The position numbers and the translations under genes were made by a program. From the NCBI RefSeq assembly GCF_000219625.1, contig NC_018202.1, positions 520,100-584,099 on the forward strand: a stretch of 64,000 nt of DNA. The letters run 5' to 3'. Positions 1-64,000 of the stretch are shown here, one piece after another (position 1 is the first letter of the stretch; each line of letters starts with the position of its first letter). Source of the stretch: Zymoseptoria tritici IPO323 (taxonomy: Eukaryota > Ascomycota > Dothideomycetes > Mycosphaerellales > Mycosphaerellaceae). The notes below the pieces were generated by a model, which was given only the letters and a program-made list of their open reading frames with translations, had not been told where the DNA came from and did not search any database.

Positions 1-2868
1 TGATGCTTTCTTCGGTGTCGGTGTCGGACGGGGAAGTCGGGAGGGAGTCTCTAGCGCGAAGACTTGAGGACGAGGAGGAGAGGGAGAGAAGATTGGTCGC
101 TGGGATAATGTTGCTAGCTTGCTCGGTGTTGCGACAAGGATTCTAGTAGGTCGAGACGATACAGCGCCTCGCTTCGGAGATTTGATGCGGACTTGCGAAG
201 GGTTGGTCGCGCGCGAGGGAGTCTCGGGAATGGCTATCGCTCTTATCGCTCGCTTTCCAGGAGTCGAGATGCGAAATGGGATGGCAGGCGCGCGTTCGTT
301 GACTTCTCGGTTGGAGGGACTCATTGTGATTTTGAGATCTTGCTGGGTATTCAGAGGTGGTCGTACGAGCTACATAGGAGCAGAGTGGCACAGGGTTCGA
401 TAGTTGGAGAAGTACCGGCCTTGAGACTTGCGCTAGGAGTACTATAGCAACAGGCGTCGGCGTCCAGGACGTGTCCCGTTCCTCCTTCGTACGCTGGCGC
501 AGAGTCCCTCGCGCTTGTCCGTTTCTCGAGCATCTATGCCGAGGAACGCTGAAACAACAGAGATCCTTCTCCTATTGCTGCACACCCAGCACCTAGCGCT
601 CTAGGTCTTCTTTTTCGCAACGACTGCACCTTGCGCCGACATACGTCTGGTTGCCCAGAATCATTTCTCTGGAGCAAACAACGTGCAAAGCAATGCGGCT
701 TCTAATACGGATGTCGTCGACTCCCTCTCCTGTTCAAGTCTACCTCCCTCATGGTCCTATTAAGATGCCGAGAAAGCCTGGAGGACTTACCGATCACTGG
801 AAGTCGTGCATTCGACTGTCTGCGCTATTTCCGACACACATCATTTAGAACAACTACGATGCCCATCGCCCAATCTATAGAGTGACCAATTCGACGATCT
901 GGCTTCTGCTCGAGGGAGGTGTGGAGGTCAATAGCAAGGTGTGCAGTGGTCGCCAGCTTCAGCGACTGCCTACGGAGATATCCTTCGCTAGGAAGAAGTG
1001 AAAACGAAGAAGTAAAGAGTGCCCACCACGTCAAGTCTTGCAGTGACTGGCCCAGCATCTCACAATATTCTGGCTTACGTCTCCAAGCAAGGACATATCG
1101 TTCAAGGCCGCTCTGGTGTGTTTCCCACGAGATCCGAGCTGCTTGTCGTACGCAGTCAGCGATTCCAAGACATCGCCCTTGTCTTCGGAGGTTGGATGCG
1201 CCACCTTGCGCCCACCATCATCTCAGAGATCGTCCAAGACTTCGCTATAAGCAAGCTCTGACGAGGGCACGCCACTCCGCTGTTGAATCATTCGACATCT
1301 CGTACCGCAATCAGAAGATCACTCGTTTTTTCCGTCTTCCACTGCGCATCTCCTGCTGAACGAGACCACGCTGGAGCACTGAGCGGGGCTCGCTTGGACG
1401 TGGATGGATTGTTATTGACAGACCTTGGCCAATCTCTCTCCTGGACATAGGCTCCACACGGACGCCAGCACCGGGCGGATGGCGGAAAATTAGCCGTCGG
1501 TCGAGTGGCTCTGAAACATCGATATGGTCGCATCGAAGGACCAACTTCAAGAAGTCGAACTTTGCTGCATCAGTCGGGGAAGAAGTTAAAAGGTGTTTCT
1601 CGCGCTTTCATTGCCCTGGCCACGCTCTGATTCCTCAGCTCGGTGATGCTACAGCAGTGTGCAGCACCGACAAGATACCACCTTCCCTTCACGACACAAC
1701 CCAACAACCTCGCTGGCGCTTCCGCCCACCTATTGGACCCACGACACACGCCTTTCCAACAGGTCCAGCAAGCCAATATGCAGGTCGTGCATGCCGACAG
1801 TCCGCCAGTAGACTCCCTCCAATCTCTCACTCGCTCCGCAACGGCACTCCAGCGAACCGGATCCACGGACAACTCCATCACAGATGCCTTGAAACCCGCT
1901 ACACCGCAACGCGACATCTCACTGACGTTCAGCAACGTGGCGCAGCCTCCGTGACCTCGAGTTTCATCGGCCACGGGAGGTCGTTGTTCGGTGGGAAGAA
2001 GGCGGCGGGGGTTGCTTGGCGGTGGGAGGGAGGCGCGGGCGTGGACAGTTCGGTGTTGATGACTGACTGCGTTTTCGCTGTTGAAGAGGAAGCGGAGTGG
2101 GTTGGATGATACGCCAAGAGGATGATTGGGCTGATTGGGATTTGATTGATTGGGCGGTACTTGGGTATTGTCGACTATGGCGGGTGATGGCGTTGTACGA
2201 TCATGACACCGGCGTCAAGAACAGTCCAAGAGACGAAGGCCCTGGCCGATCAACGCACGCTTCGAGGAGCTCGCTAATAATCCATTCAGCGGGAAAGCAT
2301 TCTCGTTCCGCATCGAAGATTGGTCTTCACGGATGATCCGAGAGCGAGATGAGCATGCGATGGAGTGTTGGAGATGATTTAGCGGCCAGCGCCAATGCGA
2401 CCTGCACTGTGGCTTCGCAAGCAACAAAGAGTGCAGTCGAGTCTTGGCTTGTCAAGAGTCATGCGCTATGTGGCCTTGCACGCGGTGATTGCGCGGACAA
2501 TACCCGTGAATGTCATCACTTTTAGCGCTGCAGTCGTCCCGTCCGTCGAATTTGGTACAGACGAAGGTAGAGTAGCAGGCCGAGGTGCGTGCCTGCGAGA
2601 CGAGCGAGATAGTAGATCCCACTCCCCCATTGCGGTAACTGCGTTTTGGTCGAGTGGAGGAGACATGTCTTTCTCGTTGCCAACGCTAGGAGCCAGAGAA
2701 TCGTATCGCGCTATCAGATCGTCTAGTTCAGCGATGTCCAACCAGCGACAGTAGGTGCCCACGGGGACCAGTCTTGATCCCTAGGCGAGTACATGGTCAT
2801 CTCTAGGTAGTCTTTGTGGGCTCGTAAGCTCTGTACACGAGGATCCTCCTAACTGCGACTGCGGGTGG
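1..2868. other. Gene-poor stretch, no recognisable gene
   Basis: Only short overlapping ORFs occur on both strands, and none has a domain I recognise. The longest are a minus-strand ORF of 134 codons (1974-1570) and a minus-strand ORF of 98 codons (2762-2466). The second continues leftward as protein-like sequence with interruptions, so it may be a gene relic. Base composition is moderate GC with normal CA/TG content, so this stretch has not suffered RIP. No tRNA, rRNA or repeat array was seen. Confidence 0.4.
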
Positions 2869-2876
2869 GTGGTGCT
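2869..2876. repeat. 8-bp target-site duplication, left copy (hAT)
   Basis: GTGGTGCT lies directly outside the left terminal inverted repeat. It is matched by GTAGTGCT at 5801-5808. The single difference is a G-to-A transition in a TG context, as RIP would give. Confidence 0.75.
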
Positions 2877-5800
2877 TAGTAAGCTTGTTAGCATAGATTG
2901 GCATAGTATAACCCCCCCTGCCAATGCTAGCTATTAGTGTTATTAGTATGCCATTAGCATGCCAGTCCAAATAAGGTATTCTAATAAGAGCTAGAAGGTA
3001 GTGTTGTAAATAGTAGATGAATTAAACGGCTCTATTAACTATTAACCTTACCCTAACTCTATAAGTCTACCTCCGTCGATACGAATAAGTGTTAGAAGGA
3101 CTGTTGCTAGCGCTGTTGCTTAAGATTAGCCTTAACATCGTCTACATTATTAAAGGCTAGTGTTATAATACTAGCTCTCTTCTTAACCGGTAGACTAAAT
3201 GTACTACGAAGGAAGGTATAGGCTTTAATAATGTCGCCGCTAAGCTATAAACGACGGTAGGTTATTATGTCTCTACTAGCGCTAAAGGACCTCTTAGGGT
3301 TGTCGCTTATTAAGGGGATTAAGAGGTAGTCGAATGCTATACGTAAGAGGTTTAGCTATTATTGTCGACGGTAGTACTAGTATTATAAGTAATCGAACGT
3401 AGGAATAGCCTTGTTGTATTTACCGCTTATCTACTAAGGGTCTAGCAATAGATTAGTCGTTAGATACTCCTTAAGCTCGTCGACGAGGGTAGTAGAAGGC
3501 TAGTAAGTTGTCTTAAGCCGCTTAAATTTACGTAGACGGCTATCTATACTATCCTTAGTTAGCACTATAGGTGTTGTTGTATATAATAGAGTAGCGGTTA
3601 CACCCTTATATTCGCTCTAGAGCTCTAGTACTTACTTATAAACTATATCGCTCTATCTAGCCTACTCCGGCTATTACTATTAACTATTAAACTACTACTT
3701 CTTTATTAAAGGGTTAAGGTAGACAGCGGTAAAGAGTATTAGTGTCTTGTTATATAGGGTGTAGTACTTCTTAGTCTTCTTCTACGCGTAGTTATAGTAG
3801 CCTAAGATATATTCGAAGGACTTGTCGTAGACTAGCTCCTCTACAAACTCGGTCTTAAAGTTGTCGATAGTGTCTAGGATAAAGCTAATAGTCGGATACT
3901 AGTCGAATAGGTTGCGCTAATTGCCTTACGAGTCTATAGTAGCTACCTCGAACGTCTTAAGGGCATCGTAAATGCGATCGAGCTACTTCTATTACTATAG
4001 CTTTAGCCGGTTGTCCTTAAGAGCCTTCTCCTACTTATGTTCCTTTAGCTAGCCCTTTATAAACCTCTTAATCCTCTCTTATAGCTCGAGAGCCCTCGTA
4101 ATTATGTAGTAGGTAGAGTTCTAGCGTATGTCGTTATCTTAGATAAGCTAAGAAGGTAGTTAGTAAGGTATTAAGGAAGGTGTAAGAAATAAGGTTAAAG
4201 ATTAAGGGTTACGGGAAGCGCGGCAGCGGAAAGTCCCTTATACGGGCCGCGTACGGGGGCTAATTATAAATTCGGAAATTAGCTAGTATAGCGTTATTTT
4301 AGAAACTTACCTTTAGCTTGTCGAATTGCTCTAAAACTCTACTAACAACAACACCTACGAATCGCTTAATCCTCTACGGTAATCCTCGAATAAACCGCAC
4401 CGTATTATATAGTATACTAACCGGCCCTTTCTCGCTCTAGAATGCCTCTACTACGTCGACCGCGCCCTTCTTAACCTTAGCCTCGAGAGCCGCTAACGCC
4501 TTACTAGCTCTAGCGCCGAGCAACAACGCCCTCGTATATAGATTCGTAACGTAGCTAAGGTAGCGTAGTCTATAAGTAGTCCGCTATACGGCGGTCTATC
4601 CTAGGTAGAGCTACTTAAGAAGAAGGTCGATTATAGTATCGTTAGTACTAATATTATCGCACATAAAGTATCCGAGCCGCTTTTAAAGGCTATATTCCTC
4701 GATAACTTCTATAAGAGCGGCCGCCTCGTTCTTAGCTAACTTCGTACTATAGGTCCTTCTAAAGGCTAGTAGCCTCGTTCTACGGTTACCTCTACTATCG
4801 ACGAAGTAAGCGAAGACGCTAAGGATCGAGTAGTTATTTAGCGAGGTCTAGCTATCGAACGAGAGATATATATTACTAATCGAGTCCCTTAGCTCTCGCT
4901 ATACCGCCGCCTTCTCCTTCGTATACGTATCTATTATCTACCCTCGAATCGTCGACGCCGTACGTAGTAAGAAAGAGCCTATTAAGGAGTTAAGGAAGGT
5001 AATAAGATCGCGGAAGTACTAGTTCTCGACTATTCGGAAGGCGACATAGTAATATACTATCTAGCGAACGAGGAGGTCTTTAAACTTAGTAATAGTATAG
5101 TCCTTAGTAAGCTATTAATAAACTATACCGCTATCGAAGGACGACTCGATTAATCCGGTAGTACTAATAATACGCTTACTAGTAGCTCTATCGAGCTAGT
5201 GTTTATAAAGTAAGTAGTTTAAAGTACTACTATTACCGTTATTACAATATAGTAAGGTCTGCTTACCTCCGCTAACCTCGTAGTAGTAGCAATAGAAGTA
5301 CTTCTTCGAGTCTCTTAACGACAATACTAGCTTACTAGCCTTCTATATAGTAGACTTCCCTCTCCTACTCTTATTACTCGGCGTAGCTATAGCTACATAA
5401 CGAGTATATTCGACGTCCTTAATTAAGAAGGTGTCCTTATAGAGGGTTCGGTCGTAACGAGGGTTAGCGACATTAAGGGTAATGTTATCGGTTATAGGCT
5501 TCCTTCGAAGGAGCGAGAATATAGTAACGGTAAGATAGTAATAGTAATAGTAGTAATAGCAATAATAATACAATTAATAATTAACTACTAATATATACGT
5601 AGGTATAGAGTCTACTATGTTATATAATAACACCCCTTATATTAACAATACCCTTATTAGTATTAGCATCTCGACATAGCATTAGTATAGTATAACCCCC
5701 TCTACTAATACTAGCTATTAGTACTATTAGCAATGCTAATAACTAATAGCATTACTAATACTAGCTATGCTAATAATATTCTATACTAATAAGCTTACTA
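2877..5800 (-). mobile_element. RIP-degraded full-length hAT transposon
   Basis: The element is 2924 bp, begins TAGTAAGCTTGTTAGCATAG and ends with the near-perfect inverse. It is flanked by 8-bp target duplications, which is diagnostic for the hAT superfamily. A subterminal motif (ATAGTATAACCCCC, about 2905 and 5690) is also repeated inside the ends in direct orientation. Base composition is extreme: CA and TG are nearly absent and TA is very frequent. If the RIP transitions are reversed, its terminal repeat matches the intact hAT at 48034-49023, whose end is CAGTGAGCTTGTT. The element is immobile by itself. Confidence 0.85.
3110..5573 (-). pseudogene. hAT transposase pseudogene (RIP-inactivated)
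   Basis: Read on the minus strand, the region gives a recognisable hAT transposase broken by many TAG/TAA codons. An N-terminal BED-like zinc-finger segment lies near 5400-5230 (FYCYY followed by LLYCNN). The family motif of the form ISxSFDxWTS lies near 4880-4800, with its Trp changed to TAG. A C-terminal dimerisation-domain motif (GDIIKAYTFLRST) lies near 3240-3200. Stops occur where Trp (TGG) or Gln (CAA/CAG) is expected. No intact transposase can be made. Boundaries are approximate because start and stop are mutated. Confidence 0.8.
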
Positions 5801-5808
5801 GTAGTGCT
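5801..5808. repeat. 8-bp target-site duplication, right copy (hAT)
   Basis: GTAGTGCT immediately follows the right terminal repeat and pairs with GTGGTGCT at 2869-2876. Confidence 0.75.
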
Positions 5809-7260
5809 AAAGTCTACGGATCGAATCCTCCGATACGTCGGACATAGTATGCCTAAGACCTTGCCCTATTAGCATAAACGATTATCGTGTCGCTTAGCGA
5901 AATATGCCTTAATTCTATAGACTGCCGTAGAAATGCTTCCCGAGCGCTTATAAATTCGAAGGAAAAGGCTAGGCTCCGGAGAGAATAGGGAGCTTCCGGC
6001 GCTAGACCTACTCCGTTCCGTAAGAGTTACTACTCCGCTCGTAGCGTAATTTGTTCCGCTTCTAGTATAATTAGATAGTAAGGAAAGACCGCGGTAATAC
6101 CTTAGTATATATAGTTACGATAATACGAGTAGTAACTTCTACGCCGCTTCGTACCCTCGTCGGCTAGCTCGAGTATATTGTTATTATCCTAACTATCGTC
6201 GAATCGCGTAGCCGTAGCACTCTAGTGTCCTCCTACTAAGGTATCTACTTTACTATACCCCTCTACCTCCCGCCCCTACTTCCTCTTCGTCTTCTATACC
6301 GCTCTATACTCCCGGGTAGCTAGCGGTGCTATCGTCTCTAGTAAGATGCTCGAGTAGACGTACTAAAAATAGCGGTTTATAGCCCGCCCGCCGAAGCTAT
6401 AGTTTCCCTTCCGGTTCCTAAAAGCTTAGCGTATCGTGTTCGTATAGAAATATAGCTCGGATAATTTAGCGTCGTAGCGTATAAAGGATTCGGAACGCGG
6501 ATTTGTTATATGCGCCTTCGCTATCGCTAACCTCGCTGTCGGCTAGACTAACTTAATTATAGAGTTACCTACTATAGAGTATATAACCTTAAACATACCG
6601 CTAACCTCGCTGCCCGAAAGCGAAGCAAGATAATGTAGCAGACTTTTAGAAAGAGAAGTAATAGTAGATTTTAGCGTATGCGGCGGAGAGGCAATAGTAG
6701 GTATTAATATATACGGCGGAGAAGACTAGTACACTTAGCGCACCGTTCCGAGCTTCGAGCTAACGATTATCTCTCCGGACGTCTAAGGCTATAAGCTTCC
6801 TCTATTTGTTGCTCGCCTAGGATAGACCTATAATAAAGCGATACCGTACATTTTCCCTCCTCCGTATCTACTTATTCTTATTATCCTATAAGTAATCTCT
6901 TTTTAGTATCTACGAACAGGACTACTACTTATCCCGTCGGCGTTAATCGTACCTATGCTCCGTATAAACGTAGTAGCCTTACGCGGAGTCTCGACGGCGG
7001 GTTCTTACTTAATCGTAGTAGGAGAGCTAGTATCCGATAGCGCCGCTACTCCGTCGGGACGTAGGGTAGAGGTAGGTAAGACGGCGCCGGCATATAGGGT
7101 AGAGGTAGGTAAGATGTTATCGGCACGTAGTATAGAGGTAGGTAAGATGTTTTCGGTACGTAGGGTAGAGGTAGGTAAGATAGCCTCGGGAAGGACTTAA
7201 AGTATCTACCGGATAATAAATTAGTAAAGTCTATCGGGATTAGTTACCGCAACGATTAAA
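5809..7260. other. RIP-degraded region between hAT and pseudogene
   Basis: This 1.4-kb block shares the TA-rich, CA/TG-poor composition of the hAT, but lies outside its target duplication. It was therefore itself a duplicated sequence that RIP attacked. Its right part (from about 6950) is the 3' portion of a coiled-coil gene paralogue. The left part contains no ORF or domain I can identify. Composition returns to normal near 7280. Confidence 0.6.
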
Positions 7261-7352
7261 CGTACGTATGCTATTATTATGCGCAGGTCCTTAACCTCCG
7301 CCTCTAGTGCTTCTACGCGGGTTTGTAGTTGGTGCTCGATGGATCGCTACAT
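6955..7352 (-). pseudogene. Dead paralogue of the 18489-19028 coiled-coil gene
   Basis: From an ATG at 7352-7350 the minus strand reads Met, a TAG, then a heptad-rich segment (EHQLQTRVEALEAEVKDL). This aligns with EHEIQQLKARVKTLEDEV of the gene at 19028-18489. Further on there are five copies of a LPTSTLR-type repeat, where the intact gene has two. Several in-frame TAG/TAA codons follow, all RIP-type. The upstream regions are also alike: a GAGACGCG...CGCGTCT palindrome and an ACGTCAC motif lie near 7410-7445 here and near 19200-19250 there. This is a segmental duplicate in which the 3' portion was RIP-mutated while the promoter side was largely spared. The function of the family is unknown. 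Confidence 0.6.
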
Positions 7353-8789
7353 ATTTGTTTGTTTGTTTAAATGGTCGAAAGTTGAAAGTCGTTGGAAAAA
7401 GTTCGGAATGGGGAGACGCGCCTGCACGCGTCTACGTCACTACCCCGCTTTTTTTTATCAACTCAGCTCTCTTTGCAGCGGGTGCTTAAGAAGGCCTCCC
7501 CGTCTCTGCTGACTCTCAAGTGACTTTCACTGCTAGTCTGGACTCCTGCCATTTCCCAGCCCAGCCTTTTACCTGATCAGAAAATCACATCTTTGCGCAT
7601 TCATTCCTGGGTTTTTCCGTGACTCAGCCGTGAGAGCGAGGCGATTGTATCTATGCCGATAATCCTACTTTTGCGAGTATTCGGTAAGGCGGTAAGGCGG
7701 TGTGGTCGTGGGGTGAAGCTGGTGGCCGTGCAGCTAGCGATCGAGAAGTCGCGAATCCGTCGCAGTCTGAAGAAGCTGCGGTTGAGTGGCCATGCGGTCG
7801 TGCGTATGAGGCACGAGGAGTCGTGGATCCAGCGCAGTCGTCAAGGAGCTGCGGACGTCGGTGAAGATGGGATCCAGCGCAGTCGTGCAGGAGCTGCGGT
7901 CGAGAGACGTGGTATTCAGGGCAGTCGTTGAAGGAGCTACGGATGGCGGTAAATCTGGCAGTTGGTAGAACAGATGTGGCTGCTGTCGGTGTTAAAGTCA
8001 GGGGATGCGTCGTCCTGAAGGATGCCGAGGACCCTCCGTAAGCACGTGAAACTAATGTTGCCGGAATGCGGTCTTGCGAGGCTCTCTAGATCGCGCAGAC
8101 AGTCGCAAGCGAAAGTAAGTATCGCGATTACCTCTAGCGTAGGCTTCTTCGGAAGGACAAGAGATGGATGTCCAATTAATAGCTTCGTCGGAAGCGATCG
8201 ATGATCGTATCGTAAGTCTGCGGCTTCGTAGACCGTCGAGAAGGTACCTTCGCTAATGCGGTTGATTAGTCGATATCGTTAGCTAATGTTCTTAAAGGTC
8301 TGCTCCTAGTGGTCTATAGCGTGGAGCACGGAGTCGTCGATGTCTCCCTGCTCGTCGTCGGACATAGTACCACTACTTTCGTCCGAGTTCTACTTCCTCG
8401 GTGTCGTCTAGTCGTCCTTTCGCGAAACCTTCGTCTTCGTGTACTACTACAGTCTTATGCGAGCGCCGTGTAGGGAGCGCCATAAATTGTAGAGGAGAAT
8501 CTGGCTTCTGTTCGTGCAGACAATTATATGCGGATGTTAATGTTGTAGGTTGCCGTGCGACAGGGCTCGAAGCATTGTAGCTTTGACAACGTTTCTTTAA
8601 GCGGCGGTAATGCCGGTCTGGTAAAGGCGGCAGAATTGCTTGTGCACGAGCGAGTCCAATCCTGTATCCACGCAGTTCTTGCCCCAAGTTCTTCATGCGG
8701 TCGTTGGCCGCAGCGAGCTCCAGCGTACCTCCGTACCTTCAAAGACATAGTGGGAGGCAAGGGGTTAGTATAATCGTGCTCTTCCGAGG
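7353..8789. other. Promoter side of pseudogene, then unassigned sequence with a minisatellite
   Basis: The first 100 bp hold the conserved upstream block shared with the gene at 19028. At about 7826-7935 a motif GATCCAGCGCAGTCGT...GGAGCTGCGG recurs three times at roughly 48-bp spacing. Short ORFs between 8373 and 8817 on the minus strand overlap in different frames and I do not recognise them. From about 8100 to 8500 the sequence has mild TA enrichment. Confidence 0.4.
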
Positions 8790-9680
8790 CTAGGAATGGT
8801 GGTCTGGTCGATGCCAAGGGCTTTTGATGATGCTCGGGATGAGGGTCGCAAGCGGTGACTGCGAGAAATGGAAGTTGTTGTCGTTACACGAGATGAAGAC
8901 TCTGCGAGTCGGTGTAACCAAGGTATTTTGATGGAGGTTCAGGTGGTATTTCCGGTGCTGGAGCCGTGGGCGCTGCCTCTGGTAGACTGGGAAGGGCTGA
9001 GTTCGGCTATCGAGCCATGCGAAGGCGTGTGTGAAGGCGTATGTGAAATCTCGCAAGGACTGAAGATCGCTCGGAAGGCGGTATTTGTCGCTGCGAGCGG
9101 ACGAGGCTTGAGGGTCGAGGAACTCTTGTAGTGGGAGCTGGGCTTGGCTGTAGTGCGATTGACTTCCTCTTCTTGATCTTTTTCCCGCTCGAAGAGTTTC
9201 CAGATTGTGTTGAGCTGAATGGTCCCCGTCTCGTTGATACGCTAGATGTCCATGACCTTGACCTTTCGCGTATGATTTGCTCGCTCTTCTCGTCGGAGCC
9301 TTCTTAGCCAAGTCGATTTCTTGCTGCGAAGGCGGAGCATTTCCATCATTCTCTTCGTTCAAAGCCGGCGTCTTGGAGAATGTCTCCACCAGAATCTTGT
9401 CCTGCGAAGCACATATCGATGGACGATTGTGAAAGTAAAGGTCGTGGATGTAAGGCCGAGCAAGAAGTCGCGTCGGTGATACTGAGTTTCTTGCATCTCA
9501 CTGCCAATTGTTAAAGGCCTTCTCGATAGCACCTCCGCAGGGTGTCCTATTCGTGAGACAGACTCTGCTATGCAATGCATTCTTAAGGTCAATGCGGTGA
9601 AGAGGCGGCGGTCCGGAGGCATGGGTACGATCATCGTAGGTAGGAGAGGAGGCGTGAAGCGCGATAAAGCTGGCGGACAT
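8790..9680 (-). pseudogene. Hypothetical protein gene with one in-frame stop
   Basis: One minus-strand frame is open from an ATG at 9680 to a stop at 8790 except for a single TGA after about 60 codons (following ..AFNNWQ), where a CGA to TGA change is the simplest explanation. The conceptual product is about 296 residues. The first part is Ser/Thr/Pro-rich, the middle reads PSQQEIDLAKKAPTRRASK, and the C-terminal half is rich in basic and aromatic residues. No domain is recognised. Alternatively a short intron removes the TGA. It could also be a spurious ORF, although the same-frame continuity over about 890 bp argues against that. Confidence 0.35.
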
Positions 9681-10140
9681 GGTGGAGTGGAGTTTCTCGC
9701 TTCTTAAGAAAGAATGTTATGGAGCTTACGGGCACGTGTTAGAGCTACAAGGTCGAAGGGCCTCCACGTGTTCCTCCTTGCCGAGAGCAGCGGGACACGT
9801 TTATTAGAAAGTGTTCGGTCGTTGCATCGGGGCGAGCTCCTGCTCACATATAGCTTCTTCTGCAGGTTCAAGTCGGAGCGTCTTACATCTCAACATTTGA
9901 CTTATTGCACGCCTTGTAGTGATAACGTGGAGTAGAAGAGAATTCTGAACTCTGCTCCGTCTCTACGTAGCAGCATCGATACTCTACCCATAGAGTTATA
10001 AGTATGGTTCCTTTTCGGAATGCACCCTGGACTCCGAATCGGATTGTCTATCGACAAATTTTATGCATGCTCTGCTTCGAATCCATCATCCCTTTCCTCC
10101 CGCAAACAGCTGCTTCGACCAGTCGTCCGGCGCTCGCGAC
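9681..10140. other. Intergenic, nothing recognised
   Basis: Moderate-GC sequence without a convincing ORF. It lies downstream of the 10141-12599 gene and upstream of the ORF ending at 9680, so it may contain that gene's 3' region and a promoter, but no specific element stands out. Confidence 0.3.
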
Positions 10141-12599
10141 TCAGTCGTTCAACGACAGCTCCCCAGTATACTCAATTTCCCGGGCGGCGATGAATCCAGC
10201 CAGATGCTGCATATGCCGCTGGACAACCCGCAAAGAGTTGATGCCCGGGATGCTAACCGGTTGTGCTTCGAGACTCTTTTCGAGAACGTTCACCAGCGCC
10301 TCGAGACGGCTGACCTCCATCCTAGCGAGTTGATTTCTTGCGGACTGCTTGACGAGATCGCGCTGGGCCTTGAGTGATGCTTTGTGACAGTCGATCTGCT
10401 GTTGAATAGATCCGACGTTGTCAGAGTCGTCACCAGGTCCGAGTCGGTCCAGTGCGACAGAAGCAAGGGAAGCGATGAGAGCGGCATCAACGAGGAGGGC
10501 CTTGGCCAAGGCGATCTTCTCTTTCAAGGCCTTGCGAATCGCCTGGGTACGAAGAACGTGTGCGCTCTCAAATCGACTGTATGGTTGGGGGGAGACGCTT
10601 TCCGAGACCGCATCACCAGATGGCAACACGTCCGTGACCGTCGCGATAGCACTGTGGGTGTCGAGATCAACAGCTTCGGGATCAGCGACCAACGTCCTCA
10701 GTGCATATTGCCAAATCGGTGGGTACGCGGCGGCACCGTCTGGAATCGGACGATGCATGCACAGGCATGTCAGTACGGCAACCAGTGACCAGTCGGTAGT
10801 ACTAGTGCATGCAGGTGTGAAGTCCAGTATCGTGGATTGTCCGTCGAACTCGCGGGAAATGACGTCTGCAAATGCGTTCACCTTGACAGTGCTTCCGACC
10901 GGGACATACGTCTGCCAGGCTGGAGTGTTGGTCCGATGATCCACGTATGCAGCGGCAGCTCTTTCATCTCCGTTGTAGTATATAATGCAGGTGCGGCTGG
11001 CGTGGGGTCTTGCGGTGGTGTCTTGCAGGTCACGATGCAAGACCTTGAAATCGTCCTCGGCTCGCTCTTCATCGCCGCCCACTTCTTCGCCTACTCTTCC
11101 CGCTGACACGGCGGTCAGCCACGAGTCGAGGTCTCGTCGTTGCGGCGGAGGAGTTGCTACAGAGGCAATTTGTAGTTGCTGGCCGAGCCGTCGCTTGGCG
11201 TTGGGCTGATCGTCGGACATGCTGCCCAGCTCGCGCTTGCGCATGTCGGCCGTGCGAGAGCTCGAGTCGTTCGCGGTGGAGGGAATGGCGTTGAGGTTGA
11301 TGGCGCAGATGTTGTCTGGCTTCGGAGAGGAGGCGTCAATTTTGATGAAGGGACTCGCTGGCTTCGGAGAGGAGACGGCTGTGAAGGCGGCAGAGGTGGT
11401 GGTGCACTTCGCGCGAGATGTGAGGGTCGACTGAGTGGCAGGGCAGTCAGTATGGGATTTGTCAAGCAAGTCGTGATTGACAATGTTGTAAGGTAGTTCC
11501 CGTCTTTCTAATGAATGGCGGGGCAAGACGTACTTACCTCGTGCGGGACGTCCTGCGGGATTTCCGACCAGTGCGGCGATTCTGATTCTGATCTTGCGCC
11601 CTCTGCACCATCATCCAGGCCGTTGAAGGAGGATTGGTCCAGCAGAGCCTCCCCACCACCACGACCCTGCTCACACTCAACCGACGCTTCGCTTCCATGT
11701 CCATCGTCTTCGTCTCCTCGTGTCTCGAACCCATTGTCCTCTGTATTCTCTCCGTCTTCTTTCTCGGCCGTCTCATCTACGCCCGAGTCTTCGTTGCTCT
11801 CCTCTTCATCCGTGTCCACCCTCGAGTCGTCGTTGCTCTCCTCTTCATCCGTGTCCACCCTCGAGTCGTCGTTGTTCTCCTCTCCATCCGTGTCTACCCT
11901 CGAGTCGTCGTTGTTCTCCTCTCCATCCGTGTCCACCCTCGAATCGTCGTTGTTCTCCTCTTCATCCGTGGCATCAGCTGCTTTTGACGTTTCAGCTTTG
12001 AACGCATCCAACGCCGCCTTCGCATCACCCGCCACCCAATCCGCTTTCGAATTGACATTGCGCCCCTTCCTCTGGCCTGCCCTCCTCTCCTCCCGCACAG
12101 CCCTCAGTCGACACACTGCCTTCTTGCGCGACTTCAACAAACCAATTAGCTCCCTCGTGCAGTCCAGAAACTGGCGACTGCGGAGCATATCGCCAAACAT
12201 AGCGTAGATGTGTAGTTTCGGAAACTTCGACCAACCCATGCATTCAGCAAATGTCTTCGCGGCTTTGGCCCAGCCCGCCTTTGCATCTCCGCCGAGAAGC
12301 TCCTCCAGCCGCGTCACATGTTTCACGGCCAGCTTGTCAATCACATCGCTAGTCGCCCAGTACTTGGTGCCGGTTTCCTCTCTCGTTGCCTTTTCCCACC
12401 ACCACGCGCGGAGGATGACAAGTGGACTGTGAGGCGCGCTCAACGCCTGTCGTTGTACCCGCGCGACCGTCGCATCGTTGTCCGTGTCATTTTCCGCCGC
12501 CTCTCTGTCGAGTAGCAGCCGAATCTCTGCATGGCGGTCGACTTGTTCGACTGAAGAAGGGCGTTCGCTTGAGGTTCGGCGGCGTCTCGTGCGCGCCAT
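10141..12599 (-). CDS. Two-exon gene, 783-aa acidic/coiled-coil protein of unknown function
   Basis: Exon 1 is 12599-11538 (354 codons) and exon 2 is 11430-10141 (429 codons plus stop). They are joined across a 107-nt intron (11431-11537) with donor GTAAGT, branch-like ACTGAC and acceptor CAG, phase 0 on both sides. Splicing fuses two long ORFs that otherwise overlap out of frame. The protein starts basic (MARTRRRR) and has a Trp-rich segment near residues 65-75. From about residue 212 it carries five 13-residue acidic repeats (DTDEEENNDDSRV type). The second half has a globular-looking segment around WSLVAVLTCLCM, then a long Ala/Leu/Lys/Glu helix rich in heptads near the C terminus. No known domain is recognised. 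A nuclear or chromatin role would be a guess from the acidic and basic tracts. Base composition is normal with no RIP marks, so this is probably a live gene. Confidence 0.75.
11431..11537 (-). other. Intron of the 783-aa gene
   Basis: Minus-strand GTAAGTAC donor directly follows a GAG codon. The acceptor CCACTCAG precedes TCG. A CTGAC branch-point-like motif lies about 17 nt upstream of the acceptor. Length is typical for filamentous fungi. Confidence 0.75.
11775..11970. repeat. In-frame 39-bp coding minisatellite
   Basis: Five near-identical 39-bp units encode the 13-residue acidic repeat of the 783-aa protein. Units differ by a few substitutions and stay in frame, so copy number could vary by slippage without breaking the protein. 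Confidence 0.85.
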
Positions 12600-12962
12600 G
12601 TTCGCGGCAATTCGTAGGCTGGCTCATGCGTGAGGAGTCGTGAGCGGTGGGTGTAGTTGTTTCGCAGATGGGGTGGGTATTTCGTAGTGATGGTAATGGT
12701 CGCGGCGCGGTCGGTGGGACGTTTCCGAAGTTTTTGTTGCAGCATCTCGGAGTGATGGTACAGTTGTCGCAATGTGAGGGTCGGAAACGCGGCACGGGAG
12801 AAGGGAGACAAGAGGTTGGTGGGAGAGTTGGAGCAAGTTCTCCGGCGGATCGTGGCCAGTCTCGAGCATGCGGTTAAGCAGGCGCGAAGTGACGGGGAGA
12901 AGTGGAGGGATGCGGCGAAGAAATTTGATCGGAATTTGATTGGAATTTGATGGGATTGATCA
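12600..12962. promoter_or_regulatory. Upstream region of the 783-aa gene
   Basis: This stretch lies 5' of the minus-strand start codon at 12599. No TATA box or other specific element can be assigned with confidence. Small ORFs on both strands appear to be chance. Confidence 0.3.
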
Positions 12963-13237
12963 AGTTTGTTGTAGCACTACAGGGTGTCGCGATAATTTGT
13001 TGCAGCACTACAGGGTGTCGCGATAATTTGTTCTAGCACCTCCAGGTGCCGCAATACTTTGTTGCAGCACCGCAGGTATACGTGGAGGGATGCGGCGAAG
13101 ACGGTAGGGGAGCGGAACAATTGAATCGGAATTTGATGGAAATTTAATAGTATTAATCAAGTTTGTTGCAGCACTACAGGGTGTCGCGATAATTTGTTCC
13201 AGCACCTCCGGGTGTCGCAATACTTTGTTGCAGCACC
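12963..13237. repeat. Tandem repeat of about 34-36 bp in two blocks
   Basis: The unit reads roughly TTTGTTGCAGCACTACAGG then GTGTCGCGATAA. There are about four units at 12963-13075 and about three at 13160-13237. The flanking motif GTGGAGGGATGCGGCGAAGA and a TTTGATGGGATTGATCAAG-like lead-in also recur (12901 and 13082), so the whole block of about 190 bp was duplicated. No coding function is evident. Confidence 0.8.
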
Positions 13238-13249
13238 ACATTCAGGCCA

Positions 13250-15617
13250 GCATACTCGCCGTACACGACAATCCCACCGCGCACCGGCATCGAGCATACC
13301 GCCTGCCGGCATTAAGCATCATCGGACTTGGGAAGGATTAGACAACTTGATGTGCTCGCGACTCCTTTGCTCTCGCACTCTTTGCCGTCACGGGAAACTG
13401 GATAGTCAAACTCTGCTGACTTCAGACACGTCTTTAATCCCTCCCGCAAGGGTGAGTTAATACCTGGCCTCGATCGCTTCCCTTCCTCCCTCCCGTCTCT
13501 AGGCACCCTGTAGTGAAGAGCTTCTCACCGGCCTCCAACCCCTCGCCGGCGCCCGCTGTACTCGATATCGATCCTCGTCGTGCGCACACACACTATTACA
13601 TGATGCGGTCGTGGTCGAGCTTGTGCTGCCGCAAATGCGCAAAATGCTAGCGGCGGATCGGGAGAGTGAAGCGCACAAGCAGAGGCATCGGGGATGAAAA
13701 AGTCACATCGGGCAGAAAGGAACCGGTGCGCGGGATGAGGCTGACACGGAGGGTGAAGCGATGGGTCTGACAACCAATTCGATGAGGAAGATGAAGTCCC
13801 ATTAGTGCTAGCAACTGGCCGAAGCTCCCAACCGGGCGACGAGTTCAAACCGAGGAGCCTCGAGACTACGATTCGACACCGCGCACGATCTCCAACACAG
13901 TACAGCGCCGCCTCAATTGGTCTCGCGCAGCAAATTGAGTAAGCACGCATCCGCTGGGATCTTGTAGGAATGATGAGATAGAATCAGAGGATGGACAGCC
14001 AGAGCTCGCACGCTCAATATCGAGATCTTTAAGAGAGGAGGAGGACGAACAATCAGCGGAACATCGAGACAACCGCGCGAAGACGTCTGAGGCCTGCAGA
14101 AGACCTCTATCCACAGACCGGCATAAGTATCTCGGCCAGCACCGCACGATCCGCCTTCAGCTTGTTTGTGTGGTCGAGGCATTTGATCTCAGTTCCAGGT
14201 CCTGACACACCATTTCGGCCACATTGAGCCGCTCAAGTAAATCGTGGCAATCATCAAGATGTCTCCTCCTCTCGCCCGCGAGCTCTTCCGTTCAGCCTCC
14301 TGCTGAGATTTTCTATCCTTTCTCATCCTTTGCATGTCTCTCGTTCAACAAGCAAGGACGACTACAGAAAGCCTGGATTTGCTTGAGGAGACTGCCCCAT
14401 CCTCTATCCATCGCCTAGATTCGCTTGAGGAGACTGTCTTCATCCTCCTCCGTTCCAACGAGCCTTGATTTCAAGCCCTCATCTCATTACTCCTTAGCAC
14501 TCCATCAATCCATCAACGAGCAGCAAGATCAATCATGAAATCTAATGCGCAATCTCGACCTCAGTCTCCGCAAAATCGAACTGTTTCCAAGTATCGACCC
14601 TTCGCGCACGGGTGGCGGGTTCGGTAGGCGAGACTGCAACGAGCTGTTCCTTGTCTTCACGCGAATCCGGTCATGCTCCTCCGGGAATGTAGGCCGATTT
14701 TGACGTTTATGTTGAAGCATCTACCGCCGACAAGCCATCGACCCGCATGGAGCAGGAAGCCGCTGAGGTGCCTCAAAATCTCGACGCCGGGTATCCTCGT
14801 GGGCTCGCAATACGTGCGATTGTTCATCGGTATTGGACTGCACATCCGATTCGGCACATTATCGTCAGCCGCGCCATCTTAGTTCGCTTCAGTGCTTCAT
14901 CTCTCACCACTTTCTATTGGACCGCCGCCGAAACTCCGAACGAGGTGTGATCAGAGAGTGCGGCGGATGAAGGCGGCTGCGTCCGTGGAGATGGGCTTGC
15001 TGTAACCTTGGAGATGGATAGCGACCACTTGGTTTCATACAGGAGCTGCGCTATCTAGGAATGTCCAGGGGCGAGCCGACGCGGTTGCGGCCCTCCTGTC
15101 TTTGGCGAAGGTTTTCGAAGCCCAGCTTGCCGACATTCTTCGCTTCTGATTGAAGGGCATCGGTAACGAGGAGATATTTCTTGTAGGTTGCCAGGAGCCA
15201 GCCGTCTTGCAGGCTGCGAGGAGCTAGCAGCCGTCGGCGGAGACGTCTATTCCGAGGATAGGAGCACCGAGAGCTAGGAGAGCAGTCTTTGCGTTAATGC
15301 CGAGACGGTCGAGGAGGCGAATGTCACCGTTGTTGGAGGCGACGGCGATATAGCCTCTCTCGGTCAAGTTCGTACCTCGAATCGACTCTTAAAGCGCTTT
15401 CCTCGCTTCGTGTTCTTACTAAGCTCTTACTTCCGCACAATCGCCAGAGTAAAATGGGGTATATCGGTGGGACATTCTGAAGCGACATACGACTTTTAAG
15501 GTATTAAATTATCGCCAGCTCTTCTTCGCCCATACCCGAGCGCTCTCTGATCTCTGGACACGCCCTACACATGATCTTCTCGTGCAGGATGTCCTCGCGC
15601 TTGCCCTTCCAATCTTA
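13250..15617. other. Low gene density, weak minus-strand ORFs
   Basis: Overlapping minus-strand ORFs at 13950-13525 (141 codons) and 14182-13866 lie in different frames and encode Ser/Cys/Arg-rich sequence without recognisable domains. A plus-strand ORF at 14747-14950 is similarly anonymous. GC is normal with no RIP marks. From 14990 to 15600 I see no ORF worth reporting. Confidence 0.3.
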
Positions 15618-16028
15618 CTATACTTCCCTAACGATATCCCTTCGCATTGCACGGAAGCGTCCTAGCTCCTGCCCTTGTCCTGCTTTTCCTCCTCTCGCAA
15701 GATCGTCGACCCTTTTGCTACTCGCAGAGCTCGACGCATAAAGGCTTAAGCTCTTACCCGTATCCTTCGGTCCCATTTCCCATGTGCTCGGCGTTCGAAG
15801 TGCAAGCCATCGAAGTCTTAGAAAGCTCATTGCGGCGGGAGGTAAGCTAGCGGTAATTATCTCGTTCGCCGTCGACGTCAGATTGGCTGTAGATAGTGTC
15901 AATTGGTTCAATCGTCGATCAGCTCCGGTACTATGGTCGAGGGAGTTAAGTCGGAATTTGGTGCGAGAGGAGGCGTAGTGAAGGACAAGAGATTCAAGAA
16001 GAAACACCAGACTCTTCCTCCGCGCCAA
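15618..16028 (-). CDS. Hypothetical 136-aa protein
   Basis: Open minus-strand frame of 136 codons from 16028 to 15618, Ser/Leu/Arg-rich, with a basic C terminus. It has no recognised domain, no obvious signal peptide and no clear intron. It overlaps weaker plus-strand ORFs. It may be a chance ORF in GC-rich sequence and is kept only because nothing better explains the interval. Confidence 0.2.
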   Translation of the reverse strand: MARRKSLVFLLESLVLHYASSRTKFRLNSLDHSTGADRRLNQLTLSTANLTSTANEIITASLPPAAMSFLRLRWLALRTPSTWEMGPKDTGKSLSLYASSSASSKRVDDLARGGKAGQGQELGRFRAMRRDIVREV

Positions 16029-16440
16029 AGGTGAAGGACAAGGAGAAATGTATGAAAGAAGAAGACGTTGTCGAATGTGTAGATGGAGCGGAAGTTTTTC
16101 TCCCCAAGGTCCGGTCCGTCTTTAATATTTGTTTTTGTTCTTTCCAAAGCTCACCCGACCCGACCGTCGACCCGTCGACCTTTAGTTTCCCTTCTTTCTC
16201 CCTTTACTTTATTCCATTATCTCTTTATCCACCGCCTCTCGTCTCCCTGGACACAATCCTCCACGCTCCACCACCAACCTGTTCTGCGGAGTCTCGACAC
16301 CACCACGACCATGCAGTCTCTACGCCTCATCGACCACTTAGGCCGCACATACCTGCCGCCACCCGTTTTCCCACCACCTCCAGCCTGCCACGACTGCTGA
16401 CCACCGTCCCACAACTATTGGTGTCCGTCCTACTGCTGCT

Positions 16441-16899
16441 GTGAAGCCCCAGGCTTCGACCAACAAGACGAACAACCGCTCGAATGATCAGGAAAATGAC
16501 GTCCGACCGAGCACATCCCACAGCGGCTTACAGGCTCCCAAGATGACGGCCCAAACCTCGACCAACAAGACGAACAACCGCTCGAATAATCAGGAAAATG
16601 ACGTCCGACCGAGCACATCCCACAGTGGTTTACATCCCACAGCGGCTTACAGGCTCCCAAGACGAAGGACGCCCGACCCAGCACGTCTCACAGGTGTTGA
16701 GAAGAAAGTCCAGCCCGCACAGAGCAATATCTTATTCGCCGCCGCAAAACGCCCTCTGCCCATCACCGCTACCAATCACCGTGTTGGCGTTCTTGCTTTC
16801 CGTCTCGATTATACGGCTGGTCCTCATCGCTATGGCGGTATCCGCAAGGGTATGGATCTGGACTTACCTCTTAGCTTTGTGCTCCAGGACATGCGCTGA
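16441..16899 (+). CDS. Hypothetical ORF built on a duplicated segment
   Basis: The first 60 codons contain two copies of a segment of about 34 residues (STNKTNNRSN.QENDVRPSTSHSGL). They come from a DNA duplication of about 100 bp at 16459-16560 and 16561-16640. The rest is Pro/Arg-rich with no domain. The start codon at 16441 is GTG, so the real start is uncertain. A downstream plus-strand segment (about 16900-17083, ending ..LTLKEGEFARR) looks like a short amphipathic helix region and could be a further exon. Confidence 0.25.
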   Translation: MKPQASTNKTNNRSNDQENDVRPSTSHSGLQAPKMTAQTSTNKTNNRSNNQENDVRPSTSHSGLHPTAAYRLPRRRTPDPARLTGVEKKVQPAQSNILFAAAKRPLPITATNHRVGVLAFRLDYTAGPHRYGGIRKGMDLDLPLSFVLQDMR

Positions 16900-17359
16900 C
16901 ACACCCAAGATTGACCGAACTCGCGAGCCACTGCAGCGCAAACGCGACTTGGAGAGTGAGATTGAGGAGGATTTCGGGCAGATCGACCAGGCGATGAGGT
17001 CGACGGTTGCGCAGGCCAAGGTTGCTGTGGCGGTGCCAATGGAGGAGCTCACGCTGAAGGAGGGTGAGTTCGCGCGCAGATAACCAGCAAATGAACGAAG
17101 GAGAGAATGGATACAGACGTCTTCACAATCAGTCCCGGCACAGGCGAGTGGTGACATTGTTGGAATGGATTGTGGAATAATCTGCACCTTTGCTGCTCGT
17201 TGTCAGCGTGCCCGTTACCGATGAGGCATCGTCTGATACTTCATGTTAACTCCTTGCTCGACATTGTCCTCCTCTGGATCCCATCAAGCCGATCTTCGAA
17301 ATGCCGAACACAGCTCGAAGCATGAAACGTCTTCCTCGCACCGTTTGATTGCAGATTGC

Positions 17360-17629
17360 CTATACCGTCCTCTCCTGTGCCATGATCATGTTCACGTCGC
17401 TGTCATCGGACTCAAAAGTCATGTCTATAGCGCTCTTAGTGCCGCGAGCCACCTTGCAGACCCAACCTTCTCTACCCGAATCCTCTAAACCCTTCGCGAT
17501 GAGATAGAGGACGCACTTAGTAGCGGCACCCACAGGCCGACAGTTCGTGCATGTCCGCCACTCGTGCCAGTGCTGCTCCTCCATTAGCAAGACACCTTCA
17601 TACGGTATGATCTTGCTCTTGCGAAACAA
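17360..17629 (-). CDS. Small protein with CxxC motif, hypothetical
   Basis: The minus-strand frame reads as protein upstream of its first Met as well (PNPCFIRLFRKSKIIPYEG). It continues through HWHEWRTCTNCRPVG to an acidic tail (DDSDVNMIMAQERTV). The CTNC pair with neighbouring His suggests a small metal-binding site. The frame extends 5' of 17629, so this is probably the last exon of a longer gene whose start I cannot place. Confidence 0.35.
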   Translation of the reverse strand: MFRKSKIIPYEGVLLMEEQHWHEWRTCTNCRPVGAATKCVLYLIAKGLEDSGREGWVCKVARGTKSAIDMTFESDDSDVNMIMAQERTV

Positions 17630-18488
17630 GCGGATGAAACATGGGTTGGGAAACGGCGCAACGCAATCGAGGTATTTCTCAGTTCTGGCTTCAATACGAG
17701 TGATGTTGGCGGTCTACAATGCGTGGCTGCTGCAGAATCTCGTAAAGGCGCAAGTGCTAGTGACGCTGAAGATCTTGCCGGGGATTGGCAGTCTGTGACC
17801 GGGCTGGCTGTAGAGTCCCTGAAGTTGAAGCATGATAGCATGCCCCATTGCTTCGCTGAGAGTCTCTCGAGCGCGCGGTCCGATGGCCTATAGAAAGCTA
17901 ACGGCGGTTTGGAAAGGAGAATCGTCCAGCGGTATCTTTAATTCGGTTTTCGCTCCGGTGAAGGCCGCGTCGTGCTTTGTCGGGCGCATAATACGCAAAC
18001 ACTAGCAGGGCGAGTGTTAGCTCAATTTGCGCGGCTCTTCGGAAGGGAGAGTGAGGCTTACGTCGAAGACGTAGCGAAACATCAGGACCATTCCATCGTT
18101 AGAGTACAGGTCCACGAGCGAGTTCTGCTGTGCGGTTGGCTTGGATTTTGGAAGCTGATGGCCGTTGAGCTGTGCCTAGGCGGCTGGAAGTGACATCGTG
18201 ACCCTGTTCACGATTGTGAATTGGACTCTTGATATTCGAAATCGGTGCGCAAGAAACAGTCCCATGTGATGTTGTGCATGCCCTGCCCTGCCCTGGATCT
18301 GGCATTGAAGAGCATGTTATCTGCGCCGCTCTTTACCGTGTTCACACTGCAAGCATCCGCCATCTTTCACTCGCCCGCCTGCCTGCTGCGCAAGCGATAC
18401 TGTGAATCTTCCATCCTCCAGAGCGCTGCGCCTATGAACTCCATGTCATCATTTATGATCTTCTTCATGTTCCTCCCGTCGCGAGAAC

Positions 18489-19028
18489 TCATCCGTCCAT
18501 TTCCTCCTTAGCGTCTCTTCCGTGATGGCGGCGACGATGTCCAGCAGGACGGGAGACCGTGCTCGCGTTTCGTCCATCAACTCCATCCGCTCCAATGATC
18601 CCATCAGCCATCTCTTCTCGATTTTCGCGGAGAGGGCTGCTGCTCAACCCTGCGTTGATGAGCACCTTGCTTGTGAACATCTGCAGATGTGTCGAAGAAG
18701 TGGTGGGCTCGCGAGTAGTCCCGACCGCTGATTCTTGCTTGGCTCGTGCATCTCGGATGGGAGAGCTGCTGTCATGTCGCGCTGCGGCGTCGCCACGCAG
18801 GGTCGGTGTGGATGAGATGGCGTCGCCACGCAGGGTCGATGTGGGTGAGACGGCGTCAGGGAGGGCTTGGAGCATCAGCTAGAAGGGACCAGTTAGTTTC
18901 GTCGAGTCGAATGCTGCGACTATTGTACGCACTTGTCTCATCATCTCGTGTAGGTTGTTGACTTCGTCTTCCAGAGTCTTCACTCGGGCTTTTAGCTGCT
19001 GAATCTCGTGCTCGCTGGCTGGCTGCAT
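18489..19028 (-). CDS. Small two-exon coiled-coil protein (161 aa)
   Basis: Exon 1 is 19028-18933 (32 codons) and exon 2 is 18878-18489 (129 codons plus stop). The 54-nt intron (18879-18932) has donor GTGCGT, branch ACTAAC and acceptor TTCTAG; without splicing an in-frame TAG interrupts the frame. Residues 5-30 form a coiled coil (EHEIQQLKARVKTLEDEVNNL). Exon 2 opens with two TSTLRGD-type repeats and continues as disordered Ser/Arg-rich sequence ending in basic residues (HRRRHHGRDAKEE). An ATG at 19106 in the same frame is an alternative start. A RIP-killed paralogue lies at 6955-7352 with the same promoter block. Function is unknown; the short leucine-zipper-like helix suggests oligomerisation. 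Confidence 0.6.
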
Positions 19029-19189
19029 GTTGCGGTCGGCAGGTAGAGTAGTATGGAATCGATGAAACGTCGTGAGTTGATGGAAGGTAGTAAAGAGTTG
19101 ATGCAAGGTCGTGAAGAGTTGATGGAAGGTCCTCGGTCGTGGAGAGTTGATTGAAAGTTGAAGCTCTCAGCTGAATTGCGGGGAATCGG

Positions 19190-19260
19190 AAGGGCGAAAG
19201 CTGAGGAGACGCGTATTGCACGCGTTTCGAGGCACGTGACGTCACTGACCCTCTTCGGCA
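19190..19260 (-). promoter_or_regulatory. Conserved promoter block with palindrome and CRE-like site
   Basis: GAGACGCG...CGCGTTT and GTGACGTCAC lie about 170-220 bp upstream of the coiled-coil gene start. The same arrangement occurs upstream of its paralogue near 7410-7445. Conservation between the two copies is the evidence for function. TGACGTCA is the classic ATF/CREB-type bZIP site. Confidence 0.4.
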
Positions 19261-19306
19261 ATTGACCTCACTTCCAATCCACAATGCCCAGGTGGAATTC
19301 CGCTTT

Positions 19307-19625
19307 TGATTATACCTTATCTTTACCTACTACTAATATAGATAATAGTAGTATACTATTACTACCTTAACGACGAAGGGTAAGAGTAATTACTATAAAG
19401 AGGAAACTCTATATATTTCGGTATCTACTATAATATATATAACCGCCGGCGCGTAGTATACCGTATCTACTATCTAGCGGTCTATTAGTACGATTAATAG
19501 CTAGGTACCGAGTAGATACTCGTTATAAGGAGTAGTATATACCGACTTTAACCCCGAAATTCTAGGTAGGATTCGTATAAGTAGTAGCTCGGTAGACTTA
19601 AGTTTCGTTGTACTAGATCTAGGCC
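19307..19625. repeat. Isolated RIP-degraded patch
   Basis: A sharply bounded block of about 320 bp has the TA-rich, CA/TG-depleted composition seen in the transposons, between two normal-GC segments. It must once have matched another sequence in the genome. No ORF, terminal repeats or target duplication was found, so the parent element is unknown. Confidence 0.6.
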
Positions 19626-19884
19626 AGGGAAACCACGACGAGTACGAAGATTACTGGACCGCTGGCACCAATCGCATCCTAGGTCTGGCTCATACTCGCA
19701 GCCATATGCCTACATGCCGCATGTAACTTTCTGGCGGGTTCCTACAGCGGGAGATGACAATCTCGAGCTGCGATCCGAATACTCTCGCATTACCTGGTTG
19801 CAGAAGGGCCCGAAAATCGACTCGATCACTTGACTTCTCATCTTTCAGCACAGCATCACGACGATATGGTTGACCCGCCTTAGC

Positions 19885-20170
19885 ACAGCCATGTTGACCA
19901 CGAACATGCAATCCGCGATATCCAGCTATGTTAACTACGAACATGCGGTCTACGATACCTACGGCACCCACCAGAGAGGTAATCGCTCTCGCCACAGCCA
20001 TGTTGACCACGAACATGCGATCTGCGATACCCACGGCACCCAGCACGACCTTTACTTTCACTTTCACGATTGACACTGTCACAGTAAGATGCACAAACCT
20101 CGCATCGTCGACACGTCTCTTTGCTCGGCCCTTTCAAGGTCTCTTTGCTCGGCCCTTTCAAGGTCTCTTT
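19885..20170. repeat. Short tandem repeats
   Basis: A motif AGCCATGTTGACCACGAACATGC followed by GCGATACC and CACGGCACCC is present about three times between 19885 and 20045 with variation. CTCTTTGCTCGGCCCTTTCAAGGT is then repeated twice at 20118-20165. Any ORFs here are by-products of the repeats. Confidence 0.65.
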
Positions 20171-20388
20171 GCTACAATCATCAATGTTTTAGCGCTGACC
20201 TTCACGACATCAGCTACTATGGCCATCGACATGTGCTTCGCTCTGGCGAAGTTCTTACATGTAACGAGACTAGAGGCGACTACCAAAGGTCTATAGAACC
20301 ACATCGTTGCCCACAACATGTTCGTAACGATTCGACAAATCTCATCAGGATCGTGTCGACATTGGCGCGTATCCTAATCTTTTAAAGC

Positions 20389-20870
20389 GGTTCCAAGCGA
20401 GCAAAGAGAACGACGGCCTCCAGTATGCGATTTATCACCTCCCAAGCGAGCAAAGAGAACGACGGCCTCTAGTATGCGATTTATCACCTCCCAATCAGCA
20501 GAGAGGTGATCGCTCTCGACATTGCCGCGTATCTTGATCTTTCAAAGCGGTTCCAAGCGAGCAAAGAGAACGACGGCCTCCAGTATGCGACTTATCACCT
20601 CCCAAGGGGCATAGCTCGGTCCACGGCACTGCACCTCTTGCCATGACCATCGTCCAAGGAACAACTTGTCAAGCAGCTCCAAGCGAGCAAAGAGAACGAA
20701 GGCCTCCAGTATGCGACTTATTACCTCCCAAGGGGCATAGCTCGGTCCACGGCACTGCACCTCTTGCCATGACCATCGTCCAAGGAACAACTTGTCAAGC
20801 AGTTACAAGCGAGCAAAGAGAACGACGGCCTCCAGTATGCGACTTATCACCTCCTAATCAGCAGAGATGT
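20389..20870. repeat. Tandem repeat of about 126 bp with partial units
   Basis: The unit starts CAAGCGAGCAAAGAGAACGA, contains CCTCCAGTATGCGACTTATC and ends near CAACTTGTCAAGCAG. Two complete units lie at about 20552-20679 and 20680-20805. A third partial copy follows to 20870, and shorter leading fragments occur at 20395-20500. A second motif, AATCAGCAGAGA(G/T)GTGATCGCTCTC, flanks the array at both ends. Confidence 0.8.
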
Positions 20871-20879
20871 GATCGCTCT

Positions 20880-22589
20880 CGCCAACGGCGAAGCCAATAC
20901 AGTACAAATTTCGGTGTGGGAGGCTTTACTTCACCTGGAATTCGTCATTTGAGGGGCGTTTTGCCTCTCAGTCGCGTCGCCGTTTTGAAACCCTGCAGAG
21001 TTGTCCAGTGGCGTGGCTAGTAGAGTGTCTCGCGAGATGAGATAAGATTCTCGGACCGAACGCAACGAGGCACGACATTGCTACGTTTCCGAGAAAGTGT
21101 GCGACTGTGGCCAGGTCAACCAAGTCGTCACGACCGATCCGCACTGCTCCAGTTCAGTGCAGCTAATACACCGGGTCCAAACTGCTATGCTTCGACGGCT
21201 GAATGTCATAGTTGACGATGCTTCCTCGCAGACATAACGCGGTCCACATTGACGAATGCGGGACGACCAGTGAGCGCATCCGCATCCTCCGCCCAGCCTC
21301 TCCACACTGACACCTTTTCGCAGTAACATCGTCGCGCAGTACTCTCCCGATCATATCAACCCTCGGGAATTCGGCTTGGACGTTCCAACGCCAGAGCTTC
21401 AAATTCCGACCTACGAATTGACATCGCGCACCGTTCAGAAACCTAAACACTCTGTCATCGCACCCGCTGCGACGAGCGGTCAAGGGCATTTCAAAAGCGT
21501 TAAGGGCCACCAAGATCAAGCACGAGCCCCCCTTTTTGAGGCATCCAAAAATCTGCCGTCGCCAATACAGGCTTGCTCGCGCAATCTGACCGCAACAACA
21601 TTGGCCGTCGAGCGACACACACTTACCCATCAAGTACGCCGAGCAAAAGCAAGATCGCCGCAGCGACGCCATTGTCCGCGAGGTTAACGACGACGGCTAA
21701 CTATTTCCCGCCACTACTTTCTGAGCTGAGCCCGACGTCTGTTCTGCATTGCCGAGCATTCGAGACGGCGGGATGGTTTTTTACCAGAGCGAGTTGTTCC
21801 ACGCCATCTACAGATCCCCGTGAATTAGGCCATTGCGACAAGGCCGCAAATCAAAGGTGATCGACTCTGCTTCATCCACCATCCCTCACTGCATTAACGA
21901 GTTCATCGACCACCTCAAAGCCATCCACCCTTCGTCCACCATCTCAAATCCATCAACGACCTTATCCACTACCCGAAGGCCATACTTGCACCACGCAATG
22001 CCCGACAGAAACCGGAAACGCGATCAAGACGGCGATGACAGCGACACAATCATGGACGTCGATCATGTCTTCTCGCTCTTCAGGCGAGACTCAGACCACG
22101 TCCGTATTCCGAAAGAGTAAATCCAAACGGCGAGGACGTTGGAGTTGTTTCACAGCAAGCTTGAGGCAATGCTGAGTGACGAGGTCGCCGTTACGAGGAA
22201 GCTGAAGTGGGAAACTGAGTCTTCCAAGGCGTCGATGCGGTCAGAGCTGATACAGCTGACGAAGATGACAGTGGCAACACCAACGGTCTCGTCGCCCACC
22301 AATCGTTGATGTCCGGCGGAGATGTCGCACATTCACGGCACCAAGCGTGCCCACTCTCCCGGTCAGCTTAGCCCAGCTCCACCCCGCCAACAAGCTTCGC
22401 ATCACGGAGGGAACGGTGGCTCCTGTATTCGAGGTACCATCAGTCCCATGAAGCAGTTCCACTTTGCGAACACTGCGCAGGCCGCCAGAACAAACCTCAG
22501 TTAGCGGACACAAACTTCACTTGACATCCTCCAAGACTTAAGCCGGATCTGCAAGGTCTCTGCAAGTCTCCTCTTCATCACCGAGATGG
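20880..22589. other. Mixed sequence with a possible gene relic
   Basis: A plus-strand frame from about 21998 (MPDRNRKRDQDGDDSDT) continues past stops as protein-like sequence (ELFHSKLEAMLSDEVAVTRK) and on to a segment starting at 22322 (MSHIHGTKRAHSPGQ), all in one frame. This looks like a decayed or intron-containing gene with a coiled-coil middle, lying just upstream of the C48 protease relic. It could be that gene's 5' exons or a separate gene. Nothing recognisable was found between 20880 and 21830. Confidence 0.3.
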
Positions 22590-25170
22590 CGCCTAAGTCA
22601 TCCATCCCAGCAACGTACACAGTCGTCCGGCGAAAGCTTTAGCGACGAACTCAGCTAGCCCCTTGAATACTCTCAGCCTGCAGCACAAATCAACAACGAC
22701 CAGATTCAGCAGGCTGTCAAGTCTCACAAAGAGAGAGTATGTTTCAATACAGCATTATCGTGTCCGCTAGATTCCGTGTCTGATCTTCACCTCCACCTTC
22801 AGTCCCAAGCCCGCCGTGCAGAACGTGAACATGCTATCCGAGCCGAGCGGAAGAAAAACCTCGCACGTATTGCGAAGCGCAAGACAGAATGCGAGCGGAA
22901 GTATGAGGAAAACCGGTGGGTCGTCCGAACAAGCGAGCGATCAAGTGGAGATCGTCAAGGGCATGAAAGCCGGCGGCGCGTCATTTGGAGATCCTTAACG
23001 AGCGGACAGTGGAGACTGTCAAGGTCATGGAAGCCAGGGGTGTCCCTCAGAGCCCACTCACTCCATAAGACTCAGCGGCATTTTGGTCGGCAGTCCACTT
23101 TAATGGACGAGCACTGAACATCACAAGCTACCCGAGCCTACCTCCTGAAGCAGCAGATCAGCTGTGTACTCCTCCAATCCCGATAAGATCGTCGTCGCTC
23201 CTTACTTGACCCGATTCACCGAGTAGGGACTTCGACCTCTCCGATCCTACCGCAAAGTTCGATCCGACAATTGGCCTGCGATAGACCTTCTCGATCTTGT
23301 TCGCCTGTTCCGTCTCGGGCAGAATTGCAATGACGCGCTGGCTTTAATCGTTTCCCTTCGGACGCCTGCACCAAGCAATACCAGATCCCGAGAAGCTGCC
23401 GGCAATAGGTAAGAGGAAGACCATGACCATTCCGAGAAAGAGCTTCAAGAACGCCCGAGTCCTGAACAAGGCGCCTATGAGGAGCAAGGTGTTGTAGAGT
23501 TATCGAAGCAGAGATAGGTTGATGCTAGGTGAGTCCAACACGCAATACAGCTACTGCACACTTCATCCCTGGTAATTGAAGTGCTAACGACATCGACTAT
23601 GCCGGCAGCGACAGCCAGGCTGCCCAGTTCGAGGGCAACGCAGATGGCTTCGGCAGCGACAGCGACAACGACAGTGAGAGCGACAGCGATGGCGACGGCG
23701 ATGTTGCTCCTAATGATGCTGGTCCTAATGATCTTGATGCCGACACCGAGTCGATCCAAACCTCACGATCCAACGGGGTTGCGCGACATACTGTTCCCGA
23801 GAAGCGCCGGCAGTCTTCCTCTGTATCACCTTCCATGTACTCAAACAAGCGCCAACGCCGCGGAAGTGACGCAGATCCTACGCTCCTGTCCGGGCAAGTT
23901 CCGAATCCCGGAAACCACACCCCAAGCTTGTCCATCGTGGGGGATGGGAATGAATAGGATGTGCCTAGCGAGATCTCCCAAGATGCTGCAGGGGATCCGT
24001 TTGCACAACCGGAGTTCGAGCTGAACCCCGTCTTGGCCGAAGACGAGGCATACTCGAGCTCTCTACATGAGACAAAGGCTTCAATCCTAATCCTTGAGCA
24101 GTCGAAGCTTTCCCAAGAGCACGCCGACCCAGAATCTAAAGACGATCTAGTCCCTGCAGACATTGCAAAGGCAGCGAGTGCAATAAACCTTGACCACTCG
24201 ACCCGTTCCACGCAGCATGCGGCGTCGGGAAAACACCCAGCATGCCAGGTCCACAAGGTCCTGCCAAATAAGGCAAGCTTATCAAATCTCATGCGACACT
24301 CGACTGCAGCACTCTCTCAGCACGACTCAGCTTCAGTTCCGGCACTCTCACAGCACGACTCGACTGCAGCTATCATCCTGCAGGTTCAACCTGTCGGGTC
24401 GACTTCCTCCGCTCGGGATTTTACATATGTGCTGGAAAACCTGCTTTCGACTGACGAAATCAAGAGTGCAACAACCCCTTCTCATCCCGTCAGAGTGTGC
24501 CGCAAGCTCACGGACTACACTCCGACGCTGTAGGCCGCTGAATCACTATGCACCAGACGCGGTGCCGAACATTCTGCTCCCAATGTGTGACGGTGCCCAT
24601 TGGGTCCTTGTGGCACCGATGGAAATCTGACAGATCCGAGTCTACTGTTTCTGCGAGCAGCTCAGACTGAAAACAGAAATGTGGGTTATCGACCAAGAAT
24701 GTCTCCAACAGGTCGACACAACAAGTCGCGGCGTCTTCACTATCCTGAATGCCGCTCACTTCGGCAACGACATCTCGAACGGCGAAGATGTCAAGGTCGA
24801 CACCTTGGTAGTGCGACGGGTGCTTGCTGCTGTGCTCCACGCCAACTCTCAAGAGATCGCAGTTAACCATCTACAGTTTAGGAGATCCGGAAGTGCCCGA
24901 AGCACAGTCTCTCTCAGCCGCTCGGCATGCCCAAAACCCGTCGCAGATTGAAAAAGCTTCGAAAACAGGAACGCAACCGCCGCATCGCCCCGACACAATC
25001 CCTACTGACCTTAAAGCGGCTAGACGCTACGCTCATTCAAACAGAAGCACGCTCCGACACAGGATTCAGTGCCGAGATCTACGATACTGTCGTGACCCTC
25101 GGGGACAGCAGCAACGCCGTGCGAAAGCTATAATGGCTGCCGTGCTAGGCCTCGACCCGGTATAGCTGCA
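22590..25170 (+). pseudogene. Decayed Ulp1/C48-type cysteine protease gene
   Basis: The 5' part encodes a Gln/Ser-rich segment and a highly charged helix (RRAEREHAIRAERKKNLA, about 22810-22910). An acidic Asp/Ser run and a basic KRRQSSSV...KRQRRGSD segment follow (23640-23870). A catalytic domain lies at 24540-24880: NILLPMCDGAHWVLVAP with the catalytic His, and CLQQVDTTSRGVFTILNAA where the catalytic Cys should be. Compared with the copy at 37214-38682 three things are broken. The nucleophile Cys is Arg (CGC at 24727-24729), the segment with the catalytic Asp is missing or scrambled after HWVLVAP, and the frame contains several stops and at least one shift. C48 proteases cleave SUMO-like conjugates; this copy cannot. 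Confidence 0.65.
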
Positions 25171-26193
25171 GACTAGATGCAGACAATCGATCGCAGAATA
25201 GGAGGACTCTCGCGTTCGCTTGGATCAGCAGAGAAATGAGGGCTATGCAAAAGCGCTCGAATAATAAAGGACATGTGGAGTGCTGTTCACCACATGCGTA
25301 ATAGGCACGAGCGGCACGACGTTTCTGGCCGGCACCCGTCCAAGATTGTAGTCCTGTGCTTGTCCTTCTACCGGTGGGTGGCGGTGACTGGGCGAAACCA
25401 TGGCGAAACAGTAAGCACTGGCTCCCAAAAGTAATGGAAAGTGGAGGAAACAATGCCTGCGAGATAGCTTAGCTGCAGGATTGTATGTCGTGTACTACCG
25501 TCCTATGCAGGTCCGTAGGATTTCGTGCAGACGTCTACATATGCATGCGTCCGCGGCGTCTGTTCTACGCCACCGCCGTGCATCCCAGCTATAAGTCCTG
25601 CGGCAAAAGTACCCGTGCGTAGCCCGAGCTGGGCGCATTGCTCGCGGTGCACTGATCAGTCTTTGCTCTGGGGTCGCAGTGCGGTCGTTCTCCCATTGCG
25701 GTGTTCGCGATGGTATCAACGATCTCTCGGACGAGTGATCGGCACTGTTGCGACCACTACGGCGGGGACGATCTGCTCTGCCGATGACCCGACCACCGCC
25801 TCCATCTATCTCATGTCGACATGTGTTACGGCGACGAGGCAATATCTGGTCTATACGATCAGCACGGTTACCAACTCGTAGCCGTGCCCAGCCGCGTCCA
25901 ATTCACGTGCATCTTTACCTTGCATTATACCTTCTGACCCTGCACTCCCGACTTTTGCTGGCACACTTGCACGCCGCTGCCAACTTTCCTCGCACCTCAG
26001 ACCACCTAACGTCGTCGGTATGCCACCGCTTCAGCTCTCTGTTCCGCCCGTCGAGATATTTCCGCCCGACTCTACCCCTGTCGAAACCCTTCGGGCGGGA
26101 AGCGGCACACAGTAGAGATTCATGTCTCAGCATAGTAACACGACCCACTCCGACGCAGAGTCTGGTTACCGCAACCACGTGGGCGACATGCTA
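25171..26193. other. Intergenic, nothing recognised
   Basis: Normal-GC sequence up to the copia insertion. Small ORFs on both strands (for example 25495-25842 and 25748-26272) overlap without recognisable domains and the longest runs into the LTR, so they are considered chance. Confidence 0.3.
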
Positions 26194-26198
26194 CCCGG

Positions 26199-26319
26199 TG
26201 TTGAAATACGGTGGCTGGCAATGGCTGGCTAGCTCCAAATGGTGTATATTAGTAATATCTCTCTCTTGTTAGTAGTTAGTTCTTCAATAGATCACTCTAT
26301 TAATCATACATTTTCAACA
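26199..26319 (+). repeat. 5' LTR of copia element
   Basis: Starts TGTTGAAA and ends TTTTCAACA, so it carries the TG...CA terminal inverted motif. It is 121 bp and aligns end to end with 32976-33096. Confidence 0.92.
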
Positions 26320-26335
26320 GGTTATAAGCCCGGGT
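26320..26335 (+). other. Primer binding site, initiator-tRNA-Met anticodon arm type
   Basis: Directly after the 5' LTR is GGTTATAAGCCCGGG. Allowing one TG-to-TA change this equals GGTTATGAGCCC, which is complementary to the anticodon stem-loop of initiator tRNA-Met. Priming by a half-tRNA cut in the anticodon loop is known for copia-type elements. The mapping rests on complementarity recalled from the tRNA family. Confidence 0.55.
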
Positions 26336-27099
26336 TTTGCGCATAACACATTATTGTTGTTATTATTTATATACTCTACTATACGCTTATACCGTTATAC
26401 TACCGAATTTAAGATAACACCTTATTAAAACCCTAGAATTAATGGCCTCGGTTACGGATTTACCCGCCACCGCTTAAAATTAAGAGGCTAGGCATAGCTA
26501 GCGTAAAAAACCTCTTACGCTAAAATTACTAGCTATTTTAATTAATACTTATACTAACCTCCTTACTTTATAACAAAATCAAACGCTAATATAGATACTA
26601 GACGAGACATAAAAGGCACTACCTCCTCCTTACGAAAGAGATATAACGTATAGCTCGTATCCTTCTTCGATTCCCTCTACGTTAATCTTCGACCTTACCG
26701 TTATCGTTACCTCCTTCGAAGCCGTCTACGCCTTAAGAAACCCTTACCTAGACGCCTCCTTACTAAACGCTCCTTCCCGTATATCGTCGAAATAATATAA
26801 GAAGAAGTCGCCGCCGGTAAGCTCCTAAAGCTCGACATCGATCTAATCCCTTTTAGATACGAATCCGACTTTAAACCCTCGAAGCGACATCGTAAGGAAT
26901 ACGGATCTCCGTCTCTAAGAGTAGTCGCCCTCGATATACCCGATCCTCTATCGCCTACCCTTCGAGACTTCTTTAGACTCGTTCCCCTTATACTACCTAC
27001 TCTATGTCTTCGGGTCGATAAAGATAGAGAAGACGAATAATACCTTTATTTCTCTCGAGCCGAATCCGTACCGCCGTATAAAGGATACGATCTTCCGAT

Positions 27100-28000
27100 A
27101 TACTAAACTCGTAAGATCCTTCGAAGACTATTAGAACTATCGAACTCCTTTCCGATTATACGACTATATCTTTAGCTCCGGTAGCCGATAAACCGCTAAC
27201 CCTATTAGTCCCTCTCCTAGAGGAGAAAGACGACTAGGTCCTCTAGAGCGATAAGATCTAGAATTAACTTATCGCCTTTAGCTATAGTGCTATTATTAAG
27301 ATAGATAAGCTAGAGAATAACGCTACGTTACTATACGAAGGCCCGGACTAGGTTAAATACTAACGGGATTTTAGAGATAAGTAAGAGCGCGCTATAGGTG
27401 TTATCCGAGATCGCTATAGATATAACGCTAAACAACTTATTCTCGATATAGAAGAGAAGACCTTCTCTCCCTTTAGCGCGCTTAGTACTCTACGCGAGCA
27501 TTTCGCGAAGGGCGGAGCTAGCGAATTCGCTCGAATCTTAACCCTCTAGAATCTAATTACGATAGATAAGGCTAAGGGCATCGGTTACTACGGTTCTAAG
27601 ATTATAGAAGACTATAGAATCGCTTCGCCGAGATTAATTCCTCCTTAAAGATACTAGAGCCGTACGTAGTCTAGAAGTTTATTACTAGATTACCGGAAAC
27701 CTTCGAACCGTTTATTATATCGTTTAACTAAACTAATAAGCTTATTCCGAAAACCGTAAACAACGCTATAACTATCGCTACTATATCCCTTAGAGAAGCT
27801 ATATCCGCCGTAGAAGACTTCGAAAGTCGTCGAGTCGCTACGAACGCCGGAGAGGAACTCGGACTATATAGTAGTGCTCGGCGAGCCGCGTCTACGAGAC
27901 GCTCTATACCTCGCGATTAGTATAAATACTACAAACGTCGTTACCGAGGAGAATACTTCTCGCTAAATCTAGATAAGGCACCCGAATAGTAGAAGAAGTA
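27100..28000 (+). pseudogene. copia gag (RIP-inactivated)
   Basis: A gag-like segment is readable in one frame with stops (TLREHFAKGGASEFARIL near 27500). A remnant CCHC zinc knuckle lies near 27925-27985 (YKYYKRRYRGEYFS), where Cys codons have become Tyr by TGT/TGC to TAT/TAC. The start is not definable; the leader between the PBS and about 27100 is about 750 bp and unassigned. Confidence 0.6.
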
Positions 28001-28184
28001 GTAATAGGGAGACTCTTACGAGTCGAAGAAACGTAAGGCTAACGACGGAGAAGAAACGTATCTTAACTATCGACCCGCTAGAAAGGATAATTCCTATAGA
28101 ATCTTACTAACTAGTAACCTCGCCTTTACGAGCAACTCGTCCGGCGAATCCTTCGCTTTTTATAAAGGCTTAAATATATTTAAT

Positions 28185-31100
28185 ACTTAGGTTATCGACT
28201 CCGGCTATATATCCTACCTTATCGGAAGAAAGGATATCTTTATATTAATAACGCCTATTAAGGGTTATACCTCTTACGGCATAGGTAGCAACGCTATTAG
28301 CCCTTCTTATATTAGTAACATTCGGATACCTACTAAAGTTAACAGCAAACTATACTAGCTAAACATCTCGAACGTTAAATACTTACCTTAAGCGGGGGTA
28401 AATCTCCTCTCTCTCGAGATAATTTAGCCTCTCTTCGACAACATCCGCCCCTTTAAGAACGGTATGTCCTTTATTAAAGGAAACCGAGCATTTAATACTA
28501 TATTTAATAGTAGCTTACTTATCCTCGATACCCTTCCTACTTAACTAATACTAGGAGAAGACTTCTACCTCGCTACGTACGAAGTATAAGCTAGCTAGTC
28601 GTAGCTCTAGTACGAGCGTATAGGACATCTCGGCGAATAGAGCCTATAACGCCTTCGTTAGATAACTACTAGTATAGAACATAACCGTCTTAATAGGCTA
28701 TATCTCTATAAATTATACGTTATAGGCCGTTTTTACGCTAAACTATATTACGGACACATTAAACCTTCCGAAAAGAAACTCGAGCTACTCTATTTAGACT
28801 TAAAATACGGCCTAAGAAACACGCCTAGATACGACAAATTAAGATACTAGCTTACTATTATTAACGACTTTACGACGAACACCGACTATAAACCGTACGA
28901 ACACGTCCGAGATGTACTTAGTTACCTTTAATACTATCTAAATCGGTACGAGACAGATGTATTTAAGTGTCGCCGTATTCGCCTTAACTAAGGTAGCGAG
29001 TTCTTTATAACGCTGTTTAAAACGTTCTACTATAGCGCTAGAATCGAGCTCGAATTTACCTCTACGGAACAGAGCTAATTAAATAGTCTCGCCGAAGTCG
29101 TAAATAAGATTATTCTCGAGAAACTCGAACTAACGATATACGCCGGTAACATTACGTAGAAATAGTAGCCCGCCGTTGTTTAATTAATAGCCTACCTACG
29201 TAATCGTTCCCCTAATTCGAAGTATAGAATTACCGGCTACGAAGCCTTCTATAGCGAACGGCCAGACCTATTAAACATTCGAAAACTAGGCTCGAAAGCC
29301 TATTGCCTTACAAAAGAAGCTAAGGACCGCCTAGGTTATATCGACCGTATAGAGATTAGGTAGCTTCTTAGTTTTAAGGGCAACCGCTAATACCTTATTA
29401 TCTGTCCGCATTAGAAAGAGCCTCGCTAGGTTTAAAATGTCGTGTTTAAAGAACACCGTAAACACGTCCGAATCCCGGAATCTAAAAGCGATACGAGTAA
29501 AGATAAGGCTCCTCCGCCTAAGCGTATAGAACGCCCTATTAGACTCCTTAGTCCGGTTTAACGTTCTAGGCCTATACTAATTTTATTACTAATTTTATTA
29601 ACCGCCGCTCTAGGGGGAGAGAAAATAGATAAATTAGCGGACAATAAAAGCGACGATAATCTAACTCCTCCTCCTCCGTCGCCGCCTAAAATAACACTAA
29701 CGCCTCCGCGAGGGCAAACTCCTTCGTCTTCTAAAATAACACTAACGCCTCCGCGAGAGCTAATACCTCCGCGAGAGCTAACGCCCCCGCCGCCTCCGCT
29801 AGTAGAAACTATTAACGGCGTTCTTCTAGAAGGAATAAAGCGACAACGGTAGAAGAACTTACTCTTCCCTAAAGCTAAATACGCCCTATTCTACGTACGT
29901 ACGAATCCCTTAACGAAGACTCTCGACTAGTATCCTACCCTATAGCAAATAATAATATATACGTTTCTCGCTACTACCGCCGCGGCCTTTAAACCCTTTA
30001 AGCCGCGAACTATACCGGAAGCGAAGAATAGTATATACTAGTCTAAATAGTATAGCGCTATAGGCGAGGAAGTTAAGTCTCTACGGAAAAATAAGACCTA
30101 GCGATTAAAGAAGCGCTCCTAAGTTACTTCGACCGCGAATATCCTACTAGGGAGATAGGTCTTTAAGCTTAAACGAGGACCGAACGGCGAGATCCTTAAG
30201 TAGAAGGCTAGATAGGTTATTAAAGGATATAAATAAGAAGAGGGCTCAGACTACACCGAGACCTTCGTATCTATTATTAAACTAATAAGCTATAAGGCTA
30301 TCTTTACTATTACCGCCGTACTAGACTACGAGATCGAACAGATAGACGTTAAGACTACCTTCCTCTACGGGCTTATTAAGGACACCGTCTACGTCGAACA
30401 GCCGGACGTTTATCTACTTAATCGTACTCTTTACGGCCTTAAATAGTCCCCTCGAACCTAGTACGAGACATTAACCGCCTACTTTAAGAAGATCGGGTTT
30501 AAGCTACTCGACGCCGATATTAGCGTCTTTATCCGAGACAATATCTTTATCGCGGTATACGTTAATAATCTACTTATCGTTAGGCCTTTAAAGAAAGAGA
30601 TTAGCGGCATTAAAGCCTAGCTCTCGAAGAGATTTAAAATATCGGACCTTAGCCCCTACGCCTACTACCTCGGAATAACTATACGAAGAGACCGCGTTAA
30701 CCGAAAGATCTACCTTAGCTAATAGGCCTATATTAAGAAGTTCCTCCGCGACTATAATATATAGGAATAGAAAGTAAAGACTACGCCTATAGATTCGTCC
30801 ATAAAAATCGAACTAGTAGAAGAAGGGTACACCGCTTTAGATAAACTACGTAAGAAATACTAATCGGTAGTAGGATTACTAATGTACGCTATACTTAGAA
30901 CACGCCTAGATATCGCCTACTTAGTATCTATCGTTAGTCGGTTCTACGCTAACCCTACGGAAACGTACTAGAAGCTCGTTAAGCGGATTATAGCCTACCT
31001 TCGTTATACTATTTAATTCGAACTTATGTTTTAGGGAGACCTACGACTACTAAGCGGGTATATAGACGCCGACTAGGCTAGAGACATCGAGATACGCCGC

Positions 31101-31565
31101 TCTACGTTAGGCTAGATATTTAGCCTTAGTAGCGGAGCTATTAGCTAGTCGTCTAAACGATAGACGAGGGTAGCGCTATCGATAGTCGAAGTAGAATATA
31201 TAGGACAAACGTAGGCTACGAAAGAAGCTATCTAGTTAAAGTCGCTACTTAATTAACTCCTTCCCGAAGGAAATTAAGGACTATAAGCGACGATTATATA
31301 CTACGATAACTAAGGCGCGATAGTACTCGCGAAGAACCCCGCTTTCTATTCTCGATTAAAACACTTTAGCGTAGACACTTACTTTATCCGCGAGCGGGTA
31401 TAAGAAGGAGATGTCGAGCTAGTATAGGTCGAGACTAAGAAGATAATAGCGGACGGCCTTACTAAACCGCTTCTAAACCGACAATTCTACGTATTTCGGA
31501 AGGCTATCGGATTATTACTCCCGTCTACGGTAGTAATACTAAAGTAGCTAGAAGACATAAAATAA
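28185..31565 (+). pseudogene. copia pol: protease, integrase, RT, RNase H (RIP-inactivated)
   Basis: The protease active site VIDSG lies at about 28190. The integrase region holds GHIKPSEKK and the DNGTEF-like GSEFF (about 28750-29100). The RT region holds DVKTTFLYGLIKDTVYVEQP and LYGLK (about 30345-30440), then YVNNLLI at about 30560 where the family has YVDDLLI. RNase H follows with SGYIDADWA near 31060-31080 and KHFSVDTYFIRE near 31355. Both catalytic Asp of the RT box are Asn, each by a G-to-A transition. Gln and Trp codons are frequently TAG/TAA. No frameshift is evident over RT/RNase H. Confidence 0.85.
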
Positions 31566-31849
31566 GTTAGCCGACTAGGGGGAGTCTAACTAGGGGGAGC
31601 CGCGCTAAGACGGCGACGGCGACATCGTTATTAACGCTATTAATTTTCTACGATAACGAGCCCTAAGCTAATACCGTCTAGAAGGATCCTACGAAGTTTA
31701 AGGACAAGTTAACCGATCGTTTATTAAGATATCGCTATCGACCCTAAATCCTTATATAAAAGTTCGAGTTATATAATCCTCGGCGCTAACCTTAGCACTA
31801 GAGTATAAGGATTTTCTAACTTTAGAACTAAACTTACTTCCTTTCTCGA

Positions 31850-32930
31850 ATATCCGATACTTCTAAGACCTACGTAAACAATTATAGAGGACACCCCTTT
31901 CTACCGAAACTATATATATAGAACCGAGTCTAGATTTAAGCTTACGGAGAACGAATTTGTCCGCCCTACCTTAAGAAGAATTAACTTAGACTAGTTAATA
32001 CCTCTGTCCGATATAGCTAACTTTCTAGACACCGCTACCGGAAGAGTTCTTCGCTAGAGAATTAAATAGCGACGCCCCTTACTCCCTAAAAACCTTACTA
32101 GTATAGACTTTAGTATACTTACCCTAGAGACTCTTAAAAGAATCTATAGGGACTACTTTATATCTACCGAGCAATTAAAGGACTACCGCTAAATAGCTAG
32201 GATACTATAAGCCTTTAACTAGGGATCTAAGGAGAAATACGGTTATAAGAGACTATATATTTACCCTAAGCTACTCGCCTTCTTATCCGACTAAGAACGA
32301 GTAAACTAGTTAACTACGTACGACGACGCTAAAGACTCGGACCTTTAGACCGCTTTTTAGATAGCTAGTAAGACGAGGAACAGACTGCTCGAGCCCTATA
32401 CTACTTAGACCTAGATCGTACTAGTTAAGAGCCCCTAAGCTAACTAGGTAAAAGACTCTAACTAGAGCTAACGCCCGTAGTACGTATAGGCCTTTACAAT
32501 CGTTAGTAGACTAACTAAACATAGGAAGAACCTCTTTATCTACGACTACGACGGCGGAAGCCTTATACGTCGACATAAGGAAGCTAAGCTAAATAAAATC
32601 TACGGAAGTATCGTCCGCTTCTATAACAAAGTCCGGTCTACCTAGCGAATTAACCGAGTGTTTATAGGTAATATCTATAACGATTTTATTACCGACACTA
32701 TAGACTAGGCTTAATTTAGCGACACTAGTATTAAAATCGATAAGAATTACTATATCGGACATACTATACGCTAGGTTTATAAGATAAGCTAGATAAAGGA
32801 CCGTTACTTCGATCCTAACGACAAGAAGTACGGCCTTAACGATCTAAGGTAGGAATCCTTTGTTGAAATAGAATACTTAACGGAACACTATACTACTAAG
32901 TAAGAGTAAGCTAGTACTCTTCCCTTATAG
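31850..32930 (+). pseudogene. Extra 3' ORF in the copia element, unrecognised
   Basis: Between the end of RNase H and the 3' LTR one plus-strand frame reads as coherent protein for about 350 codons, interrupted only by RIP-type stops. It includes TENEFVRPTLRRINLD, KEKYGYKRLYIYPKLLAFLS, RKNLFIYDYDGGSLIRRHKE and DRYFDPNDKKYGLNDLR. A polypurine-like CTAGGGGGAG occurs at about 31575, where a typical copia would end, and another just before the 3' LTR. The ORF may be an acquired gene or a third element-specific protein. I do not recognise the family. Confidence 0.5.
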
Positions 32931-32975
32931 AGGGTTTAACGAGGCTAGTAGCATAGAACAGCTAACGAGGGGGAG

Positions 32976-33096
32976 TATTAAAATACGGTGGCTGGCAATA
33001 GCTAGCTAGCTCCAAATAGTGTATATTAGTAATATCTCTCTCTTGTTGGTAGTTAGTTCTTTAATAGATCACTCCATCAATCATACATTTTCAACA
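32976..33096 (+). repeat. 3' LTR of copia element
   Basis: Starts TATTAAAA (the 5' LTR has TGTTGAAA) and ends TTTTCAACA. It is preceded by a polypurine tract AACGAGGGGGAG and followed by the CCCGG target duplication. Confidence 0.92.
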
Positions 33097-33348
33097 CCCG
33101 GTACATAGATCAACATGACACAATGCTGAGCCCATTTCCCGCCTTTACATGTTGAGCCAGTGGCATACAAGAACGTCTCAAATCTCGTTCCTTGCTCTGT
33201 CCTTTCGCTAAAACTTCAGCCAACCGGTAGTGCGACCCTACCGAGTCAACAATTTCTCCCCTACCAACTCTCCATTCGAGCGACCCGGATCCCTCCCAAG
33301 TCTGGAGAAGATCCACTCGTTCCTCGACTAGCATTTCACTAATCCGGC

Positions 33349-33987
33349 TTGAATCTGGCACAACATGTCTCTTCACAACATAGGCATTTCGGGATCGGCG
33401 GCCTTCGAGCTCATGCGCCCACACTCCTCGGCACACGACTTCGACATCGACTTCTATGTCGCGCCCAATCTGCACTGCATCGCAGGCGCCATTACATCGC
33501 TGGAGACGTCGCTTTCGAGGGTCCATTCCAGTTCATCGACGACATGTTTCGGAACGGCGGTGAACGCAGGATGAGCCGGTCGGAGGACTGTAGCTTTGCC
33601 ACTTAGTGGCGGCGAGAACTGCTGCAGGAGTCATCCGACACCCCATCGGCTGCTGTCACCGATTTCCTAACTCGACTCAAGAGTCTGGACGACGAATTCG
33701 GTGGCATTGGCTTCGAGAAGGAAATTATTACCGTGCCCGTCGGTCGCGGAGCTGTTGTGTTGGCCAATCGTATCGACAGCGGATGCGACTTCTTGACTTG
33801 GATGCGCGTTCTCCGTGGCCGCTGCGAGTCATTAGAGAAGATCGTCCAGCTGATTTTTGCGCCCAACTACTCGCTGCTCGCACACATCTGTCGCTTCCAT
33901 TCGTCGCTGGCGCAAGTGCTCCTTACCCTAACTGACGCAGTACACCTGTACGAGGAACTGATCTCCACGAACACCGCCTACTCTTAG
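33349..33987 (+). pseudogene. Frameshifted gene relic
   Basis: One frame encodes GISGSAAFELMRPHSSAHDFDIDFYV (33380-33460). After a shift near 33510 another continues (FEGPFQFIDDMFRNGGERRM) through a TAG to a segment reading GFEKEIITVPVGRGAVVLANR and ending ISTNTAYS at 33987. The pattern GSAAF followed by S..D.DFYV resembles nucleotidyltransferase-fold proteins common in fungal subtelomeres, but that is a weak impression. It lies just outside the copia target site. Confidence 0.35.
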
Positions 33988-36266
33988 GCTGCGTCGACTT
34001 CGAACTCACAGGGACTGCTGGCCCCCACTTCGACTCGCTACCAGGCCGTGCGTAACAAATGGGTGCGGCGTGGATTTACGTTCCTTGCCCGTCCGAAGCA
34101 GAGACACATGTTGTGTCGCATGGTCGACCCCGGGACCTACTTCCGTCCGTATGTGAACGAAGCTGTGCATAAACGAACTACTCTAGCAGAGCATCGGCGC
34201 GTTAATCTTCTCTCACACGCGTGGGATGAGACGGATAATCAGACCATTCCTATGGTACAATGCTCCCCGAAGTGGACACGCAGAACTAAACCGGCACTTG
34301 TGCTCGAGGGGCGGGAGACCAAGGTAATGAATCCACATACGATCGACGAGCATCGATCTACACGTAGAGCTTGGAGCTGGAACTTGCGATCTAAGAGGTT
34401 AACATTAAGCGCGGCTCTTTGATTAAGCGTTGGCGTGGGAGGAGCTCGGTGGTAGCTCCGTCTTCGTCGTCGGATCATAAAGGTGGTGGATTCGGGATTA
34501 AGCAGATTTCTGTAGCGGAAGCGACGATGCAGGCAGCAGAGAAAATGGACATGGTGTTGGTGCGGGAAAAGTTAAGTGTTGTTCCTTTAGGATGAGATTG
34601 TAACTTTCATTGAAGAATTTGACGGAGATTGCGAAACTCGTAGTCGGTGTTAAAGGTGAGGGTGACTTAATGGGCAATGAAGCGAGGTTCCACCTCATTC
34701 CTATTACCTACACTGCAGTAGCATAGTCGCAGATAATTCCGTCGAATTCGAGTCCTCCCTCACTTGGATATCATCGATAGAGAGGGCAGATCGATACATC
34801 GCTCTAAGCAGGTCAGAGCCGGTAGGTAAGAAAAGCGATTCCTCGACTCTAGTAGAGTCCGATAGAAGCGGACAGGAGCGTCGAAAGCTAGCCGTAGGAA
34901 CTCATCTGCATTCGTCCTTGAAATTCTTTAAGGGAAGGAACTCTCCTATCCTTAGTAGACAGCGGGAACAGCAGTAACTGGTTCTTACTATAGAAGAGCT
35001 TCCGCTCTCGCATCCAAGAGTAGTGTAAGGCCTCGTCGGGACGCTGTTTCTAGTTCTTACGGCGTAATCGAGAGCATGCAGTATCATGCGTTGATAGGAC
35101 GTTATCGCGGAGAGACAACGGAGGAGGAAGAAGGAGACAGGCTGTTGTTTCCGTAACATCAACGTCGCCCAGTGTATGGATTGGGGTACTGTAGCGCTGA
35201 CGTCGACTTTCGAGTTCAACGGATTGAACCGTTTGCATCGATCGCTTGTGGATCTTGCGGTACAGCCAGCATACTGTCCTTAGCCGGCATCGTCGTGATT
35301 TCGTGAACAGAGAGTTCTCGTGCATCTCAGGGAGAACGTCGCAAAATTCGATGGCGGGCGATGTCGAGAGCTTAGTGCCCGTAGCGGTGTGTTCGCGGAT
35401 GTTGTCGCTAAATCTCCTTTAGGAAGCTTGCACAAAACCAGGGCTTTGCGGCACGGCATGCAGGAGCATTCTTGGTACAGCTGCAAAGTAAATGCTCCGA
35501 TAACCTAGATCTAATCTCCAGACTATCCCGACCCTATGCGTCATTCAGAAATTCGCCTGGTGCACAATCCTTTTTCTTTCTTACGCACGTAGCTTAGAGA
35601 CTCTTGGGATGTCACGATGCGGGCAAAGGAGTGTGACGTGGGCCACTCAAATGGCTGGTGATATAATTAGTAGGTGTTGGTAGCACTCGAATAAACGCCC
35701 TGTCTGTTCGCCACCATCCGATCCTTCTTTATATTAACGGCGTCCTTCGGTGTTAATTGCCCTTTTCTACTTCCTCTTGCGGTCCTTCAACTCCGTTACT
35801 TAATCTCCGAAAGCAGTTACAGCATCGAACAAGCCCAGCGTGAGGTCGGGCACAGCTCGTTTGTGAAGCGGAGGCGCAGTTTGCATGCTTCCGGGCTCGC
35901 GTTACTTCTCCAGGGTTGATTGATCGTAAGATCCTCGGGGTTGCTAAGTAGACGTAGATTGGCCTGGATTATAGATGTAGATATCTACGATGTCCTGCAT
36001 GTCCTGCTCGTAGTTCGTCCGTCAGTTATTACTTAGCTGTAATGCTTGTGCGTAGGCGGAGGCCGAGTACTATTGGAAGGTAAAGGCGGTAAGCAAAAGC
36101 GAGGCTTTCGGTGGGCGGAGTTCTGGGATCTTGAGCTCGAGCCAGTCTTCTATCTCGAAGTATAGAGCCGGCGGTTGTAGAACATTACGTCTTTCCACGT
36201 CGTTCCGTCAATCCGCACGCCGTCGAGGAGGCCTCGAGCTGCCTTGCTGCTACGCTAGAAAAGAGC
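33988..36266. other. Gene relics and unassigned sequence
   Basis: Minus-strand ORFs at 35486-35280, 35325-35050 and 35219-34902 overlap in different frames. Segments such as MPCRKALVLCKLPKGDL and ESRRQRYSTPIHTLGD look protein-like, suggesting a frameshifted gene, but no domain is recognised. Mild TA enrichment appears between 34740 and 36200. Confidence 0.3.
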
Positions 36267-36797
36267 CTATTCTGCCGGGATAGCGTGTCCTTGCTTTAGC
36301 AGCTCTGCGGCGGCCGGAGCAGGTGGCTTGTCTCTCTGCATAGAGATATCTGTAAGGGTGCTAGACAGGTCGGAAGAGCAGCAGTGGACGCAGCTCCGTA
36401 AATTGCTGGCGTCGCCATTCAGAGTCGCAGGTTCTGTCGTCACTGCGAATAGTTTCAAAATGCTGATTTCTTGGTCTCCAGACTTCCCGGCATGGCGGTG
36501 CTGCCGTTCACTGGTGATATGGACGCTCCACAATGTATTACCAACGTTGAACCAACTCGGCGTAGTCGATAGGCGGCCTTCTTGACGTTTCTGCTTGAGC
36601 AGGTCATCTGGTTTAGCAGGGCACTCGAGCAGAGGGCTCAAGCTACTCACAGCCATCCGTGATATTGACATACTTGATGGCTGTCGATTTTGTGGCTGGG
36701 TCCGCAGGCTTTCGATGATGCAAATTCGATTCTCATTCATGCAGTGTACATTGGACCAGGTCTGGGCCACAACACCGGGAGTCCCACTTGCGACCAC
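36267..36797 (-). CDS. Hypothetical protein, 176 codons
   Basis: Open minus-strand frame from 36797 to 36267 whose protein-like sequence continues upstream of the first Met (YDRIVVASGTPGVVAQTWSN). That suggests it is the 3' exon of a longer or truncated gene. It contains several Cys/His (VHCMNE, RSCVHCCSSD) and ends in ELLKQGHAIPAE. No domain is assigned. Base composition is normal. Confidence 0.35.
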   Translation of the reverse strand: MVASGTPGVVAQTWSNVHCMNENRICIIESLRTQPQNRQPSSMSISRMAVSSLSPLLECPAKPDDLLKQKRQEGRLSTTPSWFNVGNTLWSVHITSERQHRHAGKSGDQEISILKLFAVTTEPATLNGDASNLRSCVHCCSSDLSSTLTDISMQRDKPPAPAAAELLKQGHAIPAE

Positions 36798-37213
36798 AAT
36801 CCTGTCATAACGTTCGCCTGCGTATCCATCTTCCCCTTCGCCTCTTTCGCATCATCTCGACCTAGTATAGCTCTCTGTCTGTCTATGCGAAGGAGAGTCG
36901 AGATTCGCTCCGAGCTAAGCTTAATATTAAGGGCGATCTAAATGGAATTAGGCTCTTTTGAGTTCGGAATGGGTCAGGCGTAATAGAGCGCGTAGCAAGA
37001 CGGCCCGGTGATAGGCTGGTTGTGCAGTAGTGGGAGAAAGACAGCAAACGTTGTGGCGATATCGACCAGGCTCGTCCGCTGCGTAAAACTTGATCCTTCT
37101 CTTACACATCCTCCGTTCATCTCTTCCACGACATCCTGCGTCTCTCCCTCTCGAGGAACCGATCATGACTCATCGTCATCATCCATTTCATTCTCCTCCC
37201 AATCTAACTCGAA

Positions 37214-38682
37214 CTAGGCATGCTCCCGCCTCTGCTCGACCGTAAGCCGCATGCTCGTGTGCATTTCGAGCACCTTGCGGTACTCCTCCGTCTTCTGCTG
37301 TGTTCGCCGGTTGTTAGCCTCCAGCCGGTCACCTAGGTCTTTCATGCGGTCCCGCAGCGTCTTCGGGTTAACACCGAGTGTAGAAGCCACTAAATCGAGC
37401 TCGTGTTTGGTGGTGATGTTCGCCAGGGTCCCGACGGCATGGCGAGTCTCGACACCTGAGCCCGGCGGCGGTCTCTGGCGTGATAACCACCCCTCGAACA
37501 AGGCCAGCGTCGTGCGTTGAACATTGAGGGCTTGGCAATGTTTTCCCAGCTCGATGCGGCGTTGATCCCTCTGTTGGCGGAGTTGGCGAATTCTCCGATA
37601 GATGTTGGGGATGTCGAGGGTCTCGGAGACGGATTGCACTTCGGGAAGATGGGCCAGACAGGTCTCGGGGAGTTCCTCGAACGGTAAGGCATATCTGACG
37701 GCGACGATGGCAGCCAGCAAATATCGCACAACTGCCGCGTCGACTGGAGCATCCGTCGGTTCGTCTTCGATGAAAGCGGCATTCAAGATAGTGAAGACAC
37801 CGCAGTTGATAAAGTTATGCTGTTGCAAACATTTCTGATCGGTCCATACCCACGATTCGACGTCAAGATGGAGCGATTGGCAGAACCGACGTGCTCTGGA
37901 CTGCCATTTATTCGTAGGGAAGTTGACTTCCCTAAAGGAATCCAATATGAGGAGGGTTTCTTTTGCGGGGGATATGGCCACCAGAACCTAATGGGTATTG
38001 TCACACATCGGGAGAAGAATGTTTGGCATTGTTTCGGGGGTGTAGTGCGCCAATGGCTTGTAGCGGTCTCGAGATGTCTTCGAGGCTGCGGCGTCTGCAA
38101 CATGCCAATCTAACGTGACCACCAGAGGAAGCACCAGATCGACTGTTGAGCTTTTGACTTCTTCGTTGGAAAGCAGGTTTGCGATCGCGCATTTGGCATC
38201 TTCGAGACTGAAGGCTGGTAAGGCGGGGACAATGATCGACTTTCCGGGGATAATAATCGACTTCTCGGGAACAATGATCGACTTCTCGGGAGCGGTCGAC
38301 TTCTTACGGGTGGTCGGATTCTCACGGGCGGTCGACTTCTCGGGGGCGGTCGGATTCTCACGGGCGGTCGACTTCGCCTGAACGATCCAGTCTTGAGTTC
38401 GTGTGGCGCGATTTAAAACCACTTCACTGGCTCCGTCTGGATGGCTTGGCTCAGAGAATTCCGAGCTCCGTGCTTCTGGCAGGGCATCTTCCTTTAACGG
38501 CAGCGATAGCGAGAGTGGAGGAAATTGTTCCATAGATGCAGCGAATCCGTCGTCGACGATTATCAAAGAGTGTCCCGAGCTCGAACGTGGGCGAGACGAT
38601 GACACGTCGTCTTCGTTCCTGCTGCGACGACTGCGCTTCCTCTGGCGAAAAGAAGAAGGGGAGTCACCCGATCGGCGTTTTC
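37214..38682 (-). pseudogene. Ulp1/C48 cysteine protease gene, truncated by telomeric repeats
   Basis: The minus-strand frame is open from the edge of the internal telomeric tract (38682) to a stop at 37214, except for one TAG at 37988-37990. The N-terminal part is basic and Ser-rich, then has a KSTARENPTAPE-type hexapeptide repeat (38370-38180). The protease domain follows: NILLPMCDNTH then the TAG in place of the conserved Trp, then ILDSF with the catalytic Asp, and CLQQHNFINCGVFTILNAA with the nucleophile Cys. His, Asp and Cys of the triad are all present. TGG to TAG is a C-to-T change in a CpA context on the other strand. There is no ATG before the telomeric tract. The more complete relic at 22.6-25.2 kb has matching N-terminal basic sequence plus an upstream helical region, so this copy lost its 5' end to a chromosome break. 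A C-terminal helical tail of about 150 residues ends in LTVEQRREHA. Confidence 0.8.
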
Positions 38683-38740
38683 TAGGGTTTAGGGTTTAGG
38701 GTTTAGGGTTTAGGGTTTAGGGTTAGGGTTAGGGTTAGGG
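38683..38740 (+). repeat. Internal telomeric tract 1 (TTTAGGG/TTAGGG)
   Basis: After a partial TAGGG there are five TTTAGGG units and then three TTAGGG units, in the same orientation as the chromosome end at 64000. It abuts the C48 protease frame on its left and a truncated LINE 3' end on its right. Confidence 0.97.
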
Positions 38741-39149
38741 GTTCATTGTACTTGTTTATATAGGCTAGTCTACCTTTGCACCTGATCTGAACTGAAGCCC
38801 CATCCAAGCCCTTGCTCCCGGCTCTTTTGGCCGTCTTCAGAGGGGAGGAAACAGACCTACGCTCCCACGTAAAGCGCCTCGCGATGCATAGCACCGCAGC
38901 TACTCCTAGCCTAACTACGTTTTATAGTGTCCTTTTTACTATCTCCCGAGTTAACCAAACCGCCAAAAAGAGAGACTACCGATAAGCTAGTCTGCATCCT
39001 AACGCAAAATATCGCTCCGGCAATTGCTTACTGTCTATTGTACCTTGGGTTTCTAAACCTCCCAGGTGACGGACGAGGTGTGCGTCTCCTCATCCGCCCG
39101 AAACTGTAACCCCGTCTCGTTGAGGGGGAACATCCCGCTTCAAGACCGT
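38741..39149 (-). mobile_element. 5'-truncated LINE copy (409 bp of the 3' end)
   Basis: Nearly identical in length and sequence to 39176-39584, differing mainly by C:G to T:A transitions, in which this copy carries the mutated state (for example TGTCTATTGTACC versus CGTCCATCGTACC). Its 3' end joins telomeric tract 1. Its truncated 5' end (GACCGT) joins telomeric tract 2. 5' truncation is typical of incomplete target-primed reverse transcription. Confidence 0.85.
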
Positions 39150-39150
39150 C

Positions 39151-39175
39151 TAGGGTTTTAGGGTTAGGGTTAGGG
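39151..39175 (+). repeat. Internal telomeric tract 2
   Basis: TAGGG, TTTTAGGG, TTAGGG, TTAGGG, in the same orientation as the chromosome end, placed exactly between the truncated and the long LINE copies. Confidence 0.95.
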
Positions 39176-40096
39176 GTTCATTGTACTTGTTTATATAGGC
39201 TAGTCTACCTTTGCACCTGATCTGAACTAAAGCCCCATCCAAGCCCTTGCTCCCGGCTCTTTTGGCCGTCTTCAGAGGGGAGGAAACAGACCCACGCTCC
39301 CACGTAAAGCGCCTCGCGATGCACGGCACCGCAGCTACTCCCAGCCCAACCACGTTTTACGGTGTCCTTTTCACCATCTCCCGAGTTGACCAAACCGCCA
39401 AAAAGAGAGACCACCGATGGGCTAGTCCGCATCCTAACGCACAATATCGCTCCGGCAATCGCTCACCGTCCATCGTACCTTGGGTTTCCAAACCTCCCAG
39501 GTGACGGACGAGGTGTGCGTCTCCTCATCCGCCCGAAACTGTAACCCCGTCTCGTTGAGGGGGAACATCCCGCTTTAAGACCGTTCGGTGGAGCTCTGTC
39601 CTCCCTCCGTCCGGCGTATCCACTGTCGGAGACATTCGATTCCGATCGAGCCGCTTGCACACTAGTCCACAAGTGCTTCCCAAACGGTTTGGGGAGAGCC
39701 GTCTTCCCTTCGGCCAGAATTCCTCCTCTAGCGATCGTCGTCGTCCACTCCTCTCCCCCACCACGCCGTCGCCTTCGCTTTCCTCCAAGCCTCCCACTGC
39801 TCTGCAGAGGTACCAGTTTTCTCCCTCCCGCTCCCCAGCTTTGAGAGGAAGCAGCCGCAGATCTAGGGTACACGCCTCACATCCACCGCTAGGCCTTCCG
39901 GATAGAGTTGATTGTCCGGTGCGGAGCCAGTCCGGGCCTCGCCAGTCGCCCACGTCTCCCACGTCGCAGCGCAGCCTTTTAACGTCCTACCGATCGGACG
40001 CCCACTTTCATCTCGAGGGAAGAGACTCCTTTTCAATAGGGTAAACGCCTAATTTATCCTCGAGGGATGATCTCCGCTTTTACGTCCCGGGTCGAC

Positions 40097-40300
40097 GGAG
40101 CCACTTTACGTCCTACTCATCGGACGGAGCCACTTTACGTCCTACTCATCGGACCGAGCCACTTTACGTCCTACCCATCGGACGGAGCCTTTTTACGTCC
40201 TACTCATCGGACGGAGCCTTTTAACGTCCTACTCATCGGACGGAGCCTTTTAACGTCCTACTCATCGGACGGAGCCTTTTAACGTCCTACTCAGGACAGT
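40097..40300. repeat. 29-bp minisatellite in the LINE 3' UTR
   Basis: Seven to eight units of GAGCC(A/T)(C/T)TTTACGTCC plus TACTCATCGGACG follow the ORF2 stop (40306) in the element's transcription direction. A diverged unit lies near 39976. Confidence 0.85.
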
Positions 40301-40305
40301 GTGCA

Positions 40306-43300
40306 CTAGGTCTGTGCCGCCGCTTCCTCCGCTTCCTCCTTCGCAGCTTCCTCCTTCGTAATCTTCGTCAAGATTCGCTCGAGGATCTCGTTGGCTCGCT
40401 CCCAGCATCCTGTATTTAGAAGGAAGTCTACCTCGGTAAACTTCGTGTTCGTAGTGCCCATTTTCTTATGCATCTTCTGCTTCGCCCGTCGTTCCTTCCT
40501 CGAGAGCCAGCTCGTCCTGTTTTCCCGGTAGCAAGTCTCGTGTCCTCGGATGAATTTGCTCGTACAGACGTAGAAACCATGGGTATGGAAGGTTCTACGC
40601 CGATACTGGAGGAAGCGCTTCTGGAAGGACCGCGGCGCCTTTAAAAAGTGATCGGCTCCTCGTAAGTCCCGCTTTAGGCAGCTTTCTTCTAGTATAATCC
40701 GGGTCAGGCTCCACTTCTTGGCCTCTTCGGCCATATCTTCCTCTCTCTCCTGGCGTAGGAACCGCTGGACAGAACAGCGGTCTTCGCTGAGGCTTCGGTC
40801 GCGAGGCCAGGACTCGGGTGTCTTGCGGTACTTCTCGTAGAGCTTGTCCTCCGTTAAGCGCCGGAAGAACGCTTTGGGTTTCCAGATCAGTAATCCCAAC
40901 TTCCGTAGCGGACTTTCTTCCGGAGCATGCTTCTTTACGACCTGAAAGCTAGTTTTTAGTGCCTTAAATCGCGAGGGTAGGGCGGAGATTCCTAGGAGAT
41001 TGCGAGTAAAGTGAGGGTTAGAAGCATAACCCGAGATCTACTTCGTTAGCTTCGTAACGTCCTTAGTCGTCTCGTCCCAGAACTTAGGAGAGTCCTCGGC
41101 AAACGCCGCGAGGAGAGGCGCGCCATACTCGAACATCGGTGCGAGATACTGCCGATAGACTCGCAGGCGATGCGCGAAGCCCCAACCGTCCGCGTCGAGG
41201 GTCAGGAAGTCGCTTCGTTTCCCGGCCTGTTCGAGCCGGCTCTTAAGGTGCCTCCTCAAGTCAATCCCTCGCGCCGTCACGGGAAATCCGAGGTAGGTAT
41301 ATACCTCTCTCCTGGGTACCTCCGCACCAAAGAGGTAGATCGCCTCCTGCGAAGACGCCGGTGCTAGATAGGCGCATTTTTTAATGTTTAGGGCGATGCG
41401 GTTGGCGGAGGACCAGCGCTCGAGGATCTGGATCAGTACACGCACCTCGTCCAAGTCGCTAGCGAGGAGAACACCATCATCGGCGAAGAACAGCGCGCGA
41501 GGAATCGGCGGCACCGTAGGCATTACGTCGGAAGAGCCGGCCAGGGCGAGTGTCCCAGGTCGATTCAAGTCCTCGAGCAAGCCATCGATGAAGATGTTAA
41601 ACAGATAGGGCGAGAGGGGTGAGCCCTGCAGAACTCCCCTCGTCCGCGGAAACCACCGAGAAGCCGTACCATCCGAAACGACAAAGGACCAGACGTCGAA
41701 AAAGCAGAGGCTCGCAATTAGAGCCAGCATGTTCTCCGGACATCTCCGCCGGCGTAGAACGTCCGCGAGCAGTACATGATCCACGACGTCAAAGGCGGCT
41801 TGAAAATCGAGGAACACGGCGTGTGTAATCCGGCTCGATTCGAGGAGGGCGTGGACGACCGCGGCGTTCGTCACGGTGGAGTGGTGACTTCGAAATCCCG
41901 CCTGGTTGGGATGCATCCTCGCCCATGTCCTGCCATTAAAGCGCCGGAGGAGCAGGCGCTCGAAGACCTTTCGAAACATCGTCACCAGCGAGATCGGACG
42001 AACGTTGTTGGCGTCCTTCGCCGGCATCGTACCATCCTCCCGTCGGGTCTTGTCCTTGACGACCAGACAGACGACAGTTTCGTTCCAGCTCCGCGGCGTC
42101 TTACCATTCCGGAGACAGGAATTGTAGAGGGCGGCCAGGATCCGGAGGAAGCTCGTCGTCGCGAGGGTTTTCATAAGACGGATGTATACCCTATCGTTTC
42201 CGCAGGCCTTCGTAGCATCCTGGTAGGTAAGCTCCTACATTATCTTGTCGATTAAGAAGGAGAGCGAGGCGGATCGATCGTCGACAGGAAACATCTCCTG
42301 TACCAGGAGGGTCGCCGTCGAGACGAATCGACCGGCAAATCCCTCCGTCACCTCGTCGATTGCCGTCATCCCTCTCGCCTTCCCCGCCGGGGTCGGCACC
42401 AGCGGTGTATTCTTGTTCGCGCGGCGCTACGCTCTCTTATAGAGACGGACCGTCTCGAGCGTCCCGCTATCGGCGTCCGGATTCGGCTTCGCTATCGCCT
42501 TAAGACGCCAGTCCTTCTTCTTCTTGCCACGGCGGCGTAGCCGCTTTGGCTTGCGAGTAGCGTCGTCATCATCCTCGGCTCGCTTTCGCTTCGGGTCTGT
42601 TATTGCCTTTCGAGGCCTGTCGTTCTTCTCTCCACCTCTATTCTTCTTCTCTCCGCCTCCATCCTTCTTCTCTCCGTCTCCATTCTTCTTCTCTCCGCCT
42701 CCGTTACTTATATCCTCCGCCTTTCGTCTACCCGGAGGACGATTTCGACGACGCGTAGAGGCGAGTCCCAGCACGGCTTTGCTTACCTGCTGGTAGAGCG
42801 ACACGATTTCCGCATTCCGCTTGTCCACATCGGCGCTCATATGGTACAGATGCCGTCGATGCCGCGCCCTTCTCTCCCAGCCATAGCAGAGCGCCTACGC
42901 CGTATCGTCGTCGTTCAGCCGGCTTATCGCATAGCGTCGAAGTTGATACGGCACGGCTGATCTACCCGGAGTACCCGTAGTCGGGTCCAGCTGGAGGTAG
43001 AGCTAGTAGACATGGTCGGTATTCATCTTCTCCGTCGGTCGCGGTAGAGCCAGCGTCGCATGCGGCAGCGTCCGGCGGACAAAGCAGTGGTCAGTCGTCA
43101 GTTGTTTCTCGTACACGGCGTCCGCAATCGTGATCGGCTCCTGGATCGGCTTTAGATGGGTCATCACGGAGTCCTCGATCTATCGCGAGACGACCTTCCG
43201 TCTCGGAAGCAGCGACGCCTTCCTACTCTGGAGAGACATCTTACCAAAGCGGACGTTAATATCTCCGAGAACGACATCGGAGCCGGCAACCGCCTCGAGC

Positions 43301-43767
43301 GTAGACCGGACCTCATCCGGCTTCCGCTTGGGGGGAAAGTAGACTCCGCTAATCGTTCCCCGGTCCGTCGGTAGGGTTATGGCGTCCGTCCCAATGATCT
43401 GCGCCTCGCCGGTGAGCCAACTTCGCGCGCGTACTGTCCCCATCACCAGAATCCCACAGCCTAAGCGACCCTTTCTCGGCACCGTATCGGGCTTCACCGT
43501 GGTCGCAATCACGCGGTGATCCGCTCGGCGCTTCTTATGCTCGACGAACCAGGTCTCGACGATAAAGAGGTAGTCGAGGACGTCGTCGTCAATTAGCGCC
43601 GCTAGGATCGGCCACCTATTATCCCCTAAGCCCCGGATGTTAATACATCCAATCCTAGCATTCCTCCTGGTCTCGCGACCCGCGAGAGGACTCGCCTCCC
43701 CCGGATGCCTCTCGACTCTCTCTCTTAGAGGATGCTCCTCGAGTCTCTCTCTTCGAGCCTGGGCCAT
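40306..43767 (-). pseudogene. LINE ORF2: endonuclease and reverse transcriptase, with nonsense mutations
   Basis: A single frame spans about 1150 codons from 43767 to 40306. The N-terminal part is an AP-endonuclease-like domain: RIGCINIRGLGDNRW, then the catalytic-site segments VETWF and VVLGDINVRF. A Lys/Gly-rich low-complexity insert (GGGEKKNGD type, 42720-42600) precedes the RT. The RT shows ISLVTMFRKVFERLL, QAGFRSHHSTVTNAA, FLDFQAAFDVVDH, GVLQGSPLSPYLFNI and the catalytic FFADD at about 41490. A C-terminal basic domain with Cys/His residues (VCTSKFIRGHETC) ends the protein. Stops within the frame are TAA/TAG. The RT core between 42174 and 41038 is uninterrupted. The clade is not determined. 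Confidence 0.85.
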
Positions 43768-45553
43768 CCTCCCGTCCCGCCGGCTCCTCTTCTAGCCCCT
43801 GCCGTATCAGCTCGGCTTTGAACTCGTCGAAGACGCCGGCACTCTTCGCCTTCTGCCATACTACTCGCCTTTTGAATTTGTTATCGGCTTCTCGATAGCG
43901 ATCGACGAACTCGCGGACCTGATCCGCAGACGATCTCCCGGGAAGGTTTACAGAGCGGGGTTAGAGTGGTTTCCGCTTACGGTCCGCTAAAGGAGAGGTC
44001 GGTTTTGTTCGTGGCTTTGGCTCCGCAGAGAGAATCCGGAAGGTCTTCGCTTTCGGGGAGGGCGTCACTAGTTCGGCACGCGCAGCCAGGTCCGCGATCT
44101 ATGGCCTCCACCGTCCCGACGAAGAGAACGGAAAGGGAGTAAGCTCCTTCGCCTTTGCGGGAGAGGGCGTGTCCGGAGAGGGCACGAGGGGAGGAGGGAC
44201 GGATGCCGTAGAAAAGGGCGAGAGAAGGTCGTAGTCCTTACTAGGAAAGAGGTCGTAGGGTCGCACCTCGGGAGGAACACTCTTCCCTCCGCGCTTCTCC
44301 TCGACGGAACAGTGCGGAAGACTCTTCCTCCGCCGTCTCTCCTCGATCGACTCCGCTTGCGCGTCGTTCCGGCTAGGCGGTGGGGCTCCGTTCGTAGCGG
44401 GTCTCGATTCCTTCCGGTGCTCGCTCGCGCCGTCTTTAGGTCCAGGAGGGTCCGGAGGATCTTTACTCGAGCAATAAGGAGGACCTTCGTCCGAGCGATG
44501 AGGAGGACCTTCGCCCAGGGTGTATAGGAGGCGGTCAACTGATCGCTTCGTCTCCTTCGCTACGCGGATCAGGCAGGCCTCGGCGTATTTCTGAAAGAAG
44601 GGTATCTGTACGATAGGCTTCGGTATAGGGTCGACTAGAATCGCGGCAGGGTCGGTCTCCGGGACGAGGACGGTAGGGATCGTTGAGGGGATGTCGATCG
44701 AAGGCAGCCCAGTCAAAGGGATGTCGGTAGGGAGCCTCGTAGAAGGAATGTCCGTAGACGGAATGTCTGTGGAAGGAAGATTCGTCGACGGAATCTTCGT
44801 CGAAGGGATGCTCGTAGAAGGAAGATCCGTGGAGGGAATATCTAGGAACACGTCCTCCTCACGCCGGATCGTCTTCCTTAACCGACAATCCGCGGACGCC
44901 GTCTCGATCGAAGACTCGGACTCTAGTGCTCGCTTCGCCGGCGCGGTCACCGGCTCCTCCAGTCGATCTTCAATCTAGGCAACGAGCTGGGCCGTATCCT
45001 CACTACAGTCACGAAGCTGGTCCAGGATCGTTTACGCCACAAGCGTAAGTCTCGACCGGCCGATTTCCGCAGTGACGCTCTTGATCCACGCCTTGACGGT
45101 ACGCCTTTTGTTCGTACGACACTTCTTGCACTCGAAGGTGCGGTAGTATCGTCCTTCCGTGTCGGGATGTCCAGTCTTGTTCCTTAGGACGCCAAAGTGG
45201 TCGATCTCGCCGCCGTACGGGATGACGCCCTTATAGAGCTCCCAGAGGGCGTCGGCAAAGGCCGTCAGACCTTCCTGGGGCCGTACCGCGCTCGTCGACG
45301 GTTTGGATGACATCCGAGGGTTAGAGGGCAGAGAGGGCGACGCCGAGGGTAGAGGGGAGGAGGAAGCCACGAGGAACGTCGAGGGAGAGGTCGGCGAAGT
45401 AACGAGTCGGGATCGGTAGTAGGAGGCACTCGAAGGAGAGGGCAACCTAGGCAGAGAGTGCTTACGGATGGTTCGAAGTCTCCACCGTAGAGGAAAACCG
45501 AGGCCAAGAGCGTAAACGGGTGGTAGCGAGGCTCCAGAGAGGAGGGAACACAT
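43750..45553 (-). pseudogene. LINE ORF1 (gag-like), with nonsense mutations
   Basis: The same frame runs from the Met at 45553 to about the start of ORF2, interrupted by TAA/TAG codons at about 45032, 44973, 44100 and 43965. The N-terminal part is Ser/Pro-rich. IPYGGEIDHFGV and FECKKCRTNKRR (a CxxC pair) follow near 45220-45090. Next come about ten pentapeptide repeats of the STDIP type (44850-44690), then Pro/Arg-rich sequence and a charged C terminus. The repeats and CxxC resemble nucleic-acid-binding ORF1 proteins in layout only. Confidence 0.65.
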
Positions 45554-45600
45554 CCGGCTCTTATAGGGCCGGGGTGTGGTCGTCCTTCTTACAATTACGA

Positions 45601-46339
45601 GCAGGGTCAGCCTTACGATCGTCGATGGTCATCGTCGATGGCCATCCTCTCATCTCGCCGTCTACCGGGGTCCACGGCTTAATTACAATCGTCGCACTCG
45701 ACGAGGTAGTGGTATAAAGGGCCACCCTCCCCTCCGTACTTACTCGTCCTGCTCGTCGTCTCTTCCTCCACTCCCCGGTCCGAGAATGGGCTGTCCCCGG
45801 CATCGTTATATCGTCCTCTCTAGGCATCGTTACATCGTCCTCATCTCGATGCCATCCCGTCCTGCTGGGCCTATATCCTCTTCATCCTCCCGTCTTCCTC
45901 TCCCTTCGCCTAGCTCGTCTCCGGTCTCGTCTGTTGCCTCACCGTCTCGCTTTCGAATCTCCTGTGTCTACGTCTTCTCCCTCCTCCTCCTCCGCCCTAC
46001 TCTCGTTAATCTGTTCTCCCTCGTGCCGTTCTCGTGCCCGAGCCGTCCTCTGTAGGCCGTTAAATCCACGTTGGACTCGCTATCCGCGTATTTTTGCTAA
46101 CGAGGAGCTCGACGACGTAGTGTAGTGCTCTCCCGTCGTAGTAATTCCTGCCCACATTCAGCACCACCCCCTCCTCATCGGGCACCCGGTGGAAAGCGTA
46201 ACAAAGCTGTACGTAGTAGCGCTGGCGTCGCAGGCTCTTATATCGTGGGACTTCTATGTCCGTAGAGGTTTCTACGGTAGCTGTTCTTGAGCGTCGAGCA
46301 GGAGGTGTATGCCGCTTACGTGTTCGGCTGCTGGGTCAG
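45601..46339. other. Between LINE 5' end and repeat mosaic
   Basis: Contains a GGTCATCGTCGATGGCCATC-like short repeat near 45625-45650 and pyrimidine-rich sequence (45740-46040). No ORF with a recognisable domain. Part of it may be the LINE 5' UTR. Confidence 0.35.
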
Positions 46340-46976
46340 CTCTCTGCCCATCCTAGCATTGGGCGGAAAATCCGCCCAGCGGCAAGGTGGGCTGGAAATC
46401 CACCTATCCCGGCATTAGGCGAGAAATCCGCCTAGCGGCAAGGTGGGCTAGAAATCCGCCTAAGGTGTGGAAGCTAAAACGGAAATTCCGACACATAGTC
46501 TAGCAGCGACACCTCAAGTTTCTCGACCTTTTTTGACACCACAACAACGATCTCAAATTGAATATAGACACATAGAAAGGAACTTCTTATACTGGAGTTA
46601 CTCTCCGTGTTCTCAGAATCTTTGAAATTAGCTATGTGCGCGAGATACAAGAGGTGAAAGCAGAAAGCCATAATTCTTGGAAGTTTCCGTTTTACTTTTA
46701 GGCGGAGGCCGCCCATCCTGGCATTGGGCGGAAAATCCGCCTAGCGGCAAGGTGGGCTGGAAATCCACCTATCCCGGCATTGGGCGAGAAATCCGCCCAG
46801 CAGCAAGGTGGGCTGGAAATCCACCCATCCCGGCATTAGGCGAGAAATCCGCCCAGCGGCAAGGTAGGCTGGAAATCCGCCCATCCCGGCATTGGGCGAG
46901 AAATCCGCCCAGCAGCAAGGTGGGCTGGAAATCCGCCCATCCCGGCATTGGGCGAGAAATCCGCCTACACCCGTAA
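46340..46976. repeat. 57-bp tandem array interrupted by a MITE
   Basis: The unit contains GGCATTGGGCGAGAAATCCG, CCCAGCGGCAAGGTGGGCTG and GAAATCCGCCCATCCC. About two units lie at 46340-46462 and about five at 46700-46976, with the MITE between. Unit differences are mainly C/T and G/A. The embedded plus-strand ORF of 99 codons is a by-product of the repeat. Confidence 0.85.
46477..46692. mobile_element. MITE of 216 bp with TA target duplication (Tc1/mariner-like)
   Basis: Begins AAACGGAAATTCC and ends GGAAGTTTCCGTTT, which are inverted repeats differing by one indel, flanked by TA on both sides (46475-46476 and 46693-46694). AT-rich and unlike the 57-bp array it splits. It contains no transposase. 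A TA duplication points to a Tc1/mariner-type donor. Confidence 0.6.
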
Positions 46977-48033
46977 TCCGTAGCCGGCCTGCCCTAGCAT
47001 CGTCTATATCGTGAGAAGGGTAGACTTCAGCTATGGCTCCGGAAAGCGATACAATCCGCGTTTAGGCGGAGGAGGTAGAGCAGTTCGCAGTGTAGGCCAT
47101 AGAGGCAATCCCAGCGGAGGAGACGGCGAGGTTGTAGCAGAGAGGGAGGAGTCTCAGCGGGAAGTTCAGCGGTGCGCCAATTGGTCCTAGCGACCGGATA
47201 CGGACCCTCCTTGGTCAATTGACCAAGGCGTAGGGCTCAGAGTTTGCGGTCGACTAATCAGAGGAGCCGGACGGGTCTGGAGCAGGGCTCTTTCGACAAC
47301 TCGCTGGACCTCGTCTCCTTCGCGCTTCCTCTTAACCATCGAAAATCCTTCTTAAGGGTCTGCCGACCAGTCGGGGCGAACAGACGAATTCGAGGCTCGT
47401 CGTATACTTTTAGAACCTAACTTCTTAACCTTACGACGGGTTCTTTCGAAACTAATACAAGCTCCGAGTGCGGGTCATGACAAGAAGAATTGTCTGTTTT
47501 CAATCTTCGATATCGTATATATTAGATCTTCCTTCGCCCGCTAGCAGATTTGGATTGCACGAAATCCACGTCGGAGTCCAGGAGATGGAGGAGTTCGGAG
47601 CGGAGGAGACGGCGAGGTCGTAGTAGAGAGGGAGGAGTCCAGGTAGGAAAGTTCAGCAGTGCGCTTCTATGTCCACGTGACCGGGCACGGACCCACCTTG
47701 GTCAATTGACCAAGACGTGGGGCTCAGAGTTTGCGGCCAGCTAATGGGTAGGGGAGGACGCAGCGGCCCTCCCGTCGCGGCCGATTCGTCTACGCGACCG
47801 GACACGGACCCACCTTGGTCAATTGACCAAGACGTGGGGCTTAGAGTTTGCGGTCGACGAATCAGAGGAGCCGGACCGGTCTGGATCGAATCTATACTTG
47901 GATAACTCGCTGGACCTCATCTCCTCCGCGCTTCCTCTTAACTATCCTCTTCCGCGGCAGTACTATGTCTTGCTCGGGTGTTGTTAGTTGTGGTCGAAAC
48001 CCGAAAATCCTTCGTAAAGGGTCTGCCGGCAAG

Positions 48034-49023
48034 CAGTGAGCTTGTTGTATTGTATCCTTGTTGTATTGTATTGTATTGTCGTATATACAGCTGTCGTGGA
48101 TCCTCACCTTAAGGCTGGTGTATTGTATTGTCGTGCTGTACGGCTGGATATAATACAGCTGTATCCGGTGATGGTAGGCATGGTTTTAAGGGCCATGTTT
48201 ATAGTGGTGTATTCAGAGGTAGTGTTTTCAGAGGTGTATTCGGAGTCTGCGCCGGTGTTGTTGCACTGCATGAACAGAGTCTGCACCTGAGAAGTTAGCC
48301 ATCAATCTACTGCTCTTGTGACCATCGTAACAACACCATTGCTATCAACATGGCCTCATCTTCAGCCTCAACACCCTCGATAGTAGGCTGGCAACTGCCA
48401 CCACGTAAGGATCGCACCTCCGACTATGTTACGCTCTGTGAGAGTAGCGCTGTATTCGATAAGGCCCTTTAGCCGGACTCCTCTCAGATCAAGGGCACTG
48501 AATACACTCGTTGTGCGAACGCATACCACTATTCGACGCCATTGCTTGGTAGATGGCTCGTCGCCGTTAGTGGCTATGCCTCTTACGAATGGCACTCGAC
48601 TGCCTTTTAGTCCCCCTTATGAGCGACAACCCTAAGCGCTCATTCAGCTCCGGCAGAGATATGATTGACTACCGCCGTTCACAGCTCTATGGCGACATTA
48701 TCGAGGCTTATGCGTTCCTTCGCAGTGCATATGGACCTCTAATTAAGACAACAAGAGCCGGAGCAACAACACTAGCATTTGACGACGACGAGGACATTGA
48801 GAAGTCTATAGATGGTCAGACAACAAGCTCATTTATGAGCGATACAACAGCCGGCTTTACAACCTTCTGCACTGCTTAAGGAGACTCATAAGCAACAGTG
48901 GTGGACGATGAGGTCTGAGAGTGTTGTATACAGTGGATATCTACTGTATGTTGCCAAGATACACGTTGTATTGTATTGTCACCACCCTTATATACAATAC
49001 AATCCAATACAACAAGCTCACTG
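48034..49023 (+). mobile_element. Internally deleted hAT transposon (990 bp)
   Basis: The ends are perfect inverted repeats of CAGTGAGCTTGTTGTATTG. The element is flanked by CCGGCAAG (48026-48033) and CCAGCAAG (49024-49031), an 8-bp duplication with one G-to-A change. An unoccupied CCGGCAAGTCGGGG site is present at about 49703. Inside, a plus-strand segment starting at about 48351 (MASSSASTPSIVGWQLPPRK) looks like a transposase N terminus. 48600-48880 encodes the hAT C-terminal dimerisation motif (MSDNPKRSFSSGRDMIDYRR). The catalytic middle is missing. Confidence 0.85.
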
Positions 49024-49910
49024 CCAGCAAGTCGGGGCAGCAAGACGAATCCGACACTCGTCGCATACTTGGAAAACCTTACTTCTGAACCTTGTGACGG
49101 TTTCTTTCGCAACAAAGACAGGCTCCGAGACCGGGCAATTACGAGAAGAACTGTCCATTAAAAATCTTCCATGTCGTATCTATAAGAGCTTGTTTTACCC
49201 TCGAGCAGACTCGGATTTAACGAAATCCGCGTCGAGGCGGACGAGACGGAGGAGTTCGCCGTGCAGGAGATAGAGGCAATTACCGCGGAGGAGGTCGTAG
49301 AAGGGAGGGAGGAGTCCGGGTGGGACAGTTCAGCAGTGCGCTTCTGGGCCCACGTGACCGGGCACGGACCCACCTTGGTCAATTGACCAAGACGTGGGGC
49401 TCAGAGTTTGCAGCCAGCCAATGGGCAGGGGAGGACGTAGCGGCCCTCCCGTCGCGGCCGATTCGTCCACGCGACCGGACACGGACCCACCTTGGTCAAT
49501 TGACCAAGACGTAGGGCTCAGAGTTTGCGGTCGATGAATTAGAGGAGCCGGACCGGTCTGGATCGAATCTATACTTGGATAACTCGCTGGACCTCATCTC
49601 CTCCGTGCTTCCTCTTAACTATCCTCTTCCGCGGCAGTACTATGTCTTGCTCGGGTGTTGTTAGTTGTGGTCGAAACCCGAAAATCCTTCGTAAAGGGTC
49701 TGCCGGCAAGTCGGGGCAGCAAGACGAATCCGACGCTCGTCGCATACTTGGAAAACCTCACTTCTGAACCTTGTGACGGTTTCTTTCGCAACAAAGACGG
49801 GCTCCGAGACCGGGCAATTACGAGAAGAACTGTCCATTAAAAATCTTCGATGTCGTATCTATAAGAGCTTGTTTTACCCTTGAGCAGACTCGGATTTAAC
49901 GAAATCCGCG

Positions 49911-50095
49911 ATTAAAGTCCTTCGATACTAGCTGGCTACTATCCTAGGCACGGGTCTTTCCCTAAGGTCAAGAGATACGAGAGAACAACGATTGTACATA
50001 GATAGACTGCTGTCGCGAGACAGCCGTCCTACATAGTCATAGACTCCTACAGGACGTAAATGGAACAAACAAACAAAACAACAAACAAACAAAAC
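49911..50095 (+). mobile_element. SINE-like retroposon, 185 bp
   Basis: A 185-bp insertion with an A-rich AACAAACAAAC-type tail at its 3' end is flanked by the 13-bp duplication AACGAAATCCGCG (49898-49910 and 50096-50108). The unoccupied site occurs at about 49217-49231 in the neighbouring repeat copy. Its body has no coding capacity. Whether the head derives from a tRNA or another RNA could not be decided by eye. Confidence 0.7.
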
Positions 50096-50491
50096 AACGA
50101 AATCCGCGTCGAGGCGGACGAGACGGAGGAGTTCGCCGTGCAGGAGATAGAGGCAATTACCGCGGAGGAGGTCGTAGAAGGGAGGGAGGAGTCCGGGTAG
50201 GACAGTTCAGCGGTGCGCTTCTGGGCCCACGTGACCAGGCACGGACCCACCTTGGTCAATTGACCAAGACGTGGGGCTCAGAGTTTGCGGCCAGCCAATG
50301 GGCAGGGGAGGACGCAGCGGCCCTCCTGTCGCGGCCGATTCGTCTACGCGACCGGACACGGACCCACCTTGGTCAATTGACCAAGACGTGGGGCTCAGAG
50401 TTTGCAGTCGACGAATCAGAGGAGCCGGACCGGTCCGGATCAAATCTATACTTGGATAACTCGCTGGACCTCATCTCCTCCGCGCTTCCTC

Positions 50492-51469
50492 TCAACCATC
50501 CTGTCCCTCTGTAGCCCTTCCGCCTATGTCCTCGTCGTTCAGAAAGGTCGAAAACGACGAACCCCAGTCGACGTCGGTCACCGCATTGCTGGGCTGCGAC
50601 AGGACACTCGGATCGCACGTCCGCGGCCCGCCGTCCTCGCTGCCCGAGAATTCAAACTGCTGCGTTGGCGACAGCTCGCGATACCCGCGCATCTCGAGCC
50701 GCAGGTTCGCCACGTATGGTTTCGCGGCGGTTCGCGCACGGTCGTAGTACCTCCACCTCTAGAGTCGCTCGGCCGTCGGCGCAATCTCCGGCCGTACTCG
50801 ACAGATGAGATGGACCTAGGCGACAAAGACGGGAAGCGGGATAGTGTGCTGGATGTAGGACAGATCCCTCCCGAGGTCGATAAGGAGCAGGGCGTCAAGG
50901 TTTAGAACCCTCACGAACCTCCTCTAGCGCCTCCCTACCTTGATCGTACGCTCAAAGGCGTTCCATTCCGTCCCCAGGCCCTCCTGCACTACGTCCTCTT
51001 TCGTAAAGCCGGCGGGGAGTCTGTTGGTCCAGTCCGGACGCATCTCCCGGAAGAGGGCCCCCCTCGCAGAGGGCGTTTTGTCCGGAAGTACCATCGCCGT
51101 CGTCTGCGACGATCCTCGCGGCGGGAGCTTCTTGTAGAGGTCCAGCTGGTCCGCCAGGCGCACCGTCGCGCGGCGAAACTCAAAGTTCGACCGCCAGATC
51201 CCCACCTCACAATCCACGGCTGTACGGTACTCCCGATATGCCGCGGCGACCACCTCCCGCCTCTCCTCCTGCCTCTCGTCCTCGACGAACGCTGTCTCCC
51301 CCTCGTCCCTATCCCGCCGGCATAGGTCTCGACTCTGTTGCAAAAAGCCTCGCCACTCGTCGATTACGGTCGTTCCTATGGTCCTACGAGTAATGGCGAG
51401 GCATTTCTCGAAGTGCTTCCAGAGACCCAGGTCGACCTCCCGTGTTTTCCGCAGGCTTTGCGCGCTCAC
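50492..51469 (-). pseudogene. Decayed gene of unknown function
   Basis: One minus-strand frame reads as protein for about 325 codons from the Met at 51469. It contains KHFEKCLAITRRTIGTTVID, RSNFEFRRATVRLADQLDLYKK and, after three TAG codons (about 50924, 50820, 50760), LRLEMRGYRELSPTQQFEF. The tail is FSTFLNDEDIGGRATEGQDG. Stops fall where Trp or Gln would fit. It may be the downstream part of the same gene as 51726-53162. No family is recognised. Confidence 0.5.
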
Positions 51470-51725
51470 GTGATGGTCCTCAGCGCTGCCGGCGTTGTCG
51501 GCGACGTCCTGAACAAAGTCATACTAGAGGCGGTAATCCGGGTGGGTGGGGGAAATGCCTCCCACTCCCTCCACACCAGACACGGCGCCCGCCGCCGCAG
51601 GATGCTAGCGGAGCTGTAGGAGGCCCTCCGCACATCGGGCCTTAGCGCCGGCTTCGGATAGTTAGCAGCGGATAGTGCAGGGCGGAGGGTTTCAACGTAC
51701 CATAGGGCGGCTGGCGAGTATCTTC

Positions 51726-53162
51726 CTAAGAATCCGGCGTCCCTCTAGTGCTTACAGGAGGATCTGGTCCTCCTCTATCGCTTCTAGGAGGGTCTGGTCT
51801 TTCCCTAGTGTTCTCCGGAACATCCGATGTCCCTCCAGTGCTTATAGGAGGATCTGGTCCTCCTCCATCGCTTCTAGGAGGGTCTGGTCTTTCCCTAGTG
51901 TTCTCCGGAACATCCGACGTCCCTCTAGTGCTTACAGGAGGATCTGGTCCTCCTCCATCGCTTCCAGGAGGGTCTGGTCTTTCCCCAGTGTTCTCCGGAA
52001 CATCCGACGTCCCTCCAGTACTTCTAGGTGGGTCTAGCCCTCCTCTAGCGTTCTCGGGAGGATCTGACCCTTCTCTGTCGCTTCCAGGTAGGTCTGGCCC
52101 TCCTCCAGCGTTCTCGGGAGGATCTGACCCTTCTCTATCGCTTCCAGGTGGGTCTGGCCCTCCTCTAGCGTTCTCCAGTCCGCTATTCCCCTCCGGATCC
52201 GTAGGGTCCTGCTCTCTCGCTTCCGCCGCTGCTCCCGGTTCTCGACCCGTTATCTCGTCTACAGTCTCACGGGAAATGGTCGATCTTAGGGTCCCCTTGC
52301 TAGACTTGCGCTTCTGTGGCAGTAGGTCCTTTAGTACCTTGAGCTGCATCGGCCTCTGCTTCGGATACCTTTTTGGGCGATAGAATGAGGAGGCGGCCCT
52401 TACCTTGGCGACCACGATCTCCTCGGGCTCCCCGTTGCCGTCGTCGCTGCCGTTGTCAACGGCGTCTTCGTCGGCGTCGCTTTCTACTACCTGCCGCGGC
52501 GAAATGGGCTTCCGACGCTTCTTTAACAGCTGCTCGTCTTCCAGCTCGTTTTCTTCCCCGTCGCTCTCCGCCGGCTGGTCTTCCTCTACCCCGTCTTCCA
52601 TAGTAGGTTTGGAGTACTTCTCTCGACGAGGAGAGCGTCGAAGGGGTGACGTCGCTGGGCAGCTCCGTGCGCGGCAGTCGTCCCGCTTTCGCTTTCTTCC
52701 CGACGTAGGAGCTGTCTCCTCACCACCCGCTCTGCCTAGTGCCGGCTGCGCAGAGGAGGGATACTCCGTATACGCCGGCGGAGGCGAGGAGGTCGCGCGT
52801 AGGCGTTGTTGTCCCCGCCTTTCCGCTCCCACTGCCGACGAGATCCGTCGGCAGGCCTTCTCTTCGAAATATCGCGACATGCGCTGGCGGACCTCCTTGT
52901 TCATACGAGTCTCTATCTCTTTCTCCGTATGTGGCCTTAGTCGCTCCTTAGCCTGAGCCTCGGAGACGGCAAACGGTTCCCGAAGGCGTTGGGATCCTCG
53001 AGAGAGACAGCAGACCTCGCGGCAGTCCTGGGCCTCGTCAGCGCGAACGATGACGAAGTCGTTCGTATCGCCGGCTCGCTGTTTAGTCGCCCGGAAGAGC
53101 GCGTCCAGGATGTCTAAGGGAATTCGCACCACTCCGTCTACTTCGTCGAGCATTGTTGGCAA
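51726..53162 (-). CDS. 478-aa protein with C-terminal Pro/Gly/Asp repeats, unknown function
   Basis: An intact minus-strand ORF. The first 100 residues look globular (VDGVVRIPLDILDALFRATK, VIVRADEAQDCREVCCL). The middle is basic and acidic by turns with likely nuclear-localisation runs (GRKRKRDD, KKRRKPISP). From about residue 310 the protein is made of repeats, ending in three to four copies of a 30-residue unit containing SDVPENTRERPDPPRSD. The repeat is also visible as a 90-bp DNA periodicity at 51740-52030. No domain is recognised. It may be broken at its 3' side, since the decayed frame at 51469-50492 follows. A subtelomeric or element-borne gene is likely. Confidence 0.55.
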   Translation of the reverse strand: MPTMLDEVDGVVRIPLDILDALFRATKQRAGDTNDFVIVRADEAQDCREVCCLSRGSQRLREPFAVSEAQAKERLRPHTEKEIETRMNKEVRQRMSRYFEEKACRRISSAVGAERRGQQRLRATSSPPPAYTEYPSSAQPALGRAGGEETAPTSGRKRKRDDCRARSCPATSPLRRSPRREKYSKPTMEDGVEEDQPAESDGEENELEDEQLLKKRRKPISPRQVVESDADEDAVDNGSDDGNGEPEEIVVAKVRAASSFYRPKRYPKQRPMQLKVLKDLLPQKRKSSKGTLRSTISRETVDEITGREPGAAAEAREQDPTDPEGNSGLENARGGPDPPGSDREGSDPPENAGGGPDLPGSDREGSDPPENARGGLDPPRSTGGTSDVPENTGERPDPPGSDGGGPDPPVSTRGTSDVPENTRERPDPPRSDGGGPDPPISTGGTSDVPENTRERPDPPRSDRGGPDPPVSTRGTPDS

Positions 53163-53230
53163 GTAGGCGGTTGGGAAGGTTACAGGAGGAGGCGACTGCG
53201 ATAGATAGGACTGCGGAGAATTCGATTAGG

Positions 53231-53492
53231 GAGGAGGTGATTGTAGTGGATGCGACTGCGCTGCGATTGCGACAGATGCGACCGCGGAGGATTCGAGGAG
53301 GAAGGAGGCGATTGCGCTAGATGCGACTATGCTGCGATTGCGACAGATGCGACTGCGGAGGATTCGAGGAGGAAGGAGGCGATCGTACTGGATGCGACTG
53401 TGCTGCGATTGCGACAGATGCGACTGCGGAGGATTCGAGGAGGGAGGAGGCGATCGCGCTGGATGCGACTGCGCTGCGATTGCGACAATAAA
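53231..53492. repeat. 71-bp tandem repeat, about four copies
   Basis: The unit has GCTGCGATTGCGACAGATGC, GACTGCGGAGGATTCGAGGA and GGAGGCGAT.G..CTGGATGC. Phase markers at 53260, 53331, 53402 and 53473 give exactly 71 bp. It lies just upstream of the 53162 start codon. Confidence 0.85.
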
Positions 53493-53520
53493 GGCTCTTC
53501 GGAGGATCGGGTTAATTAAG

Positions 53521-54582
53521 GCGGCTACAATGCGAGAGAAGAGGTAAGGAGGAAGAAGGCTGTAGGGAGGAGAATTGCGATTCGGTTTGTGACTCGTTAG
53601 AAACAGAATGGTTACGGAGAAGAGAACTCCGAGGAGGAAGATTACGAAGAGGAGGAGAGAGTGCACGGCACAGGCAACAACAGCGTAAACTCGTAGGGAT
53701 TATCCCTCTCCGCTGGGTTCGGCAGAAACCCTAAGCCAGGCCTAGGGTAGGGTAACAAAGCCTAACCGGACACGGTTCCTGGAGGTGCCTTAGTTCTCTT
53801 AGGCACGGATAACCCTCCGTGCTATCCAGCCCTCCACTTCGAAAGCTACGCCCCCAGCGGCGAGAACCGCCGTAGAGAACCATCTGCGAGAGCAAGGACT
53901 TTTGAGCCGCCCTCTCCGAGCATATAAAAGAGCGAAGGACGCCAAACCCCGAATACGAGAGGCCTAGGCCTAGCGCGATGCCGTAGCCGGACAAGGAACA
54001 GTCGAGGAGGACCTCAAGCGTTCGTAACAACACTTAAGCGAAGACTCGGGTCACATGCCACCGCCCTCAAGTAGGCGTACGTAAGTAATCTCGAATATAA
54101 TCCGTCTCACTTCCACTGTTTGAATTTGACAGCGCTGACACATGCCATTCGCGATAGCGGCCATTACGGGCATTGAGGTGCAGGCGCGGTCAAAAGTCAA
54201 TGGCTGGAACATCCTTGGTCGCACTTCAAAGCTTCCAGACCACACTTCATTAACCACCTCACGAAGCAACGTTTTACCGGCAAGTTGCGCGCATTCCTTT
54301 TTACCTCTACGGATATTCGTTTTGCGGATATCTTGGTCTGCTATTTCTTCTTTGCTTCGGCAGATCATTACACTGCGTGCACGGCTTGCAAGGTAAATAG
54401 TTGGTGCATTCACTCTTGGACTTCACTTGCAGCTCTAGCACTCGCATTGTGCGATTTGGTACACTTACCGCGGACGGACTGCTTCGAGCAACGAAAAGAA
54501 CATGGCGCCTTTGTAGCAAGACAGCGGCATTCTCAACCCTATCACTACCTCGCATACGACGGCATTAAGCAGCACGGCAACT
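53521..54582. other. Unassigned sequence upstream of the methyltransferase relic
   Basis: Minus-strand ORFs of 100 codons (54033-53731) and 120 codons (54413-54051) are open. The second reads KTNIRRGKKECAQLAGKTLL and ends RRIIFEITYVRLLEGGGM. Neither has a recognised domain. Part of this interval may be the promoter of the methyltransferase relic. Confidence 0.3.
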
Positions 54583-56690
54583 ATGAAGAGACGGATCAGC
54601 GGCGACACGATTGTTATTAAGGATGACGAGGACAACATTGTAGTAGGACCTACTTCGAGGCCTTCTAAGAAGCCGCGGCTTCAGAATGGACAATTGCAGA
54701 TGGACATTTTGCGCGCTGGAGCTTCCCTAAGCAATGCGATTGTGATTAGTCCTGCGGCTTCTGAGCAGGACCGAGGCGAGTCGAAACAATAAGAAGAAGA
54801 TGGAGTGCAGAGAGCGGTTTAGTATAAGATGGAATCGGGCGAGGAGTAGACGAGCCAAACGGTTGGAGATCGGGAAGTTGAGGACCAGGGCCTACTACGT
54901 ACGCCTAGACAACAAAGGCTCAGGACTGCACTTACTCCTCTAGCGACCGAAACAGAACTAGGGGACGAGCCTGCTGCTAGAGCAGAGCCTGGGGCCACAG
55001 CTCGTTCCGGGAAACGACGGCAGCTTCGCTACTTAAGCCACATCTCCATTGTAGGACCAGCATTTCCGAGAAGCGCTTACCACGGATACAAACCTCCTTT
55101 GCAACCTGTAAACGAGGTCGAAGCAAGCCTAGACTTGAGTGCAGGCTTCTTCGCAGCTGCGAAGTCTGCTGGCACCGAAACTCTGGAATGTGCTACTTTC
55201 AAACTCGATCAATTCTCGGTATATATGGCGGACGGACGACGCGCATCGGACCTCGTTACTCTTGAGAAACTGCGGCAATCAAACTATGCAGAGTTCTGTT
55301 TCGATGGCATTCTGTCGGCAGGTAACAAAAAGCGCTACGTGCAGGGCGTGCGGTTCGAGATCTTGGCTATTAGTAGGTACGGCGACCTGGACTTTACAGA
55401 TTTTGCCGGTAGCATCTGTATTTAATCGAAGCTGCAGTCGAAAGCGTCCGCTCTGTTTGGTCATTGGTATAAGCTGGGAACGCCTGCACCGGAATATCGT
55501 CGATTCTACGAGCCGTTCCTTTGGCTAGCACGGTTCGGGAAGCACTTCGTCGACTACCTCCTCAGCAACTAGCAGATCACCCTTGGACATTTCCGCAGAC
55601 GATTTTACTAATGGCTGACTGGACTCTACGGCGATGACACTAGCTTCAACTAATGGCTAGCTGAATGCAAACTTAAAGACTTCTACACGACCATTGCCGC
55701 AAATGTCGGCTTCCTTTGGAAAGAATGCTGGGATATTAATAACAAAGAGTCTGGATTGTGCCGACAACCGATCTGGGGTGAAGTCGATCCCTATAATCTT
55801 ACAGCTATCCTAGCGCAGCCAAACAAGGAGTTGCGAACGATCGTTACGCCTTTTGTCTACCAGTGCTTTCGACATATGTACTTCGGTGACCAGCTGGAAG
55901 AGCGGACAATCACAGACCGAAATGTGCTGAAGAAGTCGGATGAGCTAAAAGCAAGGCTCAGACTGACGCCGCGACGAGCATCTCCGAGTGCACCGCCAAT
56001 GCAAACCTTAACGCCTAGGAGTATGAGCCGAAGCGAATCTCAAGAGGGGAACAAAGCAGTCACGGTGAACACAGGGGATGTCGTATGCGTCGCGCCGGAT
56101 GTCAGTACCAAATGGGGGATCAAAGCGCACGCATGGTATGCCTATGTTCAGAACGTGCACACTCGCAAAGATCGTACTTCGCTCGATGTTCTCTGGCTGT
56201 ACGAGCCAAAGGACACTACACTTGGCAAAGCCTATTACCCTTTTGCGAATGAGCTCTTCTTGTCCGACAACTGTAGCTGCGGCACATCGGCTCTCGACCT
56301 GGATTGCGTCTTGGATAAGGCAGACGTATGTTGGTATGCTAAGGATCCATATCAGCAGGGAGGACACTTCGTGCGCCAGAAGTTCCGCACAGTTCACGAG
56401 CAAGACACATACGACTTCGTTGCAATTCAAGCAAGCGACTTTAGGTGCCAGTGCAAGCATGACGTTCCTATATTCGACGAGTGCCGGAGCAAATATGCAA
56501 TTGGTGACACCGTCCTCGTCCGCGAATGGAATGACGACCTTGACGAGGACCGGCTCCAGCCTACCCAAATTATCGAGTTCGATACCCAGAAGCGGCGCGT
56601 CGTTCTGCGTCAATTCTTGCGGAAGAGCGAGCAGCAGACGGGCGCGAAAGCTAGGCCGAACGAGCTGGTACTACTTATAGCGTAGCTCGG
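54583..56690 (+). pseudogene. DIM-2-like DNA methyltransferase, N-terminal half, RIP-inactivated and truncated
   Basis: A single plus-strand frame from the ATG at 54583 carries seven stops (54790, 54820, 54847, 55423, 55570, 55609, 55651), all TAA or TAG at plausible Gln codons, and no frameshift. The product matches the N-terminal half of fungal DNMT1-type methyltransferases as I know them. A replication-foci-like segment is at 55160-55400 (KLDQFSVYMADG, EFCFDGILSAGNKKRYVQG). A BAH domain is at 56040-56450 (GDVVCVAPD, VLWLYEPKDT, YYPFANELFLSDNCSC, RQKFRTVHEQDTYDFV). Part of a following BAH-like segment reads YAIGDTVLVREWNDDLDE. Homology stops after RPNELVL. The catalytic methyltransferase domain is absent and the sequence changes abruptly to AT-rich subtelomere. 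It cannot encode an active enzyme. Confidence 0.75.
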
Positions 56691-56722
56691 GTCGACGAAG
56701 TCGACCCGAGCGGAGCTATAAG
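56674..56722. repeat. 49-bp hairpin at the methyltransferase truncation point
   Basis: Two 23-nt arms with three mismatches surround a GAA loop. The inner 12 bp (GCTCGGGTCGAC and GTCGACCCGAGC) pair perfectly. It sits exactly where methyltransferase homology ends and AT-rich sequence begins. Confidence 0.85.
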
Positions 56723-57189
56723 GCGATTTTTCGCGAAGCGACGAGTCGTTCGAGAGGGCTTTAGGGAATTTTCTATAAGCCCTTAAGGCTTATAGATTAA
56801 GGAAAAATTAAGAGACGTCGAAAAAGTACTCTCTTTAGGAAGCTAAAATTATTTTAAGATAATCGGTATTCTAGATATAATTTTCTAGAGCTTACTATAA
56901 TTTAGAATCCTTAGCTAGTATTTTTATTAGAATTAGAATACTTAAAGAAAGAAGAGAAAAATAGAACGAGGGCTAGAAAAAAAGATTAGAGCTTAGAAAA
57001 ATTAAGAGTAGATATCTACATAAATAGCCTCTTTTAGGACTTTATAGTTAATATATAGGGTTATTAGAATAAATAGTAGCCTTCTTAAATACTATATAGA
57101 GTTAAAGGGGCGTTAAAAGTATATAAACTACTTATATAATACTAAGAAAATATTAGAAGATCCCTAAGAGTAAGCTACTACTATTTTTA
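56723..57189. other. AT-rich junction sequence
   Basis: TA-rich, CA/TG-depleted sequence with no ORF. It is transitional between the hairpin and the satellite and contains diverged satellite-like fragments (AGAGCTTA, TTCTATAGAGC). Confidence 0.4.
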
Positions 57190-59160
57190 TATTTACTATA
57201 AGAATTACTAGAGACTAGCGACTATTTTTCCTAGGCTATATAGATACTAAGAAGGGTTAGAAAAAGAGTAGATAGGTAATAGAAATTCTATAGAGCCTAG
57301 AAAAAATCGATCGGTAATATTAGAAGAGATTAGTATTAATAGATTTCTTTAGAGCTTAGGAGATTTACTAAGGACTAGCTACTATTTTTCTAAGATTATA
57401 CTAATAGTAAGGAAGCTATAAAAAATAACAGTTAGGTAGTAGGAATTCTAAAAAGCCTATAAGAAATTAGTAAAAAATTTAGATAGGACCTAGATTTAAG
57501 CAAATTCTCTAGAGCTTATTAGATTTACTAAGGACTAGCTATTATTTTTCTAGGGCTATATAGATACTAAGGAAGCTAAAAAAAATAGTAGTTAGGGTAT
57601 AGAAATTCTATCGAGCGTAAAATAAATTATCGAGTACTTCTTAGGGAGATAAGTTATAAGGAAATTATCTAGAGCCTATTAGATTTACTACGGACTAGTT
57701 ATTATTTTTCTAGGGCTCTATAGATGCTAGAAAGGCTATAAAAAATAGCAGTTTAGTTATAAAAATTCTATAAAGCTTAAAAGAAAGTGTCGAGGAATTC
57801 TTAGTAAGATAAGTTATAGTTAAATTATCTAGAGCTTATTAGATTAACTATAGACTAGCTACTATTTGTTTAAGGCTATATAGATACTAAGAAAGCTATA
57901 GAAAATAATAGCCGGGTAATAGAAATTCTATAGAGCTTAAAAGAAATCGTTAAAGAATTATTAGGGAGATAAGTTATAAGTAAATTATCTAGAGCTTATT
58001 AGGTTTACTACGGACTACTTACCATTTCTCTAGGGCTATATAGATATAAAGAAAGCTATAGAAAATAGTAGCTAAGTAGGAGAGACTTTATAGAGCTTAA
58101 AAGAAATCGTTCAACAATTCTTAGGGAGATAAGTTATAAGCAAATTATCTAGAGCTTAGTAGATTTACTACGGACTAGCTACTATTTTCTTAAGGGTATA
58201 TAAATACTAAGAAAGCTATAGAAAATAGTAGCCGGGTAATAGAAACTCTATAGAGCTTAAAAGAAATCGTTAAAGAATTATTAGGGAGATAAGTTATAAG
58301 TAAATTATCTAGAGCTTATTAGGTTTACTACGGACTACTTACTATTTCTCTAGGGCTATATAGATATAAAGAAAGCTATAGAAAATAGTAGCTAAGTAGG
58401 AGAGACTTTATAGAGCTTAAAAGAAATCGTTAAACAATTCTTAGGGAGATAAGTTGTAAGCAAATTATCTAGAGCTTAGTAGATTTACTACGGACTAGCT
58501 ACTATTTTCTTAAGGGTATATAAATACTAAGAAAGCTATAGAAAATAGTAGCCGGGTAATAGAAACTCTATAGTGCCTAAAATAAATCGGCGAGAAATTC
58601 GGATATAGTCTAGAGTTAAGGAAATTCTTTATAGCTTATTAGATTTACTAAGGACTAGTTATTATTTTTCTAGGGCTATATTAATGCTAAGTAAGCTATT
58701 AAAAATAGTAGTTAGGGAATAGAACTTCTATAGAGCGCAAAAAAAATTCTTAAGTAACTCTTAGTAAGATAAGTTATAAGTAAATTATCTAGAGCTTATT
58801 AGACTTACTATAGACTAGTTACTATTTTTAAGAGGCTATATAGATACTAAGAAAGCTATAAAAAATAATCGCTAGGTAGTAGATACTCTATAGCGCCTAG
58901 AATAAATTAGTAAGTAGGTCTTAGGGTAGGTAGGGTAAAAGAAATTCTCTAGAGCTTTTTAGATTTATTAGGGACTAGCTATTAATTTTGTAGGGCTATA
59001 TAGATACCTAATACTCTATTAAAAATAGTAGTTAGGTAATAGAAATTCTATAGAGCTTAAAATAAATTATTAAGAAATCTTTAGAGAGATAAGTTATAAA
59101 TAAAGTATCTAGAGCTTATTAGATATACTATAGACTAGCTACTATTTTCCTAGCGTACCT
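57190..59160. repeat. 160-bp AT-rich satellite, about 13 units
   Basis: The landmark ACTA.GGACTAGCTACTATTT recurs at about 57211, 57371, 57530, 57690, 57850, 58010, 58170, 58330, 58490, 58650, 58810, 58970 and 59130, giving a period close to 160 bp. In the middle a 320-bp dimer is repeated almost exactly (about 57990-58310 and 58310-58630), a higher-order structure. Both strands are full of stops. It lies directly 3' of the recombinase-like gene. Confidence 0.9.
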
Positions 59161-59403
59161 AAATACTATTAAAACCTTAAAAATATAGGATAAGTCTAAG
59201 TATATTATAGCTAGCTTAAGGTTAATTACTCTAGTTCTAGGAATCTATATTATATATTCTCTTAAGCTATAGAGTTCCTAGTATTTATTATAAGGATATA
59301 CTACTAAGAAAGCGTAAGGAAAGATAGTACTACTAACGAAGAAGTAAGAAATATATAGATCTTCTATATAAATATACCCTAAGCCTCTAGCTTTCTAATA
59401 ATC

Positions 59404-62400
59404 CTATATCTTTTTCGGCCGTCCCCTCTTATTAGTCTTAACCTTCTTAGGCCTACCTCTACCCTTTTTAGCTATCGGAGGATTAGAAGATCCCTTATTA
59501 TTATCGTTACTACTACTTCTATTACTAAACGAGCGCTTAGATCCTCTAGATATAGAGCGGCTTATAGCTTTATTATCTTCTTTATCCTTAGAGTTACTAC
59601 TCGAGTTCTTTTCGATATTAATAGTAGGAATATCTATATCTTCTATAGCCTTAGAGCTCGACTGTTTCTTAACTATAGGTTTAGAGCTAGTGGGTTTTAG
59701 CTTAGGTTTAATATTATTAGAGGATACGCTACTAGCGCTTTTATAAGAGCTACTATTACTATTACTACTTAAGATAATAGGAGCCTTTCCTTTATTACTA
59801 TCTTTCTTTAGTACCGGATTACTTTCTACTTTAGTATTAATAGTCGTTATATAATCTTCGATAAGGGTTTCTTTCGAAGGGCTATAGACTTTATTATTAA
59901 GTAGACGAAGAGCTTTAGGGGTAAGTCGATTTTTCCGGGTATTTTCTTCGGTTAAAAGAGTCTTAGGACTACTAAATATATTCTTAAAGGTAAGAGATTT
60001 GTTAGAACCCGAGCTAGGGTTACTTAGATTATCTTTAGAGGACTCGAGTACCTTAGGAATAGTAAGCGTTTTATTATCCGAATTATTACTTAGATTAAGA
60101 CTACTAGAGTCGATCGAAGATATAGAAGAAGAGGTAGTACTATCCTCTTTATTACTAGCCGTCTTATAGCTTTTTACTCGAGAGATATACTCTACTTTAT
60201 CTTTTAAGATCTCTCTTATCGATCTATCCTCTAGTAAATTAAAGTAGTTAAAGTATAGCTTAGAGAAAGCTAGGCTTCGGTTCGTAGTATCTCTAGTCTT
60301 ATTACTAAAGTAGTTTGTTTCTCTAGCGTAGTTTAGATTCGCTACTTTAGTAGAATGTCCCGCTAGTATATCCTCGATATTAGATTGTTCTCGATTACTT
60401 AATTTTATAGCCGTTTTATTCGATCGAGGGCTTAATAGCTCCGGCCTCTCTACTAGTATACGCTCTTTAATTATATAGGTTATTAAATGTCTATACTCTT
60501 TAATACCAATTCCTTTATTAAAGTACTTTTTAGTTATATCCTTTAGAGCTTTACTTAGAGTAAGGCTCGTAATATTCTTATTATAAAGCTTAAAGAAAAG
60601 CTTTGTTTCTAGGGTTATAACGTCTAGATAGTTAATCCGTAGATACTCTATTAGCGGAATAATAAAAGTAATATAGTAGACTATTATCCTCGTTAGGCGT
60701 ATAGGTAGAAACCGAATAGTATTAGTATTTAGGGTAGTAGAGTCCCGGTTCTTATCGAGGTTACTCGTATCTAAAGCTATTAAATTATTACTCTTATCGA
60801 GGAAGATATCTCGTAGGGATCCTAGACTAGTATTTCGAAACTTAAGTAGAATAACCGCTTTCCCTCGTAAGGGACTACTCGATAATAAGTAGATATTTAG
60901 CGCTAAAGATACTAAGAAGTTATAGATCTTTTTAAAGTAGCTTAGAATACCGTCTTTAATACTAGCCTTACTACCTAGATTAGGATCTAGTAAGAGATCT
61001 TTATTTATAAACTTCTTAATAAGAATATCCTTATATTTTACTAGGTACTTAGAGCTCGTTAGATCCTCTAAAGGCGTATTATTATCTTTACGATCGAGAA
61101 TCTTACTTAGGTCTAGGTCTATTATATTATCCTCCTTCTTATTAAATAGAATAATTTCTCTAAAGAATAGATCTTCTAGATCTTCTAAAGATTTTATAAA
61201 TAAGGTCCGTAGCGTATTTATATTAATCTTAATATTATCTATAGCTAAAGTATCCGGATCTATATCGTCTATAGGCTTATAGCTACTAATCTTATTATAA
61301 TTATAATACTTTAGCTTAATCCGAAGGCTATAGTACTCGGTAAAGTAGTTACTAGCATTTATAGTTAATCTAGACTCGATAAACTTTAAAGCGTTATCTA
61401 CTCTAGTAGTAGTAGTACTTAGAAGTACTAGATACTTTAAAGTAAAGAGGCGGCTAGAGTAGATTAACTTAGATAGTAGAGATTGTACCGAAGTAGTCTT
61501 TCTAAATATAATAGTATTCTTATCTTCTAGGGCTAGGATCTTAGCCGGATCTAAGCTCGCTATAATTAAATAAGTTATTAAGGGATTATTAAAGCTACTA
61601 TTCTCGTAGAATACTATATCTATTCCTAGAGTAAGAAGATAATCTAGAGTCTCTAATAAAACTCTCTTTAGATCTTCTTTAGCTCTATTACTATCCTCTA
61701 TTAAATACGTACTAATAGTAGATACTTTAAATAAAAGACTACTAAGAGAAGACTCTATAGTAGGCTTAGAGTAGTAGGCTTCCGGCTCTCGATATATAGT
61801 ATAGAGATAGACGAAGAAGGTAGCGATAGGCTTAAGGTAAGACTTTCTCGTAGCTATATCTAGCTCTTTAAAGGCCTTAACTTCTAGATTATTATTTCCC
61901 GGGTTATAATTATTAAGAGCCTTCCTAGTATTTATAGAGAGATCTTCGATAGAACTAAAGGTCTCTAAGCCTAGATTTATAGTCGTATAATAGATAAAGG
62001 CTAGTAGCCTATTCTTAAGAAAGATATTAGGATCTATTATATTTAGAAGTAGTTCTAGGTCCTTATCCTCTAGATATCGGAAGTAGTAGGTACTTCTATT
62101 AAAAAACTCTTCCTCTCTATTTATATTAGATTCCTTAGGCGCGTTAGAAAGCGTATCCTTCTTTATACTACTAAAGACGTCTTTATACGTATCTAGATTT
62201 AGATCCGTATTAGATATACTACTAGTATAGGTATTACTATTCTCTTTAATAAACTTAGGTATAAACCTATACTTTAGATTATCCTTAAATCCTTTAATAG
62301 ATATAATAGGAACCTCTCTTAGAACGTTAGGATTAAGAGTAGTCGTATTTTTATAGTTATGTTTTTTATTTAGATGTCTTCGTACTTCTTTAGCGCTCGG

Positions 62401-62926
62401 ATTAAGATAGAGACAAAATCGGCATTTATATCCGTCTAGGTTTAGCTCTAGGTTAGGATAGTAGTAGGTATTATAGCTTATATTACTAAGAAACTCCTTA
62501 GAATTCTTTTCCTCTTTAATAAGTATATCTTTACCCTCTATAAAGCTCTTAATTAAATCTAAAATAGAGGTAGAGTTATAATATTCTCTAGTCTCCTTAT
62601 TATTCTTATTCGAATGTCCCTATTATATATAGTTAGTAGGGTTTCTAATATACTCTCTAGACTATACTTACCTTTAAATGTTTTACTATATTATTAATAT
62701 CCTTATTAAGAGTAGTAGAACACTCCGAGCAAATTAATAGCTTTAGATCCGGATTATAGTCTAGCGGTAACCCTTCTAAGGACTCTATACTACTAGGAGT
62801 AATAGCTTTAAAGGTCTCCTTAGTATAAGGCCTATTATCCTCTAGTAGTTTATTAAATTCTTCTATAGTAAGAGGCCTAATTCTATCTATATTCTTATAA
62901 TAGATACTACTAGTAGTAGAAGACAT
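59404..62926 (-). CDS. TG/CA-depleted subtelomeric gene: zinc fingers, tyrosine-recombinase-like domain, AT-hooks (1156 aa)
   Basis: Exon 1 is 62926-62672 (85 codons) and exon 2 is 62619-59404 (1071 codons plus stop), joined over a 52-nt intron in phase 0. Exon 2 has no ATG, GTG, TTG or CTG in frame, so start-codon-based calling misses it. I translated it in full and found no stop. Zinc finger 1 is C66, C69, H83, H87 and spans the splice junction, which supports the intron. Zinc finger 2 is C151, C154, H167, H172. Residues about 655-860 have the layout of the tyrosine-recombinase domain seen in telomere-linked RecQ-type fungal proteins: R670 (SSPLRGK), K708, R795/H796 (KEYRHLI), H840 (LAGHSTK) and Y849 (NLNYAR). 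The C-terminal 300 residues are Ser/Asn/Lys-rich and end in two AT-hooks (RGRP at 1139-1142 and 1150-1153). There is no helicase domain. The protein has one Met and no Trp; its only four Cys and six His are the residues named here. The likely role is DNA binding and possibly recombination at chromosome ends; activity is inferred. Confidence 0.8.
62620..62671 (-). other. 52-nt intron of the recombinase-like gene
   Basis: Donor GTAAGT directly after an AAG codon, branch point TACTAACTA, acceptor AATAG before GGA, phase 0. Removing it places H87 four residues after H83 and completes the first C2H2 finger. Confidence 0.85.
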
Positions 62927-63300
62927 CTAGTAGTAATAAAGAGTATAAGAGGTAGTAGTAGTAAAGAGTATATAAGGTAGTAGTAGTAAAGAGTATAAAA
63001 GGTAGTAATAGAGTAGATAATATAAGAGAGAAGGTTAAGAAAAGGAAGAGAAGAGTAAGACGAAAACTAAAGGTTTATATAGTCTATTCTATTTCTAAGT
63101 ATATAGTATAGCGGTTTTAGAATATAAGATATAGCGGTCTAGAGATATAAGATATAGCGGTTTTTAAGTATATAGTATAGTAGTCTAGAGATATAAGATA
63201 TAGCGGTTTCTAAGTATATAGTATAGCGGTCCTAAAGTATAGAGTATAGAATATAGAGTATAGCGGTTTAGAGTATACTAGTATCTAGATATACTATAGT
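62927..63300. repeat. Short tandem repeats upstream of the recombinase-like gene
   Basis: Immediately 5' of the gene, AGTAGTAAAGAGTATA(A)GAGG units of about 34 bp occur three to four times (62931-63015). From 63090 to 63270 there is a GATATAGCGGT plus TAAGTATATAGTATA motif repeated about six times. They lie in the presumed promoter and 5' UTR. Confidence 0.7.
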
Positions 63301-63866
63301 AGCTTAGAACTATATACTATAAAGGTCTCTAAATATATAGTATATAGTATAGGCGCCTAGAAGTATAGAGTATTATATATTAGGGCTCTATTATATATAA
63401 TATAAAAGCCGAGAACCTAATAGATTAATACTTTAAGTATAGCTTATATATATAGTATACTTTAGCTAGTAGTTCTAGAGTATAGATAAAATATAGGGTA
63501 TATACTATCTCTTATTCTTCTTAGACTACTTAGAGCTACGATATAGAGATAAATTAATTAACTAAGGTAAATATAAAGCGTAACCTATATAATAAGAATA
63601 TTAGTAAATAGAATAAAGATATAGAAGTAGATAGGGTAGAACCCGAATCCGCGTAGCGCTAACCCGGTTAATAGGTTTAATTAAGTCGACGTAAAGCGTA
63701 ACCCGTTAAATAGGTAATAGTATTAGGGTTAATAGATTTAATAAAATCGACGCGAAGCGTAACCCGTTAAATAGGTAAAAGTACGAGTTAGGGTTAAGAC
63801 GTATTAGTAGTAGAGTTTAGAGTAGGTTAAAGTCGTAGGGTTAGGCGCGCGCGTAAGCGCGCGGCG

Positions 63867-63867
<1 letters not shown>
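63301..63867. repeat. Telomere-adjacent AT-rich sequence with a recurring AAGCGTAACCCGTTAAATAGG motif
   Basis: The motif occurs in variants near 63650, 63695 and 63755, each with a TCGACG(C/T)(A/G)AAGCG lead. Several isolated TTAGGGTTAA or GTTAGGGTTA stretches (63725, 63790, 63838) look like degenerate telomeric repeats. The GCGCGCGCGTAAGCGCGCGGCGG block just before the telomere is a sharp GC island in AT-rich DNA. No gene is seen. Confidence 0.6.

Positions 63868-63927
<60 letters not shown>
63868..63927 (+). repeat. Variant telomeric repeat (TGAGGG)10
   Basis: Exactly ten perfect TGAGGG units lie directly proximal to the canonical telomere. Confidence 0.97.
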
Positions 63928-63928
<1 letters not shown>

Positions 63929-64000
63929 TAGGGTTAGGGTTAGGGTTAGGGTTAGGGTTAGGGTTAGGGTTAGGGTTAGGGTTAGGGTTAGGGTTAGGGT
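63928..64000 (+). repeat. Telomere (TTAGGG)12
   Basis: Twelve perfect TTAGGG units plus one base run to the end of the window with the G-rich strand 5' to 3' outward, so position 64000 is at or close to the physical chromosome end. Confidence 0.97.

Follow-up and report, generated by a model that had tools for sequence, protein, structure and literature searches.

Organization of the right end of contig 17

The window, by which we mean the whole stretch of 64,000 nucleotides analyzed, is the right end of contig 17 (584,099 bp) and closes with TTAGGG repeats. Its outer part holds a predicted two-exon gene of 1156 codons (Table 1), and the coordinates, length and composition given for it in an earlier note on this DNA are confirmed. 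What the earlier note missed is that the gene belongs to an element whose end is precisely defined, and that it looks to be in print already under an apparently wrong name (RecQ helicase, discussed below). The element is 7.3 kb long and consists, from the tip inward, of telomere, 5′ palindrome, leader, the gene (transcribed inward), a 160-bp array and a 3′ palindrome; no other gene was noticed within it. Copies were sought in a genome of 39,686,251 bp in 21 contigs, almost certainly that of the wheat-blotch fungus Zymoseptoria tritici IPO323 (formerly Mycosphaerella graminicola).

Table 1. Features of the telomere-capped element and its gene (positions in the window).
Feature	Position	Strand	Description
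Exon 1	62672..62926	(-)	85 codons; holds Cys66, Cys69 and His83 of the first C2H2 finger
Predicted intron	62620..62671	(-)	52 bases, GTAAGT...CTAAC...TAG; ends intact in six distinct full-length copies
Exon 2	59404..62619	(-)	1071 codons plus stop; second C2H2 finger, helical core, predicted tyrosine recombinase domain, basic GRPKK tail
Predicted tyrosine recombinase domain	60220..61302	(-)	Arg670, Lys708, Arg795, His796, His840, Tyr849; from predicted structure and conserved columns
Telomere	63866..64000	(+)	Variant TGAGGG repeats, then TTAGGG up to the contig end
5′ palindrome	63846..63873		CGCGCGCTTACGCGCGCG (read inward); abuts CCCTCA repeats
Telomere-side leader	62927..63845		Between gene and 5′ palindrome
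Array	57197..59153		160-bp unit, repeated about 12 times
Inner terminal 361 bp	56671..57031		Occurs also without the gene beside telomeric repeats on other ends (short copies)
3′ terminal palindrome and TAG	56671..56722	(-)	52 bases, imperfect, 20 bp paired; exact inner end of the element

The 5′ palindrome is present at 11 sites in the genome (10 exact and one with a single mismatch), including contigs 13 left and 8 right, which are the sites of helicase-bearing relatives of the gene, and the segment 62927-63880 has 12 genome matches, all less than 23 kb from a contig end. On the outer side, where this can be read in the copies, lies a telomere or telomeric repeats, sometimes covered by other repeats. 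On the inner side the junction with other DNA is at 56670|56671, and the terminal palindrome there has a fold z-score of -7.3. In the contig 4 copy (L020:6937-6989) the three central bases of this palindrome are reverse-complemented relative to the other copies, a change that resembles a flip of the loop and is seen in this single case. Comparison of the two ends of contig 17 (window 57907-64000 versus L001) shows no difference in 6094 bp, the gene included, yet beyond the element end their flanks differ.

The protein contains two C2H2 patterns, Cys66/69-His83/87 and Cys151/154-His167/172, and splicing of the predicted intron would supply His87 to the first. The ATG and the Cys and His codons of exon 1 are identical in six distinct full-length copies, and the first finger is unsplit in homologs P0006, P0008, P0009 and P0011-P0013. 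The GRPKK tail matches an AT-hook weakly (E 0.64).

An open frame nearly devoid of CA and TG

The observed/expected ratios in exon 2 are 0.03 for CA and 0.06 for TG, compared with 0.8-1.2 at 10-26 kb of the window. The protein has one Met, no Trp, four Cys and six His, as the earlier note had counted, and three Gln, absent from its residue list; the Cys and four of the His fit the two finger patterns, as it had also proposed. Fourteen residues are unable to avoid CA or TG (Met1, Cys66, 69, 151 and 154, His83, 87, 167, 172, 796 and 840, and Gln464, 830 and 1071), and among the 1142 that have a CA/TG-free option only two use a CA/TG codon. Codon boundaries follow the same pattern: pyrimidine-ending codons before A end in T 377 times and in C twice, and those before G end in C 28 times and in T twice. 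ATG occurs once among the codons of the coding sequence (codon 1), and GTG, TTG and CTG do not occur, and a start-codon search (ATG/GTG/TTG, at least 50 aa) reports only an 89-aa ORF on this strand, bearing out the suggestion that the gene is hidden from such searches.

Chance can be excluded as an explanation of the open frame. At the flank stop rate of 0.110 per codon the probability of 1071 open codons is 6e-55, and the longest open run in 300 Markov surrogates is 108 codons. The CA/TG-depleted stretches at 4-6 and 28-32 kb (window 4001-6000 and 28001-32000) contain 33-168 stops per frame in all six frames, in direct contrast to the gene; the earlier note had likewise found nearby CA/TG-depleted transposons full of stops.

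The encoded protein is a predicted tyrosine recombinase

Structure modeling of the domain listed in Table 1 gives a Cre/Xer/Int-type catalytic fold (pTM 0.80, mean pLDDT 76, below 50 in the loop with His840 and Tyr849). The Arg-Lys-Arg-His/Trp-Tyr active-site set, which we take from the known pattern of the tyrosine recombinase family and placed by position and motif, would be Arg670, Lys708, Arg795, His840 and Tyr849, with nine residues from His840 to Tyr849; His796 and His840 fall in the predicted motif, as the earlier note had it. In the homolog alignment Arg, Lys, Arg and Tyr are invariant where covered and His840 is present in 7 of 14, with Arg in its place in six helicase-bearing homologs. 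Homologs in other assemblies keep the same residues. The last zinc-ligand His is replaced by Tyr in relatives P0003 and P0004, which would be the change expected from repeat-directed mutation of a CAT codon.

Several similarity searches were made. First, Foldseek against the PDB places XerA at the top but with E > 0.02, and against viral models yields no match at E ≤ 0.001. Second, PDB sequence searches (exon 2; profile) return zinc fingers and chance matches only. Third, the gene has no match to integrase Pfam models, the encoded protein none to reverse transcriptase, and neither exon matches DUF3435 (PF11917), DEAD, Helicase_C or another helicase family at E ≤ 10; a whole-genome PF11917 search (E ≤ 1) has matches on contigs 14 and 7 only, and none of these is a copy of the gene. 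Fourth, the OrsD domain (PF12013) is split by the intron, and the exons, each scored alone, reach 17.3 and 13.0 bits, below the 26.6-bit gathering cut-off; relatives P0014 and P0015 score 31.5 and 34.2 bits. From the predicted structure and the conserved columns, the gene likely encodes a tyrosine recombinase behind two zinc fingers, and not a helicase.

Relatives on contigs 8 and 13 of the same genome have clear DEAD/Helicase_C matches. Of six proteins found in a profile search, three were new, and each of those bears a helicase. Two open frames, 1696 and 1644 codons long (L014:907-5991, minus strand, and L015:3804-8735, plus strand) combine OrsD-like fingers, a recombinase-like core and DEAD/Helicase_C, and are CA/TG-poor (observed/expected 0.15-0.19); these contig ends bear the 5′ palindrome of the element.

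Copies in the genome and selection

The genome has nine copies of the gene, each less than 17 kb from a contig end. Seven are full length, two lack the 5′ end, and protein identity is 89-100%. None of these copies contains a stop, which was one of the checks that the earlier note had named. The genome search returned 19 matches in total, and the ten others are a 59% partial copy (open), a 56% N-terminal piece, four matches to helicase relatives, two 50-residue tail remnants with one stop each and two matches of 22-25% with stops. Mosaicism is evident among the copies: N-terminal variants are common to contigs 3 left and 20 left, and a different C-terminal end is common to contigs 20 left, 20 right and 4. 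Copies cut at the 5′ side (L016:3963-5455 and L019:6170-8851) are joined straight to CCCTAA repeats and are apparently old chromosome ends that other repeats came to cover.

The proposal of purifying selection is upheld. NG86 estimates of dN/dS are 0.089-0.189 (35 non-identical pairs, 28 of them distinct; codons 1-1011), values that exaggerate the constraint owing to transition bias; silent changes account for 109 of 169 biallelic sites against 51 expected from the observed transitions and transversions (P = 4e-20), giving a corrected omega of 0.245. A neutral open frame is ruled out by this excess together with the stop statistics. When eight distinct copies are compared, codons 1-1011 hold 34 CA/TG sites, of which 13 of 14 obligate ones are fixed and only one of 20 others (P = 2e-7), codons 1-270 being compared in six distinct full-length copies only. 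The invariant sites are Met1, the four Cys, the six His, two Gln and one codon boundary. CA and TG at dispensable places therefore vary between copies and are kept at zinc ligands and recombinase histidines, in agreement with the claim that they survive almost only where they are demanded.

Excerpts of PMC4522978 describe RIP in this species, and excerpts of PMC8016269 a mitotic Dim2-dependent mutation pressure at CpA. The idea that the gene is exposed to RIP-type mutation stands insofar as the CA/TG pattern and these papers fit it; RIP itself is the part we infer, and Dim2-dependent pressure would be indistinguishable from it here. The further suggestion that the gene is adapted to resist RIP fares less well, and is better replaced by exhaustion of the targets with the remainder held by selection. 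Subtelomeric copies of dim2 are inactivated (excerpts of PMC4522978 and PMC8016269); the present gene, in contrast, is open.

The inner end and its joints

The inner end is found in at least 18 places, 14 within 7.6 kb of a contig end and four at 11-23 kb. There are several features to note. First, the same terminal base is present at all 18, and the DNA beyond it differs. Second, the base that follows is G at 15 and T at three. Third, unoccupied counterparts (related sequence without the element) were obtained for 13 of the 18 joints, and the closest ones have AG before the joint in 12 cases (P = 4e-14, taking AG at 1/16 each) and G after it in all 13. The lone non-AG counterpart is that of contig 2 right (ACG); the one for contig 13 left has diverged (73-74%) and reads TAG|A in some of its copies. 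No counterpart was found for contigs 3 right and 13 right in a genome-wide search, nor for contigs 4, 6 and 18 left in the part of the genome compared, and for the repeated flanks of contigs 17 left and 6 left we set aside alignments that stopped short of the joint. Fourth, no poly-A or telomeric tail is present at the 3′ joints. Finally, at contig 18 right the joint falls within the coding region of another gene copy, in which a short copy sits with telomere directly outward. This arrangement fits replacement of the distal tip, though later loss of that tip may explain it instead. Short gene-less copies were considered as proof of mobilization in trans, and this was dropped, as their outer starts lie near telomere-like CCTAA.

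A second type of palindromic terminus is present at six places. At three of them the end is the same, at two it is a variant that still adjoins G, and at the sixth the cut falls inside the terminus. It consists of the palindrome CGGGTATACCCG followed by TATAAGGTAG (L039:682-1253 and L023:8676-9247), and is joined at AG|G once inside the gene of the present element and once inside its terminal region; the target is AG|G at all three of its joints that have a counterpart. The TAG|G joint and the AG|G target resemble splicing motifs, the former the 3′ splice site and the latter the proto-splice site, possibly by coincidence.

A telomere-capped element that may replace chromosome tips

An inner end that meets many sites at one exact base suggests that the element probably moves itself. 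We consider it likely, taking the locus as a whole, that the gene is a predicted two-exon gene under purifying selection, nearly emptied of CA and TG, encoding the tyrosine recombinase of a telomere-capped element whose palindromic inner end probably attaches to NAG|G, which would make the element's own telomere the new tip. In outline, the terminal palindrome would be bound by the predicted recombinase and linked to a subtelomeric NAG|G site, and the telomere of the element would then become the tip, the distal tip being replaced rather than lost later. Because they sit at many ends, the copies would be struck repeatedly by C-to-T mutation at CpA, and RIP, possibly with Dim2-dependent mutation, may have removed nearly every CA and TG that could be spared. 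With silent and tolerable targets gone, a new hit would now mostly strike an essential codon and kill the copy; copies would stay intact most likely because only a working one spreads to other ends.

Four other explanations have to be weighed against this one. The gene could be a host gene for telomere upkeep, a domesticated chromosome-end recombinase kept by selection on the fungus and spread over the ends as a by-product. The location beside telomeres, dN/dS far below 1 in all pairs of copies and the helicase-bearing relatives at other ends speak for this; however, low dN/dS is also seen in selfish elements, the first 10 kb of contigs 1, 2, 9, 10, 11 and 21 are without such a frame, and an exact inner end with unrelated flanks is a trait of mobile elements, so that we regard domestication as unlikely. 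We find it similarly improbable that the subtelomeres are passive, copied only by homologous exchange or break-induced copying in the manner of yeast Y′ elements, with the protein doing an unrelated job. The identity of the two ends of contig 17, the mosaic copies and the chromosome pairs with long common subtelomeres (excerpts of PMC4522978) speak for such exchange, but homologous copying does not give one exact end, 18 different flanks and AG at 12 of 13 targets, and one joint lies inside the gene of another copy.

Movement through RNA, with a fixed 3′ hairpin end and 5′ truncation as in LINE or Penelope elements and a reverse transcriptase supplied in trans, would account for the constant 3′ end, the strong hairpin and the several 5′-truncated copies, in a genome with telomere-linked retroelements (excerpts of PMC4522978); we think it very improbable, however, given the intron in all seven full copies, the tailless 3′ joints and a protein that is a predicted recombinase with no match to reverse transcriptase. 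That the gene is a dead mutated repeat left open by accident, as its CA/TG depletion, like that of the dead-looking repeats in the window, might suggest, can practically be dismissed in view of the minute probability of the frame, the nine open copies, the excess of silent changes and the homologs in other assemblies.

Relationship to known systems

The favored reading, a self-moving recombinase element, has likenesses in several known systems. In Starships the captain recombinase lies near the outer end and is transcribed inward, as does the predicted fungal tyrosine recombinase here; the present gene, however, is without PF11917, and its element is 7.3 kb, telomere-capped and has no other gene that we noticed. 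Cryptons are likewise tyrosine recombinase DNA elements of fungi, not all of which have the GCR1_C DNA-binding domain; no GCR1_C-type family is among those listed for either exon (Pfam), and we know of no Crypton with the terminal telomere or long palindromic end that distinguishes the present element. Helitrons encode a Rep/helicase protein and have a CTRR end after a hairpin, whereas this element has a hairpin followed by TAG and a joint that is mostly NAG|G, with no Rep family listed for either exon (Pfam) and no helicase family, and does not qualify as one. Yeast Y′ elements, which encode a helicase and spread by homologous recombination, are similarly subtelomeric, beside telomere repeats and on many ends, but differ from the one exact inner end against unrelated flanks seen here. 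Finally, the bacterial telomere resolvase (protelomerase) TelA is a weaker match to the domain than Cre or Xer, and resolvases end in a closed hairpin whereas this tip is an ordinary TTAGGG telomere.

The closest relationship is to the telomere-linked RecQ helicases (TLH). Excerpts of PMC4522978 describe in this species a telomere-linked 'RecQ helicase' family, a subtelomeric ORF of about 3.2 kb first seen on chromosome 12, with a CDS of 3,480 bp, low GC and 13 copies (seven full and six truncated) on nine chromosomes, and a RecQ pair common to chromosomes 8 and 13, which fits the relatives on contigs 8 and 13. This published ORF is very likely the gene studied here, which measures 3,471 bp with its stop. 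The gene has the subtelomeric multicopy location and common N-terminal region of the family, and shares fingers and recombinase-like core with the helicase-bearing relatives, the 5′ palindrome occurring at the ends that bear those relatives as well; it differs in having no match to DEAD or Helicase_C and in carrying His840 where they have Arg. In the excerpts of PMC4522978 the gene is not tied to a recombinase, an element end, AG|G joints or selection, and Cryptons are mentioned separately. In the open-licence PMC literature we found no link of the gene or of telomere-linked helicases to a tyrosine recombinase, and no paper pairing OrsD with one.

A broader proposal, which we offer as a tentative but serious possibility, is that there is a class of tyrosine-recombinase transposons, capped by telomeres, which exchange chromosome tips through attachment of a palindromic end to AG|G. 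The fungal telomere-linked RecQ helicases would be members that gained a helicase, and the proteins of the whole family would be nearly devoid of Cys, His, Met, Trp and Gln, their dispensable targets having been consumed by repeat-directed mutation. The published label of RecQ helicase would be corrected to predicted recombinase by the present analysis, and joining at AG|G would offer a mechanism for the spread of fungal chromosome tips and of telomere-linked helicases. The gene is also a natural saturation experiment, in which repeat-directed mutation appears to have tried nearly all CA and TG in 3.5 kb and the remainder marks the codons that are likely essential. It offers an example of how a repeat can coexist with RIP, whereas the subtelomeric dim2 copies died (excerpts of PMC4522978 and PMC8016269).

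Excerpts of PMC4522978 also report two gaps of unclonable DNA in chromosome 18. One of these is flanked, apparently, by the leader and the inner end of the element, and may therefore hide another copy.
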